Below are positions 1 through 64,000 of a stretch of DNA of 64,000 bases, piece by piece; the first letter of the stretch is position 1, and the number at the start of each line of letters is the position of its first letter. The notes beneath the pieces were generated by a model. The model made no database searches. It had not been told where the DNA came from and saw nothing but the letters and a program-made list of their open reading frames with translations. The stretch covers positions 62,001-126,000 of the forward strand of contig JAFGTT010000038.1 of NCBI GenBank assembly GCA_016933955.1. The letters run 5' to 3'. The position numbers were made by a program, and so were the translations under genes. This DNA is from Candidatus Zixiibacteriota bacterium (GTDB lineage: Bacteria; Zixibacteria; MSB-5A5; GN15; PGXB01).

Positions 1-57
1 CCATGGAAATTTAGGAAGAAAAACAAATATTAAACTATTTTTGGAGGATTAATAGAC

Positions 58-816
58 GTGAAACAGACATTATTCGTAACACTCAACTTTCTGATCTCGT
101 TTACGATCGGTTATGTCGTCTGGGGCGTTATCCTTAAAGCCCAGCCGGCGGGGACAATCGCCCATTCGGTACATCAGGGCGGACCTCTGGTGGTTGTATT
201 GTTTACCATTCTTCTTATGCTCATTGCTTTTGTGGTTGAAAGGTTTCTATCCCTTTATCGGGTTGCGAAGGGTAAGAGCTCGGTCCAGGTTTTCTTTAAG
301 AAGCTGGTAACGATGCTTCACAGTGACGATTACGACGGTGCCCTGGCCGCCTGTGACAAACAGCGCGGAACGACCGCCAATGTTTTACGGGCCGGGATCG
401 AGAAGTTCCGTTCGATCAAAGACGACGGATCCATCGAACCCGAAAAGAAAATCGCTTTAACCCAGGGTGCTATTGATGAGGCCAACGCTCTCGAGGGGCC
501 GCTCCTGGAAAGAAACCTGATTGCTCTTTCGACCATCGCTTCGATTGCCACCATGGTCGGTCTTCTGGGAACGACAATCGGTATGATTCGCGCCTTTGCC
601 GCGACCGGTAATGTCGAGGGCGGTGTGATCGATGCCCAGTCACTGGCGACCGGTATTTCGGAAGCGCTGGTGAATACGGCCGGCGGTCTGGTTTCCGGTA
701 TTCTCGGAATCTTTTTCTATAATTTCTTTGTTAATAAGGTGGACGCCTTTAACTATACGACCGATGAAGCTACCTTCGAGGTAATACAGATATTAAAGGA
801 CAAGGTGGGTAAGTAA
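58..816 (+). CDS. exbB: ExbB/TolQ/MotA-family proton channel protein
   Basis: Inner-membrane proton-channel subunit that, with ExbD, powers TonB-dependent outer-membrane transport. The 252-residue protein starts at a GTG preceded by GGAGG at 43-47. Hydrophobic segments lie at about residues 5-27, 44-65, 152-180 and 200-228; the last two carry the Gly/Thr-rich channel helices (for example GLLGTTIGMIRAF, then a GGLVSGILG stretch). The first segment is extra compared with the usual three-helix ExbB. A cytoplasmic loop of about 85 residues separates segments 2 and 3. It leads an exbB-exbD-exbD-tonB operon with gaps of 2 to 27 bases. Family assignment is firm; the transported substrate is unknown. 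Confidence 0.93.
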   Translation: MKQTLFVTLNFLISFTIGYVVWGVILKAQPAGTIAHSVHQGGPLVVVLFTILLMLIAFVVERFLSLYRVAKGKSSVQVFFKKLVTMLHSDDYDGALAACDKQRGTTANVLRAGIEKFRSIKDDGSIEPEKKIALTQGAIDEANALEGPLLERNLIALSTIASIATMVGLLGTTIGMIRAFAATGNVEGGVIDAQSLATGISEALVNTAGGLVSGILGIFFYNFFVNKVDAFNYTTDEATFEVIQILKDKVGK

Positions 817-819
817 CTC

Positions 820-1314
820 ATGGCTATAAAGAAAAAAAGGCGTATCGGCGTCGTGCTCGATATGACGCCTATGGTGGATATTACCATCCTCCTGCTCATT
901 TTCTATATGACGACCACGAGTTTCAAACCGCCCGAGGCAAAATCGGTAACTCTGCCGCAATCGCATTCGCAAATCGAGCTACCGGACAAGGACATTATTA
1001 ATATCACGGTGACCAAAAAGGACTCCATTTTTGTCGATTTCCTTCAGAAGGAGGATGTGATTATTGACGGAGTCGAACGGACGACGACCGTAAGGAAAGT
1101 GGCCGAGGCCGATCTTTATAATGTGGCCTCGCTGATCCAGCGGGCGCGCGCCGTTAATTTTCGAGCCTTACTTGTTATCAAAGCCGACCGCGACGCCAGT
1201 TACGGGGTGATGGATAAGATTATGGAATCGATGCGGGAAAACGAACTGACCCGGTTTCTGATTATTACCGATAACGAGGCCGAGACAATCGCCAAAGAAG
1301 AGGCGGGTACATAA
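820..1314 (+). CDS. exbD: ExbD/TolR-family biopolymer transport protein (first copy)
   Basis: Partner of ExbB in the proton-driven motor. The 164-residue protein has a short Lys/Arg-rich cytoplasmic start and one membrane helix at about residues 12-34 containing the family motif DMTPMVD. Asp20 is the expected proton-carrying residue. The rest is a periplasmic ExbD domain. The ATG follows a GGTGGG ribosome-binding site at the end of exbB, three bases after its stop, which implies translational coupling. A second, longer ExbD follows directly, so this motor probably uses two ExbD types. Confidence 0.92.
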   Translation: MAIKKKRRIGVVLDMTPMVDITILLLIFYMTTTSFKPPEAKSVTLPQSHSQIELPDKDIINITVTKKDSIFVDFLQKEDVIIDGVERTTTVRKVAEADLYNVASLIQRARAVNFRALLVIKADRDASYGVMDKIMESMRENELTRFLIITDNEAETIAKEEAGT

Positions 1315-1341
1315 TGACGCCGATTGAAAGGAGTGATATAG

Positions 1342-1989
1342 ATGGCCGGTGGTGCTGTTGCAGAATCAAGTAGATCGCATAAAGGCAAGGGTGGTCGTCG
1401 CAAGAAACGTCGTATTCATGTAAGAATCGATATGACCCCGATGGTCGATATCGTTATGTTGCTTTTGATATTTTACATGGTGACGACGGTTTTCTCGATG
1501 CCGCAGGCGATGGAAATTAACCTGCCGACTGAAAAGGAGACGGATACAATCGAAGTGGCCGAATCGAGACTGCTGACGATAAGGATTGATCAGGAAGACC
1601 GATTTTTCTGGAATATCGGCGATCCGGCTAAAAACACGCCGCAACTTATGCCATCCGTTCTCCCGGCGGGGGATACTCTTGGCTACCTGGTTTCGGCTGA
1701 TTCCCTGCGAAACCTGCTGGTGAACCTGAATCATGATATTCCGAAATTGAATACGCTGATTCTGATAAATAATGAGGCCCGTTATAATTCCATGGTTGAT
1801 ATTCTCGATGAGATTGACCTTCTGGAAAGGTCATGGAATGCCCAGATCGCCAAGGGCCTCGGTAAAAAAGTCGAGGAGCTGAGCCCGGAAGAAAAGTTCT
1901 CCTACCGCTATGCCATGGGCAAGTGGGAAGATACCGATGATCGTATCGTTCAGTATGCCCTCAATGTTGCGCAGGGAGGGGGTGAATAA
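1342..1989 (+). CDS. exbD: ExbD/TolR-family biopolymer transport protein (second copy)
   Basis: A second ExbD paralogue of 215 residues, longer than the first. It has a basic N-terminal tail (residues 14-24 rich in Lys/Arg), then a membrane helix with DMTPMVD, Asp36 being the predicted proton carrier. The periplasmic part is enlarged and ends in an acidic/aromatic tail after about residue 165 that ordinary ExbD proteins lack. The ribosome-binding site AAAGGAG lies at 1327-1333. Two different ExbD proteins after a single ExbB are common in Bacteroidetes-type and delta-proteobacterial TonB loci, so this copy probably forms heteromers with the preceding one. Confidence 0.9.
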   Translation: MAGGAVAESSRSHKGKGGRRKKRRIHVRIDMTPMVDIVMLLLIFYMVTTVFSMPQAMEINLPTEKETDTIEVAESRLLTIRIDQEDRFFWNIGDPAKNTPQLMPSVLPAGDTLGYLVSADSLRNLLVNLNHDIPKLNTLILINNEARYNSMVDILDEIDLLERSWNAQIAKGLGKKVEELSPEEKFSYRYAMGKWEDTDDRIVQYALNVAQGGGE

Positions 1990-1991
1990 CA

Positions 1992-2738
1992 ATGGCTCGA
2001 CCCTATAGTGGAATGTATGGCGGTTACGGCGCCTATGAGCTTAAGGCCAGGTACCAGCGAAATATGTTCGCGGGGACTATTTTTACGGTTCTTCTGGTGG
2101 CCGTGGTCGTCCTGGCGGTTTTCGTCTATCAGCAGTTGACCAAGGTTGAGGCGGTGGCCATGCAACCGACCATTATCAAGACGGTGGCCGATCTCGGTCC
2201 GCCGCCGACAATATCCAAACCGAAACCGAGGGTGGAAATTTCCACACCCAACAAAGCGGCGCCCAAGGTGGGAATTCCCAAACCGGTGGCAGATGATGAT
2301 GTTCTGGACGAGGATGTAGTGATTGCTTCCCGTGATGAAATCGCGGAGATTGTGGCGCCTCCGGTTTCTGCTATTTCCGATGAAGGCGGTGGCGAGATTG
2401 TCGTCGATATCGCCGAGGACGAATTCATGCCGGATATCAATGAATTTGTACCGGTGGAAGTCCCGGCGGAGATGATCTACGAGGAGCCGCCAAATTATCC
2501 CCGTCTGGCCCGTCAGGCCGGTATGGAGGCGGTGGTTTGGGTTAAGGCCCTGGTTGATAAAAATGGCAATGTTCGTGAAGCAGTGGTTTATAAATCTTCC
2601 GGTTCCAAAGCCGGATTCGATGAAGCCGCGGTGGAAGCGGCTTATAAATGCAAATATAAACCGGCAATTCAGAATGGCCGACCGGTGGCTATCTGGGTAG
2701 CTTACTCGGTCGAATTTACTTTGACCGACGCTCACTAA
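1992..2738 (+). CDS. tonB: TonB-family energy transducer (first copy)
   Basis: Couples the ExbBD motor to outer-membrane receptors. The 248-residue protein has an unusually conserved cytoplasmic start (YGAYELKARYQR), one membrane helix at about residues 26-48, a Pro/Lys segment at 58-95, an acidic linker, and a C-terminal TonB domain from about 155 (MIYEEPPNYPRLAR, then VKALVDKNGNV and KYKPAIQNGRPV). The linker is short and acidic rather than the usual long Pro-Lys rod. It starts two bases after exbD and is followed by a strong terminator, so it closes the operon. A near-copy lies at 3041. Confidence 0.93.
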   Translation: MARPYSGMYGGYGAYELKARYQRNMFAGTIFTVLLVAVVVLAVFVYQQLTKVEAVAMQPTIIKTVADLGPPPTISKPKPRVEISTPNKAAPKVGIPKPVADDDVLDEDVVIASRDEIAEIVAPPVSAISDEGGGEIVVDIAEDEFMPDINEFVPVEVPAEMIYEEPPNYPRLARQAGMEAVVWVKALVDKNGNVREAVVYKSSGSKAGFDEAAVEAAYKCKYKPAIQNGRPVAIWVAYSVEFTLTDAH

Positions 2739-2760
2739 GGAAAACTTCACATTAGCTTAA

Positions 2761-2789
2761 CGCCGCCCCTGCACGGGGCGGCGTTTTTT
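2761..2789 (+). terminator. Rho-independent terminator after the exbB-exbD-exbD-tonB operon
   Basis: A perfect 9-bp GC-only stem (CGCCGCCCC at 2761-2769 with GGGGCGGCG at 2775-2783), a five-base loop and six T residues. It lies 22 bases after the tonB stop. Confidence 0.95.
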
Positions 2790-3040
2790 ATCCGTTCAAT
2801 ATATATCTGACCAGGGAAGAAAATCGAATTTCACCTGTAATCGATATTAGAGGCATTAATCGTTAAACGGATCAATCCGGGGAAGCGTCATTTCATATAG
2901 AGCGATAAACCGGACAAGGTCGTAAGATTTGGGTATTTTCAGCACCGACCGGTGATCATCTCGTTACGATAATATTCCCGGAATTCCGGGCCTCATATAA
3001 ATGACCAGCATGTCCCCGCCTTCGAAAGGAGGATACAACT
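2790..3040 (+). other. Leader region between the two tonB genes
   Basis: About 250 bases with no convincing reading frame. It must contain the promoter of the second tonB, because a strong terminator closes the preceding operon, but no clear -35/-10 pair was recognised. A short palindrome CACCGACCGGTG lies near 2943-2954. A ribosome-binding site AAAGGAGG lies at 3026-3033, just before the ATG at 3041. Confidence 0.4.
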
Positions 3041-3814
3041 ATGAACCGATCCGGTCGGATCGCCGGAATGCCCTACGGGGCTTATGAACTCAAAGCCACC
3101 TATCAGCGCAGTATGCTACTGGGGACATTGAGTACGATTATCATGACAACCATGATTATCGGGGGGTTGCACTTATATCTGTTGTATTCTCCAGAGAGAA
3201 TAATTATTGAAGCCCGAACACCCCCAATAATCGGCGGCATATCTCAGCCATCTCCACCGCCATCGGTCGAGCGCGATAAACCGAATATTTCCGGAAAAAG
3301 ACGCCCGGCCGTGATCAACTCAGAAATTCACAATAGGCCGGTGCTGGTCGATGATAGTCTGTTATTGGAAGTCGAGGATAACAACCTGTCGACAAATGCG
3401 GAAATAGGCGAATTCTTAAATGGTGTTTATGGTGCCGGTGGGGGTGATACCGGTGAAGGAGACAGAACTTTTAATTATTGCGGAAACGGGACCGTCCCGG
3501 AATATCCATTGATCGACAGCGTCTTCTTTGTCGAGCAGTTACCGGTCATGATTTATGAGGAGCCGCCCGATTATCCGAGGCCGGCCCGGATGGCGGGGAT
3601 TGAGGGTATGGTCTGGATTAAGGCGCTGGTAGATAAGAATGGCAATGTGATCGAGGCGGTTGTGTTCAAATCATCGGGTACCCGGGCGGGATTGGATGAG
3701 GCGGCCCGCCAGGCGGCTTTCGAATGCAAGTATAAACCGGCCATACAAAACGGTTATCCGGTTCCCGTTTGGGTAACCTATAAGGTGGAATTCCGATTGA
3801 GGGATTCAAGATAA
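3041..3814 (+). CDS. tonB: TonB-family energy transducer (second copy)
   Basis: A 257-residue paralogue of the preceding TonB. It shares the cytoplasmic GAYELKATYQR motif, a membrane helix at about residues 27-48 and an almost identical C-terminal TonB domain (MIYEEPPDYPRPAR, VKALVDKNGNV, KYKPAIQNGYPV). The middle differs: a shorter Pro-rich part and a Gly-rich insertion around residues 128-165 with a lone Cys. It has its own ribosome-binding site and its own terminator, so it is a separate transcription unit with no ExbB/ExbD of its own, and it probably shares the upstream motor. The two copies look like a local duplication with diverged linkers, perhaps serving different receptors. Confidence 0.92.
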   Translation: MNRSGRIAGMPYGAYELKATYQRSMLLGTLSTIIMTTMIIGGLHLYLLYSPERIIIEARTPPIIGGISQPSPPPSVERDKPNISGKRRPAVINSEIHNRPVLVDDSLLLEVEDNNLSTNAEIGEFLNGVYGAGGGDTGEGDRTFNYCGNGTVPEYPLIDSVFFVEQLPVMIYEEPPDYPRPARMAGIEGMVWIKALVDKNGNVIEAVVFKSSGTRAGLDEAARQAAFECKYKPAIQNGYPVPVWVTYKVEFRLRDSR

Positions 3815-3882
3815 GCTTATTCGGCTGAAAACCTGATTTCCTCTCTCTCACTGCATTGATGCCTTTTGGGGGGGAGCAGTGG

Positions 3883-3919
3883 CAGCGCCGTTCAATACTT
3901 AAACGGCGCTGTTTTTTTT
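3883..3919 (+). terminator. Rho-independent terminator after the second tonB
   Basis: A 10-bp perfect stem (CAGCGCCGTT at 3883-3892 with AACGGCGCTG at 3902-3911), a nine-base loop and a run of eight T residues. Confidence 0.95.
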
Positions 3920-4026
3920 ATGCGGGGTAATCAAATTATTTTTTACAATATATTGGGTATATTATTGGATTCCATCCAACATCTTGACTTTCCGGTTTAT
4001 TAATAACCTTTTCATAAAAATAAGAC

Positions 4027-4055
4027 TTGACAACTGCACAAATGTGCAGTATATA
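4027..4055 (+). promoter_or_regulatory. Near-consensus promoter with a palindromic operator in its spacer (candidate LexA/SOS box)
   Basis: TTGACA at 4027-4032 and TATATA at 4050-4055 are separated by exactly 17 bases. The spacer is occupied by the perfect inverted repeat ACTGCACA-AA-TGTGCAGT (4033-4050), whose last base is also the first base of the -10. A repressor bound here would cover both promoter hexamers. The core TGCAC-AAAT-GTGCA fits the pattern TGCNC-N4-GTGCA that I recall being reported for the LexA box of Fibrobacter succinogenes, another FCB-group bacterium. The genes downstream (zinc ribbon, helicase, Lon-like protease) suit a damage response. The promoter is seen directly; assignment to LexA is inference. 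Confidence 0.75.
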
Positions 4056-4099
4056 TGTTTGGAGTCGATAATTAATCATATGGAGAAGGAGAATCGATC

Positions 4100-4291
4100 A
4101 TGATAAACGAACTTGGGCAATCTGTCTCCGGAATTGAAACCACCCCTATTGTTACAGGGCGGGATAAGGAACCGATCCGGCGGGAAATTCGGTTTGATTC
4201 GAATTTGGTCTGTCCGGACTGCGGGGTGTCGCTGGTACGGCTGGGCACCTGTTTTACCTGTCCGCGATGTGGTTTCGGCGGCTGTGAATGA
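4100..4291 (+). CDS. Small zinc-ribbon protein resembling the C-terminal tail of B12-dependent ribonucleotide reductase
   Basis: A 63-residue protein with a charged, poorly conserved N-terminal half and a C-terminal zinc ribbon: CPDCG at 38-42, CFTCPRCG further on, and a final GGCE. The spacing and the GTC-x-x-C-x-x-CG-x-x-x-GC ending resemble the C-terminal redox/zinc tail of class II NrdJ reductases, but no catalytic barrel is present. The start has GAGAAGGAGA just upstream. It is the first gene after the palindromic operator and lies about 50 bases before the helicase, so the two are probably co-transcribed. It could be an orphan NrdJ tail, a helicase partner or a generic zinc ribbon; the function is unknown. 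Confidence 0.7.
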   Translation: MINELGQSVSGIETTPIVTGRDKEPIRREIRFDSNLVCPDCGVSLVRLGTCFTCPRCGFGGCE

Positions 4292-4342
4292 AAGCAAGGG
4301 GGCGGTTTTGAAAGCACTTGTTTTTATAGGGAGGTTTTTCAG

Positions 4343-7039
4343 ATGAGACTTGGGAATCTGGTCAAATTCGATATTCCGGAATCGATTATCGAGGTTTGGA
4401 AGAGGCGCCAGGGCGATTATCTGCTTCCTCTTCAGGAAAAGGCGATCCGAAGCGGTTTGCTCCCGACCGGAGACGGTGCCCCAACTGACAATCTTTTGAT
4501 CTCCGCGCCGACATCATCGGGGAAATCATTCTGCGGTGAAATCGCGGCGGTGGGTTCGCTTCTGAAACGTCGCAAGGCAGTGATGCTTCTGCCGCTTAAA
4601 TCGATTGCCGAGGAGAAATATCATTATTATCGGTCATGTTATCGATCGCTGGGTTTGAGAATTCTGATTGTCACCGGCGATCATCCGGAAAACGATGGCG
4701 CTTTTGAACTGGGGAATTTTGATCTGGTCCTGGCGATTTATGAGAAATTCAATCGTTTGCTGACGGTCAATCCCGATTTATTGCAGCAGATCGGGTTGGT
4801 TATTGTAGATGAATTACAGATGCTTTCCGATCCCGGGCGCGGTCCGGAGCTGGAGATGGTCCTCGGCAAAATGCTCAGTTTTCCTTATTCGCCGCGGCTG
4901 GTGGCTCTCTCAGCGGTTCTGGGCGAATCATCGCCGGAGATCACGACCTGGTTGAATTGCCGGGTGATTCAGGAAACCGTTCGGCCGGTGGATCTGCTGG
5001 AAGGCGTGGCGAGTGGCGGGTGTTTTCGTTTTCGGTCGTTCAACAGCGGGCGGGAAGGGAAAGAGCGGATGGAACTGGGGGGTGGTGATGGCGACGATTC
5101 GGGAGTCGGGGGGATTATAGATTTTCTGGCCGGGAGTGAAAGCCCGCGTCTGGTATTTCTCAAATCCCGGCGGGATACTATCGATGCGGCTCTTCGTCTG
5201 GCCGCGGCGGTGAACTGGGGTCCGGCGGGGATGGCTCTTGACGCTATTGAAGGCGAAGAACCGGGGTTTTTAATTAATTCGTTGAAACAGGTTCTAAATC
5301 GGGGAGTGGCTTTTCATAGCGCCGATTTGACTCCGCGGCAACGGCGGGCCGTTGAAAACGGTTATCGCCGGGGCGAAATCCGGGTGGTTTTTTCCACTAC
5401 GACCTTGGCGATGGGAGTTAATCTGCCGGCCGAAATGGTATTGCTGGAAACCATGAAATATGTTTCCGGGGCACCAGGCGGAAAACCGTCCCTGGTTCCG
5501 ATCAGCCTGACGGAATTCCGGAATATTTCCGGGCGGGCGGGACGGTTTGGGTGGGGCGGTTCGGAGAAGCCGGGTCGGGCGGTGGTCCTGGCAAGATCGG
5601 ATTTTGAGTATGAAATTCTCTGGTCGGAATATATCGGGGCCGGGTCAAATGAAAAACTGGTTTCGGCGCTGGGCGGTTACTCGCGGGCCGATCTGGTGCT
5701 TGACCTGATTGTTTCCGGATTGGGGGCGGATATGTCACGGCTTCTATCGACGGTGAATAATATGTTGTACTATCGATGTCACGGCGCCCTGACGGAAAAT
5801 GAGATTGAACCGGTGGTGGCGGAATTGCAAACGGCGGGTCTGATCCGTTCCTCCCTGGAAGCTACACCCCTCGGAGCGGCGGTGGCTGAGAGCGGGATTA
5901 AGATCGAAAGCGCCCGTCATTACCTGCGGTTGCTCGATGAAAAACAGCCGGCCACCATGGTCGGCTGGTTGTTCCTGGCCCTGAGCGCTTCGGAATTCGA
6001 TGTGGCTCGTTCCGGGATGTTGTCCCCGGAATATTATCGTCGCACCTACGAACGGGTTTTGCACCGTCATTTCAGCGAGTATATCGGGGAAATCAGTGCC
6101 TACAGCGAAATTGATATCGGTCGGGAACCGCTGGGATACCGCATGATGGCGCTTTTGAAGGCGGTCTTTATGCTGACTGATTGGGCCGGGAAGCTTCCGG
6201 TCAGCCGGCTGGAGCGGCGATACCGGTTGCATCACGGGCAAATTCTCAACCAGGCCGAGACAGCCGCCTGGCTTTTGGCTTCGCTGGGGCGGTTGATCCA
6301 TGCCCGGGACTGCCATTCCCGAATACCGGCCGAATTAGCCGATCTGGCCTTTCGGGTGCAGTTCGGGATCGATCCGGCCATGAAAGAAATCCATTGTCTG
6401 ACCGGGGATATACTTAATCGGGCCGATTATGGAATGCTGGAGGAGCGCAATATTCGATCACTGGATGACCTTCGGTGGACACCTGAAGAAAGTCTTCGGG
6501 AAATCATTCGGCCGGAGAATAAATTTCGCCGGCTTAAAAAAGAAATAGACAATTTGGAACAGGAGGATAAAATGCAGGAAACAACCAGCAGTCAGATGAT
6601 CCCCATGAGGGGGATAAAAGGCGGGAGCAATTCTTTTATAAATTCCGCCGGTTCCCGACCTTCGTTGCTTGAGCTCGACGGCAGTTATGAGCGGGAGAGG
6701 TATCTGGTAAGAATCGACGGTTTTCCGGTGCGTCTGACCGGAAAATCGTTCAAATATCTGGCGAAACTGGCTTCGTCGCGGATTCATGGTAATGATGGCT
6801 GGATTTACAAAGATGATATCGAGATAGGTTTCAACCAGGCCCGTTATTTGTACCGGTTGAAGCAGGAGATGAAAGCCGGCGGGGTAGGCTGGGGTATATT
6901 CGAGAATAATCGTCTCGGTTACTACCGGCTGGATCTTGACCCGGGCCGGGTAAAACTTAATCTCCATAATCTTAAGAGTCACTCGGACTATGAGTTGCGC
7001 CAGATCGCCCAGGATCTGGAACTCAAGATGGCCAGTTAA
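4343..7039 (+). CDS. Ski2/Hel308-like DExH helicase with a C-terminal winged-helix domain
   Basis: A superfamily-2 helicase of 898 residues. Visible motifs are Walker A APTSSGKS at 55-62, motif Ib-like LPLKSIAEEKY, the DExH box DELQ at 156-159, motif III LSAVLG near 189, motif V near 350-360 and motif VI NISGRAGRFG from 394. Winged-helix and ratchet regions follow, with an HhH-like stretch near 690-720. The last part, about residues 785-872, reads like an OmpR-type winged helix (LTGKSFKYLAKLA, then ARYLYRLKQEM and NRLGYYRL), an unusual fusion for this family. The ribosome-binding site GGGAGG lies at 4329-4334. It is probably under the 4027 promoter with the zinc ribbon. A role in DNA repair or replication restart is inferred from family and operator. 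Confidence 0.88.
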   Translation: MRLGNLVKFDIPESIIEVWKRRQGDYLLPLQEKAIRSGLLPTGDGAPTDNLLISAPTSSGKSFCGEIAAVGSLLKRRKAVMLLPLKSIAEEKYHYYRSCYRSLGLRILIVTGDHPENDGAFELGNFDLVLAIYEKFNRLLTVNPDLLQQIGLVIVDELQMLSDPGRGPELEMVLGKMLSFPYSPRLVALSAVLGESSPEITTWLNCRVIQETVRPVDLLEGVASGGCFRFRSFNSGREGKERMELGGGDGDDSGVGGIIDFLAGSESPRLVFLKSRRDTIDAALRLAAAVNWGPAGMALDAIEGEEPGFLINSLKQVLNRGVAFHSADLTPRQRRAVENGYRRGEIRVVFSTTTLAMGVNLPAEMVLLETMKYVSGAPGGKPSLVPISLTEFRNISGRAGRFGWGGSEKPGRAVVLARSDFEYEILWSEYIGAGSNEKLVSALGGYSRADLVLDLIVSGLGADMSRLLSTVNNMLYYRCHGALTENEIEPVVAELQTAGLIRSSLEATPLGAAVAESGIKIESARHYLRLLDEKQPATMVGWLFLALSASEFDVARSGMLSPEYYRRTYERVLHRHFSEYIGEISAYSEIDIGREPLGYRMMALLKAVFMLTDWAGKLPVSRLERRYRLHHGQILNQAETAAWLLASLGRLIHARDCHSRIPAELADLAFRVQFGIDPAMKEIHCLTGDILNRADYGMLEERNIRSLDDLRWTPEESLREIIRPENKFRRLKKEIDNLEQEDKMQETTSSQMIPMRGIKGGSNSFINSAGSRPSLLELDGSYERERYLVRIDGFPVRLTGKSFKYLAKLASSRIHGNDGWIYKDDIEIGFNQARYLYRLKQEMKAGGVGWGIFENNRLGYYRLDLDPGRVKLNLHNLKSHSDYELRQIAQDLELKMAS

Positions 7040-7166
7040 ATCAGGGAACGTACAGGCAGGGATATGCGTTTTATATGATAGAAATGGACGGATGAACGAA
7101 TATTGCCGATTTGGCCCGTTTAAAAAATGTAATTCGGGCCGATATGACTTAGAAAAGGGACGGAAA

Positions 7167-9599
7167 ATGATTCTGAAGCGGACTTCGCATATCCCCATCC
7201 TGGCTTCCCGAGGCACGCCGGAAATCCCGGTGATAGCTGTCAAGACGCTTGTTTTGTTTCCTGGTGAACTCGTTACCCTGCAATTGAAAAAGCCTGAAAA
7301 CCTGGCACTGATAAGAGAATACGCCGAAAGCCGGAAGGAGGTCGCTATTGCCTATACTCCCCGGGGTGATTATGAACATGGTCGGGCGGACCTGTGTCAG
7401 ATTGGCACAGCGGCCCGGATAGTCTCGGCTAAACAGGGTCCGGGGGATTCGCAGGTCATAGTTCTGGAAGGTCTGGGACGGATAGAATTAAAAGCGATCG
7501 GGCACAAAACGCCGTATTTGATGGCCAGAATTGCTTTCATTGATGAGGATCATTATACGGCCGGACCATCCGAAAAATTGTTCCATGAGATACTTGATAT
7601 AGCGCGACAGATAATAACGACCAGTCCGGCCTATCCCAACGAGTTATTATCCGATTTTGAACTGGGTCAGGATAATCCGGGACAATTCGCCGATCGTCTG
7701 GTCAGCACCCTGCATCTGCCGACTGAAAACAAGCAAAAAATTCTGGAGGCGATAAATGTTGATACCCGGTTTAAGAGGTTGACTCGATTTATGAAACTGG
7801 AATTACAGCGGGCGATTTTTTTATCGGAAGATGCGGTTTTGCCACATGATTCGGGTTTCGGAGCCAAAGGATTTCCTGATCGAGATAACTCACAGCTTGA
7901 TTTTATTCGGGATCTCAGGGAGAAAGTAAATGGCAATAAGACGCTTCCGGAGGAAGTCCGGGAACGGTGTCATCTGGAAATCAACCGGCTGAATTATCTT
8001 TCGACGGCTTCGGCCGAACATGGAACCACCAGCCAGTATATAAAATGGCTGATGAAGGTCCCCTGGAATGTGGTCCATCAGACCCGTTTCGATCTGGAGC
8101 AGTTGGAACAGGATATCGATAAGGAGTATTACGGCTCGAAAAGTATTAAGAAAAGAATTCTGGAGCGAATTGCGGTCAGAAAATTGACCGGGGATGGCAG
8201 TGATCGCTCGATTCTCTGTCTGGCGGGCATGGCCGGGACGGGCAAAGCCTCGCTGGCCAAGGCCATTGCCAAAGCTCTCAAAAAGGAATTTGTCCGGGTT
8301 TCGGTCGGGGGTGTACGGGAAGCTTCGGAAATTAAGGGCATGCCGCGAACTTATGTTGGGGCCGGTCCGGGTATGATAATTCGGACATTATGTGAGGCAG
8401 AGACATCCGACCCGGTTATTTTAATCGAGGATATTGATTATTTCAGCGAGGAATCGAGTACTTCGCTCTCGACTGCCCTGCTGGAAGCCATCGATCCCCG
8501 GTATAACTACCGGTTTCTTGATAAATACCTGGGTGTGGCGATTGATTTAAGCCGGGCGACTTTTATTTGTACTGTCAAATCATCCGAGGAAATTCCGGAG
8601 ATTTTCGCCAATCGATTCGAAATAATCGAGTTGACCGGTTATATTGAGAAAGACAAAATCCGTATTGCCCGCAAATATATCATACCCGATGTTTTGAAAA
8701 AGCACGGTCTTCTGAAACGGGATATTATCTTCAATGAAAAGGGCCTTCAAAAGATAATAAGGAATTATACGCTTGAAGCGGGTTTGCTTCATCTTAAGAG
8801 GAAAATCCAGATGATTTGCCGTCATGTGGCCAAGGAGAAAGCGGCCGGGGTGACGCGGGTTTGGAAAGTCAATGAGCGAACGGTGGAGAGTTTGTTGGGG
8901 ACGCCGCAGTATATTCCGGAAACACCCGGCAAGCAGCCCGAAATCGGGGTTGCCATCGGTCTGGCCTGGACCGGACAGGGAGGGGATTTGATGCTGATCG
9001 AAGGGTTGAAGATGAAGGGGAGCGGTGAGGTAATCACGACCGGTTCACTGGGCGAAGTGATGAAGGAGTCGATTACGGCGGCCCACAGCTATGTCCGCTC
9101 CAAGGCAGATGTTCTTGGAATCGATCACGCCGATTTCGATAATTTCGATATTCATATTCATTTTCCTTCAGGGGCGATCCCTAAAGACGGACCATCGGCT
9201 GGAGTGGCGGTATCGCTGGTAATCGCTTCGGTAATGTCGGAGCGCCCGATTCCCAATAATATTGCCATGACCGGGGAGGTAACATTGCGGGGGAAGGTTC
9301 TCCAGGTGGGTGGGCTGGTGGAAAAAATTTCTGCGGCATACCGGGCCGGAATCCAGACTGTATTTGTCCCGCGAGAGAGCAAAAAAGATTTAAAAAACCT
9401 TCCGGCCGATATATTGAAAAAAACCAGGTTTGTGTTTATCGAGACGGTCGATGAAGTATTCGCACAGGGGTTGCTTGATTTCGTGCCATCCAGTTATACC
9501 CTTGAGAAATTATTCGCCGACGAAATTAAGAAAGCCAAAAGCCGCAAGAAATCACATGCCACCCGGAGTATCGCGGCTAAAGGTCGCAAAAAGAAATAA
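7167..9599 (+). CDS. Lon-family protease with an intact Ser-Lys dyad but degenerate ATPase motifs
   Basis: LonA-type architecture in 810 residues: N-terminal substrate-binding domain (VLFPGE), AAA+ module, S16 protease. The protease is intact: Ser677 in KDGPSAG and Lys720 in GGLVEK, 43 residues apart, the same spacing as Ser679/Lys722 of E. coli Lon. The ATPase is not: Walker A reads GMAGTGKA (354-361), with Ala361 where Thr/Ser should follow the Lys; Walker B reads ILIEDID with Glu421-Asp422 in place of Asp-Glu; and the sensor-1 Asn is Lys471. The Arg-finger region ANRFEIIEL is kept. ATG 7167 was chosen because upstream in-frame codons overlap the helicase end and look non-Lon. It is probably a paralogue with weak or no ATP hydrolysis, comparable in concept to LonC. 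Confidence 0.88.
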   Translation: MILKRTSHIPILASRGTPEIPVIAVKTLVLFPGELVTLQLKKPENLALIREYAESRKEVAIAYTPRGDYEHGRADLCQIGTAARIVSAKQGPGDSQVIVLEGLGRIELKAIGHKTPYLMARIAFIDEDHYTAGPSEKLFHEILDIARQIITTSPAYPNELLSDFELGQDNPGQFADRLVSTLHLPTENKQKILEAINVDTRFKRLTRFMKLELQRAIFLSEDAVLPHDSGFGAKGFPDRDNSQLDFIRDLREKVNGNKTLPEEVRERCHLEINRLNYLSTASAEHGTTSQYIKWLMKVPWNVVHQTRFDLEQLEQDIDKEYYGSKSIKKRILERIAVRKLTGDGSDRSILCLAGMAGTGKASLAKAIAKALKKEFVRVSVGGVREASEIKGMPRTYVGAGPGMIIRTLCEAETSDPVILIEDIDYFSEESSTSLSTALLEAIDPRYNYRFLDKYLGVAIDLSRATFICTVKSSEEIPEIFANRFEIIELTGYIEKDKIRIARKYIIPDVLKKHGLLKRDIIFNEKGLQKIIRNYTLEAGLLHLKRKIQMICRHVAKEKAAGVTRVWKVNERTVESLLGTPQYIPETPGKQPEIGVAIGLAWTGQGGDLMLIEGLKMKGSGEVITTGSLGEVMKESITAAHSYVRSKADVLGIDHADFDNFDIHIHFPSGAIPKDGPSAGVAVSLVIASVMSERPIPNNIAMTGEVTLRGKVLQVGGLVEKISAAYRAGIQTVFVPRESKKDLKNLPADILKKTRFVFIETVDEVFAQGLLDFVPSSYTLEKLFADEIKKAKSRKKSHATRSIAAKGRKKK

Positions 9600-9697
9600 T
9601 TGCCCGCGAAAAAGCGGATGATTTTACTCCGGTCGGAATGACAGGTCTTAATTAATCCTCGATCCCCCCCCCAATATTTATCTAACACAATTAGTTC

Positions 9698-9726
9698 TTG
9701 ACAGATTGCACGTCAAGGAGTTATAT
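9698..9726 (+). promoter_or_regulatory. Sigma70-type promoter upstream of the BACON/dockerin gene
   Basis: TTGACA at 9698-9703, a 17-base spacer and TTATAT at 9721-9726. Transcription would start near 9733, leaving an unusually long untranslated leader before the gene at 10052. Confidence 0.65.
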
Positions 9727-9785
9727 TCCTTTTGAATATTAGGATTAATTTCCAACAGGAAATACTATATTTACATTATGTAGTC

Positions 9786-9971
9786 TTACGAGATTCTCCT
9801 GATTTTGCGCGTGTGCCAGTGGGAGTAAACATAGCCAAAAGGATATTTGTTGCCTGAGTTCGTCTGGTTTAAAAAACAATCTATTGTATCATGGGTGAGT
9901 TCCGGGTGGAGAGCGAATATTCCGTAAGCAAGATTTAGCGAGTGCTCTTTTAGATGATAGCCGGCCTTCAT
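9786..9971 (-). pseudogene. Possible remnant of a coding sequence in the intergenic region
   Basis: The minus strand reads open for 61 codons from an ATG at 9971. The composition is plausibly protein-like (for example LAYGIFALHPELTHD and YPFGYVYSHWH), unlike the low-complexity shadow frames elsewhere. No ribosome-binding site precedes the ATG, and the frame stays open upstream only by running antisense into the gene at 10052. I do not recognise the family. It could be a decayed gene fragment or chance. Confidence 0.25.
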
Positions 9972-10051
9972 AAATTTATTCAATGGCAATGGGGCTGTTT
10001 CGTGGCTATAGGAAATAATCGAATTTTCAACAAAAATCCAAGGAGGGTAAG

Positions 10052-12382
10052 ATGATACGTCGCTTGTTCCTTCTCGCTTTGCTGTTGGTCTGTGCCTTCG
10101 GGAACGCCGATGGGACAACCGTGAGGGCAGTAGCGAATCCGGAACTGGTTCCCGGCCTGATTGAGGTGGGAGCACCGTTTAAGATTGAGATTTACATGAA
10201 CAATGATGATGGGGAGCATGTCGGCTATAGTATGCCGTTCGCCTTTTACAGCCCCGATGCCAGCATCAGCAACGTCGTTCATGTCAATGTTGGTGCGTAT
10301 GGACCCGACAGCTCGATTGAATTGCTTAACGGGTGGGAGTCTTTATGGGTTTTTCTTAATGAGTGGACTACATTCAGTTGGGATGGAGTTCTGCCGGATA
10401 CCATCAACCATAGCGTGGCGGCCTTGAATGGCTGGCTACCCGGAAGCGGTGATCTGGTTCGTATCAAGTTCAATTATCAAATCGATGAAGAAGGGTCTTT
10501 TTGTATCGATTCGGTGAGTATTCCCAATACTTCGCCACCGGGAAAACTTGACTGGTTGTTCGATTTTCCGACCACTTTCAGCGGTCCATACTGCTGGGAA
10601 GTGGGTGAACTTCCCACCGATCCTGAAATCGGTGTGGATCTCGATTCGCTGATATTCGAATCCGTTCAGGGGGAATCGGCGCCCCCGGCCCAGGTAATGC
10701 ATATTTCCAACACGGGGGTTGGGACTCTCAATTGGAACGCCAGCTGGAACTCCAGCTGGCTCGGGGTTTCTCCTTCACATGGGACGGCCCCCTCAATTGT
10801 CCAGATCTACGTAAATCCAACCGGGTTGGGAGTCGGTGTGCATGAGGATACCATTACCATTTCGGATCCGAATGCCACCAATAACCCGGTAAGGATACCG
10901 GTTCGTTATACCATAACGGAACCACCGCCCGAGATACTATTATCACAGACATTTTTCAGTTTCAATGCCATTGCCGACTCAACCAATCCCCCCGATCAAT
11001 TTCTGACGATTTACAATGACGGGGGGGGAAGTTTATCCTGGACCGCGACCAATTCCGAAAGCTGGTTGACGCTCACGCCGACATCTGGCGGCGATGGTGA
11101 TCAGATTACCCTTTCGGTTGATATTACCGGATTGGCCTATAATACCTATTTTGATACGGTTGTCATTACCGATGATAATGCTTCCAACAGCCCCCAGCTG
11201 GCTGTTGTCCGGCTGGAGGTTGCCTCGAGTCTGCCGATTCTGGCCACCGATACATCGTATATAGTGATTCCGGTCGATACCGATTATCCTTTTCCGGCCG
11301 ACCGATATTTCACCATTTATAATGACGGGGCTGGAACCATGAACTACTACCTGCAGACATCCTCGATCCGGATTGCGTCATTAACTCCGGATTCCGGATC
11401 GGTTCCGCAGACGGTGACAATTGCCTTCGATTCGATTGCCTGTGTCCCGGGGAGTGTTCTGTTTGATACTGTTTATATATATTCTCTGGAAGCGTTGAAT
11501 TCACCTCAGATTGTCATATTGCAGTATAACTGTAGCGCCGCCCCGCCGCGAATAATAATAAGCAAGGATTCGGTTTTCGCCCAGATTTACGAGTGCAGCC
11601 AGGGAACAGGATCGGTTATCAGACCATCCTTTACAGTTTATAACGATGGTTCGGAGACATTTTCATATAACCTGACTTGGAATTCGACCTGGCTTTTGCC
11701 CAGTCCGGTCAGTGCCGAAGAACCGAAAACGATTTATCTTGATTTCGATTATTACGGCATGGTCCCGGGATTTTATTATGATACAGTAACCGTCTGGGCC
11801 TATAATGCCATAAACAATCCTCAATCAATCCCGATTATCCTGCAGATCAAGGAAACCGATCTCCCGGCCCTGATAACGGTCAATAAGAGCCAATTTTCTT
11901 TTGTCGCTCAGGAGAATCGGACCGACAAAGACTACTGGATCAGGATCAACAATGCCAGTCCCGGATGTATGGAGTGGGATATTGAGGAGGATATATCCTG
12001 GATTGAATTCGGCATCGATACGACCTCTGATCAGCGATATCCGTGGTTTGTGAGAATCATGCCTAATGCTTATGGCATCACCATGGGTCATTATTATGAC
12101 ACGGCCAATGTGGTTTCGGCGACGGCCTCCAATTCCCCCTTCCCCATTACGTTTGATATAACGGTCTGGAAACTGCGCGGGGATGTCAATTATAATGGGG
12201 TCATCAATATCCTCGATGTTACCTATTTGATGCGCTATATCTATGCCGGCGGTCCGGCGCCGATGCCGGTTGATTATGTGGGTGATGTCAATTGTGATGG
12301 TTTTATCAATGTCCTCGATATCACCCTGCTGTTCCGCTATATCTATATAGACCAGAGTCCGTTATGCGGTAATCCCTATTAA
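10052..12382 (+). CDS. Secreted protein with tandem BACON-like domains and C-terminal dockerin-type repeats
   Basis: A 776-residue exported protein. A signal peptide (MIRRLFLLALLLVCAFG) is followed by a cohesin-like or beta-sandwich domain to about residue 185, then about five repeats of roughly 95-100 residues. Each repeat has a nascent FTIYNDG or HISNTG strand, a W-L/x-x-P-x-x-G element and a DTVxI-DxNAxNxPxxIP ending, typical of BACON/ASPM-like Ig domains. The C-terminus carries two dockerin-type calcium-binding segments (GDVNYNGVINILD and GDVNCDGFINVLD). It has a good ribosome-binding site, its own promoter and its own terminator. It is probably a cell-surface or extracellular binding protein; the ligand is unknown. 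Confidence 0.85.
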   Translation: MIRRLFLLALLLVCAFGNADGTTVRAVANPELVPGLIEVGAPFKIEIYMNNDDGEHVGYSMPFAFYSPDASISNVVHVNVGAYGPDSSIELLNGWESLWVFLNEWTTFSWDGVLPDTINHSVAALNGWLPGSGDLVRIKFNYQIDEEGSFCIDSVSIPNTSPPGKLDWLFDFPTTFSGPYCWEVGELPTDPEIGVDLDSLIFESVQGESAPPAQVMHISNTGVGTLNWNASWNSSWLGVSPSHGTAPSIVQIYVNPTGLGVGVHEDTITISDPNATNNPVRIPVRYTITEPPPEILLSQTFFSFNAIADSTNPPDQFLTIYNDGGGSLSWTATNSESWLTLTPTSGGDGDQITLSVDITGLAYNTYFDTVVITDDNASNSPQLAVVRLEVASSLPILATDTSYIVIPVDTDYPFPADRYFTIYNDGAGTMNYYLQTSSIRIASLTPDSGSVPQTVTIAFDSIACVPGSVLFDTVYIYSLEALNSPQIVILQYNCSAAPPRIIISKDSVFAQIYECSQGTGSVIRPSFTVYNDGSETFSYNLTWNSTWLLPSPVSAEEPKTIYLDFDYYGMVPGFYYDTVTVWAYNAINNPQSIPIILQIKETDLPALITVNKSQFSFVAQENRTDKDYWIRINNASPGCMEWDIEEDISWIEFGIDTTSDQRYPWFVRIMPNAYGITMGHYYDTANVVSATASNSPFPITFDITVWKLRGDVNYNGVINILDVTYLMRYIYAGGPAPMPVDYVGDVNCDGFINVLDITLLFRYIYIDQSPLCGNPY

Positions 12383-12407
12383 TTCTAAAGCAGAGAAAAT
12401 TTTGGTT

Positions 12408-12440
12408 AAGGCCGCTTCGACAAATGAAGCGGTCTTTATT
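12408..12440 (+). terminator. Rho-independent terminator after the BACON/dockerin gene
   Basis: An 11-bp stem (AAGGCCGCTTC at 12408-12418 with GAAGCGGTCTT at 12426-12436, including one G-T pair), a seven-base loop and a T-rich tail. Confidence 0.9.
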
Positions 12441-12540
12441 TTTATTCCGCTGGCAGGGAAAATCCTCGCTGTTTTTCCATGGTGATACGTAAATCAATAA
12501 ATGAAATAAACTTATGTCCGATAATCGGAATAAATAGAGG

Positions 12541-12568
12541 TTGACAAAATTGCCGGTTATTGTATTTT
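12541..12568 (+). promoter_or_regulatory. Sigma70-type promoter of the secreted M1 aminopeptidase
   Basis: TTGACA at 12541-12546, a 16-base spacer and TATTTT at 12563-12568 with an upstream TG. The same hexamer pair and spacing recurs at 50763-50790. Confidence 0.65.
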
Positions 12569-12633
12569 TAAAATATACTTCATTTTACCGGACAGGCAGA
12601 TATTTGATAAAACCATAGTCTGAAAGAAGCGAT

Positions 12634-14868
12634 ATGAAAAAATTTATGGGTCCTATCGTTCTGACAATCCTCACTTTATTAAGCAGTCCATCGGCCATTA
12701 TGGCAATCAATCCTCTTGACAACTCGGTTGATTATGAAAAACTATCACCATCGGAAATTCATGAAATTATGGGTCGGATGAAGGCCGGGGAACTGGAAAA
12801 GGCCCGGGCTTTTGCGGCGGAGGCGGCCAAGGCGGCTTCTCTTTATGACCAGACGGAATATGATGTAAAATTTTATGATGTCAATATTGCTGTCGATATG
12901 CCTTCAACCAGTATCTATGGCGATGTTTTGATAGAGGCGGCCGCAACCGTCAACGGGCTGGATTCGGTGGAGATTGACCTTTATAATAACCTGATAATTG
13001 ATTCGGTTTATATTCCGACCGGGCAATTAAATTATCTTCATGCATCGAACAAAATTTATATTGAAATTGACCGGCTGTATGATCAGGGTGAAGTTTTTTC
13101 TTTCCGGATTCGGTATCATGGGGTTCCGGTCGGGACCGGTCTCGATGGTTTTTCTTTCGATACTCTCGGCACCGGGGATCTGGTGATCTCAACGCTGTCG
13201 GAGCCGATGTCGGCTCGAACGTGGTGGCCATGTAAAGATCGACCCGATGACAAGGCCGATTCCATGAATAGCGCCATTACCTGCGACACGGCTTATTTCT
13301 GCGCCTCCAACGGTATCCTGATTGATACTGTCCGTAACGGTGACGGGACGTGGACTTTCGATTACCATATTCGCTACCCGATCACCACCTATCTATTTTC
13401 TCTGGCCATCTCGAACTATTCCGTCTGGCATGATTGGTATCACTACGGCGATAATGATTCCATGATAATCATCAATCACGTTTATCCAAGCCTGTATTTT
13501 TATTCTCAAACCAAATTAAATGTCACCCCGACGGCTATCGGGGTTTATGCCGGTCTGTTCGGGGAGTATCCGTTTATCAACGAGAAATATGGCCATGCCA
13601 ATTTCGAATGGGGCGGAGCGATGGAACACCAGACAGTGACCTCGACCAGCAGCAGCACCTTCGGTTTCAAAGAACAGGTGTTGGTGCACGAGTTGGCGCA
13701 TCAGTGGTGGGGAGATATGATAACCTGCGAGAGCTGGCATGATATCTGGCTCAACGAAGGTTTTGCATCATACTGCGAGGCTCTTTATTTCGAGACAATC
13801 GACAGCAAAGCGCATTACCATGCTTATATGGATTCGATGACATTTCTGTCGGGGGGATCGATATATATCATTGATACAACTGATGTCTGGAATATTTTCG
13901 GATCAATCGTTTATGACAAAGGGGCCTGGGTCCTTCATATGCTTCGCCATGTCGTCGGCGATGCAACCTTTTTCGATATTATGACCGCCTATTATAACAG
14001 CCCTTACCAGTATGGAAGCGCCGTCACCGATGATTTCAAGGAAGTCTGCGAATCGGTTTCGGGTATGGATCTCGATGCCTTTTTTGAGCAGTGGATTTAC
14101 GGCACCTATTATCCCAAGTATTACTGGACGTACATGTGCGAGCCGGATGTGAATGAAGGTGGTTACTGGACATACCTGTATCTGGAACAGGGGCAGGCCA
14201 CCACCCCGCTGGTGTTTGAAATGCCGATCGATCTGGTTTTCAGGTCGATCTCGGGAACCGATACAACCGTGCTTGATAACGATGTGCGGAAAAAGATGTA
14301 TATGTTTAAAACCGATGATTCGACCACCGATTTACAACTCGATCCAATGAAGTGGATTCTGAAAGAATCGTATGAAATAATGTGGAAATACCACCAGATT
14401 TCGTTTCCGCTCGATACCGGTATACAATATACCTCGTATCTCGATTCGATTATTGTCCGGGGCGGAACCGGTCTGAATATTTTCAAGGTAACATCCGGAT
14501 CGCTACCGGGCGGACTGGCCATCGATACGCTGACCGGTTATATATCCGGGGTTCCGACGGAATTCGGGGAATTCACTTTCAGCATTTATGCCAAAGATCG
14601 GGGTAGCTCATATAGCGAAACGGTGGAATATAACATGTATATCGAGGAAGGGACGGCCATTCCGGGGGATGCCAATTTCAGCGGCGGGGTGAATATTCTC
14701 GATGTTACTTTCCTTATTACTTATCTGTACCTGAGCGGACCGGCGCCTTCAGTCCCCGATCAGGGTGATCCGGATGCCTCCTGTGCCATTAATATTCTGG
14801 ATGTCACTTACCTGATAAATTACCTTTATAAAAGCGGTCCGGCGCCGCTCTGGGGTTGTGCCGGATAA
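12634..14868 (+). CDS. Secreted M1-family metallo-aminopeptidase with a putative Ig domain and dockerin repeats
   Basis: A zinc aminopeptidase exported across the inner membrane, 744 residues. It has an N-terminal signal peptide (to about residue 24), the M1 beta-domain, a substrate motif GAMEH, and the catalytic zinc site HELAH (His352, Glu353, His356) followed by Glu375 in NEGFAS, matching HExxH-x18-E. After the catalytic part come an Ig-like putative domain at about 600-670 (LPGGLAIDTLTGYISGVPTEFG type) and two dockerin-type repeats, each ending in SGPAP. Fusion of M1 peptidase with Ig and dockerin modules suggests surface or vesicle display for peptide scavenging. It has its own promoter and terminator. 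Confidence 0.92.
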   Translation: MKKFMGPIVLTILTLLSSPSAIMAINPLDNSVDYEKLSPSEIHEIMGRMKAGELEKARAFAAEAAKAASLYDQTEYDVKFYDVNIAVDMPSTSIYGDVLIEAAATVNGLDSVEIDLYNNLIIDSVYIPTGQLNYLHASNKIYIEIDRLYDQGEVFSFRIRYHGVPVGTGLDGFSFDTLGTGDLVISTLSEPMSARTWWPCKDRPDDKADSMNSAITCDTAYFCASNGILIDTVRNGDGTWTFDYHIRYPITTYLFSLAISNYSVWHDWYHYGDNDSMIIINHVYPSLYFYSQTKLNVTPTAIGVYAGLFGEYPFINEKYGHANFEWGGAMEHQTVTSTSSSTFGFKEQVLVHELAHQWWGDMITCESWHDIWLNEGFASYCEALYFETIDSKAHYHAYMDSMTFLSGGSIYIIDTTDVWNIFGSIVYDKGAWVLHMLRHVVGDATFFDIMTAYYNSPYQYGSAVTDDFKEVCESVSGMDLDAFFEQWIYGTYYPKYYWTYMCEPDVNEGGYWTYLYLEQGQATTPLVFEMPIDLVFRSISGTDTTVLDNDVRKKMYMFKTDDSTTDLQLDPMKWILKESYEIMWKYHQISFPLDTGIQYTSYLDSIIVRGGTGLNIFKVTSGSLPGGLAIDTLTGYISGVPTEFGEFTFSIYAKDRGSSYSETVEYNMYIEEGTAIPGDANFSGGVNILDVTFLITYLYLSGPAPSVPDQGDPDASCAINILDVTYLINYLYKSGPAPLWGCAG

Positions 14869-14898
14869 ACAGTGCGAGCCAAATGTGGCAGAAATATC

Positions 14899-14934
14899 AG
14901 CGGGATTTCGGATAATACCGGATCCCGCTTTTTA
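14899..14934 (+). terminator. Rho-independent terminator after the M1 aminopeptidase gene
   Basis: An 8-bp stem (AGCGGGAT at 14899-14906 with ATCCCGCT at 14922-14929) with a 15-base loop and a run of T residues. Confidence 0.85.
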
Positions 14935-15025
14935 TTGGCGGGTGTATTTTAATATTTTCATTGGTTTCTGATTTCAGAATGCGTATTTTAGGCGCGTAAG
15001 CTTTTACCAGCCATTACGGGCATAG

Positions 15026-16336
15026 ATGAGAAAAAAGATGGGCTCCGGGAATTACAAAATCGTCACTTTTGGGTGCCAGATGAACTTGGCCGATTCCGGT
15101 CTGTTAGCCTCGATCCTTGATTCGAACGGGTACCGGGCGGTCAATACCGAAAGCGAGGCGGATATTATTATTCTTAATACCTGCTCGGTTCGAGAAAAAG
15201 CCGAAACCCGGGTTTTCGGACGGCTGGCTGAATTGTCCGCCCTGAAGAAACAAGACGGAAAAAAAATAGTGGTAATCGGTTGTATGGCCCAGAGGCTGGG
15301 ACAAAATCTGATCGGTCGGGCCCCCTATGTTGACCTGGTTCTGGGAACCGATCGGATTTTCGATTTGCCGCAATACCTGAATAACGGCTGTCAATTTCCG
15401 GCGGTCAATACCGACTTCGGTCTTGAACTTCCCGAAGATATTATTCCGGTCAGGGATAATCCCTTCACGGCTTTTATGACCATCTCCCGCGGTTGCAATA
15501 ATTACTGCGCCTATTGTATTGTACCATATGTCAGGGGGAGAGAACGATCTTACCCGGTAAGACAGACGGTGGAACAAATCAACAACCTGGTGGCCGATGG
15601 AGTAGTGGAGATAATGCTTCTGGGCCAGAATGTTAACTCGTACCGAGACAATCATCAGGATTTCACCGATCTTCTGTTCCTGATAACTGCTGAAACGAGG
15701 GTCGAGCGGATTCGCTTTATGACGTCGCATCCCAAGGACATGTCAGATCGGCTGATTGAATTTATCGGGTCAGAGCCGCGGATGATGAATCATGTGCATC
15801 TACCGCTTCAGTCGGGATCGGACAGAATACTGGAGCAGATGCGTCGGGGATATACTCTCGATCACTATTTATCCCTTGTTCAAAAACTGCGCCGGGCAGT
15901 CCCGGATATTTCACTGACCACTGATCTGATAGTCGGTTTTCCCTCGGAGACTGCGGAGGATTACCAGGCGACCTTGAAGGCGGTGGAAGAGATCGGATTT
16001 GATTCGGCCTTCATGTTCCGTTACTCAATGCGAGAGGGAACGGCCGCGGCCCGGCTGGTCGATGATGTTCCTGAGGATGAAAAAATCGACAGGCTAAAGA
16101 GATTGATTACTCTTCAGAAAAATGTGGCTTTCCGAAAGAATCAGGATGAAATCGGTAAAATCCGCAAGGTGTTGATCGACGGGCGATCCCGGCGATCAGA
16201 TCAAATTCTGAAGGGCAAGACAGAGGGCCATAAAACGGTTCTGGTACCGGGGAATACCTCTCTGATCGGGACCATACAAAAGACACGAATTATATCGGCC
16301 GACAGCTGGACCCTGCAGGGCCAATTAATGAAATAG
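15026..16336 (+). CDS. miaB: tRNA-2-methylthio-N6-dimethylallyladenosine synthase MiaB
   Basis: A radical-SAM methylthiotransferase that modifies A37 of tRNAs reading UNN codons. The 436 residues contain the N-terminal MTTase domain with cluster ligands Cys17, Cys53 and Cys86, the radical-SAM motif GCNNYCAYC with Cys157, Cys161 and Cys164, and a C-terminal TRAM domain. Length matches the family. The start is uncertain between ATG 15026 and an in-frame ATG at 15038; neither has a strong ribosome-binding site. The next gene begins four bases after the stop. Confidence 0.94.
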   Translation: MRKKMGSGNYKIVTFGCQMNLADSGLLASILDSNGYRAVNTESEADIIILNTCSVREKAETRVFGRLAELSALKKQDGKKIVVIGCMAQRLGQNLIGRAPYVDLVLGTDRIFDLPQYLNNGCQFPAVNTDFGLELPEDIIPVRDNPFTAFMTISRGCNNYCAYCIVPYVRGRERSYPVRQTVEQINNLVADGVVEIMLLGQNVNSYRDNHQDFTDLLFLITAETRVERIRFMTSHPKDMSDRLIEFIGSEPRMMNHVHLPLQSGSDRILEQMRRGYTLDHYLSLVQKLRRAVPDISLTTDLIVGFPSETAEDYQATLKAVEEIGFDSAFMFRYSMREGTAAARLVDDVPEDEKIDRLKRLITLQKNVAFRKNQDEIGKIRKVLIDGRSRRSDQILKGKTEGHKTVLVPGNTSLIGTIQKTRIISADSWTLQGQLMK

Positions 16337-16340
16337 AATA

Positions 16341-19265
16341 ATGTTAATAAACCAGATTTCAGCGATTGTCTATCCGATTATAATCTCGGCGCTCGGGATT
16401 TTTCTGTACTATCGCTTGAAGCCGGGGCGCGGAAACGGTGCGCGGGGCGGCGGGATGATCCTGGCCGGTTTGATTCTGGTATTCCTGGCCGCGTTGGTCA
16501 ACCTGCTGGCTCATCACCCGGACTATGAGCGCTGGTTTATCGATGCCGTTTATCCGATTCTGGGGGCGGGCGAATTGGCCCTGGCCGTATCCGGAATATT
16601 TATGCTGGTTATCGGTCTGGTGGTTTATTTCAGCTACCTGGGCGATCGTGATCTGGAAGTCGCCAATCATCTGGAAAAACTTCGCCTGCTGGATAATATC
16701 CAGCAGGACAGCCGTTATCCTTTCCCGATAATGGAATTACTTGACCGCGTTTTAAAAGGGATGGTAAGCGGTCTCGATGAAGAAGCGGGTGCCGTTTTTC
16801 TGCTTAACCGGACGCAAAAGCAATTTGTTCTGGCGACCGGGGTGGGTTTATCCAAAGAGGAAACGGCTCTTCTGGAATATTATCCTTGGGGACGTAATAT
16901 AATCAGCCAGGCTATTGAAGAGCAAACGCCGGTGATTTCGGCTGATTTCAGGAGTCTGGAGGGCAAGGCCCAGCTGGCGGTGTCCAAATTCCGCTCCATT
17001 CTGGTGATTCCCCTGATCTCGGGGCGGTCCAAGCTGGGGGCAGTGCTGTTTTTCTCCCAGGAGAAACAGCATTACAGCCGCGAATTTATTTCGATTGTGG
17101 CGCCGATTGCCGAATGGCTGGCTGAGAAAATCGAAGTTAACCGGCTTGGACGCGATTTTCATAAAGTACAGTCGGCTCTTGATGTTAAAAACGAGGTTTT
17201 AGGAAACTGTATCAATCGACTGGGACGGATTCTGAAGTCGGATGGCGAAATTCCCTCGCCGGCCGAATTTGCCGGAAAATGTGTCGGTCTGGTTGGAGCG
17301 GATGAGGTCTGGTTGGTTGGCCTGGCTAACGGTAAACTGACATTTTACGGCGGGACGGTCGCGGTTCCGGAGTTTTCGGATAATTTCCGGACGGCCATAA
17401 TCAGTGCCCTGGCCCAGAACAAGGCGGTCGTTCTCAATCAGGAGGCAACCGATGAGGCGGGTAATTCCTTTATTGCCCGAGCATCGCTATTGATTCCAAC
17501 CGATGGGCGAGATAAGGCCTTGCTGTTGCGTAATAATAATGGCCGGATTGAAATCAGCCATGAGGATTTCCAAGTTCTGGAGTTGGTGGCGCTGGTTGGC
17601 GGTATGATTATCAACAGCGCCGGGGCGCGGATTATCAGCCGGGTCCGCAGTAAAGGGATAAAAATCATCAATGATTTACTGCAGCTGAAACTGAGTCGGG
17701 AACATTATGCCGAGGATATCAGGCAGTTCATACCAAGGCTGGCGGAGACCTTCTCCGGTCACGATTTCATTATAATTCTTTTCCGCCGTTTCCAGGATGG
17801 ATATAAAATCGCTTATACCAACACAAAGATCGAGGATTCGGATGAATTCCTTCTTTCAATCGGGGAGGGAAGTACCGGCCGGACAGCGGCCTTGAGGACT
17901 GAGAGCGGATTGTTTGGTTCGGGTAATATAGCCGGAAATCTGACGCAGTACAGCGAGGAAAACCGCAATCGTATTCAACAACTGATCGGGGACCGGCGAT
18001 TGCCGGCTTTTCAGGGAGATTATCCAGTGGTGGTTGAGGATCGGGCGGAGTTATTATTGACAGTTTTCGGTTTTGATGATTCGGCGGATATGAATGGCGA
18101 GTATCATCGGCTGTTAAGTCTTCTTGCCGGGTTGCTTAATCTCCGAATCGGAATTCTGAATGCCGGCAAGATTCCGGTCGGAGCAGATATGGCGAAATCG
18201 GCCGGATTTCCGGACGAGGGACAATTTGGCCGGTTTGTCGATGAGCTTGCGGCTATCAGCGGGCATTGCCAGCTGGCCCGGCAGGATATGAATCTGACCG
18301 GCAGTGCGGCCTCGTCGGTAGAGGCTATTCTGGAAATCACCGAAAGAATGGCGGCCGACCTGAGACCGGGATCCGGTAATCAAAAAGTTATACCGGCGGC
18401 CGTTGACAGACCTTCCGATATTAACGGGATCTTGAAGGATATTTTTTCGGCAAACGGTATTTCGGGTAATCTGCACATGATTGAAGGGCGGCCGCTGGCG
18501 TTGAATCTCAAACTTAAAGATATTCCTTTAGTTCAGGTGGAACACGGGGAACTGGCCAGACTGCTTGATGAGGCTGTTGTTTCGTTTATCGGCAATGTTG
18601 AAGAAGATGAAATCGTGACAATAAGTACCTACCGCGATCAAAGCGCCATTTATGTTGATATCTCCAAACATCGTGAAAATTTCCCGCCGGTCGAAGCGGT
18701 GGTTGGTTTTGGCAATTACTTAACCCCTCTGGCTATTCCGGGAACACTTCGGGAGGCGGCCTTTATAAAGAGACTGGCCCGTTTGTCGGGCCAATTTGCA
18801 TATGACCGATTCAGCAGGAAAGCCTCGTATTATTCACTGAAATTGCCTTTTGCCCGAAGAAATGGCGCGGAAGCAGGTACAGAGGATACAGAACCGCTAA
18901 CCATCCTGGCTATTGACAGTCAGGCCGTGATACTTGATCTTCTGGCGGCCATGTGTCAATCGATGGGCCATAAAATCCATACCGCGCGTAACGGGGCGGA
19001 GGGTTTGAAACTGGTCGAACAACATCGTCCCGGAGTTGTCATTGCCGATTTAAATATCCCGGATATGACCGGCTGGGATCTGGCCGGAAGTATCCGCACC
19101 ATCGCCCCCGGGACGCCGGTTATCATTGTCACCGGCTGGGGAGTGGCGGTGGATAAGAAAAAAATGGAGGCTTCGGGGGTCAAATTTGTACTCAACAAAC
19201 CCTTCCGCCTCGAGCAGCTTTCCGATCTTATTTCAAAAGCAAGATTTTCGGGCATCACCGACTGA
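16341..19265 (+). CDS. Membrane GAF-domain signalling protein with a degenerate kinase core and a C-terminal receiver domain
   Basis: A 974-residue signalling protein. Two or three N-terminal membrane helices (about 5-24, 35-56, 72-100) precede GAF-like domains at about 130-265 and further GAF-like segments to about 590. Residues 620-850 look like a histidine-kinase DHp plus ATPase pair that has decayed: the segment VDELAAISGHCQLA sits where the HE-x-NN helix should be but lacks the phospho-accepting His, and no N, G1 or G2 box remains. The C-terminus is a CheY-like receiver with phosphoacceptor Asp903 and Lys953, though the usual acidic pair is reduced to one Asp (LAIDSQ). It follows miaB by four bases and precedes the HDOD gene. 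Output is unknown. Confidence 0.8.
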   Translation: MLINQISAIVYPIIISALGIFLYYRLKPGRGNGARGGGMILAGLILVFLAALVNLLAHHPDYERWFIDAVYPILGAGELALAVSGIFMLVIGLVVYFSYLGDRDLEVANHLEKLRLLDNIQQDSRYPFPIMELLDRVLKGMVSGLDEEAGAVFLLNRTQKQFVLATGVGLSKEETALLEYYPWGRNIISQAIEEQTPVISADFRSLEGKAQLAVSKFRSILVIPLISGRSKLGAVLFFSQEKQHYSREFISIVAPIAEWLAEKIEVNRLGRDFHKVQSALDVKNEVLGNCINRLGRILKSDGEIPSPAEFAGKCVGLVGADEVWLVGLANGKLTFYGGTVAVPEFSDNFRTAIISALAQNKAVVLNQEATDEAGNSFIARASLLIPTDGRDKALLLRNNNGRIEISHEDFQVLELVALVGGMIINSAGARIISRVRSKGIKIINDLLQLKLSREHYAEDIRQFIPRLAETFSGHDFIIILFRRFQDGYKIAYTNTKIEDSDEFLLSIGEGSTGRTAALRTESGLFGSGNIAGNLTQYSEENRNRIQQLIGDRRLPAFQGDYPVVVEDRAELLLTVFGFDDSADMNGEYHRLLSLLAGLLNLRIGILNAGKIPVGADMAKSAGFPDEGQFGRFVDELAAISGHCQLARQDMNLTGSAASSVEAILEITERMAADLRPGSGNQKVIPAAVDRPSDINGILKDIFSANGISGNLHMIEGRPLALNLKLKDIPLVQVEHGELARLLDEAVVSFIGNVEEDEIVTISTYRDQSAIYVDISKHRENFPPVEAVVGFGNYLTPLAIPGTLREAAFIKRLARLSGQFAYDRFSRKASYYSLKLPFARRNGAEAGTEDTEPLTILAIDSQAVILDLLAAMCQSMGHKIHTARNGAEGLKLVEQHRPGVVIADLNIPDMTGWDLAGSIRTIAPGTPVIIVTGWGVAVDKKKMEASGVKFVLNKPFRLEQLSDLISKARFSGITD

Positions 19266-19306
19266 TTTTTCCTTTAAAAAGGCGGTTTTTGGCCGATTAT
19301 ATAATT

Positions 19307-20653
19307 ATGAATAGGAACCGTAAACACCCCGATGATTTTATTGATATCCGAGAAGTTATAAGCCAGCGTGATGATCTTTTTGCTCTGCCGGAAGCGGCTG
19401 TTAAAATTCTCAGCCTGGCCGACCGGGAGGAAATTAGTATTGATCTTCTGGCCGATCTTATCAGCAAGGACCCGGCTCTAACCGGCCGGCTATTGAAAAT
19501 CGCCAATTCCTCCTTTTATGGCGGGAGTAAAAGAGCCACGAATATAAATCAGGCCGTCATTTTTCTTGGCCTGACCACAGTCAAATGCCTGATACTTTCA
19601 GCCGCCTTGTTTGCCCCGGAAAGGATTTCGGTCAATCTTGGCTTTGATGTGAAGAGTATCTATTGCAATATAATATCAACGGCCGCGACCTGTCAGCTTC
19701 TGGCCGTCGAATGTAATTATCCCAGTCCTGATGATGCCTTTACATGCGGTCTCCTTTATGAAATCGGTTTGTTGTATTATCTTCAGAATTATTCGGTTCA
19801 TTATAAAAGAATAATGGAAAATATCGGTAACGGAGATGTATTCGAAGCAGAAGAGCGGCAATTCGGCATTACTCATCCCGAGGCAGGACGCCTGATTGCG
19901 GAGAAATGGCACTTACCCGAGGAATTCCTTTCTGCAATCGCCAATCATCATACCTTCGGATATAAAAACTCCGCCCGGTTGGATGATATTATTCGATTGG
20001 GCCGTTCCCTTAACCGGGAGTGCTTTGCCGATCCGGATCATAATCTTGAAGAGAAAATCGCCAGGATCAACACCATTTCCGGGCGACTGGGTCTGAACAA
20101 CGACCAACTGAGTGAGATTACCAGCAAGATTTATCCAAAAGCCATCCAGTTCGCGAAAGCCCTTAATTTTGAGGTGGGCGATTTTGAATCGATTCTGGCC
20201 CGGGCCAATAACGAAATATTCAAAACTTATATGGCAGTCCAGATGCTTTTCAAAGAGCGCCAGGAACTAACGCGGCATATCCTCGATGAAGAGAGGCAGA
20301 GCGGTATTCTGGAGGCCAAGCAAATCGCCATATCGACCTTATCTCATTATATAAACAACGCCTCCATGATAATATTCGGGCAGTCTCAGATAATGCGGTT
20401 GAATTTGCGCGAAAAGAACGAACGAAAACTGATTGAATCCATGCCGCGGACTCTCGATATCGTCGACGATGCCATAAAACGAATAGTAGCAGTTCTTGAG
20501 GAAATATCGGATCTCAATATGCAGGACGATGTCGAATATTTCGATCAATCGAAAATACTGAATATAGATGATCGTCTACGCGAACGACTGTCCAAATTGG
20601 AACGAGCCTTTCCGGTGGGGGCTGTCGGCGAAAAAAGCCCATCTCTTCGTTGA
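19307..20653 (+). CDS. HDOD-domain protein with a C-terminal histidine-kinase dimerisation-like segment
   Basis: HDOD domains are HD-related regulatory modules common in bacterial signalling. From ATG 19307 the protein has 448 residues: HDOD at about 15-215 (LPEAAVKIL, LIxKDPALTGRLLKIANS, VxHPExGRLIAEKW), then helical segments. Near residues 335-405 the sequence resembles a histidine-kinase DHp helix pair, with His347 in LSHYINN and an IxGQSQIM continuation, but there is no ATPase domain. A TTG at 19289 is an alternative start. It lies just after the pseudokinase/receiver protein, so the pair may form a split signalling system. Confidence 0.85.
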   Translation: MNRNRKHPDDFIDIREVISQRDDLFALPEAAVKILSLADREEISIDLLADLISKDPALTGRLLKIANSSFYGGSKRATNINQAVIFLGLTTVKCLILSAALFAPERISVNLGFDVKSIYCNIISTAATCQLLAVECNYPSPDDAFTCGLLYEIGLLYYLQNYSVHYKRIMENIGNGDVFEAEERQFGITHPEAGRLIAEKWHLPEEFLSAIANHHTFGYKNSARLDDIIRLGRSLNRECFADPDHNLEEKIARINTISGRLGLNNDQLSEITSKIYPKAIQFAKALNFEVGDFESILARANNEIFKTYMAVQMLFKERQELTRHILDEERQSGILEAKQIAISTLSHYINNASMIIFGQSQIMRLNLREKNERKLIESMPRTLDIVDDAIKRIVAVLEEISDLNMQDDVEYFDQSKILNIDDRLRERLSKLERAFPVGAVGEKSPSLR

Positions 20654-20787
20654 TTAATACTGCCGATCGGGCGGGTAATACCGCCGGATCAATAAAAAAT
20701 CCTTGTAACTCAGTTCATAGCCTGTTATTCTCTAATCAGCGATAAATTGCATTTTGATCAGGAAATGAATATTTAAAGGCGGGGGTG

Positions 20788-22284
20788 ATGATGAAATTAC
20801 ATGCCTTAACGGCGGATATCCATAAGATCAAAGCCGATTCACTCGTCAAGTTCTGTTCTCAGATTGATTTCAGGAAAGATAATTTTCTTGCCGGGCTCGA
20901 TAAAATCCTGGGTGGGGCGATCGGTTCCATATTCAGGTCGGGTGAGTTTGAAGGCAGGTTGAATCAATCGGTCGTTATTCACACCGGCGGCAGAATTTCC
21001 GCCACGCGTCTTATTCTGGTGGGCCTTGGTGCAGGCGATAATGTCGGCACCGACAGCTATCGCCAGGCGGCCGGAACCATCTCGCGCCTGACGGCGATCA
21101 GGAAATCAAAAACCCTGGCTTTTCTTCTGGTTGATAATTTGAACGAACACCATGCCTCGGCCATTATGGAAGGATTCCTTCTGGGCGGCTTCCGGATGAC
21201 GGAGTACAAGACCGGTGATGACAATGAAATCGAACAGGTCGATACTATTTTCATCGGAGGCGAGTCCAGAAGCCATGCCCTGCGGCTGGAAACGGGTTTT
21301 CGACGGGGTCAGGTAATCGCCGAGGGAGTTATCATCGCCCGAAAGATGGCGGCGCATCCAGCCAATGTACTTACTCCGGCCAGTTTTGCCAATGAGGCTC
21401 GGGCTCTGGCAAGAAAATATCATTTTACCTGCTCGGTTCTTAATGAACAGATGATTAAGAAGGAACGGATGGGTTTGCTGATGGCGGTGGCCCAGGGATC
21501 TTTCAACCCGCCTCGATTCGTGGTTCTAAAATATGACGGTGCCCCCCGGAAAGCCACGCGGCCGATCGTCCTGGTCGGCAAAGGTGTGACATTCGATTCG
21601 GGCGGTTTGAGTTTGAAAGAGCGGCTGAAGATGGTGGAAATGAAGGGTGACATGCAGGGTGGCGCGGTTGTCCTGGCAACCATAATGACTATTGCCCGTT
21701 TGAAATTCCCCCTTAATGTGGTCGGTTTGATTCCCCTGGTGGAAAACATGCCTTCGGGCAGGGCTTATCGCCCCGATGATATAATCACTTCCCGAAAAGG
21801 CAAGACGGTTGAGATTATCAGTACCGATGCCGAGGGCCGTTTGATTCTGGCCGATGCCCTTGATTATGCCGACAAATTCAAGCCGCAGGCGGTGATTGAT
21901 ATCGCTACTCTGACGGGGGCGGCTCTGTACGTTCTGGGATATACAGCGGCTCCCGTCATGGGCAATAATAAAAAATTGATGGATGCTCTCCGGGCGGCCT
22001 CAATCGCCAGTGCTGAGAAGATCTGGGAAATGCCGATCTGGGATGAATATCGCAACCTGATGAAGTCGCCACTGGCCGACCTCAAGAATTCCGGCGGTCC
22101 CCCGGCCGCGACAATCACGGCCGGAGCTTTCCTGGAGAATTTCATCGGGGATTGGCCCTGGGCCCATATCGATATTGCTTACGTTGATGTTGAAAAGGAC
22201 GGCCGTCCTTATGTCCCCCGGGGAACCAGCGGAGTCGGTCTGCGGCTTCTGGTGGAACTGCTGGCCGGGTGGAAAATATCTTAA
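20788..22284 (+). CDS. pepA: Leucyl aminopeptidase (M17 family)
   Basis: A cytosolic two-metal aminopeptidase that trims N-terminal residues from peptides. It shows the M17 metal and catalytic motifs: GKGVTFDSGG, EMKGDMQGGA, and STDAEGRLILADAL (the usual Asn before Thr is Ser here). The length of 498 residues is typical. Start candidates GTG 20785, ATG 20788 and ATG 20791 follow AAAGG at 20775-20779; ATG 20788 gives the best spacing. It is a single gene ending at a terminator shared with the convergent gene. Confidence 0.95.
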   Translation: MMKLHALTADIHKIKADSLVKFCSQIDFRKDNFLAGLDKILGGAIGSIFRSGEFEGRLNQSVVIHTGGRISATRLILVGLGAGDNVGTDSYRQAAGTISRLTAIRKSKTLAFLLVDNLNEHHASAIMEGFLLGGFRMTEYKTGDDNEIEQVDTIFIGGESRSHALRLETGFRRGQVIAEGVIIARKMAAHPANVLTPASFANEARALARKYHFTCSVLNEQMIKKERMGLLMAVAQGSFNPPRFVVLKYDGAPRKATRPIVLVGKGVTFDSGGLSLKERLKMVEMKGDMQGGAVVLATIMTIARLKFPLNVVGLIPLVENMPSGRAYRPDDIITSRKGKTVEIISTDAEGRLILADALDYADKFKPQAVIDIATLTGAALYVLGYTAAPVMGNNKKLMDALRAASIASAEKIWEMPIWDEYRNLMKSPLADLKNSGGPPAATITAGAFLENFIGDWPWAHIDIAYVDVEKDGRPYVPRGTSGVGLRLLVELLAGWKIS

Positions 22285-22288
22285 AAAA

Positions 22289-22314
22289 AGCCCCGCTTCT
22301 GGCGGGGCTTTTTT
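22289..22314. terminator. Bidirectional terminator between convergent genes
   Basis: An 8-bp stem AGCCCCGC (22289-22296) with GCGGGGCT (22302-22309), flanked by A-run 22283-22289 and T-run 22309-22314, so it works on both strands. It serves the aminopeptidase (plus) and the beta-propeller gene (minus). Confidence 0.92.
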
Positions 22315-22330
22315 GAAGATCTATGTCAGT

Positions 22331-23341
22331 TTATTTTTTCGACCAGGTCGGCGATTGATTAAGCCCGGTCCCGGTAATCTGTCTTAATCCGTTGCCGGTG
22401 ATATCGATTATCCAGATAGCCCCATCGGTGGTGGCAAAGGTCAGCCATTTGGAATCAGGCGACCAGGAAACCGGATAAGTCTGCAAAAATTGATTTACTG
22501 TCGGTTTGTAAACCAGAAATTTTTCCAAGAAGTCGGGGCTGATAATATATAATCCATGTCGGCCGGTATCGGAATCGACAAAGGCGATCCATTTGCCATC
22601 CGGTGACCATTCCGGCGCGGTTCCATTGACGATAACGTTGATTGATTTACCCACTTCACTTTCGGCCAGAGTCTTTTTATCCAGAGCCATGACTACCAGC
22701 CCGAGCATCTGAAATCCCTTGTACAGGACTGCCGCATATTGATTATTAGGACCCAGTGACGGCATCAGAATATTCAACTGAGTACTATCGACATCGGAGC
22801 GCAGTATCTTAATTGAGCCGCCGGTAGTATCGATAACAGCTGTTTGATAATTGGGCATAGCCGAATTGGCGAATTTAGCATTGATATCCTGTGTAAAGAC
22901 GATTTTCCCATCTGATGCTCTCCAGTTGGGATAGCGTCCGCCAAGATCATCGGTAATCCGCCGCCACCAGTTGCGATTACCGGCTTTGGCGGAATCCAGG
23001 TAGGCAATAAAAATATCATAAACCCGATGCTGACCGCCAAGGAAATCGGGTCCCTTAAGGTCCACCAATCCTTTGCGGGTAAAGGCAATCCGTTTTCCGT
23101 CGGGTGCCCATGACATTTTACCATCGGCATTCTGGGCATCGACTACCGCCATCTGGTTTTTGCCATCCCAATCCATAACCCAGAGATTATCACTTCGAAT
23201 AAAGGCAATTTGTCCGGACGGTGTTCCGATTTTCCCGGCCCGTTCGGCAGGAAGCTTGGCCGGGAATTGAGAATCCTGGGCTGTGACGGTTAATGATAAA
23301 ACCAGAAGGAATGCCATTGTCAGGTTAATGATTTTTTTCAA
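22331..23341 (-). CDS. Secreted TolB-like beta-propeller (PD40/WD40-like) protein
   Basis: A 336-residue exported protein with signal peptide MKKIINLTMAFLLVLSLTVTAQ. It contains several PD40-type blades recognisable by WAPDGKRIAFTRKG, WSPDGKWIAFVDSD and WSPDSKWLTFATTD, spread from residue 40 to the end. Such propellers bind proteins or ligands in the periplasm; TolB is the best-known relative, but the TolB N-terminal domain is absent. It lies 79 bases after the outer-membrane barrel gene on the same strand and is probably co-expressed with it. The specific function is unknown. Confidence 0.85.
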   Translation of the reverse strand: MKKIINLTMAFLLVLSLTVTAQDSQFPAKLPAERAGKIGTPSGQIAFIRSDNLWVMDWDGKNQMAVVDAQNADGKMSWAPDGKRIAFTRKGLVDLKGPDFLGGQHRVYDIFIAYLDSAKAGNRNWWRRITDDLGGRYPNWRASDGKIVFTQDINAKFANSAMPNYQTAVIDTTGGSIKILRSDVDSTQLNILMPSLGPNNQYAAVLYKGFQMLGLVVMALDKKTLAESEVGKSINVIVNGTAPEWSPDGKWIAFVDSDTGRHGLYIISPDFLEKFLVYKPTVNQFLQTYPVSWSPDSKWLTFATTDGAIWIIDITGNGLRQITGTGLNQSPTWSKK

Positions 23342-23362
23342 CGCCTTTTCCTTTCGCTTAGA

Positions 23363-23383
23363 TGTCTGACTTCAGGTCAGACA
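23363..23383 (-). other. Perfect inverted repeat between the barrel and propeller genes
   Basis: TGTCTGAC (23363-23370) and GTCAGACA (23376-23383) with a five-base loop. There is no T-run on either side, so it is more likely an mRNA processing or stabilising hairpin than a terminator. Confidence 0.5.
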
Positions 23384-23420
23384 AGTTACGCCAAAATATC
23401 CGGGTGTCAACCGCAAAAAA

Positions 23421-24278
23421 TTACCAGCGGAAAAACCTTTTGATCTGGAATTTACCGCGGGGTCCGGAGAAATCGAGTTCAACGCGGTCATCAGGGTTTT
23501 CCGAATATGTGGCATATAATTCTTCTCCCAACGAATTATACGATTTGACCGTGCTGAAGTTCAGATAAAGGTATTCGGCTTCCAGACCGACCACCAGGCC
23601 CCAGAGTCCGGTCGGATAATCGAAACCGACCCAGCCGGAAAAACCGGGAGTGGAGCCTTTCAACGGCTCAATATTACTTTCTTCAAAACCGGTACTCAGG
23701 TTTATGGAACTCATTCCTTCCCAGAGTTCCCATTTGGTCCAGTAATAGCCGACGCTGCCGCCGAGACGGATCCCCAAGGATTTTATCAGTCCTTCTTCAT
23801 TGGGCGGATTCATCAGATAGTAATCCACACCACCGGCTATGCCATAGACAGAAATTTCGGATACAAGGTTGAAATCTTCCTGGGTGCCCAACGGGGAGAT
23901 CTGGAAATCAAAATCCCCGACCGCTTCGCCTCCCATTTTAAGCCAGTAGGCGAATCCGACATTAACAGCCAAGCTCTTAGTTGCCATAGTCCCGATATTG
24001 GCCGCAAACTGCTTGGAGCGCCAGATGCCTTCCACAGGTCCGCCCGGATTGATATTTCCATTGGCGTAGGTATGGAACCGGTTGTAATCGGTATTATCCG
24101 AGAGTTTGCCGTATGAGCCGGAGATGGTCGCAAAGTAGGTACGATAGCTTTTCTCCTGCTGTTTCTCCGCCTTTTTAATATATCTGGCGATGATTTCATC
24201 TTCGGTCTGGGCAAAGGCCGAAGCCACCGCAACAACGGCCAAGACAAGCACCAGAAACGGAATCATTTTTTTGAACAT
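23421..24278 (-). CDS. Outer-membrane beta-barrel protein
   Basis: A 285-residue protein with signal peptide (MFKKMIPFLVLVLAVVAVASAFA), then alternating amphipathic strands rich in Tyr, Gly and Trp (for example SVGYYWTKWELWEG and GWVGFDYPTGLWG). It ends in Phe-Phe-Arg-Trp, an aromatic C-terminal residue typical of barrel-assembly substrates. A ribosome-binding site AGGAGG lies just upstream on the minus strand (24283-24288). Length suits about a 10-12-strand barrel. The ligand or role cannot be deduced. Confidence 0.8.
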   Translation of the reverse strand: MFKKMIPFLVLVLAVVAVASAFAQTEDEIIARYIKKAEKQQEKSYRTYFATISGSYGKLSDNTDYNRFHTYANGNINPGGPVEGIWRSKQFAANIGTMATKSLAVNVGFAYWLKMGGEAVGDFDFQISPLGTQEDFNLVSEISVYGIAGGVDYYLMNPPNEEGLIKSLGIRLGGSVGYYWTKWELWEGMSSINLSTGFEESNIEPLKGSTPGFSGWVGFDYPTGLWGLVVGLEAEYLYLNFSTVKSYNSLGEELYATYSENPDDRVELDFSGPRGKFQIKRFFRW

Positions 24279-24417
24279 AGATCCTCCTAAAGGTTTTTTT
24301 GGCTTTTCTTTGTAAGTATCGGAAGATTGGCGGGAACCTTTAAAAGATTAATTTTCCCGTTTTCTTTATAATTTGATGCAATGTATAAAGTTATGGGATA
24401 TTTTCGCCGGAATCAAC

Positions 24418-24447
24418 AAAAAAGGGCAGGAAGTGTTTCCTGCCCTT
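24418..24447 (-). terminator. Rho-independent terminator after the PFOR gene (minus strand)
   Basis: Stem AAGGGCAGGAA (24422-24432) with TTCCTGCCCTT (24437-24447); the A-run at 24418-24423 is the T-tail on the minus strand. It lies just after the PFOR stop codon. Confidence 0.92.
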
Positions 24448-24466
24448 GATGTTAGCATATAATAGC

Positions 24467-27400
24467 CTATTCGGCGGCTTTTTCGTAAATATGGCGATAA
24501 TCAATCGAAGATAACTGCCTGTAATAATTATATCTCCGATAAGCATCAGCCTGCGCCTGGTTGAGTAACATGGCGGCTCTTTCAGGCATGCTGGTCTTAA
24601 GGGTTCTGAATCGGGTTTCACCATAGGCATAATCGGCATAGGAGATTGACGGCGCCTTGCTGTCAAGTTGGAGCGGATTTTTGCCTTCTTTGGCCAAGGC
24701 CGGATTATAGCGATATAGAATCCAGTGACCGGAATCGACAGCCTTTTTCTGCTCATCAAGCCCTCGTGACATATCGAACCCATGAGCGATACAGTGCGAA
24801 TAGGCGATGATGATCGAGGGACCATTGTAGCGTCCGGCCTCGGAAATAGCCTTAACCGCCTGATTGTGGCTGGCTCCCATGGCAATCTGAGCGATATAGA
24901 CATTGCCGTACGCCATCAACATCATCCCCAAGTCCTTTTTCGGGAGGGGGCGACCGGCCGCGGCAAATTTGGCCACCGCGCCCATCGGTGACGCCTTCGA
25001 CATCTGGCCGCCGGTGTTGGAGTACACCTCGGTATCCAGAACCAGGATGTTGACATCACGTCCGGAGGCCATAACATGGTCGAGGCCGCCGTAGCCGATG
25101 TCATAGGCCCAGCCATCACCGCCGAACGCCCAGACTGATTTTTTCACCATATAATCGGCGATATCGAGCAGTTTTTTGGCTTCCGGCTCTTTTTTACCCT
25201 TGAGTTTACCTTTCAGGGCCGCCACCCGAATCCGCTGTTCCTCGATTCCGGCCTGAGTGGATTGATCCGCCTCGGCGATAGCCTTGAAATCCTCGGGGAA
25301 TAATTTCCGGGTCAATTCCAGCGCAAAGGTATTCATTTTATCGACTGTCAGACGCATCCCCAGAGCGAATTCAGCATTATCCTCAAACAGCGAATTGGAC
25401 CAGGCCGGGCCGCGACCGTCGGCCCGAGTGGTGTAGGGGGTGGTTGGCAGATTGCCGCCATAAATCGACGAGCAACCGGTGGCATTGCCGATCAGGGCCC
25501 GATCACCAAACAACTGGCTGACAAGTTTGATATACGGAGTTTCGCCGCATCCGGCGCAGGCGCCGGAAAACTCGAATAAGGGTTTGACAAATTGGCTGCC
25601 TTTGGTAGTGTCGATATTGTACAGGGAAGGATCCGTTTCAGGAATAGACAGGAAGAAATCCCAGTTTTTGGCTTCCTGTTCCCTCAAAGGAATCTGCGGC
25701 ATCATGTAGATGGCCTTGCGGTCGGTCTTTTTGCCGTCTTTGTCCTTGCCAAAAGCCGGGCAGGCATGGACACACAGTTCGCACCCCGTGCAGTCTTCCG
25801 GAGCGATCTGAAGCGTAAATTTCTTGTCCTTGAACTGTTTCCCGATTCCATCGGTTGATTTGAAAGTTTCCGGGGCATCCTTCAGTGTCTCGGGATCATA
25901 AGCCTTCATGCGAATCGAGGCGTGGGGACAAACAATGGAACAAATACCGCACTGGATACAGGCGTTTTCATCCCAAACGGGAATTTCGACGGCGATATTA
26001 CGTTTTTCATACTGAGTTGTCCCAAGTAGAAAAGTCCCGTCATCAGGCATGGCCGATACCGGAAGACTGTCACCCTTGCCGGAAATAATATTGGCCGTAA
26101 CGTACTGCACGAATTCCGGGGCATATCGCGGGACAATCGGCGGTTTCTTGAGTTTACTGGTCGCTTGAGAGGGATACTTAACCTGATGGATATTTTCCAG
26201 GGCGGTATCGACCGCGGCATAGTTCATCTTGACGACTTTCTCACCTTTTTTGCCATAGGTTTTAAGGATAGCATCTTTGATAGCCGCTATGGCATCGTCT
26301 TTCGGAAGAATATCACTGATGACAAAAAAGGCGGTCTGCATGATCATGTTGATACGGGCTCCGAGCCCAAGTTTCTTGGCCAAGGCGATCCCGTCGATCA
26401 CGAAGAATTTGAGTTTCTTGTCGATAATCTGCTGTTGTACTTCGATCGGCATATTATCCCAGACTTCATCGGGGCCAAAAGGGCTGTTAAGCAGGAAAGT
26501 GCCGCCTTCGACAATAGGTGAGAGCATGTCGTATTTTTCCAGGAAAGAGAAATTGTGACAAGCGACAAACTTGGCCGATGAGATCAAATAGGGGCTGCGA
26601 ATCGGTTTCTTTCCGAAACGCAGGTGAGAAACGGTTATCGCTCCGGCCTTTTTCGAATCATAGACAAAATATCCCTGGGCGAAATTATCGGTGTTCTCGC
26701 CAATAATTTTGATCGAGTTCTTATTGGCTCCAACGGTACCATCGGCGCCCAAACCATAGAACAACCCCCGGAAAACATCTTTACCTTCGATATTGAAAGT
26801 GTAGTCAACATCGAGACTGGTATTGGTGACATCGTCAACAATTCCAACCGTGAAATGGTTTTTGGGGGTATTGAGTTTCAGATTATCCAGGACCGCTTTG
26901 GCCATGGGCGGATTGAATTCCTTGGAACTAAGCCCGTAACGTCCGCCGACAATAACAGGATAATTGTCAAACGGTTTTTTGCCGGATTTCATGGCCTCGC
27001 TGATAACCGTCTGAATGTCGATATAAAGCGGTTCCCCGGTGGATCCGGGTTCCTTGGTTCGATCCAGGACCGCAATTTTACTGGCCGTTTTGGGAATGGC
27101 CATGAGAAAGGCTTCGGCGGAAAATGGGCGGTACAGGCGGACCTTAATCAACCCGACTTTTTCGCCCTGAGCCGTCAGGTAATCGATCAACTCATGCATG
27201 GTTTCCGCGCCTGAACCCATCATGACGACAACCCGATCGGCCTTTGGATCGCCGATATAGTCGAAAAGTTTATACTGGCGGCCAGTTAAAGATCCATAAC
27301 GATCCATACATTTCTGAACGATTCCGGGGGCCTTGATATAGTATTTATTTACGGTTTCGCGGGCCTGGAAGAAAACATCCGGGTTTTGCGATGAACCCTT

Positions 27401-28051
27401 AAGGGTTGGATGATCCGGACTGAGGGAACGGGCCCGAAGAGCCTCGATTGATTTGTCATCCATCATTTCTCGGAATACGTCAAAGGGGACATGTTCCACC
27501 TTTTGTTCCTCGTGTGAGGTCCGGAAGCCATCGAAGAAATGGACGAACGGAATCCGGCTTTCAATGGAGGCGGCGTGAGTTATGGCGGCCAGGTCCATCA
27601 CTTCCTGGATAGATCCGGAAGCCATCAGGCCGAATCCGGTGGAGCGGGCGGCCATAACGTCGGAATGATCGCCGAAGATGGAGAGAGCATGAGTGGCCAC
27701 CGAACGGGCCGAGACATGAAATACCGTGGGGGTCATCTCGCCGGCAATCTTGAACATATTGGGAAGCATGAGCAGTAAACCCTGTGAAGCTGTGAAGGTC
27801 GTGGTCAGGGCCCCGGTGGTGCAGGCACCGTGAATGGCGCCCGAGGCACCGCCCTCGGACTGCATCTCAACCACATCGGGAATCGTCCCCCAGATATTGG
27901 TTTCTCCGCGCGCTGATTTCTCGTCGGCGATTTCACCCATACCTGATGACGGAGTGATTGGATAGATGGCGATGACTTCACTTAAGGCGTGAGCCACATA
28001 AGCGGCCGCCGAGTTGCCATCAATCGTCACCATTTTTTTCTTCTTATCCAT
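24467..28051 (-). CDS. nifJ: Pyruvate:ferredoxin (flavodoxin) oxidoreductase, single-chain
   Basis: Oxidatively decarboxylates pyruvate to acetyl-CoA and CO2 with reduction of ferredoxin; cytosolic and oxygen-sensitive. The 1194-residue chain has the full fused order: pyrimidine-binding domain from the start (VAHALSEVIAIYPITPSSGMGE), transketolase-C domain, gamma domain, a two-cluster ferredoxin insert (CIQCGICSIVCP and CTGCELCVHACP), and a TPP domain (CAGCGETPY, GDGWAYDIGYGG, and EVYSNTGGQ for Mg). Length is normal. The minus-strand ribosome-binding site is AAAGG. It follows dcd by 37 bases and a Rrf2 regulator lies further upstream, suggesting Fe-S or redox-responsive control. Confidence 0.97.
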   Translation of the reverse strand: MDKKKKMVTIDGNSAAAYVAHALSEVIAIYPITPSSGMGEIADEKSARGETNIWGTIPDVVEMQSEGGASGAIHGACTTGALTTTFTASQGLLLMLPNMFKIAGEMTPTVFHVSARSVATHALSIFGDHSDVMAARSTGFGLMASGSIQEVMDLAAITHAASIESRIPFVHFFDGFRTSHEEQKVEHVPFDVFREMMDDKSIEALRARSLSPDHPTLKGSSQNPDVFFQARETVNKYYIKAPGIVQKCMDRYGSLTGRQYKLFDYIGDPKADRVVVMMGSGAETMHELIDYLTAQGEKVGLIKVRLYRPFSAEAFLMAIPKTASKIAVLDRTKEPGSTGEPLYIDIQTVISEAMKSGKKPFDNYPVIVGGRYGLSSKEFNPPMAKAVLDNLKLNTPKNHFTVGIVDDVTNTSLDVDYTFNIEGKDVFRGLFYGLGADGTVGANKNSIKIIGENTDNFAQGYFVYDSKKAGAITVSHLRFGKKPIRSPYLISSAKFVACHNFSFLEKYDMLSPIVEGGTFLLNSPFGPDEVWDNMPIEVQQQIIDKKLKFFVIDGIALAKKLGLGARINMIMQTAFFVISDILPKDDAIAAIKDAILKTYGKKGEKVVKMNYAAVDTALENIHQVKYPSQATSKLKKPPIVPRYAPEFVQYVTANIISGKGDSLPVSAMPDDGTFLLGTTQYEKRNIAVEIPVWDENACIQCGICSIVCPHASIRMKAYDPETLKDAPETFKSTDGIGKQFKDKKFTLQIAPEDCTGCELCVHACPAFGKDKDGKKTDRKAIYMMPQIPLREQEAKNWDFFLSIPETDPSLYNIDTTKGSQFVKPLFEFSGACAGCGETPYIKLVSQLFGDRALIGNATGCSSIYGGNLPTTPYTTRADGRGPAWSNSLFEDNAEFALGMRLTVDKMNTFALELTRKLFPEDFKAIAEADQSTQAGIEEQRIRVAALKGKLKGKKEPEAKKLLDIADYMVKKSVWAFGGDGWAYDIGYGGLDHVMASGRDVNILVLDTEVYSNTGGQMSKASPMGAVAKFAAAGRPLPKKDLGMMLMAYGNVYIAQIAMGASHNQAVKAISEAGRYNGPSIIIAYSHCIAHGFDMSRGLDEQKKAVDSGHWILYRYNPALAKEGKNPLQLDSKAPSISYADYAYGETRFRTLKTSMPERAAMLLNQAQADAYRRYNYYRQLSSIDYRHIYEKAAE

Positions 28052-28088
28052 TTATATAACCTTTCGCCAATTTATAAAGACCAAATGA

Positions 28089-28649
28089 TTATTTTTTTAC
28101 GGTTCGCGGTAAAGTGATCCCCCTTTGCCCCTGATATTTTCCTTTCTTGTCCCGATAGGAAACATCACAAATCTCATCGGCACCCAGGAAAAGAATCTGA
28201 GCGATGCCTTCATTGGCATAAATTTTGGCCGGGAGGGGAGTGGTGTTGGAAATTTCCAGGGTCGCGAAGCCTTCCCATTCCGGTTCAAAAGGGGTAACAT
28301 TGACAATAATTCCGCAGCGAGCATAGGTCGATTTGCCGAGACAGATGGTAATGACATCGCGCGGGATTTTAAAATATTCCACGGTTCGGGCCAGAGCAAA
28401 GGAGTTGGGCGGAACGAGGACATATCTGGCTTTGACGTCAATGAAAGAATTGGTGGCAAAATTCTTGGGATCAATGATGGAGGAATTAACATTGGTGAAT
28501 ATTTTGAATTCATCGGCGACGCGAATATCATACCCATAAGATGACAATCCGTAGCTTACGCCTTTTTTTATTTGTTTGGCCGAAAACGGCTTGATCATAT
28601 CGTGCTTAAGAGCCATTTCCTTAATCCAGTGATCCGGCTTTACCGGCAT
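28089..28649 (-). CDS. dcd: dCTP deaminase
   Basis: Deaminates dCTP to dUTP for thymidylate synthesis; a cytosolic homotrimer. The 186 residues carry the family core [16 protein letters not shown], then [19 protein letters not shown] with the catalytic Glu, and the [19 protein letters not shown] ending. Length matches Dcd. It sits between the Rrf2 regulator and PFOR on the minus strand, an uncommon metabolic pairing that may only reflect operon packing. Confidence 0.95.
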
Positions 28650-28738
28650 ATCAATACTCCTGACCCATGGTTAAAAATAATTACCTATTATACGAAAAAA
28701 AGTCGGTCGGGCAAGCCACTTTTGTGGGTTATCTCATT

Positions 28739-29173
28739 TCAGGATTTGCGCGATCTGACCTTCGATTTCCAGTTCTGAAGATCCGCAATGGTATAACTGC
28801 TGAAAACACCCAATAGTTTTTCTTCAGCTTCCGCAAGGACATCGCGAAGCGGGCAATTTTCCGTTTTCTGGCAGCAATCATTATCGTTATCGTTCAAACA
28901 CCTGATGATATGATATGGGCCCTGGATGGCCTCGACCACTGCCCGAACAGTGATTTCATCGGGAGACCGGTTTAGCGAAAATCCGCCCTTGACACCGCGG
29001 TGAGAGCGGACAATCCCGGTTTTGGTCAAATTCTGGAAGATTTTGGCCAGAAATTTCTCCGGGACATCCTCGGCCGTGGCAATTTCGGATAGAGGAATGA
29101 CCTGGTCCTGATCCTGATTGGCCAGATAAATTACACCCAGTAATCCGTATCCTTCGGCTCTGGTAAACTGCAT
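28739..29173 (-). CDS. Rrf2/IscR-family transcriptional regulator
   Basis: A 144-residue winged-helix regulator. It has the N-terminal Rrf2 HTH (residues 1-75, with ATAEDVPEKFLAKIFQNL and the wing SHRGVKGGFSL) and a Cys cluster near the end of the domain (CLNDNDNDCCQKTENC) that would hold an Fe-S cluster. It is the first gene of a run with dcd and PFOR, so it may sense iron-sulphur or redox state for the oxygen-sensitive PFOR. ATACC direct repeats lie just upstream (29179-29195), overlapping a TATACT-like -10, and could be its own operator. Confidence 0.9.
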   Translation of the reverse strand: MQFTRAEGYGLLGVIYLANQDQDQVIPLSEIATAEDVPEKFLAKIFQNLTKTGIVRSHRGVKGGFSLNRSPDEITVRAVVEAIQGPYHIIRCLNDNDNDCCQKTENCPLRDVLAEAEEKLLGVFSSYTIADLQNWKSKVRSRKS

Positions 29174-29178
29174 TTTGG

Positions 29179-29195
29179 ATACCTCATAGTATACC
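29179..29195 (-). promoter_or_regulatory. Candidate operator/promoter of the Rrf2 gene
   Basis: ATACC occurs at 29179-29183 and again at 29191-29195, one helical turn apart. On the minus strand TATACT at 29189-29194 could be the -10. The position, a few bases before the start codon, suits autoregulation. No good -35 was found. Confidence 0.35.
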
Positions 29196-29342
29196 GTTTT
29201 GAATCGCTTCAGATTTTTAAAAAAAGCGACCTTGGAAAATAATCCACCAACGAAAAAATAGAAGCAAGAGTGACCAATGTCAACAGTATATTGTTATTAT
29301 TTTCACAAAACAGAAATCGTTGTTGTTGAGATTCATAATGGT

Positions 29343-29372
29343 TTGACCGCACGGCCAAAATAGATATATTAT
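29343..29372 (+). promoter_or_regulatory. Promoter of the GlcD-GlcF fusion gene
   Basis: TTGACC at 29343-29348 and TATTAT at 29367-29372 (18-base spacer; an overlapping TATATT gives 16). Transcription would start about 45 bases before the ATG at 29424. Confidence 0.55.
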
Positions 29373-29423
29373 ACTGTCGCAGGGCGACGTATTTATGGGC
29401 AAAACCATCGGAAGTAATGGTCT

Positions 29424-32117
29424 ATGGAATATAATGGATATCTGAAAAATAAAGCAACTTTGACGGCTTATGCTTCCGATGGCTCATTGTATGCCATTAC
29501 GCCTGATCGCGTAAGATTGGTCGATTCAGCTGAGGCTGTACAAAAGGTTCTTACCGATGCCCCGGCGAGCGGTCTTTCGGTTACCTGCCGGGGAGGCGGT
29601 ACCGGATTAACCGGGGGAGCAGTCGGGTCGGGGATTATTCTTGATTTCTCCGGCTACAGGGATATTCTGAAGATCGATACCGCGAGTAAGACAGTTCACA
29701 CACAAGTGGGAATAATATATGATGATCTAAATCAGATTTTAAAAGAATCCCGACTTTTTTTCCCGCCTGATCCTTCCTCAGGCGATTCCTGCCAGATCGG
29801 CGGTATGCTGGCCAATAATTCATCGGGTCCCAGATCGATAAAATATGGATTGACCTCGGATTTCGTGGAAGAGATTGAGATAATTAATGCCTCCGGCAAA
29901 TTGCTAAACCTTAAAAAACTCAAGATTAACGGCCCGGAGTTCTCCGGATTTATTGGAAATCATGGAGAATACGGCCGGGTGTATGATCTTCTTGACAAGA
30001 ACCGGGATATAATCAGGCAGAATTGGCCGCGAGTTAAAAAAAACTCGGCCGGCTACAATTTATTTCAAGTTGTCAAAGATATCGAACGGGGTATTTTTAA
30101 TCTCCCGGCCCTGCTGGTCGGTTCCGAAGGAACCCTGGCTATAATACTGTCGGCCCGGCTGAGATTATTGCCGCTGGCCGATAAGCGGTTAACAGCCCGT
30201 TTGTATTTCAAATCACTGGTTGAGGCCGGGCGGGCCGTTCCGGATATTCTTGCGGCAGAACCAGCCGGGTTGGAGATTGTCGATGGGGCGACACTTAATC
30301 TGATCGGGAGGGATCGGTTCGGAATACCGGAATCGGCGGCAGCCATGCTACTGGTGGAGTTCGATGACAATCTGGAAGAAAAACGGGCAAAATTCCTTGA
30401 GTTGGTTTCGGCCATTGATCTGGCCGGGCCGGTGGAATTCGCATCCGATCCGGAAGCGGCCGCGGCTCTCTGGCGGGTTCGCAAGGCCATTGTCCCGACT
30501 CTGTACCGTCACCATCCGACCCGGCGTCCGATTTCGCTTGTGGAGGATGTCTCGCTGCCTCCGGAACATATTCCCCTGTTCATTGAATATGTGACCGGCC
30601 TGTTTTCAAAACACAACCGGATATTTGGAATTTTCGGACATATTGGAGATGGTAATCTGCACCTGAGGCCGCTATTCGATCTCAATGATCCCGATGATTT
30701 CAAGCTGGCCGGGCTGATTTATGAACAGGTGTACGATAAAGTTATCGAACTGGGCGGTTCGACCACGGCCGAGCATGCCGATGGCCGCTTGCGCGCGGGA
30801 GTGCTTCGCCGATTGTATGGCGATAGGATTTACGAAATTTTCAGGGAGATTAAAAAAATTCTGGATCCGGAGGGTATTCTTTCACCGGGAGTGATGCTCG
30901 GCGAGCGACCCTTTACCGATAATATCGATTTCGATAAGATTAAGCTCTACTGCGCCGCCTGCGGTAAGTGCAACGGCTATTGTCCGGCTTATGATCTTTT
31001 CCGCCGCGAAGATTACTCTCCACGGGGCTGGTTGAGGATTTTGCATCAGTCCGGGGAATCGAGAAAAAATCTCGACAAATATCTTTCCTTTTGCCTCAAC
31101 TGCAAAAACTGCACTATAGTTTGCCCGGCCGGAGTTGATATCGCCTCCGAAATTATGGCCTACCGGGCCAAAAAGCCATCGCGGTTATCAAGGGCGGTTG
31201 TGACTTGGACCGACAATGAAACATTGTTGAATCTGTCGCTAAGGATGGGCAAACTGGCGGAACCGATTATAAACAGCGGTCCGGGTAAGGCGGCAGTATC
31301 CTTTATGGCCCGGCCGTTTACCGGTATTGATAAATCAATTGAATTTCCTGCCGTCGCCGGAATTCCGCTGAGAAAACGTTTCGCCGATCGACGGGCCGAT
31401 TCCGGGAAGCTGGGGTTGTTTCATGGCTGTGCCGACAATCTGCTGAAGTCGGAATTCGGCGAGGCTCTTTTCAGGGTTTTCGACCGATTGGGAATCGATC
31501 TGGCAATACCGGAGCAGAAGTGCTGCGGTTTGCCGCAGGAGGTGTATGGCCACCGTGACAGCCTGATAAAAAAAGCCCGGTTCAATATCGACCGTCTGAA
31601 CCGGTTCGACCGCATTATCACCGGCTGTGCCTCATGCCTTCAGAGATTGAAGGAGTACGGAAAATTATTCAATGATAATGATCCCGACCGGGAAGCGGCA
31701 TTGCATCTGGCGGCGAGATGTTTCGATATCAGCCAGTACCTGAACAGCCGGGGAATAGATTTTTCCATATTTAATTCGGGGCCGGATATTCGGGTCACAT
31801 ATCATAATCCATGTCATCTTCGGGCGGCCGGCCTGCATCGGGAGCCGGAAAGGCTAATAGGCAAATTGGCCGGCGTGGAGATCGTCCATCCTCTTTACGG
31901 CGACCGATGCTGCACGCAGTCGGGATCGTATGGTTATGTTCATTACAGGGAATCGAAAAAAATGTTCCGGAAGAAAAAAGACGATTATGAGCGGTTGCAG
32001 GCTGATTATATCATGACCTCCTGTCCCTCCTGCCAGATGAAAATCAGGGCGGAACTTGACGGGAACTCCCGAGTCGTTCACCCTGTTCAGATACTGGCGG
32101 ACAGATTGCGGAATTAA
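29424..32117 (+). CDS. FAD-linked oxidase fused to an Fe-S/CCG-domain reductase (GlcD-GlcF type; D-lactate or glycolate dehydrogenase-like)
   Basis: A membrane-associated 2-hydroxyacid dehydrogenase-type enzyme of 897 residues. The N-terminal half is a FAD_binding_4/FAD-oxidase_C protein (RGGGTGLTGGAV near 52-65; GHIGDGNLHLRP; an AEHADG motif where GEHGIG is usual). From about 510 follow two 4Fe-4S motifs (CAACGKCNGYCP and CLNCKNCTIVCP), then two CCG domains (CCGLP, CASC, NPCHLR, CCTQSG, SCPSCQ). GlcD and GlcF are usually separate subunits. Neighbours start within 10 bases downstream, so it leads an operon with CobO-type, SDR and TrxB genes. Substrate is inferred only. Confidence 0.9.
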   Translation: MEYNGYLKNKATLTAYASDGSLYAITPDRVRLVDSAEAVQKVLTDAPASGLSVTCRGGGTGLTGGAVGSGIILDFSGYRDILKIDTASKTVHTQVGIIYDDLNQILKESRLFFPPDPSSGDSCQIGGMLANNSSGPRSIKYGLTSDFVEEIEIINASGKLLNLKKLKINGPEFSGFIGNHGEYGRVYDLLDKNRDIIRQNWPRVKKNSAGYNLFQVVKDIERGIFNLPALLVGSEGTLAIILSARLRLLPLADKRLTARLYFKSLVEAGRAVPDILAAEPAGLEIVDGATLNLIGRDRFGIPESAAAMLLVEFDDNLEEKRAKFLELVSAIDLAGPVEFASDPEAAAALWRVRKAIVPTLYRHHPTRRPISLVEDVSLPPEHIPLFIEYVTGLFSKHNRIFGIFGHIGDGNLHLRPLFDLNDPDDFKLAGLIYEQVYDKVIELGGSTTAEHADGRLRAGVLRRLYGDRIYEIFREIKKILDPEGILSPGVMLGERPFTDNIDFDKIKLYCAACGKCNGYCPAYDLFRREDYSPRGWLRILHQSGESRKNLDKYLSFCLNCKNCTIVCPAGVDIASEIMAYRAKKPSRLSRAVVTWTDNETLLNLSLRMGKLAEPIINSGPGKAAVSFMARPFTGIDKSIEFPAVAGIPLRKRFADRRADSGKLGLFHGCADNLLKSEFGEALFRVFDRLGIDLAIPEQKCCGLPQEVYGHRDSLIKKARFNIDRLNRFDRIITGCASCLQRLKEYGKLFNDNDPDREAALHLAARCFDISQYLNSRGIDFSIFNSGPDIRVTYHNPCHLRAAGLHREPERLIGKLAGVEIVHPLYGDRCCTQSGSYGYVHYRESKKMFRKKKDDYERLQADYIMTSCPSCQMKIRAELDGNSRVVHPVQILADRLRN

Positions 32118-32125
32118 ATGACAGG

Positions 32126-32695
32126 ATGATGAAAAAGCCGATGACCGATAAGCAGAACGATGATAAATCCCGGGGACTGCTGATTGTCTATACCGGGGAT
32201 GGAAAGGGCAAAACTACGGCGGCTCTGGGAATGACGGTCAGGGCAGTGGGCTATGACTGGAAAGTATGTATCATCCAGTTTGTCAAGGGAAGCTGGAAGT
32301 ACGGCGAGCTGGAGGGAATCAAACGATTGATCCCCAACGTAGAACTGCATGTGATGGGCGAAGGTTTTGTCGGTATTATCGATGACAAGAAACCGATCGA
32401 GGAACATCGCAAGGCCGCCCGGGCCGCCTTTGAACTGGCCCTGGAGAAAATTAGATCGAACCAATATCAATTAATCATAATAGATGAATTAAATGTGGCT
32501 ATTACGCTGGGACTTATTTCACTCGATGAACTTAAGGAACTGGTGGGAGCCCGTCCCGAGAAACTTCATCTGGTTATTACCGGCCGCGGGGCGACCGAAT
32601 GGTTGGTCGATCAGGCCGATCTGGTCACGGAAATGAAAGAAATCAAGCATCCCTTTAAAAAGGGAATACTGGCTCAACGGGGAGTCGACTGGTGA
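32126..32695 (+). CDS. cobO: Cob(I)yrinic acid a,c-diamide adenosyltransferase (CobO/BtuR type)
   Basis: Adenosylates cobalamin or its precursors using ATP. The 189 residues include an unusual P-loop GDGKGKTTAALG near 22-33, an FVKGSWKYGEL segment, and the C-terminal IIDELN and TGRGATEWL motifs of the family. The gene starts 8 bases after the preceding stop and overlaps the next start. No cobalamin riboswitch was seen upstream. It implies use of adenosylcobalamin enzymes such as class II ribonucleotide reductase or a mutase. Confidence 0.93.
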   Translation: MMKKPMTDKQNDDKSRGLLIVYTGDGKGKTTAALGMTVRAVGYDWKVCIIQFVKGSWKYGELEGIKRLIPNVELHVMGEGFVGIIDDKKPIEEHRKAARAAFELALEKIRSNQYQLIIIDELNVAITLGLISLDELKELVGARPEKLHLVITGRGATEWLVDQADLVTEMKEIKHPFKKGILAQRGVDW

Positions 32696-33579
32696 GAATT
32701 GCGATCACCGGGGCCACAGGCTTCGTGGGGCGGCATCTTGTGGCAGCTTTGCGTCAAACCGGACATGAGTTAAGGTTGCTGGTGCATCGGAGAGAAGGAA
32801 CATCAGAAGAGGATAAAAAAATCGAATACTGCCGGGCTGATGTGCATGATCTCGATTCCTTGATGGCGGCTTTTGAAAAAGTTGATATCATTTATCATCT
32901 GGTCGGAATTATCGCGGAAACCAGGCAATTGACTTTCGAAAGGACGGTAGCGGGCGGAACGAGCAATGTGGCCGCGGCGGCCCGGGTCAACGGTACCAAA
33001 AAAATTATTTATCTTTCAGCGGCGGGGACATCATCAACGACTATTTCCAAATATTATCAGAGTAAATGGGCGGCAGAGGAATCGATACGGAATTCGGATC
33101 TTGAATACACCATCTTCCGTCCATCGGTTATTTTCGGTGAGGGTGACGGTTTTATCAATACCCTGATAAAATCAATCCGCAAATCTCCGCTTGTACCCGT
33201 TATAGGGGATGGTTATTACAGGATCCAACCGGTATATATTGACGATTTGACCACGATAATGGTTGCCGCCGGAAAAATATCGAAATTTTCCGGAGAAACT
33301 ATCGAAATCGGCGGCCCGGAGATTTTGGAATATCGGGAAATATTATCAATCCTTAAAAAGTTATTGAATACGAAGAAGCGTAATATATATTTGCCCATGA
33401 GATTGATGAAATTGATGGCGGCGGTTTTGGAAAAGGTATTAAAACCGGCTCCGATTACGATTGATCAGCTGCGAATGCTTGAAATGGGAAATATCTGCGA
33501 TAACCGTCGGCTGTATGAACTATTTGGTAATCAATTGACAGGATTCGAAGAGGGTTTAAAAAAATATATGGGGAATTGA
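32692..33579 (+). CDS. NAD(P)-binding SDR/epimerase-like protein (NDUFA9-like)
   Basis: An atypical short-chain dehydrogenase of 295 residues with a Rossmann motif TGATGFVGRHL at the N-terminus, LSAAG and YxxSK-like YYQSKWAAEE near 115-130, and PSVIFGEGD. The family resembles the complex I-associated NDUFA9 and UDP-sugar epimerase groups. The GTG start overlaps the CobO stop by four bases and the stop is one base before trxB, so translation is coupled. The substrate is unknown. Confidence 0.83.
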   Translation: MRIAITGATGFVGRHLVAALRQTGHELRLLVHRREGTSEEDKKIEYCRADVHDLDSLMAAFEKVDIIYHLVGIIAETRQLTFERTVAGGTSNVAAAARVNGTKKIIYLSAAGTSSTTISKYYQSKWAAEESIRNSDLEYTIFRPSVIFGEGDGFINTLIKSIRKSPLVPVIGDGYYRIQPVYIDDLTTIMVAAGKISKFSGETIEIGGPEILEYREILSILKKLLNTKKRNIYLPMRLMKLMAAVLEKVLKPAPITIDQLRMLEMGNICDNRRLYELFGNQLTGFEEGLKKYMGN

Positions 33580-33580
33580 C

Positions 33581-34510
33581 ATGGCCGAAAAAAATTATGA
33601 AATAATTATTGTTGGGGGTGGGCCGGGCGGTCTGACGGCCGGATTGTATGGTGCCAGGGCCAACCGGAAGACAATCCTGATCGAAAAATATATGCCGGGC
33701 GGGCAGATTGCCAACACTCATGAGGTGGAGGATTACCCCGGTTTTGAATCGATCTCCGGTCCCGATCTCTCAATGAAAATGACCGAACATGCCAAAAAAT
33801 TCGGACTGGAAATAATCTCGGATGAGGTGACGGAAATTTCGACCGAAGGAAATGATCGACTGGTGGCGACAGCATCCGGCAGTATTTACCGGGGGAAAAC
33901 GGTGATTATCTCGACCGGGGGATCCCCCAATAAACTCAATATCCCCGGGGAAAAGGAATTCAGCGGTCGGGGGGTATCCTATTGCGCTATCTGCGACGGA
34001 GCCTTTTTTAAGGATGAGATTATTGCGGTGGTCGGTGGCGGCGACGCGGCCGTCGAGGAGGGGATGTTTTTAACCAAGTTCGGACGAAAGGTCATTATCA
34101 TCCATCGTCGCGATCAACTCAGGGCGGCCAGGATTATCCGGGATCGGGCCTTTAAGAATCCCAAGATGGATTTTATCTGGAATTCGGTTGTGGAAAAAAT
34201 TAATGGCGATGATAAGGTGCGCTCGCTGACATTAAAAAATGTTGAAACCGGAGAAATCTCCGAGCTTGAAGTCGGGGCCATTTTCGTCTTCATCGGTTTC
34301 GTTCCCAATTCCAATCTGACCCGCGAGCCGCTTAAAAAGGATGCCGGCGGTTATATCATGACCAATGAAAGAATGGAGACTTCTATTAAAGGGGTATTTG
34401 CCTGCGGTGATGTTCGTTCGCAGTTGGTCCGCCAGATTACCAATGCCGTTGGAGACGGTACCACTGCGGCAGTGGCGGCCGAGAAATATCTTGAGGAACT
34501 GGGGGATTAG
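33581..34510 (+). CDS. trxB: Thioredoxin reductase
   Basis: NADPH- or ferredoxin-linked flavoprotein that reduces thioredoxin. The 309 residues show the FAD motif GGGPGGLTAGLYGARA, the redox pair Cys135-Ala-Ile-Cys138, the nicotinamide-binding GGGDAAVEEG and a C-terminal ACGDVR FAD motif. Length is normal. It ends the operon at a strong terminator. Confidence 0.96.
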   Translation: MAEKNYEIIIVGGGPGGLTAGLYGARANRKTILIEKYMPGGQIANTHEVEDYPGFESISGPDLSMKMTEHAKKFGLEIISDEVTEISTEGNDRLVATASGSIYRGKTVIISTGGSPNKLNIPGEKEFSGRGVSYCAICDGAFFKDEIIAVVGGGDAAVEEGMFLTKFGRKVIIIHRRDQLRAARIIRDRAFKNPKMDFIWNSVVEKINGDDKVRSLTLKNVETGEISELEVGAIFVFIGFVPNSNLTREPLKKDAGGYIMTNERMETSIKGVFACGDVRSQLVRQITNAVGDGTTAAVAAEKYLEELGD

Positions 34511-34542
34511 AGCCAGACAATCAGGCATTGAATGTGAAATCG

Positions 34543-34570
34543 AAAAGACCGCTATTTAGCGGTCTTTTTT
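34543..34570 (+). terminator. Rho-independent terminator after trxB
   Basis: A long stem AAAAGACCGCTA (34543-34554) with TAGCGGTCTTTT (34557-34568) and a T-run to 34570. The innermost pairs will open into a small loop. Confidence 0.95.
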
Positions 34571-34809
34571 GGTGGGGCGTAGTATTTATATCATAATGCA
34601 TACAATATGTAATCGCCTGCATATTATGAGTTTTTTTAATTTATCTTTTCCTGTTGATCTCGGTCTTTGTCAATTAATTCTTTGCAGGGCAACGCATTAA
34701 AATAATTTCAGTAATAATGTTGCAGGCCCGATTTTTTTCTGTTACGGCATACCAGTTGCTAAATTAGCCTTCAGAATTGAACATAATTCGTTAATGAGTT
34801 GTTAGAGAA
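34571..34809 (+). other. AT-rich intergenic region upstream of the RNA candidate
   Basis: No reading frame is convincing here. A short inverted repeat GAATT/AATTC (34775-34790) and a TTGAAC element near 34777 lie before the structured RNA candidate at 34810, but no confident -10 was found. Confidence 0.35.
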
Positions 34810-34891
34810 TTAGGGAGTGGTGTGTGCTGGTCCAACCAGCCACCTGACGTTAGAGTCGGGCATCCCCCCTCCACCACTCCCTAAAATTTTT
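34810..34891 (+). ncRNA. Candidate structured RNA with a three-way junction, ending in a terminator-like T-run
   Basis: A perfect 13-bp closing stem (34810-34822 with 34872-34884) encloses two hairpins: GCTGG/CCAGC with a TCCAA loop (34826-34840) and CCTGAC/GTCGGG with a GTTAGA loop (34843-34860). A pyrimidine-rich single strand (34861-34871) completes the junction. AA and five T residues follow (34885-34891), so the same stem could act as a terminator. It does not match any riboswitch, 6S, SRP, RNase P or tmRNA pattern I know. It sits about 60 bases upstream of a sensor kinase gene. Either a small RNA or a cis-regulatory leader is possible. Confidence 0.6.
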
Positions 34892-34950
34892 AGATCCCAT
34901 TACATCATCTAATCAAAACAGCCACATCTGCCGATAGGGTATATGTTGGA

Positions 34951-36897
34951 GTGAAAACAGGCGTTCATTTACAGGTCAAGTCTGAGGGTAGCAGTTTGCT
35001 GAATCGCATTTCCACCTTGATATTCATCCAGATAGTCTTCATCTTTTCGGCTTTGGCCTTAATTTTCTATTTTTCAAAAGATGAAGATTCGTATTCCCGG
35101 GCCCATATCAATCTCGGGCAGATTCTGGAGGCTTTGGCCAATCAGGCATATCTTCGCCTGGAGATCGAAACAGATTTATTGAATCCTGATTCATCATTGA
35201 TATCCGAAATAAATAATCTGGTGGCTCAGGGCGAACTGCCGACCAGTGTCAGTCTTGTTTATATGGATACCCTGACCGGGCGGGCCCGGCTGATCAATTA
35301 CGGAATCACCGAGCACAAGCAGATTTTTACTGATGATGTGAAAAATCCCCTTGGGGAAGTCCTGAAATTATTGCATGCCTCGGGTAAGCAATATATCGTA
35401 TCCGTCACGGATGACGGGCGGTATCTGACCTATGTTTTCCGGCCTCAAAATGGAAGTGAAAATTATGCTTTGACCATGACGGTCCCCAATATCATGATAC
35501 AGAAAAGTATTGGAAGTCATGGTTATATTCTATTATTGCTGTTTTTAATTTCGGCCCTGATTTCTCTTTTGATTATTAATCTTATCTTCCGGGAGATAAA
35601 AAAGCCAATCAACCTGCTTCTTGAGGGCATAGAAAAGGTTGCGGCCGGACAGGAATTCCGGGTGGTTGAAACGGGGGATAGAAAGATTCGTGGATTAATT
35701 TGCGCTTTTAACGAGATGTCTCAGAAACTCAATGATAAAAGGCGGGAACTGGATAAGGCCAATCGGGAATTGATTAAGACCAACAAATCTCTCATAGAGT
35801 CGGAATCGATTCTGACGACACTGGTGGATTATTCGCCCGATGCCATTATTGTCACCGATCTGGAGGATCAGGTAATTATTTATAACCAGGCGGCGGCCCG
35901 TGATTTCGGATACAATGCCAGCGATATGACAGGGAAGAAAATCACCAATCTTATTCAAATGGCCAGAGATGGTTCGGAGACCGGTTTTGATCGTGAGAAT
36001 CAGGAAGTACAGGAAATTATCTGCCGTCGGAAGAACGGATTTAAATTTCCGGCCGTAATCGTTCATACGACTCTCGGCCCGGACGGCGGCAGGCCGATCG
36101 CGATGCTGTATTTTGTCAAAAACATTTCCGAAAGTCGAAATTACCAGGAAATGATTTTAAAGCTGGATCGAATTGCCTCGCGGGGGAAAATGGCCCGCGA
36201 TATCGCGCATGAAATCAATAATTACCTGGCCATTCTGCAGGGCAATCTGGAGCTTGTCCCGATGATAATGGCCAAGAACGATATGGATAAAGTGTCGCAG
36301 AAATTGAAAATCATGCGTGAAACAGTGGAGAAGATATCCAATTTCACCGATGGTTTGACCCGTTTCAGCGATGAGCAGAGCGGTTTCGAAAAAAGCGATT
36401 TGAACCAGTTGGTGGAAAACCTGATCGCTTTTCTTAAACCCCAGAACAAGTTTGATAATACTATTATAACCACCAACCTGTCCGACAGTCTGCCGTTGGT
36501 GGAGATAGATATCGCCCAGATCCAGAGACTTCTGGCCAATCTTATCACCAATGCCGCCGAAGCCATGGAAAATATTGAAGACGACCGCTGGATAGTGGTT
36601 AGTACATCGATTGATGATTCCCGGGAAAACGCTATAATAAAGGTGGCCGATGGCGGGCCGGGAATCAAGGAAGATTATATTCCCGGCTTGTTCGTCAAAC
36701 GGTTCAGTACCCGTCGGGAAGGAACCGGACTGGGTCTGATCGCCTGTAAGAGGATTGTGGAATTTCATCGCGGTGAGATATCCTTTCATACCAGTGATGA
36801 TTCGCAGGCGGTTTTTGAGATAAGAATTCCGATCGGCCGGCTGGATGAAGAAAATACGGAGACCTCGAAATCAACCGCCTCCCAAACGGTTTCCTGA
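34951..36897 (+). CDS. Membrane sensor histidine kinase (HAMP, PAS, HisKA, HATPase)
   Basis: A 648-residue two-component sensor. Two membrane helices (about 20-42 and 190-212) bracket an extracytoplasmic sensor of about 145 residues. HAMP (about 213-265), coiled-coil, and PAS (about 283-400, LVDYSPDAIIVTDLEDQ) lead to HisKA with phosphoacceptor His420 in DIAHEINN. The ATPase has N box NAAEAM, G1 DGGPGI and G2 GTGLGL. No response regulator is adjacent. The GTG start at 34951 overlaps its own Shine-Dalgarno-like GGAG; a TTG at 34996 preceded by GAGGG is an alternative. A similar kinase follows 50 bases downstream. Confidence 0.93.
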   Translation: MKTGVHLQVKSEGSSLLNRISTLIFIQIVFIFSALALIFYFSKDEDSYSRAHINLGQILEALANQAYLRLEIETDLLNPDSSLISEINNLVAQGELPTSVSLVYMDTLTGRARLINYGITEHKQIFTDDVKNPLGEVLKLLHASGKQYIVSVTDDGRYLTYVFRPQNGSENYALTMTVPNIMIQKSIGSHGYILLLLFLISALISLLIINLIFREIKKPINLLLEGIEKVAAGQEFRVVETGDRKIRGLICAFNEMSQKLNDKRRELDKANRELIKTNKSLIESESILTTLVDYSPDAIIVTDLEDQVIIYNQAAARDFGYNASDMTGKKITNLIQMARDGSETGFDRENQEVQEIICRRKNGFKFPAVIVHTTLGPDGGRPIAMLYFVKNISESRNYQEMILKLDRIASRGKMARDIAHEINNYLAILQGNLELVPMIMAKNDMDKVSQKLKIMRETVEKISNFTDGLTRFSDEQSGFEKSDLNQLVENLIAFLKPQNKFDNTIITTNLSDSLPLVEIDIAQIQRLLANLITNAAEAMENIEDDRWIVVSTSIDDSRENAIIKVADGGPGIKEDYIPGLFVKRFSTRREGTGLGLIACKRIVEFHRGEISFHTSDDSQAVFEIRIPIGRLDEENTETSKSTASQTVS

Positions 36898-36947
36898 TAA
36901 GAAATAAATCATTGACCCGCTTTCAAAAAAAATCCTAATTTGATCCC

Positions 36948-38984
36948 ATGCCGGTTATGAATTCAAATACTCCGGCGGGTTCGATAAGAACAAAAATCGT
37001 CCTGCCGATAGTGGCGCTGTTTGCAATTCTGCTGTTTGGCCTCACCTATATGGGAATCGAAAAGAGCCGCCGGGACAATCTTCAACTTATCCGGCAACAG
37101 GGTTCGGCCCTGCTGGAAAGCCTGATTCTTTCGGCTGATAACGCCATCAAGGCCGGTTCTTTTTTTGATTTGCTGGTGCAGGAGAAATTTTCGGATCTGT
37201 CCGCGTTTCTCGAAGAGGATGGTAAACTCAAGGCCACCTCACCGGAATTGGCCGATTTTGCGGCTGATTACGGAATTGATGCCATCCTGGTTTTCGACAG
37301 CAGTATGAATTTAAAAGCCTCCGGCGCCCGGGGAGTCTTTGTCGAACTGACGGATATTTACGGGGTGGTGGTTCCCGAGATTGAGGCTCTTCTGGCCGAC
37401 TCATCGAGCCGCAGTAGTTTTCAGATTCTCGGAGGGGATCTGCCTGGTGATATCTCGCTTTATTATCTGACCAAGTCCTCTGACCGGAAGTATATAATTG
37501 CCATGGTTTCCGATGCTCTTTTTTACTCACAGGCCAAGGAAAATGTCGGAATTGGCTATCTGATTCAGAAAATCGCCCGGGAAGTAGGTGTGGAGTACAT
37601 TATTTTCCAATCGGAAGACGGCATTATTTTTTCATCGCGGAAATTGCAGCCAATTCTCAAAATCGAAAAAGACTCGTTTCTTAAAGAGGCCATCCAGGCC
37701 GATACAGTGCTCTCGCGTGAACAGGTATTCGATGATAAGAGAATTCTGGAACTGGTCAAAAGATTTTCCTCAGTGGAATATCCAGAAGGGTTATTCCGTT
37801 TGGCGATCTCATTGGAGAAATATTATGATATCGCCGCCGGTTACGACCGCCAGATGATTGTCCTCAGTCTGGTTTTGTTCGCGGTTCTGGTGTTGATAGT
37901 CATGTATTTGAGCGGCAAACAGAAACGGATTTATCTGGATCGATCTTTTCAACATATGAAATCGCTTTCCGAAAAAGTTTTCGACAGTATTAATGCGGGT
38001 ATTATTGCAGTTCATCGCGACGGGACAATCGAGATGGCCAATCGTCAACTACTGAATATTTTTGATATTAAAGAGGATAACATTTCCGGCCGGGCCTGGA
38101 AAGATTTCATTTTCGGAAATATTCCCGATTTTCAGAAAGTCCTTTCGGGCCAGGCGGGGCCCGGGGAATTCGAGGTGATCTATACTTATTCCGGCGGTAT
38201 CAAATATCTCCTGATCAACGCCGGGCGTTTATTTGATCATCGAAATGAACCGGCCGACGTGGTGGCGGTTGTATATGATTATTCAAAAATAAAGGAACTG
38301 GAGGAATCCTCTCAGCGACGGGAGCGATTGACGGAACTGGGGGATCTGGCGGCCGGGGTAGCTCATGAGATCAGAAATCCGCTTAACGCCATATCAATTG
38401 CGGCCCAGCGTCTGCTCGGAGAATTCGAACCAAAAGAAAATGCTGTCGAATTCCGCAATTTTGCTACCCAGATCAAAGCCGAGGCGGGACGCCTGAATGA
38501 GATTGTCACCCGCTTTCTGGCGCTGGCACGGGAGAGGAGACAGGCGGCCGGGAAGATTGATATCAGCCGGGTAGTTGAAGATGCGGCGCGCCTGGCGGCT
38601 CTGGCGAATCAGCGCGATGATATCATTATGGCAATAGAAATCGAACCGGGGGTTACAGGCTCTATTGCGGAAGATCGGTTAAAGCAGATGTTGATCAATT
38701 TAATCAACAATGCTGTGCAGGCTTGCGAAAAAAAAGGCGGTAAGGTCGTGATTGCATTGAAAAATAAGGGTGGCCGGGCTGTTCTTTCGGTTCGGGATAC
38801 CGGTCCCGGCATCCCCGATAATATGAGGAAAAAAATCTTTGCTCCATATTTCACCACCCGCAGGAATGGAACCGGTCTGGGTTTGTCGATTGTCCATCAG
38901 ATTGTCGAAGAGGCCGGAGCGACGATTGAAATTTTAAATCCGGACGGGGGAGGGGTGGAATTCCGGGTGACCTTTCGCGAGTAA
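36948..38984 (+). CDS. Membrane sensor histidine kinase (PAS, NtrB-like core)
   Basis: A 678-residue kinase with an N-terminal helix (about 15-37), an extracytoplasmic region to about 300, a second helix (about 304-322), a PAS domain (about 340-445) and a NtrB-like core: His473 in AAGVAHEIRNPL, N box NNAVQA, G1 DTGPGIP, G2 NGTGLGLSI. Such kinases usually act on NtrC-type regulators; none is within the window. It follows the preceding kinase by 50 bases and ends at a terminator shared with citrate synthase. Confidence 0.93.
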   Translation: MPVMNSNTPAGSIRTKIVLPIVALFAILLFGLTYMGIEKSRRDNLQLIRQQGSALLESLILSADNAIKAGSFFDLLVQEKFSDLSAFLEEDGKLKATSPELADFAADYGIDAILVFDSSMNLKASGARGVFVELTDIYGVVVPEIEALLADSSSRSSFQILGGDLPGDISLYYLTKSSDRKYIIAMVSDALFYSQAKENVGIGYLIQKIAREVGVEYIIFQSEDGIIFSSRKLQPILKIEKDSFLKEAIQADTVLSREQVFDDKRILELVKRFSSVEYPEGLFRLAISLEKYYDIAAGYDRQMIVLSLVLFAVLVLIVMYLSGKQKRIYLDRSFQHMKSLSEKVFDSINAGIIAVHRDGTIEMANRQLLNIFDIKEDNISGRAWKDFIFGNIPDFQKVLSGQAGPGEFEVIYTYSGGIKYLLINAGRLFDHRNEPADVVAVVYDYSKIKELEESSQRRERLTELGDLAAGVAHEIRNPLNAISIAAQRLLGEFEPKENAVEFRNFATQIKAEAGRLNEIVTRFLALARERRQAAGKIDISRVVEDAARLAALANQRDDIIMAIEIEPGVTGSIAEDRLKQMLINLINNAVQACEKKGGKVVIALKNKGGRAVLSVRDTGPGIPDNMRKKIFAPYFTTRRNGTGLGLSIVHQIVEEAGATIEILNPDGGGVEFRVTFRE

Positions 38985-38994
38985 AATCGAATCC

Positions 38995-39028
38995 AAAAAA
39001 AAACGGCGGTTTGAGCCGCCGTATTTTT
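38995..39028. terminator. Bidirectional terminator between convergent kinase and citrate synthase genes
   Basis: Stem ACGGCGG (39003-39009) with CCGCCGT (39016-39022), an A-run on the left (38995-39003) and a T-run on the right (39024-39029), so it ends transcripts from both sides. Confidence 0.92.
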
Positions 39029-39046
39029 TATCAAAGCAAATCTCGT

Positions 39047-40321
39047 TTATTTGACATTTTCCTTGACCCATTCGGTACTGACTGATTTCGGACGGGTGAT
39101 GGGGGTACCCATGGCCCGGTTGATAATCAACTGGGAAAGCATACCCATGGCACGGGAAACCGAGAAGAGGACCGTATAGTACGGGAACTCGGTCAAACCG
39201 AAATGGTACAGGAGGGAACCGGATCCGGCATCAACATTCGGCCACGGATTCTTGGCCTTGCCGTGTTTCTTGAGAACTTCTGGAACGACATCGTACACCC
39301 GGGCGACCGTCTGAAAGACCGGGCTGTCGGGTAAATATTCCTTGCCGAAGGCGAGGAAGGCGCTGAATCTGGGATCGGTAACGCGCAGAACGGCATGACC
39401 GTAGCCGGGTATAACTTTTCCGCTATTGAGAGTTTCCCAGGCGTATTTCTCGATCTGTTCCTCGGTCGGAGCGCCTTTGAATTTCTTCATGGTGTCAAGA
39501 ACCCAATTGAGACATTCCTGATTGGCCAGACCGTGGAGGGGGCCTGCCAGACCATTGAGACCTGCGGAAACGGCATAGTAGGAATCAGATAGGGCCGAAC
39601 CGACGGTATGGCAGGTATTGGCGCTGACGTTGCCGCCTTCATGATCGCAATGAAGGGTCAGATAAAGACGGATCAGTTTGGTGAAGACGCCGGTTTTATC
39701 CTTGATGCCGAGCATTCGGGCGTAATTGGCGCCCCAGTCGAGGTCCTTCTTGTAGGCAATCCGGTTACCTTTTTTGAAACGCAGACGGTAAACACCGGCG
39801 GCGATTCCGGGTAACTTGGCCAAAAGATTGAGAGCATCTTCCATGGTCGGTTTCCAGTATTCGTTCTTGGCCATACCCTTGTTATATTCCTTAACGAATT
39901 CAGATTCTTTCTGCATAACCAGAATACCGGTATTCAGCATGGCCATAGGATGAGAATCCTTAGGCATCGCTTCAAGGACACTCCAGACGTATTTGGGGAC
40001 GGCCGAACGGGCCGCGAGTTCCTTCTGCAGGGCGGTCAGATCCGCCTTGGCCGGAAGTTCGCCGGTACAAAGCAGGTAAAAAATTTCCTCGGGTAATTTG
40101 TCGCGCAGGTCCATAATGGGGATACCACGGATAATCAATCCCTTATCGGGATAAACCACCGAGGTGTCGCAAATCATGGCTTTCACGCCGCGCATACCGC
40201 CGTAGGCCTGCGCCACGGTGACGTCGGAGATTTTCTTGTCGCCGACCTTTTGAGCCAGATCCTTAAGATCATCACGAAGAACCGGAATCATCTTCGCGAG
40301 CTTGTTCTGTAAAGTGGCCAT
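39047..40321 (-). CDS. gltA: Citrate synthase (Si-type, mitochondrial-like)
   Basis: Condenses acetyl-CoA with oxaloacetate, entering the TCA cycle. The 424-residue protein has catalytic His in LAGPLHGLANQE, the second His in IPGYGHAVLRVTDPR and the catalytic Asp in NVDAGSGSLLYHFG. The N-terminal layout and GLANQE motif are closer to the eukaryotic/mitochondrial branch than to the E. coli hexameric type. It has its own near-consensus promoter and terminator, so it is a single-gene unit. Confidence 0.96.
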   Translation of the reverse strand: MATLQNKLAKMIPVLRDDLKDLAQKVGDKKISDVTVAQAYGGMRGVKAMICDTSVVYPDKGLIIRGIPIMDLRDKLPEEIFYLLCTGELPAKADLTALQKELAARSAVPKYVWSVLEAMPKDSHPMAMLNTGILVMQKESEFVKEYNKGMAKNEYWKPTMEDALNLLAKLPGIAAGVYRLRFKKGNRIAYKKDLDWGANYARMLGIKDKTGVFTKLIRLYLTLHCDHEGGNVSANTCHTVGSALSDSYYAVSAGLNGLAGPLHGLANQECLNWVLDTMKKFKGAPTEEQIEKYAWETLNSGKVIPGYGHAVLRVTDPRFSAFLAFGKEYLPDSPVFQTVARVYDVVPEVLKKHGKAKNPWPNVDAGSGSLLYHFGLTEFPYYTVLFSVSRAMGMLSQLIINRAMGTPITRPKSVSTEWVKENVK

Positions 40322-40404
40322 ATAATAGACTCCTTTGTTTATTTATTGAAGATAGAAATGAATGTTTGCCGCGCCATATATCTCATAAGCAAAAATAGGC
40401 TTCT

Positions 40405-40433
40405 ATTTTAATCCATTCTTTTTTGTTTGTCAA
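40405..40433 (-). promoter_or_regulatory. Promoter of citrate synthase
   Basis: On the minus strand TTGACA (40433-40428), a 17-base spacer and TAAAAT (40410-40405). Predicted start near 40398, leaving a leader of about 75 bases. Confidence 0.8.
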
Positions 40434-40525
40434 GAGTATGTCCGGTGTATTTATCAAAATTGGGGAGTTTTTTACGAATAATGTACGGAATCTATCGGCA
40501 TTGCTGTCGCTAAAGCGGCCGTATT

Positions 40526-41890
40526 CTATTTGAACATTTTGCCGGGATTATACAGACCGGCCGGATCGAATGCCTCTTTGATACTTTTCATATGGTCAAT
40601 AGTGGCCCGGTCGAATTCCAGATGAAAAAAATCCTTTTTTGTCAGGCCGATTCCATGCTCGCCGGTCAGGGTGCCGCCGAGTTCCAGGGTTTTTTCGAAA
40701 AGGCTTAAAACCGCCCGATCAATCATCTCCATTACGTCAGGATCATCAGAAGAGGTCAAAAAGTTAACATGCAAATTACCGTCGCCGGCATGGCCATAGG
40801 CATTGGTTCGGATGGGATATTCCCGGCTCAGACCGGCGACGAAAGCCACCAGTTCCGAGAGACGTGAGGGCGGGACACAAACATCCTCGGCGATTTTATG
40901 CCGGGCCGATTCCTTGACAGCTTTGGAGATATTACGCCTGATTCGCCAAAGGCGCTCGGTTTGGGCCGGATCGTTTTCGCGATTCAGGTAAAGAATATTA
41001 TTTTCACGGCAGATAGACTCAATATTATCAGCCTCCGCCAGGCGTTTATTTCCTGAGGTTTCGAAAAGAAGCACAGCTCCGACTTTATTGATGGCAATGG
41101 TTTTTTCATAGGCCATGGAACAAGCTATGGCATCGCCATCCATAAACTCCATTACAGCCGGGATAATCCCCCGGCGAGTGATTTCGGCCACGGTACGGGC
41201 CGCATCGGCCGGATCGGTAAAGGCGGCCAGAATGGTCGGACCGGTTTCGGGTTGGTCGATAAGGCTGACGGCAATTTCGGTAATGGCCGCCAAAAGTCCT
41301 TCGGAACCGATCATGATGCCGGTGAGATCGAACAGGTCGCCCTTTGAGTAAAAACCGGTTGTGAGAACCGCGCCATCGGCAATAACTGCCCTGAGACCAA
41401 TAACATAGTCCTTGGTGACGCCGTATTTTTTACAGTGTAATCCGCCGGCGCATTCGGCCACATTGCCACCCAGAGTCGATTCCTCATAGCTGGCCGGATC
41501 GGGCGGGTAATATAATCCAAATCCGGCCGCCGCCTTCATCAATTCAATGGTTACCACTCCGGGACCGCAGAGAGCGATTTTATAATCGGGCAGAATTTCC
41601 AGCTTTTTCAAATTTTCCAGCGACAGCACCAGGCCGGAATGGACCGGAACGGCCCCTCCGGTATAACCGGTGCCGGCTCCGCGGAAGACAATCGGGATAT
41701 TTTTATCGCGACAGAAATTGATGATAGCTATAATTTCCGACTCGCTGTCCGGAAAAGCTATGGCCGATGCGCGGACCTTTATTTCGGAAGCATCTCGGAA
41801 ATAATCGGGATAATTATCGGTATCGAGAATAAGCCGCTCCCCAAACATATCTTTGAGAGCGGTCCATTTATCAATCGAATTATCAGTCAT
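40526..41890 (-). CDS. glcD: FAD-binding oxidase, GlcD family (2-hydroxyacid dehydrogenase subunit)
   Basis: A 454-residue FAD_binding_4 plus FAD-oxidase_C protein: RGAGTGYTGGAV near 58-70 for FAD, GHAGDGNLHVNF, and the canonical GEHGIGL motif. It is a stand-alone GlcD-type chain with no Fe-S part, unlike the fusion at 29424. The start overlaps the end of the FmdB gene by 8 bases, so translation is coupled. D-lactate, glycolate or another 2-hydroxyacid are possible substrates. Confidence 0.9.
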   Translation of the reverse strand: MTDNSIDKWTALKDMFGERLILDTDNYPDYFRDASEIKVRASAIAFPDSESEIIAIINFCRDKNIPIVFRGAGTGYTGGAVPVHSGLVLSLENLKKLEILPDYKIALCGPGVVTIELMKAAAGFGLYYPPDPASYEESTLGGNVAECAGGLHCKKYGVTKDYVIGLRAVIADGAVLTTGFYSKGDLFDLTGIMIGSEGLLAAITEIAVSLIDQPETGPTILAAFTDPADAARTVAEITRRGIIPAVMEFMDGDAIACSMAYEKTIAINKVGAVLLFETSGNKRLAEADNIESICRENNILYLNRENDPAQTERLWRIRRNISKAVKESARHKIAEDVCVPPSRLSELVAFVAGLSREYPIRTNAYGHAGDGNLHVNFLTSSDDPDVMEMIDRAVLSLFEKTLELGGTLTGEHGIGLTKKDFFHLEFDRATIDHMKSIKEAFDPAGLYNPGKMFK

Positions 41891-42164
41891 CCTTTTTAGT
41901 TACGGAAGGAGAGGATGTCGAAGCGGTATTGGACGGTTTAACCACCGGCCCCTTTTCTTTTTCAGAAGCTTTCTTATATGATTCGGAGCGGTAATCGGTC
42001 GAGTAGAAACCGGCTCCTTTGAGAAGAAAGCCAGCGCCGCCGGTGATAATTCTTTCCGTATAACCTCCGCATTCCGGACAAACCGTCACGGGATCATCCG
42101 TAATCGCCTGGAACTCTTCGAATTCATGTCCGCATTCGGTGCATTTGTATTGGTATGTCGGCAT
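41883..42164 (-). CDS. FmdB-family zinc-ribbon protein
   Basis: A 93-residue protein. The zinc ribbon typical of FmdB starts at the first residue (MPTYQYKCTECGHEFE, then CPECGG), followed by the GGAGFLLKGAGFYSTDYR motif and a low-complexity Lys/Ser/Thr tail. The start at 42164 is chosen because the ribbon begins there and a GGGGGT ribosome-binding site precedes it on the minus strand; a longer frame upstream has no homology. Family members are described as putative regulators; the role is unclear. Confidence 0.88.
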   Translation of the reverse strand: MPTYQYKCTECGHEFEEFQAITDDPVTVCPECGGYTERIITGGAGFLLKGAGFYSTDYRSESYKKASEKEKGPVVKPSNTASTSSPSVTKKDD

Positions 42165-42243
42165 TGTCAATTTACCCCCAAAAAATATAAAATCACCAAT
42201 CAGATAATTAAACAGGTAAAATCGAAAAAAGTTCGCCGGGTTA

Positions 42244-44103
42244 TCATCCGTAACGCCAGCCACGGTCACGAACCAACCTGGAATTGGGTTTCCAATCGGT
42301 TAGCTTGCCTTCGGGTTTTTGGGCCGGAGGCGGCGTGGCGGTTTTCTTAACCGGTGACATATAGACTTTGGTCTCTTTTTCCGGGGCAATCCGATATGAT
42401 TCCTCGGCGGCACTGATAATTTCGGGCAGTAATCCTTCCTCGGCGACCTTTTCGGTAAATTTCCGCCGCCCATCGGTCAGATCACGAAGATAATCGTTGA
42501 TTTGATCCTGAGAATAATAATGCTCGGGATTGAATTTGCTCAGGTCGACGCCCTCGGCCGAGTTGATGACCTCAGTACCGAAAAGGCTCTCGCGGTATTT
42601 ATTGGTTCCCCGCAGATCGCCGCGCTGAATAGCGGCCATTGTATCGATGGGCACCCGTTCCGTCTTGCGGACCATCTTTTTGCCGCCATCGGGCTGTATT
42701 TCAATTATTTCTCCCATGCCCCCGGTGTTATACTGGTAAAAAGCAACTTTGTCAGGATAATTGGAGGCCAGTTCCATTATGATCTTATAAAACATATTGA
42801 CCTTCTGGGCCCGGGAACCGACAATAAAGGGATCGGTGCCCACAGTGCGAACCGACTCACCGGCTTTGGCCGGATTGGAGGCATAACTATGACTGGATTC
42901 ACCCCACAGGTAAGCCAAAGCGGCCTGGATTGGTGACAGCCGTTGGGCGAAGGTCATAATGGTGTTCCGCCGGGTAATAAAGGCAAAAACCAATCCATCC
43001 AATTCCTCAATCGGCGGCAGATTTAATGATGGATACCAGATATCTTTCAAGGCAAAGGGCCAGTGACCGCGTTTTATCTTTAGTTGTTTGCGCATGATGA
43101 CGGCCCGACCGTTACCGCACAGGTTTTCATCGAGGAAATCGGGTTTGCCGTCGGCGTCGATCATGACGTTTTCGTACAGGGCGCTTTTATGCACCAGAGC
43201 GTTATACATTGATTCCTGCAGTCTGGCATCGACATCGGTCTTAACAAAATAATTGAACTCAGAACCGTAGGCCGAACCATCATTTTTCAAAAAGCAGATA
43301 TCATCCTGGCAAACCAGGGTTCGTTCCCCTTTTGACCAATCGAGCCCGAGCTGATGACAGGACCAGGTGCTTTTTCCCGTGGCCGAAAGGCCGAACAGAA
43401 AGACACCGTATCTTTTTAATTTGCCGCTTTTGGCATCACGAATAATAACTACCTTAGTACCGGCATGGAGACCGAGCATTCCCAGGGCACCGGCGGCATG
43501 CATCCCATTCCGCAGAAAGCCTTTTTTGTCCTCGCCCATGTAGTCGGAACCGAGGACAAGGGTAATATTATGATCGGGCAGCATCAGGACCTGCTGGCGG
43601 ATCTGGTGTTCCTCGGGGATATGAATAAGGGTGAACTCCGGACCCGGGGTTTTAGTCACCGGCCCCATAGTATGTCCCCACATATAGGCCAGACGGTAAT
43701 TTTTCAGGTCCGCGGTTGATATATAGAGGTTGCATTTGGGATTATATTCGGAATTGGAGCCCATCTGCCGCCGCAGGCGGACAATAGGCAGTGTTTCCAC
43801 CAGGTGCAGCACTTTATCCAGTTCCTCGGGAGCCTTGGCGATGATTTTCTTTTTATTATCCGAGAGATGGTATTCGCAGACGCCTTCTGAACCGAGGTAA
43901 ACCGTTTTTTCTGCAATTCGGCTGGAAACCGAGGAACGCCACCCCCAGGAGCCAAACCTTGTTTGAGTGCCGGTTTGACAAGCGGGATCACGCAGGTCAT
44001 CCAGTCGGGTATCCTGAATATTGGATCCGGGATTGTCCAGACGGCGTTTCAAATCCCGGGCGAACCGAGCATATAATCCGACATCGTAAATCGAATCAGA
44101 CAT
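42244..44103 (-). CDS. pckA: Phosphoenolpyruvate carboxykinase, ATP-type (divergent)
   Basis: Interconverts oxaloacetate and PEP with ATP. At 619 residues it is longer than typical PckA (about 530). The core is recognisable: YMGEDKKG (188-195, metal and substrate Lys), GLHAGTKV (211-218), P-loop GLSATGKST (238-246), and QDD (266-268, Mg-binding). The C-terminal extension (about 520-619) includes a Pro/Lys-rich tail. ndk ends two bases before its ATG. A divergent PEPCK-like domain sits in the fusion protein at 44545, in the same operon. Confidence 0.88.
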   Translation of the reverse strand: MSDSIYDVGLYARFARDLKRRLDNPGSNIQDTRLDDLRDPACQTGTQTRFGSWGWRSSVSSRIAEKTVYLGSEGVCEYHLSDNKKKIIAKAPEELDKVLHLVETLPIVRLRRQMGSNSEYNPKCNLYISTADLKNYRLAYMWGHTMGPVTKTPGPEFTLIHIPEEHQIRQQVLMLPDHNITLVLGSDYMGEDKKGFLRNGMHAAGALGMLGLHAGTKVVIIRDAKSGKLKRYGVFLFGLSATGKSTWSCHQLGLDWSKGERTLVCQDDICFLKNDGSAYGSEFNYFVKTDVDARLQESMYNALVHKSALYENVMIDADGKPDFLDENLCGNGRAVIMRKQLKIKRGHWPFALKDIWYPSLNLPPIEELDGLVFAFITRRNTIMTFAQRLSPIQAALAYLWGESSHSYASNPAKAGESVRTVGTDPFIVGSRAQKVNMFYKIIMELASNYPDKVAFYQYNTGGMGEIIEIQPDGGKKMVRKTERVPIDTMAAIQRGDLRGTNKYRESLFGTEVINSAEGVDLSKFNPEHYYSQDQINDYLRDLTDGRRKFTEKVAEEGLLPEIISAAEESYRIAPEKETKVYMSPVKKTATPPPAQKPEGKLTDWKPNSRLVRDRGWRYG

Positions 44104-44105
44104 GG

Positions 44106-44531
44106 TTATAAACCCTTCGCCAAAATTTCATCATTGTCGAAAAAGAATGCCACCTCGGTTTTGGCCGTGGCCTCGCTGTCGGATCCATGGACGACATTCT
44201 TTTCCACCGAGGTGCCGAATTCACGGCGGATGGTATTATATTTGGCCCGAGCCGGATCAGTGGCGCCCATTAGTTCCCGCCATTTTTCAATAGCGCCATG
44301 CCCGCCGATAACCATAACCACAATCGGGCCCGAGGTCATGAATTCCACCAGTGATTTATAAAAGGGCTTACCCTCGTGGACGGCGTAGAATTTCTCGGCC
44401 TGATCCCCGGCCAGTTTGAGGACTTTCAATCCTCGAATAATCAGACCGGAATTTTCTATTCGCTCGATTACTTTTCCGATTAACTTACGGCGGACTCCGT
44501 CCGGTTTGATGATACCCAGTGTATTGGCCAT
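44106..44531 (-). CDS. ndk: Nucleoside diphosphate kinase
   Basis: Transfers the gamma phosphate between nucleoside triphosphates; cytosolic. The 141 residues carry the catalytic NVVHGSDSEATAKTE with the phospho-histidine, the N-terminal LGIIKPDGVRR and the RPFYKSLVEFMTSGP-type substrate segment (here KPFYKSLVEFMTSGP). It lies between the aminotransferase fusion (13-base gap) and PEPCK (2-base gap), both of which use or relate to nucleotide-dependent OAA/PEP metabolism. Confidence 0.97.
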   Translation of the reverse strand: MANTLGIIKPDGVRRKLIGKVIERIENSGLIIRGLKVLKLAGDQAEKFYAVHEGKPFYKSLVEFMTSGPIVVMVIGGHGAIEKWRELMGATDPARAKYNTIRREFGTSVEKNVVHGSDSEATAKTEVAFFFDNDEILAKGL

Positions 44532-44544
44532 CTCCTGATCTCCT

Positions 44545-46887
44545 CTATATCAACTCCCGGAGACGACCTTTAAGCGTTTCCGGAGGTATTGCGGCAATAT
44601 TTACTTTATAGGCATTGGTCACCCGGAACAACTGATGGAAATTGCGACGTTGCAGATCTTCATAATCGACCGATGATCCGAGAATATACGGATTGAAGAA
44701 CGGCTGCATTTTGAAAGGAGTCATTCCTGCCCCTGACGGAGTTCGGTATTTACCCTCGGTGATCAATTCCAGGGCTTTTTCGGCGATCAGTTTTTCCACC
44801 GCCGGGGCGTTCGGTTCATAACCGAGTATGACAACAGCTTTCAGGCGTGACCGTTTGACATAACGATTAGGTCCGGCAATCCAGGCCGGATCAACCAGCG
44901 CTCTTGAATCCTTACTGCCCCAGTAGCAGTATGGTTCGCCGAGATCGAGCGGACATTCGTCACCAAGTTCCTTGAGATTGGTCCAGTCGGCCCGCCGGGT
45001 GACCACGTTTTCGCACTTACTCCTATCGAAAATTCTGGCATAGTGCGGGAATTTCTGAGCGACATCGGTTTTGAAATAGAATTTTCTCTCCGGGGCATCG
45101 GCAATGGCCTCGTTACCCCGATAGCGGACAAAGACCCAGTCATTAGATAGGAACCGAGCTTTGTCATCCTCGAGTAGTCGGACGAACAGGGAGCCGCGAC
45201 TCATTCCTTTGGGTCCTATCAGGGCCAGGCCTTTTCCACCGAAATCAAGGCAGGCGGCCCGGACACCATGAACATCGAGTAATCGCTCGCTGGCCATTGC
45301 CACCATTCCCAGGGCCAGACTGCGAACCTGGCCATAGTAGCCGGTATTGAAAAGAATGGCCGTACGCATTTCGGGGCAGTAATAACCATACGAAGTGCGA
45401 CCGGGAATGCCATCCACGGCATAGATAATACCGTGTGGTTCAACATCTGATTCCAGCGTAGCCGGGTACCAATTCTCGACCCAGAAATCATAAAGATGAG
45501 GGACATTGGTTCGCAACTGAATGATGATGCCGTTGATATTGGCATTCCATTCAAAATAGCGGTCAAACGGCAGATTGGCCTCGGCCTCTTGAACCAGAAT
45601 GTCACGCTCTTCAATTGTAACGGCCGGATTGATTTCGATATTCCCCTGCGGGTGAGTCATAACATTTTGAAGGGCCACCCGTTTATATTTGGGCGATTCG
45701 GTAAGACGAGCCATAGCCTCGATAATCCGATCAGTCCCCGCCTCGATTTTATCCATCGAGGTGGCGTAGGACAGACGGATGTTATCATCGGAACCGAAGG
45801 CACTTCCCGGTACAACGGCCACCGAGGCTTCCTTGAGCAGGTAATAACTTAAACCGTAGGAGTTGCGGATTTTCATGCCCCCGAATTCAGTATTATAGTA
45901 GGACGAGGTATTAGGGAAGAGGTAGAAAGCGCCTTCCGGTTTATGGCATGATATATTGGGGATTCGATTAAGTTTGCTCATCATATAATTTCGCCGTGTC
46001 TGGAATTCGGCCACCATGCGGTTGATTTCCGATTGATGACCTGAAAGAGCTTCAACCGCCGCCTTTTGAGCAATCGAGTTAGCGTTCGAGGTGGTATGCG
46101 ACTGAACAATACTCATGGCAGATATGATCTCGCGTGGCCCGGCGGCGTAGCCGATCCGCCATCCGGTCATGGAATAGGATTTGGAAACGCCGTCAATAAT
46201 AACGGTCTTTTCCTTTATTTTATCGCTGAGAGAGGCTACCGAGGTGAACCTGTAGCCGTCATAGATGACTTTGCCGTATATTTCATCGGCCACAATCAGT
46301 AATCCTTCGGCGGCCGCGATCTCGCAAATTTCCTGCAACTGCTCGCGGGTATAGGCCGAACCGGTGGGATTGCCGGGATTGTTAATGATAATTGCCTTGG
46401 TGTTGAAATTCAGATTGGCTTTCAGCTCCTCGGGTGTGAGACGAAAACCGTTTTCCTCACGAGTGGGAACAATCACCGGTTTGCCTTTAACCATCAGAAC
46501 CTGCTGGGGGTAGGAAACCCAGTAGGGCGCCGGGATAATGACTTCCTCATCCCGGTTGAGGATAGACATGAACAGATTATACAGGCATTGTTTGGCTCCG
46601 CTCGAGACGATTATTTCATTCCCGCTGTAATTCAGGCCATGGTCTTCTTTAAGACGCGCCCGGATGGCGGCTTTCAGTTCCGGGATACCATCGTTGGCGG
46701 TATATTTGGTAAAATTATCATCGATCGCCTTTTTGGCGGCATTTTTAATATCCGCTGGTGTCGGGAAATCGGGCTCCCCGACGGAAAAATCGATAACATC
46801 AATGCCCTCGGCTGTCATCGCCTTGGCTTTGGCATTAATCCGGAGAGTCGGGGAAAGCTCGAGGCGTCCGATTCTATTGGAAATCAT
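44545..46887 (-). CDS. Aspartate-type aminotransferase fused to a degenerate PEPCK/HprK-like domain
   Basis: A fusion of 780 residues. The first about 395 residues are a complete class I aspartate aminotransferase: NNPGNPTG (169-176), Asp201 in VADEIYG, PLP-binding Lys236 in SKSYSMTGWR, and Arg371 for the substrate carboxylate. Residues about 420-780 are a PEPCK/HprK P-loop superfamily domain in which key residues are lost: the P-loop reads IGPKGMSRGSL (557-567), with Arg564 where Lys should be, and the PEPCK YMGEDKK equivalent is YYGQVRS (517-523). A FYFKTDV segment near 603-609 parallels NYFVKTDV in the neighbouring PEPCK. It probably makes oxaloacetate from aspartate; the second domain may be regulatory. 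An HprK-like origin is the alternative. Confidence 0.82.
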   Translation of the reverse strand: MISNRIGRLELSPTLRINAKAKAMTAEGIDVIDFSVGEPDFPTPADIKNAAKKAIDDNFTKYTANDGIPELKAAIRARLKEDHGLNYSGNEIIVSSGAKQCLYNLFMSILNRDEEVIIPAPYWVSYPQQVLMVKGKPVIVPTREENGFRLTPEELKANLNFNTKAIIINNPGNPTGSAYTREQLQEICEIAAAEGLLIVADEIYGKVIYDGYRFTSVASLSDKIKEKTVIIDGVSKSYSMTGWRIGYAAGPREIISAMSIVQSHTTSNANSIAQKAAVEALSGHQSEINRMVAEFQTRRNYMMSKLNRIPNISCHKPEGAFYLFPNTSSYYNTEFGGMKIRNSYGLSYYLLKEASVAVVPGSAFGSDDNIRLSYATSMDKIEAGTDRIIEAMARLTESPKYKRVALQNVMTHPQGNIEINPAVTIEERDILVQEAEANLPFDRYFEWNANINGIIIQLRTNVPHLYDFWVENWYPATLESDVEPHGIIYAVDGIPGRTSYGYYCPEMRTAILFNTGYYGQVRSLALGMVAMASERLLDVHGVRAACLDFGGKGLALIGPKGMSRGSLFVRLLEDDKARFLSNDWVFVRYRGNEAIADAPERKFYFKTDVAQKFPHYARIFDRSKCENVVTRRADWTNLKELGDECPLDLGEPYCYWGSKDSRALVDPAWIAGPNRYVKRSRLKAVVILGYEPNAPAVEKLIAEKALELITEGKYRTPSGAGMTPFKMQPFFNPYILGSSVDYEDLQRRNFHQLFRVTNAYKVNIAAIPPETLKGRLRELI

Positions 46888-46897
46888 CGCTTACCCC

Positions 46898-48304
46898 TTA
46901 TTTCTGACCATCTGCCGAAGACGATTTTTTCGGAGTCTCGGTCGAGCCTTCCTTCTTTTTGTCGCCCAGCTTCCGGAGCCAGTCTTCCAGGTCGAAACCC
47001 GAGAGTGACTTTACAACCATCGGCAACTGCGACATCATCGAAGCCACCTCGCCGGTGATTTTGGAGGTACCCATTTTACCGTCATTGGAGACCATGACGA
47101 TTTTGTCGATTTTAGACAGCGGCGCGGCCATTTCACGGGCCAGTTCGGGCAGTCGTTCGATAATCATCTGCAGAACGGCCGGTTGCGAATAGGCATTCCA
47201 TGATTCGGCTTTGAGGCGCATGGCCTTGGCCTCGGCCTGACCGACTTTTTCAACCAGTTCGGCTTCTATCAAACCCTGGAGCCGTTTGGCCTCAGCCATA
47301 CCTTTGGCCTCGGCTTCCAGCCGGAATCGTTCGGCCTCGGCCGGTTTTCGGACTTTGGCCTCGAGTTCCTGTTCGACCCGGTCAATTTCCTTTTTCTCCA
47401 GGGCAATGGCGGAATCTTTCTCGATAATTTTAATTTTGGATTCTTCGGTTTTAAGCTCCTGAGTCAGTTTGTTGCGTTGCAGTTCATAAGCAAAATCAGC
47501 ATCAGCTTTCTTGAAATTCAATTCCTTCTGTAATTCGGCGCGTTTCAAATCGAATGACTGGCCGGCCTTGGCCACTTCAGTGTCGGCCTGAATCTTGGCG
47601 ATATCTCCCTCTTTTTTGGCAACGGCCGATTTTATAATGGCATCGCGGGCCGCTTCCGCTTCGGCCACCTCGGCATCACGCCGGGCCTGGACGATTTTCG
47701 GTTTTCCGAGAGCTTCAAGATAACCCGACGGATCGGTAATTTCCTTGAGGTTGAAGGATAAAAGCTTCAGCCCCATATTGGTAAAGTAATCATTGACATC
47801 ATCAAAGACGGCGCGGGCAAAATCCTTGCGGTTTTTGTTGATCGATTCCAGAGGCATCGTCCCAATCAAAGCGCGGGTCGAACCTTCCAGCGTCCGCAGG
47901 GCCACATCGCGAATTTCCGAGACAGGCATACCCAGAAATTGTTCAGCGGCGAGATGGATCGAAGCCTCGTCACCGGCAATTTTGACTTCCGCCGTTCCTT
48001 TAACGGTGGATCGGATCCCATTGGTCGAGATAGCGTCATCCACCTTTATTTCCATAGGGATGATTTCCAGGGGAAGAACCTGCGCCTGTTCGATAAACGG
48101 TTTGACAAAGGTTCCGCCACCGATACGAATCCGATAACCCACCTGGCGTGAAGTGCCATCGGGCAACTTGATCGTCCGTTTCCTGCCCCCCGAAATAATT
48201 AGCACTTCACTGGGGCCGACTTTTCGATAGTTTTTGAAGACGATAAAAATGATCGCCGCTATAATAACAACGGCCACGATAATGATAATTAAGAGGGAAC
48301 TCAC
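46898..48304 (-). CDS. Flotillin-like SPFH/Band 7 membrane protein
   Basis: A 468-residue membrane scaffold protein. A single N-terminal membrane helix (residues 3-24, Ile/Val-rich) precedes a Band 7/SPFH domain (about 28-215) and a long Glu/Ala/Lys-rich coiled coil (about 215-370) of the flotillin type (AEAEAARDAIIKSAVAKKEGD style repeats), with a Ser/Lys tail. It resembles FloT/YuaG. It lies 10 bases before the aminotransferase fusion and 130 bases after pta. Membrane microdomain organisation is the likely role. Confidence 0.92.
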   Translation of the reverse strand: MSSLLIIIIVAVVIIAAIIFIVFKNYRKVGPSEVLIISGGRKRTIKLPDGTSRQVGYRIRIGGGTFVKPFIEQAQVLPLEIIPMEIKVDDAISTNGIRSTVKGTAEVKIAGDEASIHLAAEQFLGMPVSEIRDVALRTLEGSTRALIGTMPLESINKNRKDFARAVFDDVNDYFTNMGLKLLSFNLKEITDPSGYLEALGKPKIVQARRDAEVAEAEAARDAIIKSAVAKKEGDIAKIQADTEVAKAGQSFDLKRAELQKELNFKKADADFAYELQRNKLTQELKTEESKIKIIEKDSAIALEKKEIDRVEQELEAKVRKPAEAERFRLEAEAKGMAEAKRLQGLIEAELVEKVGQAEAKAMRLKAESWNAYSQPAVLQMIIERLPELAREMAAPLSKIDKIVMVSNDGKMGTSKITGEVASMMSQLPMVVKSLSGFDLEDWLRKLGDKKKEGSTETPKKSSSADGQK

Positions 48305-48333
48305 TTCTACACTCTCCTACCAGAATGATTTAA

Positions 48334-48353
48334 GGCGGCGTAATAACGCCGCC
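48334..48353 (-). other. GC hairpin between pta and the flotillin gene
   Basis: Perfect GGCGGCGT (48334-48341) / ACGCCGCC (48346-48353) with an AATA loop. On the minus strand only a weak T-rich stretch follows, so it could be a leaky terminator or attenuator inside the run of minus-strand genes. Confidence 0.5.
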
Positions 48354-48434
48354 GGGTAATTAAATTAAAGTCAAAAGAAACACCTTCCGTCCGGCAAAGT
48401 CAAACGCTTTTTAGTCCTTTGCAAGTGACCCGTT

Positions 48435-49448
48435 TTATTTCATCAGCATAGCTATGGCGGTAACATCGACAATATCCCTTGCCGAACACCCGCGTGACAG
48501 ATCGTTCATCGGCAACCGCAGACCCTGGACAATCGGTCCGGTGGCACTGGCTTTGGCCAATCTCTGGGTCAATTTATAGGCAATATTGCCGGCATCGAGA
48601 TCGGGGAAAATCAAAACATTGGCGTCCCCCTGGATCACCGATCCGGGCGCCTTTTTCACCGCCACCTCGGGAACAATGGCGGCATCAACCTGAAGTTCTC
48701 CATCGACTTTCAGCTCCGGATGCTCTTTTTTAATAATGGCCAGAGCCTTCAGGACTTTGTCCACATCAGGGTGGCTGGCCGAGCCCTTGGTTGAAAACGA
48801 CAGCATGGCCACTTTCGGTTCCTCGCCGACAAGGTTTTTCATCGTTCTGGCGGTCGATACGGCTATCGAGGCCAGCTGTTCGGCATTGGGATTAGGCACC
48901 ACGGCTCCATCGGCATAGAGAAACACCTTGTTAACCTGGCCGCGATACTCGGGAACGGTCATCATAAAGGCCCCCGACACGGTTTTTATTCCCGGAGCCA
49001 GACCGATTACCTGGATAGCGGCCCGCATCACATCGCCGGTGGTATTTACGGCCCCGCAGACACAGCCATCAGCCAGATTCTTGTGCACCATCATAGCACC
49101 AAAATGGAGAACCTGTTTCATGGCCTCGGAGGCCTGGTCTTTGGTGATTCCTTTATGCTGGCGGAGTTTGAAAAACTCCTCGGTGAAACCATCATGCAGA
49201 TCGGAATCGGCTGGATCAATTACCGTGACTGAACCGAGATTCAAACCATGCTCTTTGGCCAGCTTCCCGATTTCGTTTTTATCGCCAAGAATGATAACGC
49301 CCGCGATTTTCTCATCAATAATTTCTTTCGCGGCCAGGATGGTTCGCGCATCGGTTCCTTCGGGCAAAACCACCTTTCTGTTCTTGGCATGGGCCTTGGC
49401 CCGGATGGAATCCAGGATGTTGATGGCTTTTTCTTTTTTATCAGACAT
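48435..49448 (-). CDS. pta: Phosphate acetyltransferase
   Basis: Interconverts acetyl-CoA and acetyl phosphate, connecting PFOR to acetate formation. The 337-residue chain is the short Pta type without N-terminal DRTGG domains, with [12 protein letters not shown] at the start, [20 protein letters not shown], and [11 protein letters not shown] near 218. Length matches the family. It is downstream of prfB (46-base gap). No acetate kinase is in the window. Confidence 0.95.
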
Positions 49449-49494
49449 TGTATCTTACTCCTCAATAGTGTATATACGGGACCGGGTATATGGG

Positions 49495-50602
49495 TTAATT
49501 TTCGTTAAAATCGGGATTGGACAGGTACGCTTCGATAAATTTATCAATATGGCCATCCATTACCGCCTGGATATTCGAAGTTTCCACCTCGGTTCGATGG
49601 TCTTTCACCAGGTTGTAGGGATGGAAAACATAACTGCGTATCTGGCTACCCCATTCTATTTTCTTTTTGGATTTTTCCATGGCCTCCTGTTTTTTTCGCT
49701 GTTCCTCCAGTTCCATCTGGTAGAGTCGGGAGCGCAACATTTTCATGGCCGTCGATCGATTTTTAAGCTGGCTTCGTTCATTCTGGCACTGAACCACAAT
49801 TCCGGTCGGAATATGGGTAATGCGGACGGCCGACGAGGTCTTATTAACGTGCTGGCCTCCGGCTCCGGAGGAGCGGTAGGTGTCCACCCGCAAATCATCA
49901 TCCTTAATATCGATTTCGATTGAATCATCGACCTCAGGATAAACATAAATCGAAACGAAGGAAGTGTGACGGCGGCTGTTAGCATCGAAAGGAGAAATTC
50001 TAACCAGGCGATGTACCCCCGATTCAGCTTTGAGAAAACCGTAAGCGTATTCCCCCTCGATTTCCATGGTGGCTGATTTTAATCCGGCCTCTTCACCGGC
50101 TATATAATCCAGCAAAGTGACTTTAAAACCCTTGATTTCGCACCATCGGTTGTACATACGAAAAAGCATATCAGCCCAATCCTGCGATTCGGTTCCGCCG
50201 GCACCGGGATGGATGGTGAGAATGGCATTGCTGGCATCATCGCGGCCGGAGAGTAACGTAAGAAATTCGAACTCCTTGACGTTTTCAGCCAATTGTTCGA
50301 GAGAATCATTTATTTCATCGATCTCCGAACTGCTGCTACTGTCTTCAGACAATATCAGCAATTCCTCCAGATCGGCCAGTTCGGTACTCAGCCGATCAAT
50401 TTTATCGATCCATCGTTTATGTTCTGAAATTTCTTTTAAAACCGTCTGAGCCGACTGATTGTCATTCCAGAAATCTGGTGAAGTTGTTTTTTGCTCCAAA
50501 TTGTTAATTTTTTCACGACGTCCCTCGATGTCAAAGAAACCTCCTGAGTTTGGAAAGTCGTGTGCTTAAGTCACTTATATATTCCCTGGAATCTGTGATC
50601 AT
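49495..50602 (-). CDS. prfB: Peptide chain release factor 2, expressed by programmed +1 frameshift
   Basis: Terminates translation at UGA and UAA. The coding sequence is in two frames: ATG at 50602 opens a 23-codon first part ending at an in-frame TGA (50533-50531), then translation shifts +1 into the main frame, giving about 368 residues. The main part carries the RF2-specific SPF motif (ISPFDANSRR) and the catalytic GGQ (SSGAGGQHVNK). The junction has the classical autoregulatory signals (see the 50530 site). Length is typical of RF2. A promoter lies directly upstream. Confidence 0.96.
50530..50545 (-). promoter_or_regulatory. Programmed +1 frameshift site of prfB
   Basis: The minus strand reads AGGAGG-TTT-CTT-TGA-C: an internal Shine-Dalgarno AGGAGG (50545-50540), three bases, the slippery CTT and the TGA stop with following C. 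This is the same arrangement as in E. coli prfB, where low RF2 lets the ribosome slip +1 at CUU-UGA. The TGA is therefore not a pseudogene lesion. Confidence 0.95.
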
Positions 50603-50621
50603 ATCCTTAACCTCGCAAAAT

Positions 50622-50651
50622 ATTATATATATCTATTTTTTTAAATGTCAA
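50622..50651 (-). promoter_or_regulatory. Promoter of prfB
   Basis: On the minus strand TTGACA (50651-50646), an 18-base spacer and a consensus TATAAT (50627-50622). The predicted start is only about 13 bases from the ATG, so the leader would be very short; an overlapping TATATA with a 16-base spacer would give a slightly longer one. Confidence 0.7.
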
Positions 50652-50762
50652 TTCATATCATATTTTTAATTTTCCCGAATTATGATTTTTATCCGGTTCC
50701 GTTCGTATTTTATGTTTTAACCGGATATCCGGCGGGAAACCCGATTGGATGGCAACAATTAA

Positions 50763-50790
50763 TTGACAAGCAAGCTTTTATGGATATTTT
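50763..50790 (+). promoter_or_regulatory. Promoter of the metallo-beta-lactamase-fold gene
   Basis: TTGACA at 50763-50768, a 16-base spacer and TATTTT at 50785-50790, the same hexamer pair and spacing as at 12541. Transcription would start near 50797. Confidence 0.6.
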
Positions 50791-50825
50791 AAAGCATAAA
50801 TTCCAATATCAATATGGTAAAAAGA

Positions 50826-51461
50826 ATGAAAATTGAAACCATTTCCGTAAGTTCTTTTGAAACCAACTGTTATCTGGCCTGGGCAGTCGATAATCGGGCT
50901 TGTGCCGTGATCGATCCGGGGGATGAAGATGAACGGATTATCGAACGAATCGATCAGCTTGGTCTTGAACCAGGCGCCATTTTGTTGACCCATGGGCATG
51001 CCGATCATATCGGGGCGGTTGGCCCGATTAAAGATAAATATGGAATACCGCTTTATATCGGGTGTGGTGACGAGTCGATGCTATTGTCACCTTCGGCCAA
51101 TATCTCAGCTTATTTCGGTCACCAGATTATTTGCCCGGCGGCCGATGAGATTGTCGGTGATGGAGATGTTTTTAAGATCGGATCCATGAGTTTCACGGTG
51201 ATAGCCGCACCCGGCCATTCGCCCGGAGGAATCTGTTATTTCATCGATAAATATTTGTTTTGCGGGGACACGCTTTTCCGCGGTTCGATCGGTCGAACCG
51301 ATCTTCCGGGCGGGGATTATTCACAACTGATTGAGTCCATTGACCGCAATATCCTGACGCTACCTGATGAAGTTATTTGCTTTCCGGGTCATGGTCCGGC
51401 AACTACCGTCGGTGAGGAACGGAAAGGCAACCCATTTTTAACCGGCAGACGATTTGTTTGA
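50826..51461 (+). CDS. Metallo-beta-lactamase-fold hydrolase (glyoxalase II-like)
   Basis: A 211-residue zinc hydrolase with the THGHADHIG metal motif, a GHSPGG His, the CGDTLF Asp and a C-terminal FPGHGP His. This set matches the glyoxalase II/thioesterase subgroup. The ATG at 50826 is chosen because family members begin MKIE-x-x-x-V; an in-frame ATG at 50814 is possible. The PHP gene follows directly. Substrate is unknown. Confidence 0.9.
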   Translation: MKIETISVSSFETNCYLAWAVDNRACAVIDPGDEDERIIERIDQLGLEPGAILLTHGHADHIGAVGPIKDKYGIPLYIGCGDESMLLSPSANISAYFGHQIICPAADEIVGDGDVFKIGSMSFTVIAAPGHSPGGICYFIDKYLFCGDTLFRGSIGRTDLPGGDYSQLIESIDRNILTLPDEVICFPGHGPATTVGEERKGNPFLTGRRFV

Positions 51462-51475
51462 CAGAGGAGTCTATT

Positions 51476-52297
51476 ATGCATAAAGATCATTATGCCCTGG
51501 CCGATTATCATGTCCATCCCGATTTTTCCTTCGATGCCCAGGGAACGCTGGCTGAGCATTGTGAGGCGGCCCGCAAGCGGGGAATTGCGGAAATATGTTT
51601 TACTTCACATTATGATACCAATCCGGTTCTTTCCGAAAAAACCAGGCAGATTAGAGTCGCCGGTGAAATGTTGCCGACCACGGTGGAGAATTTCCGTCAT
51701 TACGTAGAGGCTGTCGCCCACATCGGGGCAGAATCACCAATGGTGATCAAATGCGGGGTCGAAGCCGGCTATTATCCGGGCTGTGAGGAGGAAATATCCA
51801 GATTATTCAAGACCTATCGATTCGATTATAAACTGGGTGCGGTTCATGAGGTTGGGGATTTTAATATTTGTAATCCCAATCACTTCGAGGATGGTCATAA
51901 GGAATTGCCGCTAGGCAGTCTGCTGGATCGTTATTTTGAGGTTGTTGATCGGGCGGTGGAAAGCCGTTTATTCGATGTTATCGCCCACCTCGATATGTAT
52001 AAATGGTATGGGTTGAAATATTACGGGGAAGATTTATTGACGGCTCATCGCGGGCGAATCGAACCAATCCTGGAAAAAATGGCCGATTATAACATCGGGA
52101 TCGAGATCAACACAGCGGCTGTTCGTAAGGGACACAAAGAGTACTATCCCTCAATGGATATCGTCAACTTGGCCCGAGCGGCGGGAGTAAGGATCGCCGC
52201 GATCGGATCCGATGCCCATAAGCCGGACGAGATCGGTTATGATTTTGATGGAGCAATGGCAATCGCCTATGAGTTGTTTCCCTATTGCAACGAATAG
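51476..52297 (+). CDS. PHP-domain phosphoesterase (histidinol-phosphatase-like)
   Basis: A PHP-fold phosphatase of 273 residues. Metal ligands are visible in DYHVHPDFSFD near the start, SHYD, GVEAGYY, AVHEV, DVIAHLDMYK and the C-terminal AIGSDAHKP. This order fits the HisK-type histidinol-phosphate phosphatase. The ATG at 51476 is preceded by AGAGGAG at 51463-51469; a longer frame from 51458 lacks such a site. No other histidine genes are near, so the in vivo substrate is uncertain. Confidence 0.88.
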   Translation: MHKDHYALADYHVHPDFSFDAQGTLAEHCEAARKRGIAEICFTSHYDTNPVLSEKTRQIRVAGEMLPTTVENFRHYVEAVAHIGAESPMVIKCGVEAGYYPGCEEEISRLFKTYRFDYKLGAVHEVGDFNICNPNHFEDGHKELPLGSLLDRYFEVVDRAVESRLFDVIAHLDMYKWYGLKYYGEDLLTAHRGRIEPILEKMADYNIGIEINTAAVRKGHKEYYPSMDIVNLARAAGVRIAAIGSDAHKPDEIGYDFDGAMAIAYELFPYCNE

Positions 52298-52311
52298 GCC
52301 GGGGAAGGCCG

Positions 52312-52911
52312 ATGGCGGGTAAAACATTCCGGCTGAAAAGAGGTTTCTATCTAAGACCGACGCTCGAGGTCGCCCGCGATTTGATCGGCAAGGAACTGGT
52401 GTTTGAAAACGGCGGAAAACGCCTTGCGGCCCGACTGATGGAAGTCGAAGCATATATCGGCGAGGATGATCCGGCTTGCCATGCGGCGGTGGGACCGACA
52501 GATCGTAACCGGGTGATGTACGGCCGGGGAGGATTCAGCTATATTTATTTCATCTACGGGATGTATTATTGTCTCAATGTCGTAACTGAAAAAGCCGGTT
52601 TCCCGGCCGCGGTTTTGATACGGGGTGCGGTGCCGCTTGAGGGAATTGAAATTATGAAATCACATTTCGACCAGCCTTGCTCAGGCCGGTTGACCGATGG
52701 CCCCGGCAAGCTATGCCGAGCTTTCGGACTGACGCGCGAGCATAACGGTTTGGATCTGGTCAACGGCCCGCTGTACCTGATCGACAGCGGTTATGAACCT
52801 TCCGGAATAGAACATTCGGGACGTATTGGAATAAAAAAAGGAACCGGGAGACTCTGGCGGTTTTTTGAACCTTCGGATCATATTTCGGTTAAACGGGTAA
52901 AGACGGTTTAA
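52312..52911 (+). CDS. 3-methyladenine DNA glycosylase (AAG/MPG family)
   Basis: Removes alkylated purines from DNA. The 199 residues contain the AAG core: VARDLIGKELV at the start, the ETEAY-type VEAYIGEDDPACHA (Glu catalytic), the NRVMYG and YFIYGMYYCLNVV intercalating region, and LTDGPGKLCRAFGL. Length fits the bacterial AAG branch. The ATG at 52312 follows GGGGAAG; a TTG upstream overlaps the PHP gene. Confidence 0.92.
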   Translation: MAGKTFRLKRGFYLRPTLEVARDLIGKELVFENGGKRLAARLMEVEAYIGEDDPACHAAVGPTDRNRVMYGRGGFSYIYFIYGMYYCLNVVTEKAGFPAAVLIRGAVPLEGIEIMKSHFDQPCSGRLTDGPGKLCRAFGLTREHNGLDLVNGPLYLIDSGYEPSGIEHSGRIGIKKGTGRLWRFFEPSDHISVKRVKTV

Positions 52912-52999
52912 TTACGGTAATTCAGGGAGCAGGGAAATATGCCCGGGAAAATAAGATTTTATGACGTTATTTATGCATGATTAAGAAAGGATTTTAAAA

Positions 53000-53626
53000 T
53001 TGTTCGGTTCCGATTTTTTTCGCATGGCTCTGCTGGCCGCCCCGGTGATTTTCTTCTCACTGACGGTGCATGAGTTTTTCCATGCTTATCTGGCCTACCG
53101 TTTCGGGGATACCACGGCTAAAGATATGGGGCGACTGACACTCAATCCTCTGGCCCATCTGGATTTATTCGGGACCCTGATGATATTTATCTCGCAGTTT
53201 CATTTCGGCTGGGCCAAACCGGTACCGGTCAATCCTTTTAATCTACGCAATCCCCGCCAAGCCGATTTCTGGATTTCAGCGGCGGGACCGCTTTCAAATA
53301 TGGGGCTGGGATTAATATTCGGTTTGTTATATCGATTGACATCATCAGGTATGCTTATTCAGTCGACGGCATTGAACACGGTTATGTTTTACGGGGTACA
53401 AATTAATGTTGCGCTGGCCTTCTTCAATTTGATCCCTTTGTTTCCTCTCGATGGTTCCCATATTCTGTCATCGGTACTTCCGGCCCGCTACGAACCGCAA
53501 CTGGAGAGTTTTCAAAGATTCGGACCATTTATTTTAATTATCCTGATTGTGGCGGGAGCGGTATGGATGGTTCTGGGACCGTTTGTTCTGTTCTTTGTCG
53601 GCCTTTTTACCGGGATAACAATTTGA
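53000..53626 (+). CDS. Site-2-protease family membrane metalloprotease (M50)
   Basis: A 208-residue multi-pass protein. It carries the zinc motif HEFFH (VHEFFHAYLAYRFGD) near residues 22-26, the AKPVPVNPFNLRNPR loop, AAGPLSN and the third ligand in NLIPLFPLDGSHIL. Several hydrophobic segments are predicted. The TTG start follows AAGAAAGGA at 52983-52991. M50 proteases of this short type cleave transmembrane substrates. The next gene overlaps its stop by four bases. Confidence 0.92.
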   Translation: MFGSDFFRMALLAAPVIFFSLTVHEFFHAYLAYRFGDTTAKDMGRLTLNPLAHLDLFGTLMIFISQFHFGWAKPVPVNPFNLRNPRQADFWISAAGPLSNMGLGLIFGLLYRLTSSGMLIQSTALNTVMFYGVQINVALAFFNLIPLFPLDGSHILSSVLPARYEPQLESFQRFGPFILIILIVAGAVWMVLGPFVLFFVGLFTGITI

Positions 53627-54327
53627 TTGCCGGAAACTTCAAAGGATTAATACTGATGGTCGGCGGTCTCGTTATGGGACTGCTTCTAACAGGGTGTTCT
53701 CTGGCCAATCGGCAAAAATCCGGAGGCCAGCCGATTGAAACGGAACTGAACCTTCCAGCGGGAAAGGGAGATGCTTTCCTGTACGATGCCAGAATTTATC
53801 GCGATGGTCGCAAGAATTCGGTCCGCCTCGATGTTTATCGGTATGCCGACAGTCTCAGTGTGTTTGCAAGAGGCTATCTGGGCAAAGGGGTCCTGAAGGG
53901 TTTTATCCGGGGCGATTCGGTGCTAGCCTATTTTCCGACCGAAGATCAGTATTTTTACGGCCGGCTGGCGGATATTCTGCCCGGCACCTGCGCCGCCGGG
54001 ACGGAACTGGAAAAACTGCTGGTTGAGTTGTTTTTTCGGACGCCCGATGAAATGCAGTTGAATTTTGAAGACCTCTATTTGACAGTCGTGAAAGAATCCC
54101 GGAAGGAGAGAATTTACAGATTAACGGCGCGAGGATGCCCCGAGAGTATCGAATTGCACTATGATCTCAAAGAACATTGTTATCTTCTGGAGAAAATAGA
54201 ATATTCCAATCCCGATGAGTCTTTGAAATTTATGGCCGAACGCCGCCGCCAGAAACTCAACATCGATCTCCCGGCCGAGAAGAAATCGGTTTCGATACCG
54301 GAAACGGCCACAAGAATTTATCCGTAA
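53623..54327 (+). CDS. Outer-membrane-type lipoprotein of unknown function
   Basis: A 234-residue predicted lipoprotein. Starting at TTG 53623, which overlaps the upstream stop, gives a good lipoprotein signal (short Lys-containing n-region, Gly/Leu core, lipobox LLTG-Cys25). The alternative ATG at 53656 has AAAGGA nine bases upstream but loses the basic n-region. The mature part is beta-rich and charged (YDARIYRDGRK, YRYADSLSVFARG), reminiscent of LolB/DUF4292-like folds, but I cannot name the family. It precedes MsbA and the LPS glycosyltransferases, suggesting a role in envelope biogenesis. Confidence 0.75.
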   Translation: MIAGNFKGLILMVGGLVMGLLLTGCSLANRQKSGGQPIETELNLPAGKGDAFLYDARIYRDGRKNSVRLDVYRYADSLSVFARGYLGKGVLKGFIRGDSVLAYFPTEDQYFYGRLADILPGTCAAGTELEKLLVELFFRTPDEMQLNFEDLYLTVVKESRKERIYRLTARGCPESIELHYDLKEHCYLLEKIEYSNPDESLKFMAERRRQKLNIDLPAEKKSVSIPETATRIYP

Positions 54328-54418
54328 TCATAAGCTCCGGTTGACTTTTTAAATACATTTCACATATTGATGGTTTATAGTAATCGGGAATTTATAGTGC
54401 TGATTATGATTGAATAAT

Positions 54419-56365
54419 ATGAGTCTGATGAGAAGAACATTCGGATGTCTGAGACCCTATCTGGGTCGTCTGATTATATCATCAGTCTCGGCGGCCATTC
54501 ATGCTCTTCTGGCGGGATTGTTTGTCTGGCTGGCCGGTCCGCTTCTGATGACGCTTTTCCAAACCGGAGATATAACAACGGTATCGAACCGGACCGAACC
54601 GATTGTTAATGTTCAATCATCACCTTCATCACCATCGGATAAATCTTCCGGCGTGGTTAACGACCTCGAGAAAAAGCTCGATTTCCTGGCTCGAACGAAA
54701 AACAGCCTCAAAGAGAAGTTGAATGAGCATGTTTCCGGGGATGATCGGCGGGGAACGCTGGTTAATTTCTGCATCCTGATAATCATTATTACCATCGCCT
54801 CCAATTTTTTCCTGTATATACAGGGTTTTTTCATGGCTTATATCCAGCAATCGGTAATTCGGGATTTCCGCAACCGGTTGTTCGAGAAATACCAATCGCT
54901 GTCACTCAGTTATTTTCATAAGCAGAGGACCGGGCAACTTGTTTCGCGGGTAACCAATGATGTCATTGTCCTTAATGAGACGGTTGATCTGGGCTTTAAC
55001 CGCTTGGTGATTGATTCGCTGACGGTTGTTATTTTGACGGCCTTTCTGGTTTTGCTCTCATGGAAATTGACTCTCCTGGCCGCCCTGGTTCTGCCTCTGG
55101 TTTTCGGATTTATATACTGGATGGGCCGCAAGTTACGCCGGTACTCGGCCCGGTCACAGGAAAAAATGGCCGATGTCAACTCGGTTTTGGAGGAGACGGT
55201 CTCCAATATCAGGATAGTCAAGGCCTATGCCATGGAGCAATTTGAAATCCGGAAGTTTTTCAAAGCCACCTCGGACTATTTTCGGGCGTTGGTTCGGATG
55301 ACCCGTATTCGGCATCTGGCTTCGCCGGTCAATGATATTTTGATAGTCGCCGCCGGAATATTGATCCTCCTTTACGCCGGAAGCAGAATAATCAACGGCG
55401 GGGGGGAGATGGATGCCGGAGATTTTATGACTTTTGTCATTGCCATGTTTTCCCTGATAAAACCGGTCAAGAATCTATTTCAGATACATATCAAACTCCA
55501 GGAAGGTATGGCGGCGGCCGAGAGAATATTCGAGGTTGTCGATACGCCGATTCAGGTGCAGGAAAAGCCGGGAGCCATCGTGAAAACCCGATTTGAATCG
55601 GTAATAAAATACGAGAATGTCTCTTTTGCCTATCAAAGCGGCTCTCCGGTCATCTCCAATATTGATCTTGAGGTCGGCAAAGGCGGGGTGGTTGCCCTGG
55701 TGGGACCGTCGGGGGCAGGGAAATCGACCCTGTTCGATTTACTGCCAAGGTTTTATGATCCGACCGAAGGACGGATCACGATTGACGGCGTTGATATTCG
55801 CGACCTGACTCTGAATTCGCTGAGGGGGATGCTGGGGATTGTCACCCAGGAAACATATTTATTCAATGACTCCATACAGAACAATATTGCTTATGGGCTG
55901 GAGGATGTTACTTCGGAGCAGATAATCGAGGCGGCGCGGGCGGCCAATGCCCATGATTTCATCAGTGAGTTCAAACACCGGTATGAGACTCAGGTGGGTA
56001 ACCGGGGAGTCCGTCTGTCTGGCGGTCAGCGCCAGAGGATTGCGATTGCCCGGGCGTTATTGAAAAATCCACAGATTTTGATTTTTGACGAGGCTACCTC
56101 GGCGCTCGATACCGAATCGGAGCTTCTGGTACAGGAGGCGATCGAGAGGTTAATGCAGGATCGGACGACGCTGGTGATTGCCCATCGCCTGTCAACCATT
56201 GTCAATGCCGACCGGATTGTGGTTATCGAACGCGGACGGATAATAGAGAGGGGCCGGCACGAGGATCTTATCCGAAAGTCGGGTCTGTATCATAGACTTT
56301 ATATGATGCAGTTTAAAAACGGCCAGGAGGAAACCGGTTCGCCCGGACCGATTACGGCCGGATAG
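54419..56365 (+). CDS. msbA: ABC transporter of the MsbA type (lipid A flippase-like)
   Basis: A half-transporter: six membrane helices in the N-terminal about 340 residues, then an ATPase with Walker A GPSGAGKST, Q-loop TQET, signature LSGGQRQRIAIARA and Walker B ILIFDEATSALD. It differs from standard MsbA by an insertion of roughly 80 charged, Ser-rich residues between helices 1 and 2. It begins the glycosyltransferase run (56381 to 59365). MsbA exports lipid A-core; the local glycosyltransferases support that reading. The start is uncertain between TTG 54410 and ATG 54419. Confidence 0.93.
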   Translation: MSLMRRTFGCLRPYLGRLIISSVSAAIHALLAGLFVWLAGPLLMTLFQTGDITTVSNRTEPIVNVQSSPSSPSDKSSGVVNDLEKKLDFLARTKNSLKEKLNEHVSGDDRRGTLVNFCILIIIITIASNFFLYIQGFFMAYIQQSVIRDFRNRLFEKYQSLSLSYFHKQRTGQLVSRVTNDVIVLNETVDLGFNRLVIDSLTVVILTAFLVLLSWKLTLLAALVLPLVFGFIYWMGRKLRRYSARSQEKMADVNSVLEETVSNIRIVKAYAMEQFEIRKFFKATSDYFRALVRMTRIRHLASPVNDILIVAAGILILLYAGSRIINGGGEMDAGDFMTFVIAMFSLIKPVKNLFQIHIKLQEGMAAAERIFEVVDTPIQVQEKPGAIVKTRFESVIKYENVSFAYQSGSPVISNIDLEVGKGGVVALVGPSGAGKSTLFDLLPRFYDPTEGRITIDGVDIRDLTLNSLRGMLGIVTQETYLFNDSIQNNIAYGLEDVTSEQIIEAARAANAHDFISEFKHRYETQVGNRGVRLSGGQRQRIAIARALLKNPQILIFDEATSALDTESELLVQEAIERLMQDRTTLVIAHRLSTIVNADRIVVIERGRIIERGRHEDLIRKSGLYHRLYMMQFKNGQEETGSPGPITAG

Positions 56366-56380
56366 ATTCGGGATGATGCC

Positions 56381-57517
56381 ATGCCGCCCCGTTATATTAA
56401 AAAGATTGAACATGCTTTCAAGAGCCTTCTCAACCTGCCGCTGTGCCTGATACTTGGGAAGGGCGACCCGTTTCGGATCCCGGTTGATCCAGCCCAAATA
56501 AAATCAATTTTGATACTTCGACCCGATAAGCTGGGTGATATGATTGTCACCATTCCGGTGTTTCATGCCATCAAGAAGCATTACCCGCACCTTCGAATCG
56601 AGGTTATCGCCTCGCCCCGTAATAAGGGCATGATTGAGCATGACCCGCAGGTCGATGAAATACACCTGTACACCAAGAATATTTTCAAAGATCTGGCGTT
56701 GATAATGAAATTGCGGCGGCGCAGATTTGATATTGTTTATGATCCGATCTGTCACGATTCCACCACCGGGCTTCTGTTGAGCCGGATAATCGGCCGCGGA
56801 GCCGTGCGGGCGGCGGCACGCAAGTTGAAACTGAGGTCATTTTATGATTATTGCCGGCCATATTTGCCGGATGGGACCGATCATAATATTGATAACGGTT
56901 TTTTGATATTCGAAGTATTCGGGATCAATCCGGATTCGGTGGATCCCTTTTTGCCAATTCATTTGCCGGAGGAATCGAGGCGAAAGGCGGATCATTTTTG
57001 GATGACTCTGCCGGATAATGGCAGTTTTCGGGTCGGGCTGAATATTTCCGCCGGGAGTCGTACGCGGACTCTGGAAATCGAAAAATATATCGAGATCGTT
57101 AATTATCTTCACGTTAATCATCCCAATCTGGAATTCGTGATTTTGTGCGTTATGGCCGACCGTCATAAAGCCGAAGATCTGATGAGAAATATCCGGGCGG
57201 CATCGTACCTGATTCCCGAACACCTCTCTTTACTTGATGTGGCGGCCATCATAAAGCGGCTGGACCTGCTGATCAGTCCCGACACTTCGATGATACATAT
57301 TGCCCGGTTGATGAAAATTCCTGTGGTGGGATTGTATTCGGGGCATAAACGGAATTTTCATTTCTGGCGGCCTTATCGGCAAAAACACGGGGCAGTTGTG
57401 GCCGTGAATATTGATAATATTTTTGATATTATGCCGGATCAGGTAGTCTCGGAATTCGAATTGCTTATCGAGGAAATAGGATATTCCGAGAAATCACCTT
57501 CCGGAAAGGACCATTAA
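56381..57517 (+). CDS. Glycosyltransferase family 9 (heptosyltransferase-like)
   Basis: A 378-residue GT9 enzyme: ILILRPDKLGDMIVTIPVFHAIK is the donor-site start, with an aspartate-rich middle and a C-terminal ISPDTSMIHIARLMKIPVVGLYSG acceptor/donor motif. It transfers heptose or a similar sugar to the LPS inner core on the cytoplasmic face. It starts 16 bases after msbA. Confidence 0.93.
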   Translation: MPPRYIKKIEHAFKSLLNLPLCLILGKGDPFRIPVDPAQIKSILILRPDKLGDMIVTIPVFHAIKKHYPHLRIEVIASPRNKGMIEHDPQVDEIHLYTKNIFKDLALIMKLRRRRFDIVYDPICHDSTTGLLLSRIIGRGAVRAAARKLKLRSFYDYCRPYLPDGTDHNIDNGFLIFEVFGINPDSVDPFLPIHLPEESRRKADHFWMTLPDNGSFRVGLNISAGSRTRTLEIEKYIEIVNYLHVNHPNLEFVILCVMADRHKAEDLMRNIRAASYLIPEHLSLLDVAAIIKRLDLLISPDTSMIHIARLMKIPVVGLYSGHKRNFHFWRPYRQKHGAVVAVNIDNIFDIMPDQVVSEFELLIEEIGYSEKSPSGKDH

Positions 57518-57528
57518 TAGGTGCTTTC

Positions 57529-58287
57529 ATGAGTACCATCGCGGCAATTATCATTACCAAAAACGAAGAGGCCAATATCGGCCGTTGTCTGAAATCAGTA
57601 TCATGGGCCGATGAGATAATTGTGGTCGATGACGGTTCGACTGATCGAACGCTGGAAATTGCGAAACAAAATGGCGCCAGGGTGTATTGTATCGAATGGC
57701 AGGGATTTGGCCAGGCCAAAAATCATGCCCTCAGGCAGGCCAACTCGGATTGGATTCTTTCTATCGATGCCGATGAAGAAATTACCGAAGAACTTGCGGC
57801 TGAGATAAAAGCTGTCATTAATGCCGCCTCGGCCTGCAACGGTTATTATCTTCCCCGGATGACTAATTTTCTGGGCCGCTGGATAAAGCATTCCCGCTGG
57901 TATCCGGATTATGTGTTGCGTCTTTTCCGGCGTGAAAAGGGTTCTTTCAGCGATACACTGGTTCATGAAAAAACACTTTTGGACGGGACGACAGATAGGT
58001 TAAAAAATCACATGCGGCACTTTTCTTATCCGGATATCGATACCTACTTCAAGAAGTTAAGAAGGTATAGTGATCTGGGCGCCCGGGAGATGCATGAGAA
58101 GGGTATCAGGTTTTATTCATCGTCCCTTGTATTCCGTCCGCTGGCCTCGTTCCTTCGACATTATGTGACTGGAGCCGGTTTCCTTGATGGAATCGAGGGA
58201 CTGGCGATTGCTTTTTTATCGGCGTCGGGAGTGATGATCAAATACCTTAAACTTCGCGCTTTGGAAAAGGCGGCCGGGGATGATTAG
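57529..58287 (+). CDS. Glycosyltransferase family 2 (LPS core type, WaaE/KdtX-like)
   Basis: A 252-residue GT2 enzyme with AAIIITKNEEANIGRCLKSV at the start, EIIVVDDGSTDRT, the DxD-like SIDADEEI and an HE-containing acceptor segment (VHEKTLL). It resembles LPS core beta-glucosyltransferases. It starts 12 bases after the GT9 gene and its end overlaps the GT4 gene by 8 bases. Confidence 0.92.
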   Translation: MSTIAAIIITKNEEANIGRCLKSVSWADEIIVVDDGSTDRTLEIAKQNGARVYCIEWQGFGQAKNHALRQANSDWILSIDADEEITEELAAEIKAVINAASACNGYYLPRMTNFLGRWIKHSRWYPDYVLRLFRREKGSFSDTLVHEKTLLDGTTDRLKNHMRHFSYPDIDTYFKKLRRYSDLGAREMHEKGIRFYSSSLVFRPLASFLRHYVTGAGFLDGIEGLAIAFLSASGVMIKYLKLRALEKAAGDD

Positions 58288-59365
58288 AGTTCTTCATGTC
58301 GACACCGGCCGGGTTTTCCGCGGCGGTCAGCGTCAGGTTAATTTGTTGATTCATACTCTGGCCAGGTATGATCTGGAGCAGTATCTGGCTTGTCCCGAAG
58401 GTTCTCCGCTGGCGGCGGCCGCATCGAAGGCGGTTGTGAAGCTGTTTCCTCTATCGAAAAGCAATTTTATGCGCTTTCTTGAGCGGCGTGAAATCAGGCA
58501 TTTTATTGAGGACAATCGTATCAACCTGGTTCACGCCCATGATTCTCATGCTCATACCCTGATAACTATCATCAAAGCCAAACCGGCGCCGGCTCTGGTG
58601 GTTACGCGCCGATCGTCGGCCAGAATCGGTCTGGGAAGCCGGACCAAATACCTGGCGCATAATATCCGGTATATTGCCATTTCGAAACATATCCGAGGAC
58701 TTTTGGTGGATGGCGGGGTCCCTGAGAATATGGTCACGGTTATCAGTTCTATGATTGATTTTGAATCGTTCCGGAAGAATGCTGTCGAAATGGGAAAATA
58801 TGAGGCATACCGTGAGGAGAGCCGCAAAGTTATAATCTCGGGCGGGGCTTTTGATCACGAGAAGGGTTTTTTTGATGCCGTCAGAGCAATTCAGCGATTG
58901 AGTCAAAAAAGAAAGGATTTTGTTTATTACCTGTATGGTGAGGGAACGGAAGAGAAAAAAATGAGAGAATATATCCGGCTAAATAACCTGACCGAAATAA
59001 TCAGGATGCCCGGCTGGCAGAAAACACCCGCTGAATATCTTCAAGGAGGAACGGTGTTCATCTCGCCATCCTATGAAGAAGGCCTGAATATGTCGATTGT
59101 CGATGCTATGGCGGCCGGGGTGCCGGTGGTGGTGACCAATATCGAACCTCATGCCGAGAATGTGATCGATCATAAAAGCGGTCTGCTTTTCAATCCGGGT
59201 GATATCAATGGTATGGCGACAGCAGCCGGGAAGATTCTTGATGATAGCAATCTAGCCTCCGGTTTGATCAGTGAAGGTCTAAAAGTAGCGGAGCGGCATG
59301 ATTGCCGCCGGGTGGCCGGGCGAATTTATGACCTGTATTGTGAATTGGTTGCCTGCCGGGATTGA
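58280..59365 (+). CDS. Glycosyltransferase family 4
   Basis: A 361-residue GT-B enzyme: an N-terminal acceptor domain with GGQRQVN and VHAHDSHAHT, then a GT4 donor domain (RKVIISGGAFDHEKGFFDAV; FISPSYEEGLNMSIVDAMAAG, the E-x7-E type site; and PVVVTN). It completes the core/O-chain run and overlaps the preceding gene by 8 bases. Confidence 0.92.
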   Translation: MIRVLHVDTGRVFRGGQRQVNLLIHTLARYDLEQYLACPEGSPLAAAASKAVVKLFPLSKSNFMRFLERREIRHFIEDNRINLVHAHDSHAHTLITIIKAKPAPALVVTRRSSARIGLGSRTKYLAHNIRYIAISKHIRGLLVDGGVPENMVTVISSMIDFESFRKNAVEMGKYEAYREESRKVIISGGAFDHEKGFFDAVRAIQRLSQKRKDFVYYLYGEGTEEKKMREYIRLNNLTEIIRMPGWQKTPAEYLQGGTVFISPSYEEGLNMSIVDAMAAGVPVVVTNIEPHAENVIDHKSGLLFNPGDINGMATAAGKILDDSNLASGLISEGLKVAERHDCRRVAGRIYDLYCELVACRD

Positions 59366-59385
59366 AAGGCGTATAATATAAAATC

Positions 59386-61539
59386 ATGAATCTTGCCGAA
59401 TTTATAATAGGCATTGAGGCCTTCAATGCCAATGTCAATATTCCGCTTTTAAGGCGGGCCTATGAATTTTCCGAGCGGGCTCATGCCGGACAGATGCGTG
59501 AATCGGGCGAACGGTATGTGGAGCACTCGCTCAACGTCGCTTTTATCCTGGCCGATCTGCATCTGGATTCATCCACGCTGGCGGCGGCCCTGATGCACGA
59601 TGTGGTCGAGGATACAGGGGTTAAGCTGGAGGATATCGGCGCCGAATTCGGAGATGAAATCGCCGCCCTGGTCGACGGTGTCACCAAAATCGGTTCGGTT
59701 AAAGCGGCTTCGGACGAGGAACAGCAACTGGAGTATTTCCGAAAGATGCTTCTATCCATGGCCCGCGATATCCGGGTGATTTTGATTAAACTGGCGGATC
59801 GCCTTAACAATATGCGGACCCTGCATTACCTGCCCCGGGATAAACAGGTTCGAATCGCCGAGGAGACGCGCAATGTTTATGCTCCATTGGCTCATAGATT
59901 CGGAATATCCAAAATAAAAACGGAGCTTGAGGATCTATCCCTCAAATATCTTGAACCCGAGGCCTATACCGATATTGTTCGGAAGATCGAGCTGACCCGG
60001 GAAGAGCGGGAGGCCTATGTCGAATCGGTTATCGAACCGATACGCAAAACTCTGGCCGAGGCGGGAATCAAGGCCGCCGTGAACGGCCGGGCCAAACACA
60101 TCGACTCGATTTATCGGAAAATAAAAATTCGCAAAGTCCCTTTTGAGAAAATCGCCGATTTAATCGCCATCCGGGTTCTAGTCCGGACCAAAGCGGAATG
60201 TTATCATGCCCTGGGAGTAATCCATGAGATGTGGCCGCCGGTGCGGTCGAAGTTTGCCGATTATATCGCCACCCCCAAGCCGAATAATTACCAGTCGCTG
60301 CATACGGCTTTTGTCGGGGCGGGTAAACAGATTGTCGAGATCCAGATACGCACCTATGAAATGCACCGGGTGGCGGAAAACGGAATCGCCGCGCACTGGT
60401 TGTACAAGGAAGGAAGGCAACAACTCGACAAAGGTGATCGGCAGATGCTCTGGCTCAGGGATGTTCTCGACTGGCAGAAAGATATGACCAATCCGTCGGA
60501 ACTTCTGGAATATCTCAAGATCGACCTGTTTGCCGAAGATATTTATGTATTTACACCGGGAGGGGAGATCAAACATCTTTTGGCCGGAGCCACCCCGTTG
60601 GATTTTGCCTTTGCCATCCATACCGAAATCGGTCTGCACTGCAGTGGCGCCAGGATCAACGGGCGGATTTCACCGCTTAATTCCAAGTTGAAATCCGGAG
60701 ATGAAGTCGAAATCCTGACCAATCCGCATCGCCACCCCTCGCAGGACTGGTTAAATATTGCCACTACCTCCAATGCCCGGGCCAGGATTCGACGCTGGCT
60801 CAAACAAACCGGTTATGATCAGGCGGTGGATCTGGGCAGAGAGCTTTTAGACCGGGAATTGAAACGGGCTCGCCATAAATTTCCCTCCGATGAAGAGTTG
60901 CTCGAAGTGGCCCAGGGGTTGTCATTCAAGTCGGTCGACGGATTGCTTTACGCCATCGGAAGCGGGAATATCTCAACGGCACACGCTCTGTCGAAAATTA
61001 TTCCCGAGGATGCGGGCGATCAGAAAACGCCTCTGGTGGAGCAGGTTCTTGAAAAATTCCGGGTTGAACGAGGGATTAAGATTGAGGGGCTGGACAATAT
61101 GATGTTCCGGTTCGCCAAATGCTGTCAGCCGATTCCGGGCGAGGAAATTATCGGATATATTACCCGTGGCCGGGGAGTGACCATCCACAGGGCTGATTGC
61201 CCGGCCGCCCAGGAATTGATTACTCAGCCGGAGCGGACAGTTCCAGTATCATGGAGTGTCTCCCGCGACCAAACCTTCGTTGTCAGGTTGGAAGTCCAGG
61301 TTGAATCACGGAAAAATATCCTGGTCGATATCACCGACACCATCGCCGACAGTAACACTAATGTCCGGGGTGTTCAAATCAATACAGGCGACACCAGTTC
61401 GATAGGGGTATTTATTGTCGAAGTCAAGAATCTGGGACAACTGGAAAGAGTCCTTCGAAAAATAAAGAGAGTCAAAGGAGTCATCTCGGTCAGGCGAGCG
61501 CATAGCAGACATGTTCCGGGTGATTCGAATCAGTCATGA
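59386..61539 (+). CDS. rel: Bifunctional (p)ppGpp synthase/hydrolase (RelA/SpoT, Rel type)
   Basis: Stringent-response enzyme of 717 residues. The HD hydrolase at about 40-200 has MHDVVEDT and ADRLNNMRTL (metal His and Asp), the synthetase at about 240-345 has a YIATPKPNNYQSLHT loop and EIQIRT, followed by TGS (about 385-445, VFTPGGEIKHLLAGATPLDFAFAIHT split across the region), a helical/Zn-finger part (CCQPIPGEEIIGYITRGRG) and a C-terminal ACT domain. Both active sites look intact, so it is the bifunctional Rel type. Confidence 0.95.
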   Translation: MNLAEFIIGIEAFNANVNIPLLRRAYEFSERAHAGQMRESGERYVEHSLNVAFILADLHLDSSTLAAALMHDVVEDTGVKLEDIGAEFGDEIAALVDGVTKIGSVKAASDEEQQLEYFRKMLLSMARDIRVILIKLADRLNNMRTLHYLPRDKQVRIAEETRNVYAPLAHRFGISKIKTELEDLSLKYLEPEAYTDIVRKIELTREEREAYVESVIEPIRKTLAEAGIKAAVNGRAKHIDSIYRKIKIRKVPFEKIADLIAIRVLVRTKAECYHALGVIHEMWPPVRSKFADYIATPKPNNYQSLHTAFVGAGKQIVEIQIRTYEMHRVAENGIAAHWLYKEGRQQLDKGDRQMLWLRDVLDWQKDMTNPSELLEYLKIDLFAEDIYVFTPGGEIKHLLAGATPLDFAFAIHTEIGLHCSGARINGRISPLNSKLKSGDEVEILTNPHRHPSQDWLNIATTSNARARIRRWLKQTGYDQAVDLGRELLDRELKRARHKFPSDEELLEVAQGLSFKSVDGLLYAIGSGNISTAHALSKIIPEDAGDQKTPLVEQVLEKFRVERGIKIEGLDNMMFRFAKCCQPIPGEEIIGYITRGRGVTIHRADCPAAQELITQPERTVPVSWSVSRDQTFVVRLEVQVESRKNILVDITDTIADSNTNVRGVQINTGDTSSIGVFIVEVKNLGQLERVLRKIKRVKGVISVRRAHSRHVPGDSNQS

Positions 61540-63008
61540 AAAGGCAACGCCTTATTATCCTTATAACGGCGATTATTATTTATTTCATTCTGGTTGCGGT
61601 TGTATGGGATTATTCTATTGATGATGCCTTTGTCACCTTCCGTTATGCCGAACATCTGGCCGATGGTCATGGACTGGTTTTCAATATCGGGGAGAAACCG
61701 GTTGAGGGGTATTCCAATTTCCTCTGGCTGTTGATCCTGGCCCTGGTCTACAAATTGGGGCTGGCGACTTATCTGACGGCAAAAATTCTGGGCATAGCTC
61801 TGTTTTTAGTATCCGCTCTGATCTGGTTTTTCTTATTCTGTCGTACCGAAGGTTATTTGTGGTTAATCGGACCATTGTTGTTGATAACGCCCTATACCTC
61901 ATTCTGGGCGGTGAGTGGTCTGGAACTTGGCCTCCATGCCATGCTTCTGGCCGGAGCGGTTTTTTCACTTTTTCGGAAGTCGCTTTGGTCAATCCCATTT
62001 ACATCGGCCCTGGTTATGACTCGATCGGAGGGGGCGGTTATTGGCCTGATTTTAATTATGGTCCGGTGGTTGACAGACAGGGAAGGCAAAAAGGCGGCTA
62101 CGAAACTGTACATAATTAATCTGATATTTCTGGTAATCACCTTTGGTGCCCTGGCTATATTCCGTCTTAGTGTTTTCGGATATCCCATGCCCAATACCTT
62201 TTATGCCAAATCATCATTTTCGATAATCAGTCTGATAGAGTTGGGCCGACCGCTGTTGTACTTTCTGCCGCTGACGGTTCTTTTTCTTTATGGCCTTATT
62301 CCGTTGATTCGTAAATCGGGGGAAACCAGCGAGGCCGCCACGGCAATCTTCGTATGGCTCGGTATGGCGGTTATCAGTTGCCTTGCCAGCCCGGTAATGA
62401 ATTTTAATTCCCGTTATATGATCGCTTTTCTACCGTTTTTTCTGATGGTGGCCTTAATGTCTTTGGAGCATTTCTCACGACCGAATGTAATCAGGGCGTT
62501 TTTGATGGTTTCTGTAATTTCCCTGTTGATTCCAATTTCGGCTGTCTTGCAGACCGTATCACAGGAGAGAGAAATCATGGCGGCGCAGTCGAATTTGATT
62601 GATTATTTAAAGCGGCAGCCGGATGAAATAATGGTGTCGCTAACCGATGTCGGTCGTGTCCCGTATTATACCGTGGCGAAATATAATGATATTTGGGGGC
62701 TGGTTTCCGAAGATGTTGCTCATCGGGGATTTAATGCTCTTCGAGAATATCTTCGTTTCCCCGATTATTTTATCCTGGTCGGTTATATGGGAAATGATGG
62801 TCCCAGATTGCGGTTCGGGAGGGAGCGGTTGATTACGAGAAATCGCGGTTTTAAACAAGCCTACAGGCTGACGGGAGCGGGGTTACCATCTGATGCCCGG
62901 CTGGAAACACCGGGATACTATTATTTGATTTTCAAAAAAGAGGAGCGAGCAGTCGATTCACTTCTGGAACTATATCCGATAAATCCGGTTAAAGAGGTAA
63001 TTCGGTAA
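61536..63008 (+). CDS. Multi-pass membrane glycosyltransferase (GT-C-like)
   Basis: A 490-residue integral membrane protein with about ten hydrophobic segments. The N-terminal loop after helix 1 contains the GT-C acidic pair DYSIDDAFVTFRYAEHL followed by VEGYSNFLW, a pattern seen in lipid-linked sugar transferases of the AftB/GT39-like type. The C-terminal soluble part begins near 350. Its ATG overlaps the Rel stop. It probably transfers a sugar from a polyprenyl-phosphate donor outside the membrane; the acceptor is unknown. Confidence 0.85.
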   Translation: MKRQRLIILITAIIIYFILVAVVWDYSIDDAFVTFRYAEHLADGHGLVFNIGEKPVEGYSNFLWLLILALVYKLGLATYLTAKILGIALFLVSALIWFFLFCRTEGYLWLIGPLLLITPYTSFWAVSGLELGLHAMLLAGAVFSLFRKSLWSIPFTSALVMTRSEGAVIGLILIMVRWLTDREGKKAATKLYIINLIFLVITFGALAIFRLSVFGYPMPNTFYAKSSFSIISLIELGRPLLYFLPLTVLFLYGLIPLIRKSGETSEAATAIFVWLGMAVISCLASPVMNFNSRYMIAFLPFFLMVALMSLEHFSRPNVIRAFLMVSVISLLIPISAVLQTVSQEREIMAAQSNLIDYLKRQPDEIMVSLTDVGRVPYYTVAKYNDIWGLVSEDVAHRGFNALREYLRFPDYFILVGYMGNDGPRLRFGRERLITRNRGFKQAYRLTGAGLPSDARLETPGYYYLIFKKEERAVDSLLELYPINPVKEVIR

Positions 63009-63031
63009 TGTAAAGTGATTGGTGAAAGATA

Positions 63032-63661
63032 ATGGATGATAAAAATTGTCCGTCATGCGGCGGACCGGTCCAATCGGGGGCTTCCTTTTGCCGGAATTGC
63101 GGCCATGATCTGGATGGGGAAAGCAAAAATTGTATCTCCAGGAAAAACGGTTGGCTGGCCATTGTTCTGGCAATTGCCGTGTTCGGGGCTTTTTATCTGG
63201 TTTTGATGGCGGAAAAAGGTCCGGGTCGACAGGCTGATATGCATCAACACGGTCAGGATATGGCCGCCATGAGCGACGATCAGATGGGTATGATATCGCA
63301 GCTTCCGGTTGATTATGACAGCCTGGTACAGATGGGAAATGGTTTTATGGATGACGGCATCTATCAGATGGCTATCACCTGCTACACCCGGGCACTGGCC
63401 ATCGACTCGACCGATCCCAATGTCCTTACCGATCTCGGAGTCTGTTACCATGCCTCCAACGACCCGGAGAAAGCAGTATCAGTGTTTGAACAAGCCATCA
63501 GGATAGATCCGGATCATATGATAACCTATTTCAATCTGGGCGTTGTTTGCGGCGAGATGAATCAGCCGGAAAAAATGAAGTTTTACTGGAATAAACTGAT
63601 CGAGAAATTTCCGGGGACACCCATGGCCGATTCGGTTCGCAGTTATCTCAAACGTCTTTGA
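63032..63661 (+). CDS. Zinc-ribbon, membrane-anchored TPR protein
   Basis: A 209-residue protein. An N-terminal zinc ribbon CPSCGGP...CRNCG (6-28) is followed by one membrane helix (about 41-58), a short linker with Met-rich residues, and three TPR repeats (about 95-205, PNVLTDLGVCYHASNDPEKAV type). This architecture is typical of scaffold or chaperone-associated proteins of diverse roles. It lies between the GT-C gene and the ComF gene; a function cannot be assigned. Confidence 0.85.
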   Translation: MDDKNCPSCGGPVQSGASFCRNCGHDLDGESKNCISRKNGWLAIVLAIAVFGAFYLVLMAEKGPGRQADMHQHGQDMAAMSDDQMGMISQLPVDYDSLVQMGNGFMDDGIYQMAITCYTRALAIDSTDPNVLTDLGVCYHASNDPEKAVSVFEQAIRIDPDHMITYFNLGVVCGEMNQPEKMKFYWNKLIEKFPGTPMADSVRSYLKRL

Positions 63662-63725
63662 TAGATTGACCGGGGTCGGAATAAAAATAATTGTATTGGC
63701 CGGACTGTTTTTTTAGATTGATTCC

Positions 63726-64000
63726 ATGGATGGACTTTCGGTGATATTAAGAAAAACCGGGCTGTATGACCTTCTTGATTTTGTTTTTCCTCCTATATGT
63801 CTGGGTTGTGACGAGTTCAATGATAATTCTGACGAATTGGTCTGTGATAGGTGCTGGAAAAGAATCGAACCGATTGAATATCCCTTTTGCCTGAATTGTC
63901 ATGAAATTCTTCCGCGGGGCGGGTCATGCGGCGGATGTCCAGCCGGGGAAACTCTTCCGGTATTCGCACTGGGCCATTTTGTCGATCCGCTGAAAAAAAT
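63726..64000 (+). CDS. comF: ComF-family protein, start only (cut by window end)
   Basis: The frame from ATG 63726 runs open to the window end (91 complete codons). It begins with the zinc-binding segment of ComF proteins: CLGC (30-33), CDRCW (46-50), then FCLNCHEILPRGGSCGGC. The phosphoribosyltransferase-like domain would lie outside the window. ComF helps process DNA during natural transformation in some bacteria, though many homologues are of unknown role. Confidence 0.85.
   Translation, partial: MDGLSVILRKTGLYDLLDFVFPPICLGCDEFNDNSDELVCDRCWKRIEPIEYPFCLNCHEILPRGGSCGGCPAGETLPVFALGHFVDPLKK

Follow-up and report, generated by a model that had tools for sequence, protein, structure and literature searches.

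A predicted LexA operator in the promoter of a Hel308-like helicase operon of Zixibacteria

Promoter and genes of the helicase operon

The window (the whole 64-kb stretch of DNA analysed here) comes from a genome of the phylum Zixibacteria (3.38 Mb, 96.6% complete), which is placed in the FCB group. It carries an operon of three genes encoding a zinc-ribbon protein, a helicase and a protease of the Lon family, preceded by a promoter into which a palindrome is fitted (Table 1). Directly upstream of the operon (window positions 58-3814) lie ExbB/ExbD-like genes and then two tandem TonB-like genes (1992-2738 and 3041-3814), the second of which was confirmed as TonB_C.

Table 1. Features of the helicase operon and its promoter (window positions)
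Feature	Position	Strand	Basis or remark
-35 element TTGACA	4027..4032	+	sequence; kept in relatives
LexA operator (SOS box) ACTGCACAAATGTGCAGT, predicted	4033..4050	.	sequence; same element at lexA and across the phylum
-10 element TATATA	4050..4055	+	sequence; TATAAT in relative G079
Probable ribosome-binding site GAGAAGGAGA of the first gene	4083..4092	+	read from sequence
63-aa zinc-ribbon protein (CPDCG...CPRCG), first operon gene	4100..4291	+	conserved in most relatives
898-aa Hel308-like superfamily 2 helicase: RecA1/RecA2, Hel308 domain 4, C-terminal domain	4343..7039	+	
OmpR/PhoB-type winged-helix domain, helicase C-terminus	6635..7036	+	fold comparison
810-aa Lon-family protease	7167..9599	+	start set by homology; longest ORF begins at 6990

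Read from the sequence, positions 4027-4055 are TTGACA ACTGCACAAATGTGCAG TATATA, with an exact -35 element and a 17-base spacer. A perfect 18-bp palindrome of the 8-2-8 form, ACTGCACA-AA-TGTGCAGT, begins directly behind the -35 element, and its last T (4050) is at the same time the first base of the -10 element. This arrangement, a TTGACA-17-TATATA promoter with a perfect palindrome in its spacer, was the starting point of the original prediction and is confirmed. The -10 hexamer matches TATAAT at four of six positions, and a simple promoter scanner that requires the final T misses it. Since perfect 8-2-8 palindromes occur four times within the window, the one at 4033-4050 included, the palindrome taken alone is nothing unusual. 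This particular motif, however, has no other match in the window at up to three mismatches (0.04 expected).

Could the repeat be an RNA hairpin, a terminator-like element or a chance palindrome? A simple scan does flag it as terminator-like, and the three other perfect palindromes show that such repeats arise in this DNA, but it lies upstream of the probable transcription start, inside the promoter spacer, and it is conserved in sequence rather than in pairing alone and is also present at lexA (see below). We therefore give this explanation practically no weight; the conservation and the sharing with lexA refute it. It is the placement and the conservation of the palindrome, rather than the palindrome alone, that are decisive for reading it as an operator.

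The order zinc ribbon-helicase-Lon is kept in the relatives checked, with the zinc ribbon absent or undetected in some of them. The zinc-ribbon protein weakly matches the C-terminal ribbon of NrdJ, the B12-dependent ribonucleotide reductase. For the helicase, which the original prediction had named as such, the best models and structures are those of Hel308; the domain 4 model is matched, and Hel308/HELQ (PDB 2zj2, 2va8, 2p6r) gave the best sequence and fold matches, over ∼700 residues. We call the protein Hel308-like only, because its scores fall below the Hel308 equivalog cut-offs (207 vs 1200 bits for NF040935). It shares with Hel308/HELQ a motif IVa-like FHSADL (F/YHHAGL in PMC10484726). 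Unlike Hel308/HELQ it is bacterial, lies far below these cut-offs and has an added OmpR/PhoB winged helix.

Conservation within the helicase is highest over its C-terminal 134 residues. Their predicted fold is an OmpR/PhoB winged helix (pLDDT 81.7), which aligns with BaeR (Z 9.1, rmsd 2.6 over 89 residues), and nearly all top rows of the fold comparison belong to the OmpR/PhoB family. Pfam returned nothing credible for the helicase C-terminus, and the domain was identified by fold comparison only. The model of the full-length helicase, in which the domains are poorly packed (pTM 0.42), was used for family assignment only. On one contig of a relative (G085:C66, locus L131, 2155-3715) the box is followed by a stand-alone 189-amino-acid C-terminal winged-helix domain and then by Lon, the helicase motor being missing; this arrangement may reflect either an error of assembly or a genuine reduction.

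The protease scores above the cut-off of the model for ATP-dependent protease Lon (TIGR00763, 618 vs 608 bits) and has an intact Ser-Lys dyad. We call it Lon-like because its Walker A and Walker B motifs are GKA and ED instead of GK[ST] and DE, likewise in relatives; a further difference from the known protease is that the Zixibacteria copy is encoded in a predicted SOS operon. Two more Lon genes lie elsewhere in this genome.

A helicase next to a Lon-like protease also recalls anti-phage systems such as Hachiman or BREX, and in a PADLOC scan of the three operon genes the helicase matched HamB models (1e-35) and the protease matched BrxL (4e-17). However, Hel308 models score far better for the helicase (291 vs 121 bits). 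Moreover, it is present in 125 of 132 Zixibacteria genomes and the gene order is constant in the loci checked, unlike patchy defence islands. That the operon is a defence unit now under SOS control is thus unlikely in our estimation, and this alternative concerns the operon, not the operator: such an operon could still be controlled by LexA.

Operator sites at lexA and across the phylum

We located the element CTGNACANNTGTNCAG in the whole genome and found exactly two exact sites, one in the promoter of the helicase operon and the other in the spacer of the lexA promoter. At one mismatch there was no site in the whole genome, and at two mismatches the matches were background (40 places vs 41 for the reversed control in this genome); of five such places looked at, four fall within long ORFs and the fifth, in an intergenic region, lacks the promoter layout. 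The lexA promoter reads TTGACA-TCTGAACATATGTGCAG-TATAGT, with the -35 element, the spacing and the position of the operator the same as at the helicase operon. At both promoters the operator thus occupies the spacer, a position suited to blocking RNA polymerase.

This genome contains only one lexA gene and one Peptidase_S24 protein, a LexA of 205 amino acids that scores above the lexA equivalog cut-off (210 vs 111 bits). When it was aligned to E. coli LexA, the Ala-Gly cleavage site, the Ser and the Lys were all present, so that the protein has, together with its winged helix, what characterizes a self-cleavable LexA. The DUF6504-dinB pair is found ∼1.3 kb behind lexA, and dinB follows lexA at a shorter distance in several relatives. 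Between lexA and the pair lie a repeat-like insert and a DUF559-like ORF (G000:C27, L006/L212; ∼1.3 kb). A second Y-family polymerase gene, followed by a dnaE-like gene (G000:C15:105959-106402, L213), is without a LexA box, and no box was found upstream of recA of this genome, one of the places where the original prediction had proposed to look. Control of recA by the same LexA operator is common in bacteria but not universal, and so is not a strict requirement.

The assignment to Zixibacteria follows from the relatives of the helicase, which in a named genome collection are all MAGs of Candidatus Zixiibacteriota. We compared 132 genomes of this phylum, 114 of which have LexA. The -35/operator/-10 block is kept upstream of helicase genes whose products are only 42-60% identical. 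Among the helicases compared, which reach down to 42% identity, most have the element before them with little or no change; at lexA genes its form is looser. With at most one mismatch, the promoter-operator pattern TTGACANNTGNNCANNTGNGCAGTA occurred in 109 of the 132 genomes, usually twice, whereas the reversed pattern had one match. The 150 listed sites comprise 75 before the helicase, 63 before lexA and 12 elsewhere. Counted by gene, 63 of the 82 lexA genes tallied carry the operator at up to one mismatch, and most of the remaining ones that were checked have weaker forms. Three of the 12 other sites precede dinB (G007, G099 and G100), three precede SocA/Panacea antitoxin genes, five are on broken contigs or fragments and one is before an unknown gene. 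In families f15-f17 a further box stands before an imuB-like/dnaE2 operon in five genomes. The recA gene was not among the phylum sites examined, and the promoter-operator pattern had no exact counterpart in viral contigs.

The boxed genes led by SocA/Panacea (L123, L124 and L125 in G077, G084 and G045, respectively) are candidate SOS-controlled toxin-antitoxin units; Pfam confirms two of the three antitoxin proteins.

The presence of the box before lexA, dinB and imuB-like/dnaE2 genes, together with its conservation, leads us to regard it as the LexA operator and the SOS box of the phylum. This agrees with the original prediction, which had read the palindrome as an SOS box and had pointed to lexA and imuB-type genes as further places for it: the box is upstream of lexA in this genome and throughout the phylum, and relatives have it at dinB and imuB-like/dnaE2.

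Variation of the half-sites

The operator is not uniform. In the helicase promoter the core TGCAC-AAAT-GTGCA (4035-4048) fits TGCNC-N4-GTGCA exactly. This is reportedly the motif of the LexA operator of Fibrobacter succinogenes, an organism that, like Zixibacteria, belongs to the FCB group. At lexA of this genome the operator, TGAACATATGTGCA, has the core TGAAC-ATAT-GTGCA and does not fit this motif, and deep families of Zixibacteria have TGAACA on both sides. The label 'Fibrobacter type' given at first to the helicase box therefore holds for that box but not for the lexA box or for the deep families, which use TGAAC-N4-GTTCA.

Across the phylum the consensus half-site is TG[CA]ACA, while the core of the LexA recognition helix, STNGVR, is nearly invariant. 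In family f1 the helicase has TGCACA and lexA has TGAACA/TGTGCA. The two operators differ systematically in the large family f2, being TGAACA..TG[GA]GCA at lexA and TGCACA..TGTGCA at the helicase. TGAACA is found on both sides in f18/f19 and in G010, and the last has TGAACATCCGTTCAG at both lexA and the helicase. The deep boxes, CTGAACATTTGTTCAG, resemble the LexA operators of both Myxococcus xanthus (CTRHAMRYBYGTTCAGS, PMC9705874) and Bacillus subtilis (CGAAC-N4-GTTCG, PMC9578287), from which f1 and f2, including this genome, differ by having GTGCA as the right side and, in the helicase operator, TGCAC as the left side.

Within a genome, the lexA and helicase operators were more similar to each other than in shuffled pairings (permutation p = 0.026 by genome and 0.009 by family, rough values, since related genomes provide fewer independent comparisons). 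The compared sites thus indicate that the operator changes in step at the two genes in deep families and in G010.

These observations bear on the question of whether the palindrome could belong to a repressor other than LexA. Another winged-helix or HTH protein, for example the PhoB-like domain of the helicase acting as an autoregulator, might bind it, and the likeness to the lexA operator would then be convergence on a common promoter layout. The helicase does have an OmpR/PhoB-type DNA-binding domain, and in f2 its operator stays perfectly symmetric where the lexA operator does not. OmpR/PhoB domains, however, usually bind direct repeats, and here the site is a palindrome. The same 25-base element is found at lexA, dinB and imuB-like/dnaE2, genes that LexA controls in other bacteria, and the half-sites at lexA and the helicase shift in parallel in deep families and G010. 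We consider a different repressor very improbable. On formal grounds, the systematic difference in f2 leaves some probability of a second, related regulator.

Proposed control by LexA and its meaning

We propose that 4033-4050 is the operator of this lineage's LexA, which would repress the zinc ribbon-helicase-Lon operon until DNA is damaged (probability roughly 0.93). The operator itself, its sharing with lexA, dinB and imuB-like/dnaE2, its conservation and the make-up of the operon are observations; the binding of LexA, repression, induction by damage, its timing and a role of the products in repair we infer from sequence. LexA bound between -35 and -10 would deny RNA polymerase access to the promoter, whose -35 element is perfect. 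Upon DNA damage, RecA would load on single-stranded DNA and stimulate self-cleavage of LexA, and the zinc-ribbon protein, the helicase with its PhoB-like winged helix and the Lon-like protease would then be transcribed. LexA would at the same time autoregulate its own gene through a weaker operator. Of the 'strict switch' suggested at the outset, the geometry stands, as the operator fills the promoter spacer, and repression is what this geometry would imply.

More consensus-like, stronger boxes lead to later induction (review PMC9578287). Because the operator of the helicase operon is the most symmetric one and that of lexA is weaker, tight repression and late induction are probable for the operon, and lexA would be less tightly controlled and induced earlier. 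Several observations count against control by LexA: recA has no box, so that the classical loop is incomplete, the -10 element of the helicase-operon promoter is only a 4/6 match, the lexA and helicase operators differ systematically in f2, and the permutation by genome gives only p = 0.026.

In the open-access literature searched we found no description of a LexA motif or regulon of Zixibacteria, and Hel308/HELQ is described there as an archaeal and metazoan enzyme. The sites reported here define an SOS box for the phylum, in which the LexA operator moves between a Bacillus/Myxococcus-like form (TGAAC) and a Fibrobacter-like form (TGCAC), the lexA site of this genome being a hybrid of the two. 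With these shifting forms, how a repressor and its site evolve can be tested directly. The gene that carries the box most faithfully in Zixibacteria is neither recA nor a polymerase but the Hel308-like helicase with its operon; the expectation of a unit outside the usual LexA regulon is borne out. There is about an even chance that the zinc ribbon, the helicase and the Lon with altered Walker motifs form a dedicated damage-response machine, the phylum's most constant LexA target, in which a helicase carrying a domain that reads sequence or structure acts together with a protease at damaged or blocked DNA. This would place a repair helicase of archaeal type under bacterial SOS control. Taken from sequence, the conserved switch and the operon behind it point to a little-known DNA-repair unit of Zixibacteria that would be switched on by DNA damage.

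Follow-up and report, generated by a model that had tools for sequence, protein, structure and literature searches.

A predicted SOS operon for a zinc-ribbon protein and a Hel308-like helicase, adjacent to a Lon protease with a degenerate ATPase module, in Zixibacteria

Helicases of the Hel308 family are described from archaea and metazoans (PMC10484726, PMC3905894), and the former work reports that loss of Hel308 in Haloferax leads to mitomycin C sensitivity and increased recombination (PMC10484726). SOS regulons are presented in one account as resting on lexA, recA and the error-prone polymerases, with the polymerases as their conserved core (PMC8565304). MtaLonC is characterized in another as a Lon that degrades unfolded substrates independently of ATP (PMC3391209). 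The window analyzed here, a stretch of 64,000 nucleotides of a Zixibacteria genome, carries on its forward strand three intact genes, encoding, in this order, a zinc-ribbon protein of 63 aa (4100–4291), a Hel308-like superfamily-2 helicase of 898 aa (4343–7039) and a LonA-type protease of 810 aa (7167–9599). The tandem order and the 127-nt gap between helicase and Lon (7040–7166), both given in an earlier sequence-only reading, were confirmed and, in line with that reading, no terminator-like site was listed in either the zinc ribbon-helicase or the helicase-Lon gap of the window. The region 4027–7039 is read here as an SOS operon encoding a Hel308/HELQ-like helicase, next to a Lon that would be expressed mainly from its own leader, a proposal to which we assign roughly two chances in three.

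Predicted LexA operator of the cassette and its occurrence in the phylum

The cassette promoter, located 5' of the zinc-ribbon gene, reads TTGACA-ACTGCACAAATGTGCAGT-TATATA, with the −35 hexamer at 4027–4032 and the −10 element at 4050–4055, both on the forward strand (phylum consensus of the latter, TATWTT). Its 17-bp spacer is occupied by an 18-bp perfect palindrome (4033–4050), which has one base in common with the −10 element, the first of the latter. The same genome contains a single gene with a LexA DNA-binding domain, and the promoter of this lexA has the architecture of the cassette, with TTGACA and TATAGT enclosing an operator at the same position in a 17-bp spacer. Exact matches to CTGNACN4GTNCAG number three in the 3.38 Mb of the genome, lexA and the cassette among them, although this count is weak on its own, because the reversed control pattern gave two.

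Conservation among relatives was assessed at 56 helicase loci, namely those with at least 850 nt of upstream sequence. Boxes matching at 9/10 positions or better lie 5' of the helicase in 44 of them, against a mean of 0.86 and a maximum of 5 in dinucleotide shuffles, so the cassette operator is not a product of chance; the other 12 loci have no box at this threshold. When the 44 boxes were aligned, CTTGACA proved nearly invariant 5' of the operator. Upstream of lexA, boxes of at least 8/10 were found in 23 of 29 cases (2.1 in shuffles), with six cases below 8/10. The full element CTGCACN4GTGCAG occurs at no fewer than 75 sites and, among the matches listed, 53 are 5' of the helicase and nine 5' of lexA by coordinates, whereas some of the other 13, read individually, added three further cassettes, one imuA-imuB and one dinB. 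This site-to-gene tabulation comprised the 75 listed box sites, the helicase places, 13 selected LexA places and the best third-Lon rows (102 genomes); its "elsewhere" class includes contig breaks, and L041–L044 were left out as presumed duplicates of included genomes (for L043 the duplicate status is only presumed). The LexA motif of Fibrobacter is TGCNCN4GTGCA. With an element that overlaps the cassette promoter, is conserved among relatives and is common to the lexA of the same genome, the palindrome at 4033–4050 is, judging from its sequence, very probably a LexA box.

The locus matches other LexA regulons in its promoter-overlapping LexA-type palindrome, common to lexA and, in single genomes, to imuA-imuB and dinB, but differs from them in that a Hel308-like helicase, accompanied by a zinc ribbon, is the conserved target found most often here. 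In the window's own genome no site of 8/10 was found around recA, and the two Y-family polymerase genes yielded a single chance-like 8/10 site, near one of them; with these genes lacking a clear box, the regulon would be unusually small. The cassette would be, in our assessment, an SOS operon of known type with an unreported core. We found no account of a LexA-controlled Hel308-type cassette, of LexA or Hel308 in Zixibacteria, or of such a degenerate Lon in the literature within reach, which mostly excluded subscription papers, so that one may already be published. The systematic survey covered Zixibacteria genomes and does not imply that the cassette is confined to this phylum.

The helicase and its zinc-ribbon partner

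The helicase was identified in 124 of 132 Zixibacteria genomes, and its pairing with the zinc-ribbon gene reaches even the most distant families. Zinc-ribbon reading frames were found at 45 of 61 loci, some of the misses being contig ends or having been recovered by tblastn (L057, L071). The small protein ends in a zinc ribbon of the form CPDC-x9-CxxCPRC...C, and its sequence weakly resembles the tail of B12-dependent ribonucleotide reductases.

Approximately residues 1–730 of the helicase (4343–6532) constitute its Hel308-like part, with motor domains, ratchet domain 4 and a helical domain. The profile match to Hel308 has an E value of 3e-125, the whole-chain fold aligns in Foldseek to Hel308 chains of 9b15 with a TM score of 0.88, and PF00270, PF00271 and PF21280, which together represent the superfamily-2 motor motifs and ratchet domain 4, all exceed their cut-offs. 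On the other hand, motif IVa reads FHSADL at residues 324–329 (consensus FHNADL) instead of the F/YHHAGL of Hel308, and the protein scores 207 bits against a cut-off of 1200 for the NCBIfam Hel308 equivalog. By profile and fold, then, the protein is a Hel308 relative outside that equivalog. It shares motor domains, ratchet domain and overall fold with archaeal Hel308/Hjm and metazoan HELQ, which makes work at forks or in recombination likely, and departs from them in being bacterial, in its predicted control by LexA, in the altered motif IVa and in an additional winged helix.

This last domain (approximately residues 776–872; 6668–6958), an addition to the Hel308 plan, had been proposed in the sequence-only reading and was recovered in the modelled structure, where the C-terminus adopts an OmpR/PhoB-type topology of beta strands, three helices and a C-terminal hairpin. 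Structural matches had Z scores of 7.3–9.4 and were nearly all of the OmpR/PhoB type; absence of a family from the Foldseek and VIA tables does not exclude that family. Foldseek E values were about 0.05 or worse, and a Pfam search with the C-terminal domains of 28 members matched no OmpR/PhoB-type family, so the PhoB-type match is one of fold alone.

It is very improbable that the palindrome is the operator of another repressor and the cassette a stress or defence module instead of an SOS operon. Such a reading would be favoured by distant similarity between the helicase and HamB defence helicases and between Lon and BrxL, but the HamB matches are limited to common motor domains and weaker than those to Hel308, and the presence of an identical element in the promoters of lexA, imuA-imuB and dinB argues against a different repressor. 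The distribution of the helicase is likewise unlike that of a patchy defence gene; no phage match spanned 80% of it, and no relatives of its C-terminal domain were found in the plasmids or viral contigs searched. A defence system was accordingly set aside, the padloc matches being confined to shared motor or protease domains.

The Lon paralogue and its leader

The third gene, translated from the ATG at 7167 (a start at 7170 was dropped), represents a third Lon paralogue present across the phylum. Aligned to E. coli Lon, it shows GMAGTGKA (8226–8249) in place of the Walker A motif GPPGVGKT, with the catalytic Thr replaced by Ala, ED for DE in Walker B, Lys for Asn at sensor-1 and Leu for Arg at sensor-2, which bears out the ATPase lesions behind the deficiency already suspected from the sequence. 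Still in place are the Walker A Lys and the arginine finger, as well as both members of the Ser-Lys protease dyad, Ser677 (9195–9197, within KDGPSAG) and its partner Lys720 (9324–9326). An apparent loss of the arginine finger, deduced from a VIR motif, was ruled out by E. coli numbering (PMC9569914) and alignment to 6u5z, according to which the finger is kept in the order. Among 42 relatives of the same order, the Walker A Thr to Ala and Walker B Glu to Asp changes and the loss of both sensors are found in all, as is the catalytic Ser, while the Lys is present in 41 (one gap). Since these substitutions are fixed in 42 relatives, the ATPase lesions are not chance events, and the enzyme has probably lost its motor.

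The protein shares with LonA the N domain, the AAA+ module, the P domain, an A-type protease site in which Pro precedes Ser, and the spacing of the Ser-Lys dyad, and exceeds the TIGR00763 cut-off (618.5 vs 608.05 bits; in some Lon profile and homology searches the query lacked the initial Met). It differs in lacking functional Walker and sensor motifs, with the loss of four to five residues of catalytic or sensor function fixed across the order. Compared by description, LonC (MtaLonC) resembles it in combining a non-functional AAA-like module with an intact protease. Two specific insertions mark the LonC clade. The cassette Lon, in contrast to LonC, has retained an N domain of the LonA type together with the arginine finger, and LonA enzymes are its best matches among solved structures; the two probably represent separate losses of ATPase residues.

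In 60 of the 71 genomes tabulated for the window's order (best Lon match per genome), and in 9 of the 11 from families f5, f9 and f10, Lon follows the helicase in the same orientation. This agrees with the linkage in relatives expected from the earlier reading, which had also allowed that an unrelated promoter of Lon, combined with no damage response, would count against a common module, and here the evidence is divided, the genes being linked and yet Lon having a conserved leader of its own. CCGAT[AT] occurs in 32 of 37 helicase-Lon gaps (5 in shuffles) and TTGAC[AT] in 18 of 37 (2.9 in shuffles); in the window, CCGATA is at 7139–7144, 5' of the Lon start, and GGAACG at 7045–7050, invariant in seven aligned gaps of the window's family, is a possible alternative −35 element. 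Lon genes secondarily unlinked within the order retain CCGATA in 5 of 5 cases and have no convincing LexA box, the sole 9/10 site, unlike the consensus, being just 5' of Lon in L199. With this own leader, kept when unlinked and without such a box, transcription of Lon on the damage transcript of the helicase is not established. The proposed damage-response module therefore stands for its first two genes, whose damage inducibility is well supported by the conserved operator common to lexA, and not for Lon.

Whether the SOS unit comprises the zinc ribbon and helicase only, with Lon as a mere neighbour, a separate protease for housekeeping or stress that has a promoter of its own and no connection with DNA damage, is evenly balanced. 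The leader, its retention by unlinked copies and the separation of the third Lon from the helicase in all 20 outgroup genomes tabulated favour independence; the terminator-free gap of the window and the persistence of the same-strand, downstream position, even as helicase identity drops to about 35%, oppose it. A single machine, in which the helicase displaces proteins from damaged DNA, the zinc ribbon serves as adaptor and the ATPase-dead Lon degrades the displaced proteins, is unlikely. Conserved gene order would suit it, as would the distribution of the Walker A lesion (Ala throughout the 42 order relatives and in 2 of 8 Lon copies of f5, f9 and f10, against Thr or Ser in 19 of 19 unlinked outgroup copies), whereas the separate leader and the Lon-less cassettes of many families would not. 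It is doubtful, too, that the phylum as a whole has rebuilt its SOS core on a Hel308-type helicase carrying a fused PhoB-type DNA-binding domain, together with a zinc ribbon and an ATPase-dead Lon degrading proteins that the helicase strips from damaged DNA, with the helicase replacing the Lon motor.

Proposed mechanism and implications

In the preferred reading, an SOS operon beside a largely self-governed Lon, LexA bound across the −35/−10 spacer would exclude RNA polymerase from the cassette promoter, and RecA-stimulated LexA cleavage after DNA damage would free it, allowing co-production of the zinc-ribbon protein and the helicase. The latter, acting like Hel308/HELQ, may load where stalled forks or recombination intermediates offer single-stranded DNA, translocate 3'-5', unwind or re-anneal strands and remove bound proteins, thereby limiting recombination and letting replication resume; the PhoB-type winged helix could anchor it on duplex DNA, and the zinc-ribbon protein could be a small adaptor. 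Lon, expressed mostly from its own leader with some putative read-through from the SOS promoter, perhaps still binds nucleotide but would hydrolyze almost none; its substrates are most likely proteins that are unfolded or handed over to it, which it would cut without ATP-driven unfolding.

In this little-studied bacterial phylum, the gene found most widely with a box is that of a Hel308-like helicase, and because of this the bacterial role of such helicases becomes a testable case. A Lon with an intact protease and a fixed, progressive loss of ATPase residues offers a natural series on what a motorless LonA does. Together, a LexA-controlled zinc ribbon and archaeal-type helicase beside a motorless Lon may represent an unrecognized form of the bacterial damage response.

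Cassette layout and its predicted LexA operator

The zinc ribbon, helicase and Lon cassette noticed in the sequence-only reading proved to be real and conserved. Within a genome of 3.38 Mb in 38 contigs, it opens on the forward strand with a TTGACA promoter hexamer at 4027 and TATATA at 4050-4055, between which lies the operator ACTGCACAAATGTGCAGT (4033-4050), an 18-bp perfect palindrome with TATATA directly at its downstream end. The same strand encodes the zinc ribbon (63 aa, 4100-4291), the helicase (898 aa, 4343-7039) and, 127 nt after the helicase, Lon (810 aa, 7167-9599); a search of the window returned no terminator-like sites in the zinc ribbon-helicase or helicase-Lon gap. Directly 5' of the cassette, an ExbB/ExbD/TonB-like transport cluster was recognized by eye at 58-3814, its second TonB (Pfam) at 3041-3814, and directly 3' of Lon, positions 10052-14868 encode a BACON-domain protein and an M1 peptidase, each with a dockerin-type tail.

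Judged from its sequence, this palindrome is very probably a box for LexA. The genome contains one copy of a gene with a LexA DNA-binding domain, and its promoter shares the architecture of the cassette: TTGACA, the operator TCTGAACATATGTGCAG across the whole 17-bp spacer, and TATAGT. Exact matches to CTGNACN4GTNCAG in this genome number three, namely lexA, the cassette and a site on contig C19 that is probably due to chance; since the backwards control gave two matches, this count is weak taken alone. No 8/10 site was seen in the surroundings of recA, and one of the two Y-family polymerase loci harbors a single, chance-like 8/10 site. In this genome (contig C27) and at loci L207 and L008, lexA is followed about 2 kb downstream by a DinB-like polymerase gene in the same orientation, and a small gene that looks DUF559-like by eye lies between them.

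Stronger than the own-genome count is the phylum-wide comparison, in which CTGCACN4GTGCAG was present in 72 of 132 genomes and its backwards control in 4. There are at least 75 such sites; among the 75 listed, which the gene assignments cover, coordinates place 53 no more than 1 kb upstream of the helicase and 9 before lexA. Seven of the other 13 listed sites were read for neighbouring genes: three belong to further cassettes (genomes G002, G067 and G089), one (L188, G003:C142) precedes genes resembling imuA-imuB, and one (L189, G007:C6) has a dinB-like polymerase one small gene downstream, both judged by eye from translations, while two or more, in G065, G085 and G094, had no recognised target. 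The perfect LexA-type box at position 2086 of L187 (G065:C50) stands upstream of several small unknown genes in a row, its neighbours being neither lexA, a polymerase nor the helicase cassette. Of the 132 genomes, 12 contain the variant ACTGAACN4GTNCAGTA, with six sites before the helicase, three near lexA and one without gene assignment (by coordinates); the two remaining sites are chance-like. Boxes scoring at least 9/10 occur upstream of the helicase at 44 of 56 loci (38 of them 10/10), versus 0.86 (maximum 5) in dinucleotide-shuffled controls and 0/56 in windows within the helicase gene, and boxes of at least 8/10 occur upstream of lexA at 23 of 29 loci versus 2.1 in shuffles. Alignment of the 44 cassette boxes gave, as a common consensus, CTTGACA before the operator and TATWTT after it.

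The helicase and the zinc ribbon

The helicase was found in 124/132 genomes, and in 76/78 high-quality ones. Its best match is Hel308: NCBIfam Hel308-type models match it with E values down to 2e-86, under the model cut-offs, a profile match to the Hel308 structure 2p6r reached E 3e-125, and the Hel308 ratchet domain was detected. The structural model is confident (pLDDT 90.3), its top Foldseek matches being Hel308 (TMt 0.88). Beyond residue 770 the chain continues into an additional domain, where much of the most strictly conserved sequence of the family is found (GWIYKxDIExGFNQARYLYRLK...ENNRLGYYRL). Modelled by itself (pLDDT 86.5), it resembles OmpR/PhoB-type DNA-binding domains, with a best Foldseek E of 0.05 and probabilities up to 0.99, and a VIA Z score of 9.4 to BaeR (rmsd 2.7, 90 aligned); because no Pfam family recognises it, this predicted OmpR/PhoB-type assignment is one of fold only.

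Of 61 loci, 45 have a CxxC...CxxC frame no more than 1.1 kb upstream of the helicase. The most distant families (L087, L088, L091-L096) are among them, and there the protein has two ribbon modules, not one. The zinc ribbon is missing from several loci where the box immediately precedes the helicase (e.g. L077, L079, L081). Its sole functional clue is that it weakly resembles the tail of B12-dependent ribonucleotide reductase (E 2.8e-5, 22.5 bits); this score is far under the model cut-off.

Linkage, leader and ATPase residues of Lon

The damage response proposed for all three genes is well supported for the zinc ribbon and helicase, and this support stops short of Lon, which probably has its own promoter, judging from the unlinked outgroup Lons, the lack of a convincing box at unlinked loci and conserved gap elements. 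Gene order speaks for Lon as an operon member: among 71 genomes of the window's order (families f1-f4) with a tabulated best match to this phylum-wide third Lon paralogue, 50 carry it on the helicase strand no more than 600 nt downstream of the helicase, and another 10 do so at up to 8 kb; it is on the opposite strand in one, and elsewhere or on another contig in 10. The two genes are linked in 9/11 genomes of families f5, f9 and f10. Against membership, they do not adjoin in 20/20 other tabulated genomes. A search of 25 loci with unlinked Lon (L167-L186, L195-L199) revealed no convincing LexA box near the gene: a few 9/10 matches lacked consensus flanks, and the sole 10/10 site, in L199, was assigned to the helicase side. 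The helicase-Lon gaps share CCGAT[AT] (32/37, versus 5.0 in shuffles) and TTGAC[AT] (18/37, versus 2.9), and GGAACG does not vary among seven gaps from the window's family. CCGATA is retained in 5/5 Lons separated from the helicase within the order and absent from the 17 outgroup Lon leaders examined.

GGAACG...GCGGTTT follows the helicase stop in the window's family, and CCGATA precedes the Lon start (window 7045-7144; L045-L053, L195-L199), near an inverted repeat whose arms vary among relatives. The repeat and elements could represent an RNA hairpin or an alternative sigma-factor promoter, and GCCGATAA of the leader also resembles a flagellar sigma -10. Read-through from the SOS promoter may also reach Lon.

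Three full Lons are encoded in this genome; two retain 9/9 residues examined, and that of the window falls in a separate clade present across the phylum. Residues were mapped by alignment and the numbering in PMC9569914. In the 42 Lon copies of the window's order, the Walker A Thr is replaced by Ala (42/42), Walker B Asp by Glu (41/42) and Glu by Asp (42/42), and sensor-1 Asn and sensor-2 Arg are both lost (42/42 each). The protease dyad is kept (catalytic Ser 42/42; Lys 41/42, with one gap), as are the Walker A Lys (41/42) and the arginine finger (42/42), the last two suggesting that nucleotide binding may persist. Lons of families f5, f9 and f10 are intermediate at the Walker A Thr (Thr 4/8, Ser 2/8, Ala 2/8), and 19 unlinked Lons of other families have Thr in 18 and Ser in one, most with changed Walker B or sensors. 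Given these intermediate and altered outgroup copies, the loss of ATPase residues dates far back and is most advanced in the order with Lon behind the helicase.

Predicted role in the damage response

A literature search found no description of this cassette in the titles and abstracts listed. A possible analogue of the window's Lon is MtaLonC, a Lon without ATPase able to degrade unfolded proteins (PMC3391209). The zinc ribbon may act as an adaptor, and the helicase may hand proteins over to Lon. Most likely, DNA damage would derepress the zinc ribbon and helicase through LexA. Haloferax without Hel308 is mitomycin-C sensitive and shows more recombination (PMC10484726), and human cells losing HELQ become mitomycin C sensitive (PMC3778836); by analogy, the helicase would act in a Hel308/HELQ-like manner at stalled forks and recombination intermediates.

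Follow-up and report, generated by a model that had tools for sequence, protein, structure and literature searches.

An aspartate aminotransferase fused to a most likely inactive PEPCK-like domain in a conserved flotillin-associated gene cassette

The fusion gene and its neighbours

The window analysed here is a stretch of 64,000 nucleotides from a Candidatus Zixiibacteriota genome (3.38 Mb, 97% complete), numbered from its first letter. Its minus strand carries an open reading frame (44545-46887) that encodes 780 amino acids in a single uninterrupted frame and joins an aminotransferase to a PEPCK-like domain. In the reading direction the genes at this locus are pta, SPFH/flotillin, the fusion, nucleoside diphosphate kinase (NDK), PckB, a zinc-ribbon protein, a FAD-linked oxidase and citrate synthase, with gaps of only 10, 13 and 2 bp within the cassette. 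The flotillin/SPFH protein (46898..48304, minus strand, 468 aa; Pfam Band_7 76.8 bits, Flot 41.1 bits) is encoded 10 bp upstream of the fusion, and the NDK gene (44106..44531, minus strand; Pfam NDK, E 5e-54) begins 13 bp downstream of it. The upstream border of the cassette is formed by the phosphotransacetylase gene pta (48435..49448, minus strand; Pfam PTA_PTB) and the downstream border by the genes for the zinc-ribbon protein and the GlcD-like FAD-linked oxidase (40526..42269, minus strand; Pfam assignments), which are followed by citrate synthase (39047-40321). The GTG start listed for the zinc-ribbon frame (41883-42269) overlaps the end of the PckB gene by 26 bp; translation of this frame probably starts at a later ATG.

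PckB (42244..44103, minus strand, 619 aa) is a divergent ATP-PEPCK. It scores 94.7 bits against Pfam PEPCK_ATP (cut-off 26.5) and 290 bits, below the cut-off of 369, against NCBIfam NF006821. Its structural model (pLDDT 73) shows the fold of PEPCK at full length (461 residues aligned, Z 25.6) and the active-site motifs are intact (Y188xGE.K193K194, H213, GLSATGKST, D267D268 and R333), with invariant columns at K193, K194, H213, K244, D267, D268 and R333. A preliminary description of this DNA placed the fusion in an operon with pckA (at 42244) and ndk. An NDK gene and a PEPCK gene are indeed present, but the latter encodes the divergent PckB and not the ordinary PckA of the genome, an identity that is ruled out by an ordinary ATP-PEPCK gene located outside the cassette (G000:C14:67801-69192, 530 aa, 728 bits). 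Because this ordinary enzyme is also encoded, PckB is possibly not the main PEPCK of the organism. In three cassette-bearing relatives (G036, G037 and G038) PckB is the only PEPCK_ATP match.

The aminotransferase half and the distribution of the fusion

Residues 1-395 (45703..46887, minus strand) form a complete class I, fold-type I aminotransferase domain, as the preliminary description had proposed on the basis of Lys236 and Arg371. This region matches Pfam Aminotran_1_2 (PF00155) with an E-value of 9.2e-75 over 359 positions, and its top NCBIfam models are aspartate transaminases, although the scores stay below the equivalog cut-offs (NF004769, 434 bits against 617). The PLP-binding Lys236, Arg244 and the substrate-binding Arg371 are all intact, and both Lys236 and Arg371 are invariant in 50/50 fused homologues. 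From these residues we infer a working aspartate aminotransferase (AspAT). It is the sole close AspAT of the genome, the next best candidate showing 28% identity.

The fusion is a real and conserved gene. Following the suggestion that other genomes be searched for it, we found more than 50 fused loci of near-constant protein length in Zixibacteria, Calditrichota, Ignavibacteria and Aminicenantes. Repeated occurrence of both the fusion and its gene order in several phyla shows that the arrangement is not a chance event, and a sequencing or frame-shift artefact is ruled out by the matching length of the homologues. One apparently unfused representative (L052) is a gene truncated by a contig end. 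Two fused genes on contigs labelled Thermoplasmatota and Clostridiales (L047 and L046, respectively) nest within the Aminicenantes branch of the tree, and these contigs are probably mis-binned.

Fold and relatives of the second half

Residues 394-780 (44548..45708, minus strand) gave no significant match to Pfam, but a scan of bacterial genomes with this region recovered 78 loci. The best PDB matches to a profile of 47 second-half sequences were HprK structures, at a weak E-value of 0.002, and some of the unfused members match a PEPCK model with an E-value of about 1e-12. Profile-profile comparison with PckB by hhalign gave a probability of 95.9% (E 5e-9). An AlphaFold2 model of the domain (pLDDT 85.9, pTM 0.86) has the PEPCK fold and finds its best structural matches among ATP-PEPCKs, in particular the Thermus thermophilus enzyme 2pc9 (Z 27.4, rmsd 2.9 over 339 residues), on which residues 11-387 of the model superpose with residues 38-452 of the chain. 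Judged from this model, the second half is a truncated ATP-PEPCK fold from which both ends of the enzyme are absent. In comparison with ATP-PEPCKs (PF01293, including 2pc9 and the Escherichia coli enzyme 1ayl), the domain shares the motif order YxG..K, His, P-loop, Asp-Asp, ENV and Arg, but it lacks about 37 N-terminal and about 75 C-terminal residues, has most of its catalytic positions replaced (see below) and is fused to AspAT.

The preliminary description had labelled residues from about 420 to 780 as PEPCK/HprK-like, and this label is fair because HPr kinase and PEPCK belong to one kinase group (PMC1079889). The compact P-loop region of HprK (TIGR00679) and of HprK-related kinases A and B, with its S-I/L-H-G ... 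G..G.GK pattern, is recognisable in unfused relatives of the domain. However, the similarity to HprK at the sequence level covers only some 60 residues, the P-loop and the His are lost in the window protein, and the alignment with PEPCK extends across both lobes. The modelled fold is closer to PEPCK than to HprK. An unrelated C-terminal fold, which had been named as the outcome that would overturn the assignment, is ruled out by the alignment to PckB and the structural match to PEPCK.

It is unlikely that the domain arose as a copy of PckB, to which it is only remotely similar, as it groups with a family of stand-alone proteins (36-48% identity). Those of about 357 aa, which occur in Myxococcota-type Deltaproteobacteria, Nitrospirota and Planctomycetota (e.g. 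L055, L060 and L072), have the same length as the domain and are 36-42% identical across the whole of it; unlike the fusion, these proteins are unfused, retain intact catalytic motifs (18/18) and have other gene neighbours. In Myxococcota-type genomes, for example, the intact gene (L055 5995-7068, and also L053 and L060) is found downstream of guaB-guaA and adjoins an SppA-like gene, and the gene context of the stand-alone relatives gave no clue to function. Other PEPCK-like genes were encountered in the search. Zixibacteria of family f7, whose genomes have no PEPCK_ATP match, encode a PEPCK/HprK-like protein of 574-578 aa (L082 1642-3378 and L083 1420-3144, both on the minus strand) with all motifs intact (SYYGQLKSW, HSIHGAC, APTGTGKST and HSDDW), while families f12 and f13 (G102-G106; L091 2-1801, plus strand) encode another PEPCK-like protein of about 600 aa with distant similarity to PckB (55-64 bits).

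Loss of catalytic residues

Residue conservation was counted in an alignment of 53 fused and 18 unfused sequences, the former comprising 20 from the clade of the window protein and 33 others. We refer to PEPCK residues (Lys212, Lys213, His232 and Asp268/269) by the E. coli numbering. The position of Lys212 is Lys in 18/18 unfused and Arg in 53/53 fused sequences (Arg522 in the window protein), and the His that serves as a metal ligand in PEPCK and corresponds to the HprK His shows the same pattern, being His in 18/18 unfused and Arg in 53/53 fused sequences (Arg543). The equivalent of Lys213 in the window protein is S523, so that residues 517-523 read YYGQVRS. The first residue of the Asp-Asp pair is Asp in 18/18 unfused and mostly Asn in fused sequences (N582-D583 in the window protein). 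The P-loop of the window protein reads GPKGMSRGS in place of GxxGxGK(T/S), with Arg564 and Gly565 at the positions of the Lys and the Ser/Thr. Both of these replacements are found in 20/20 members of the window clade, whereas the Lys and Ser/Thr are retained in 18/18 unfused sequences and in 33/33 fused sequences outside this clade. Arg662, equivalent to R333, is retained in 20/20 members of the window clade. The Arg564 substitution and the altered YYGQVRS motif thus stand exactly as the preliminary description gave them. Activity as an HPr kinase is equally unsupported, as the active P-loop and the catalytic His are both lost to Arg, and the domain scores 14 against NCBIfam HprK_rel_B (cut-off 200).

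Taken from the residues, the PEPCK-like domain of the window protein is most likely catalytically dead. The fused and unfused sequences are split in the tree with support of 100/98, and the 20 sequences of the window clade group together with support of 100/100. Inactivation appears to have been stepwise, the Lys and the His having been lost in every fused form and the P-loop later in the window clade, because the 18 unfused relatives retain all of these residues. The preliminary description held that homologues with an intact P-loop would count against its reading; such homologues do exist (the 18 unfused and 33 other fused sequences), but their P-loop looks ancestral and does not speak against inactivity in the window protein. 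In the other fused lineages, retention of the P-loop Lys and Thr/Ser means that nucleotide binding may survive.

The domain nevertheless has the marks of a pseudoenzyme that is maintained by selection, since it is homologous to enzymes, catalytic residues that are intact in 18/18 unfused sequences have been replaced in 53/53 fused ones, and the domain is still constrained. Against its nearest relative it shows 84.7% identity with a dN of 0.097 and a dS of 1.6, giving a dN/dS of about 0.06, a rough value as dS is near saturation. Across fused and unfused forms 27 columns are invariant. The invariance of the two replacement Arg residues favours re-use of the site over random decay, and we suggest that they may form a re-used anion-binding pocket.

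Linkage and co-occurrence

At all loci where the sequence extends far enough (50/50, from several phyla), the flotillin gene is the immediate upstream neighbour of the fusion. PckB follows in most fused loci, and NDK occupies the same position at the Zixibacteria loci of the window clade. Flotillin is not simply a generic neighbour, as looser relatives of it in G021, G024 and G098 adjoin other genes.

We compared 110 Zixibacteria genomes with a completeness of at least 80%. The fusion is present in 37 of them, matches in G024 and G025 having been removed from this count as they represent a different homologue of 575 aa. PckB occurs in 35/37 of the fusion genomes and in 0/73 of the others (Fisher 1e-26, a P value that overstates independence because the genomes are related). 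PckB and the fusion are unlinked in 8 genomes, so plain linkage does not explain their association. A high-scoring flotillin subfamily is likewise found only in fusion genomes (35/37). Two Zixibacteria (G112 and G114) possess the fusion without PckB, and six Aminicenantes-type genomes (Saccharicenans and relatives) encode flotillin and the fusion but neither PckB nor any PEPCK_ATP match. These latter genomes indicate that flotillin and the fusion constitute the invariant core, to which PckB is usually added as a third component.

Replacement of an ordinary AspAT-PEPCK pair

Genomes of the same family that lack the cassette encode an unfused AspAT of 405 aa, about 35% identical to the fused AspAT, and directly after it an ordinary PEPCK whose motifs are intact. 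The two arrangements occupy the same position: the locus reads prfB-pta-[AspAT-PEPCK]-ZnR-glcD-citrate synthase in these relatives and prfB-pta-[SPFH-fusion-NDK-PckB]-ZnR-glcD-citrate synthase in cassette-bearing genomes. The ordinary operon (e.g. L092 5944-8816), from which the same two reactions are expected, thus consists of two separate ordinary enzymes and is without flotillin, NDK and the dead domain. The ordinary AspAT occurs in 48/110 Zixibacteria genomes, adjoining PEPCK in 43/48, and in 0/37 fusion genomes, so that the two are never found together (Fisher 6e-13, again among related genomes). Both states occur within each of five families (f1, f2, f3, f9 and f10), which suggests several swaps.

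The cassette is probably an in-place substitute for the ordinary pair, and its replacement of that pair at the same locus, the strongest piece of evidence on this point, strongly suggests a role in the conversion of aspartate to oxaloacetate to PEP, the route that the preliminary description had proposed for these proteins.

Possible function of the inactive domain

The fusion, the fold, the residue losses, the gene module and the locus swap are computed results, and the explanation of them that we favour, with reasonable though not strong confidence, is that a working AspAT carries a dead PEPCK domain as a non-catalytic sensing or docking part within a cassette that performs the steps from aspartate to PEP. 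The catalysis of these two steps, ligand binding, docking and flotillin anchoring are deduced from those results. The dead domain would most likely have begun as a separate PEPCK-like protein whose site was intact and which was later fused to the aminotransferase, after which the catalytic Lys and His would have become two Arg residues in every lineage, with loss of the P-loop added in the window clade. The fused aminotransferase would convert aspartate to oxaloacetate and PckB would convert oxaloacetate to PEP, with NDK likely to supply NTP or to balance nucleotides. The old active-site cleft, with its two invariant Arg residues, may bind a carboxylate or phosphate metabolite (oxaloacetate, PEP or similar), and/or the domain may dock partners such as PckB and flotillin. 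Consumption of oxaloacetate, an unstable intermediate, would thereby be matched to need.

A narrower alternative is that the dead domain binds PckB as a pseudo-subunit, so that the AspAT and PEPCK sites adjoin and oxaloacetate is handed over. The restriction of PckB to fusion genomes, even where the genes are unlinked, is consistent with such channelling, as is the adjacency of AspAT and PEPCK genes in relatives. The domain groups, however, with a separate stand-alone family and not with PckB, and the existence of fusions without PckB means that the domain must act without it in some genomes. Docking to PEPCK, which the preliminary description had suggested, is therefore plausible but not the only role of the domain, and as a full account we consider it doubtful. 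For the same reason we rank metabolite sensing or flotillin binding equal to PckB docking. If the domain instead binds the flotillin/SPFH protein, AspAT (with PckB) would be placed at membrane microdomains and the link to PckB would be secondary. This would account for the flotillin gene being upstream of every suitable fused locus, including those without PckB, and for the flotillin subfamily confined to fusion genomes, but operon closeness is by itself no proof of contact and there is no evident reason to hold a soluble AspAT at the membrane; we regard this reading as rather unlikely.

It is improbable that the domain is an enzyme with altered chemistry, for example a phosphotransferase acting through Asp583 and the Arg residues, or an ATP-dependent enzyme where the Lys and Thr are kept. 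Retention of the P-loop residues outside the window clade and of Arg662 within it would fit such an activity, but in the window clade the P-loop Lys and Ser/Thr are gone together with the His, the first Asp and the equivalent of Lys212. Still less can be said for a decaying relic of the fusion event, kept just for folding of the aminotransferase: the catalytic residues are gone, as this would predict, but strong purifying selection, near-constant length in more than 50 loci, the invariant columns and the two invariant new Arg residues make it highly improbable. Returning to the favoured sensing or docking part, its most elaborate form would be a membrane metabolon for the route from aspartate to PEP, in which flotillin is the anchor and the dead domain senses oxaloacetate or PEP and recruits a dependent PckB, replacing the free pair of enzymes found in close relatives. 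This combination is speculative and we think it unlikely as a whole. If it holds, no pseudo-PEPCK acting as a regulator or scaffold was known before, to our knowledge.

Significance

Pseudoenzymes that act as regulators or scaffolds resemble the domain in that their fold is conserved although catalytic residues are lost, and in that a functional relative is encoded close by. A pseudoenzyme fused to a pathway neighbour is of a known kind, but the fusion of AspAT to a dead PEPCK domain is apparently undescribed: a literature search, in an incomplete library, found no PEPCK pseudoenzyme, AspAT fusion of this kind or cassette like the present one. The family offers an inactivation series that leads from intact stand-alone proteins through fused forms with two Arg replacements to fused forms in which the P-loop is lost too. 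The locus itself represents a natural experiment, since in closely related bacteria one and the same chromosomal position encodes either a pair of ordinary enzymes or a fused, part-dead version with extra components. This swap makes it possible to test what an inactivated domain contributes when the intermediate of a metabolic step, here oxaloacetate, is both scarce and unstable.
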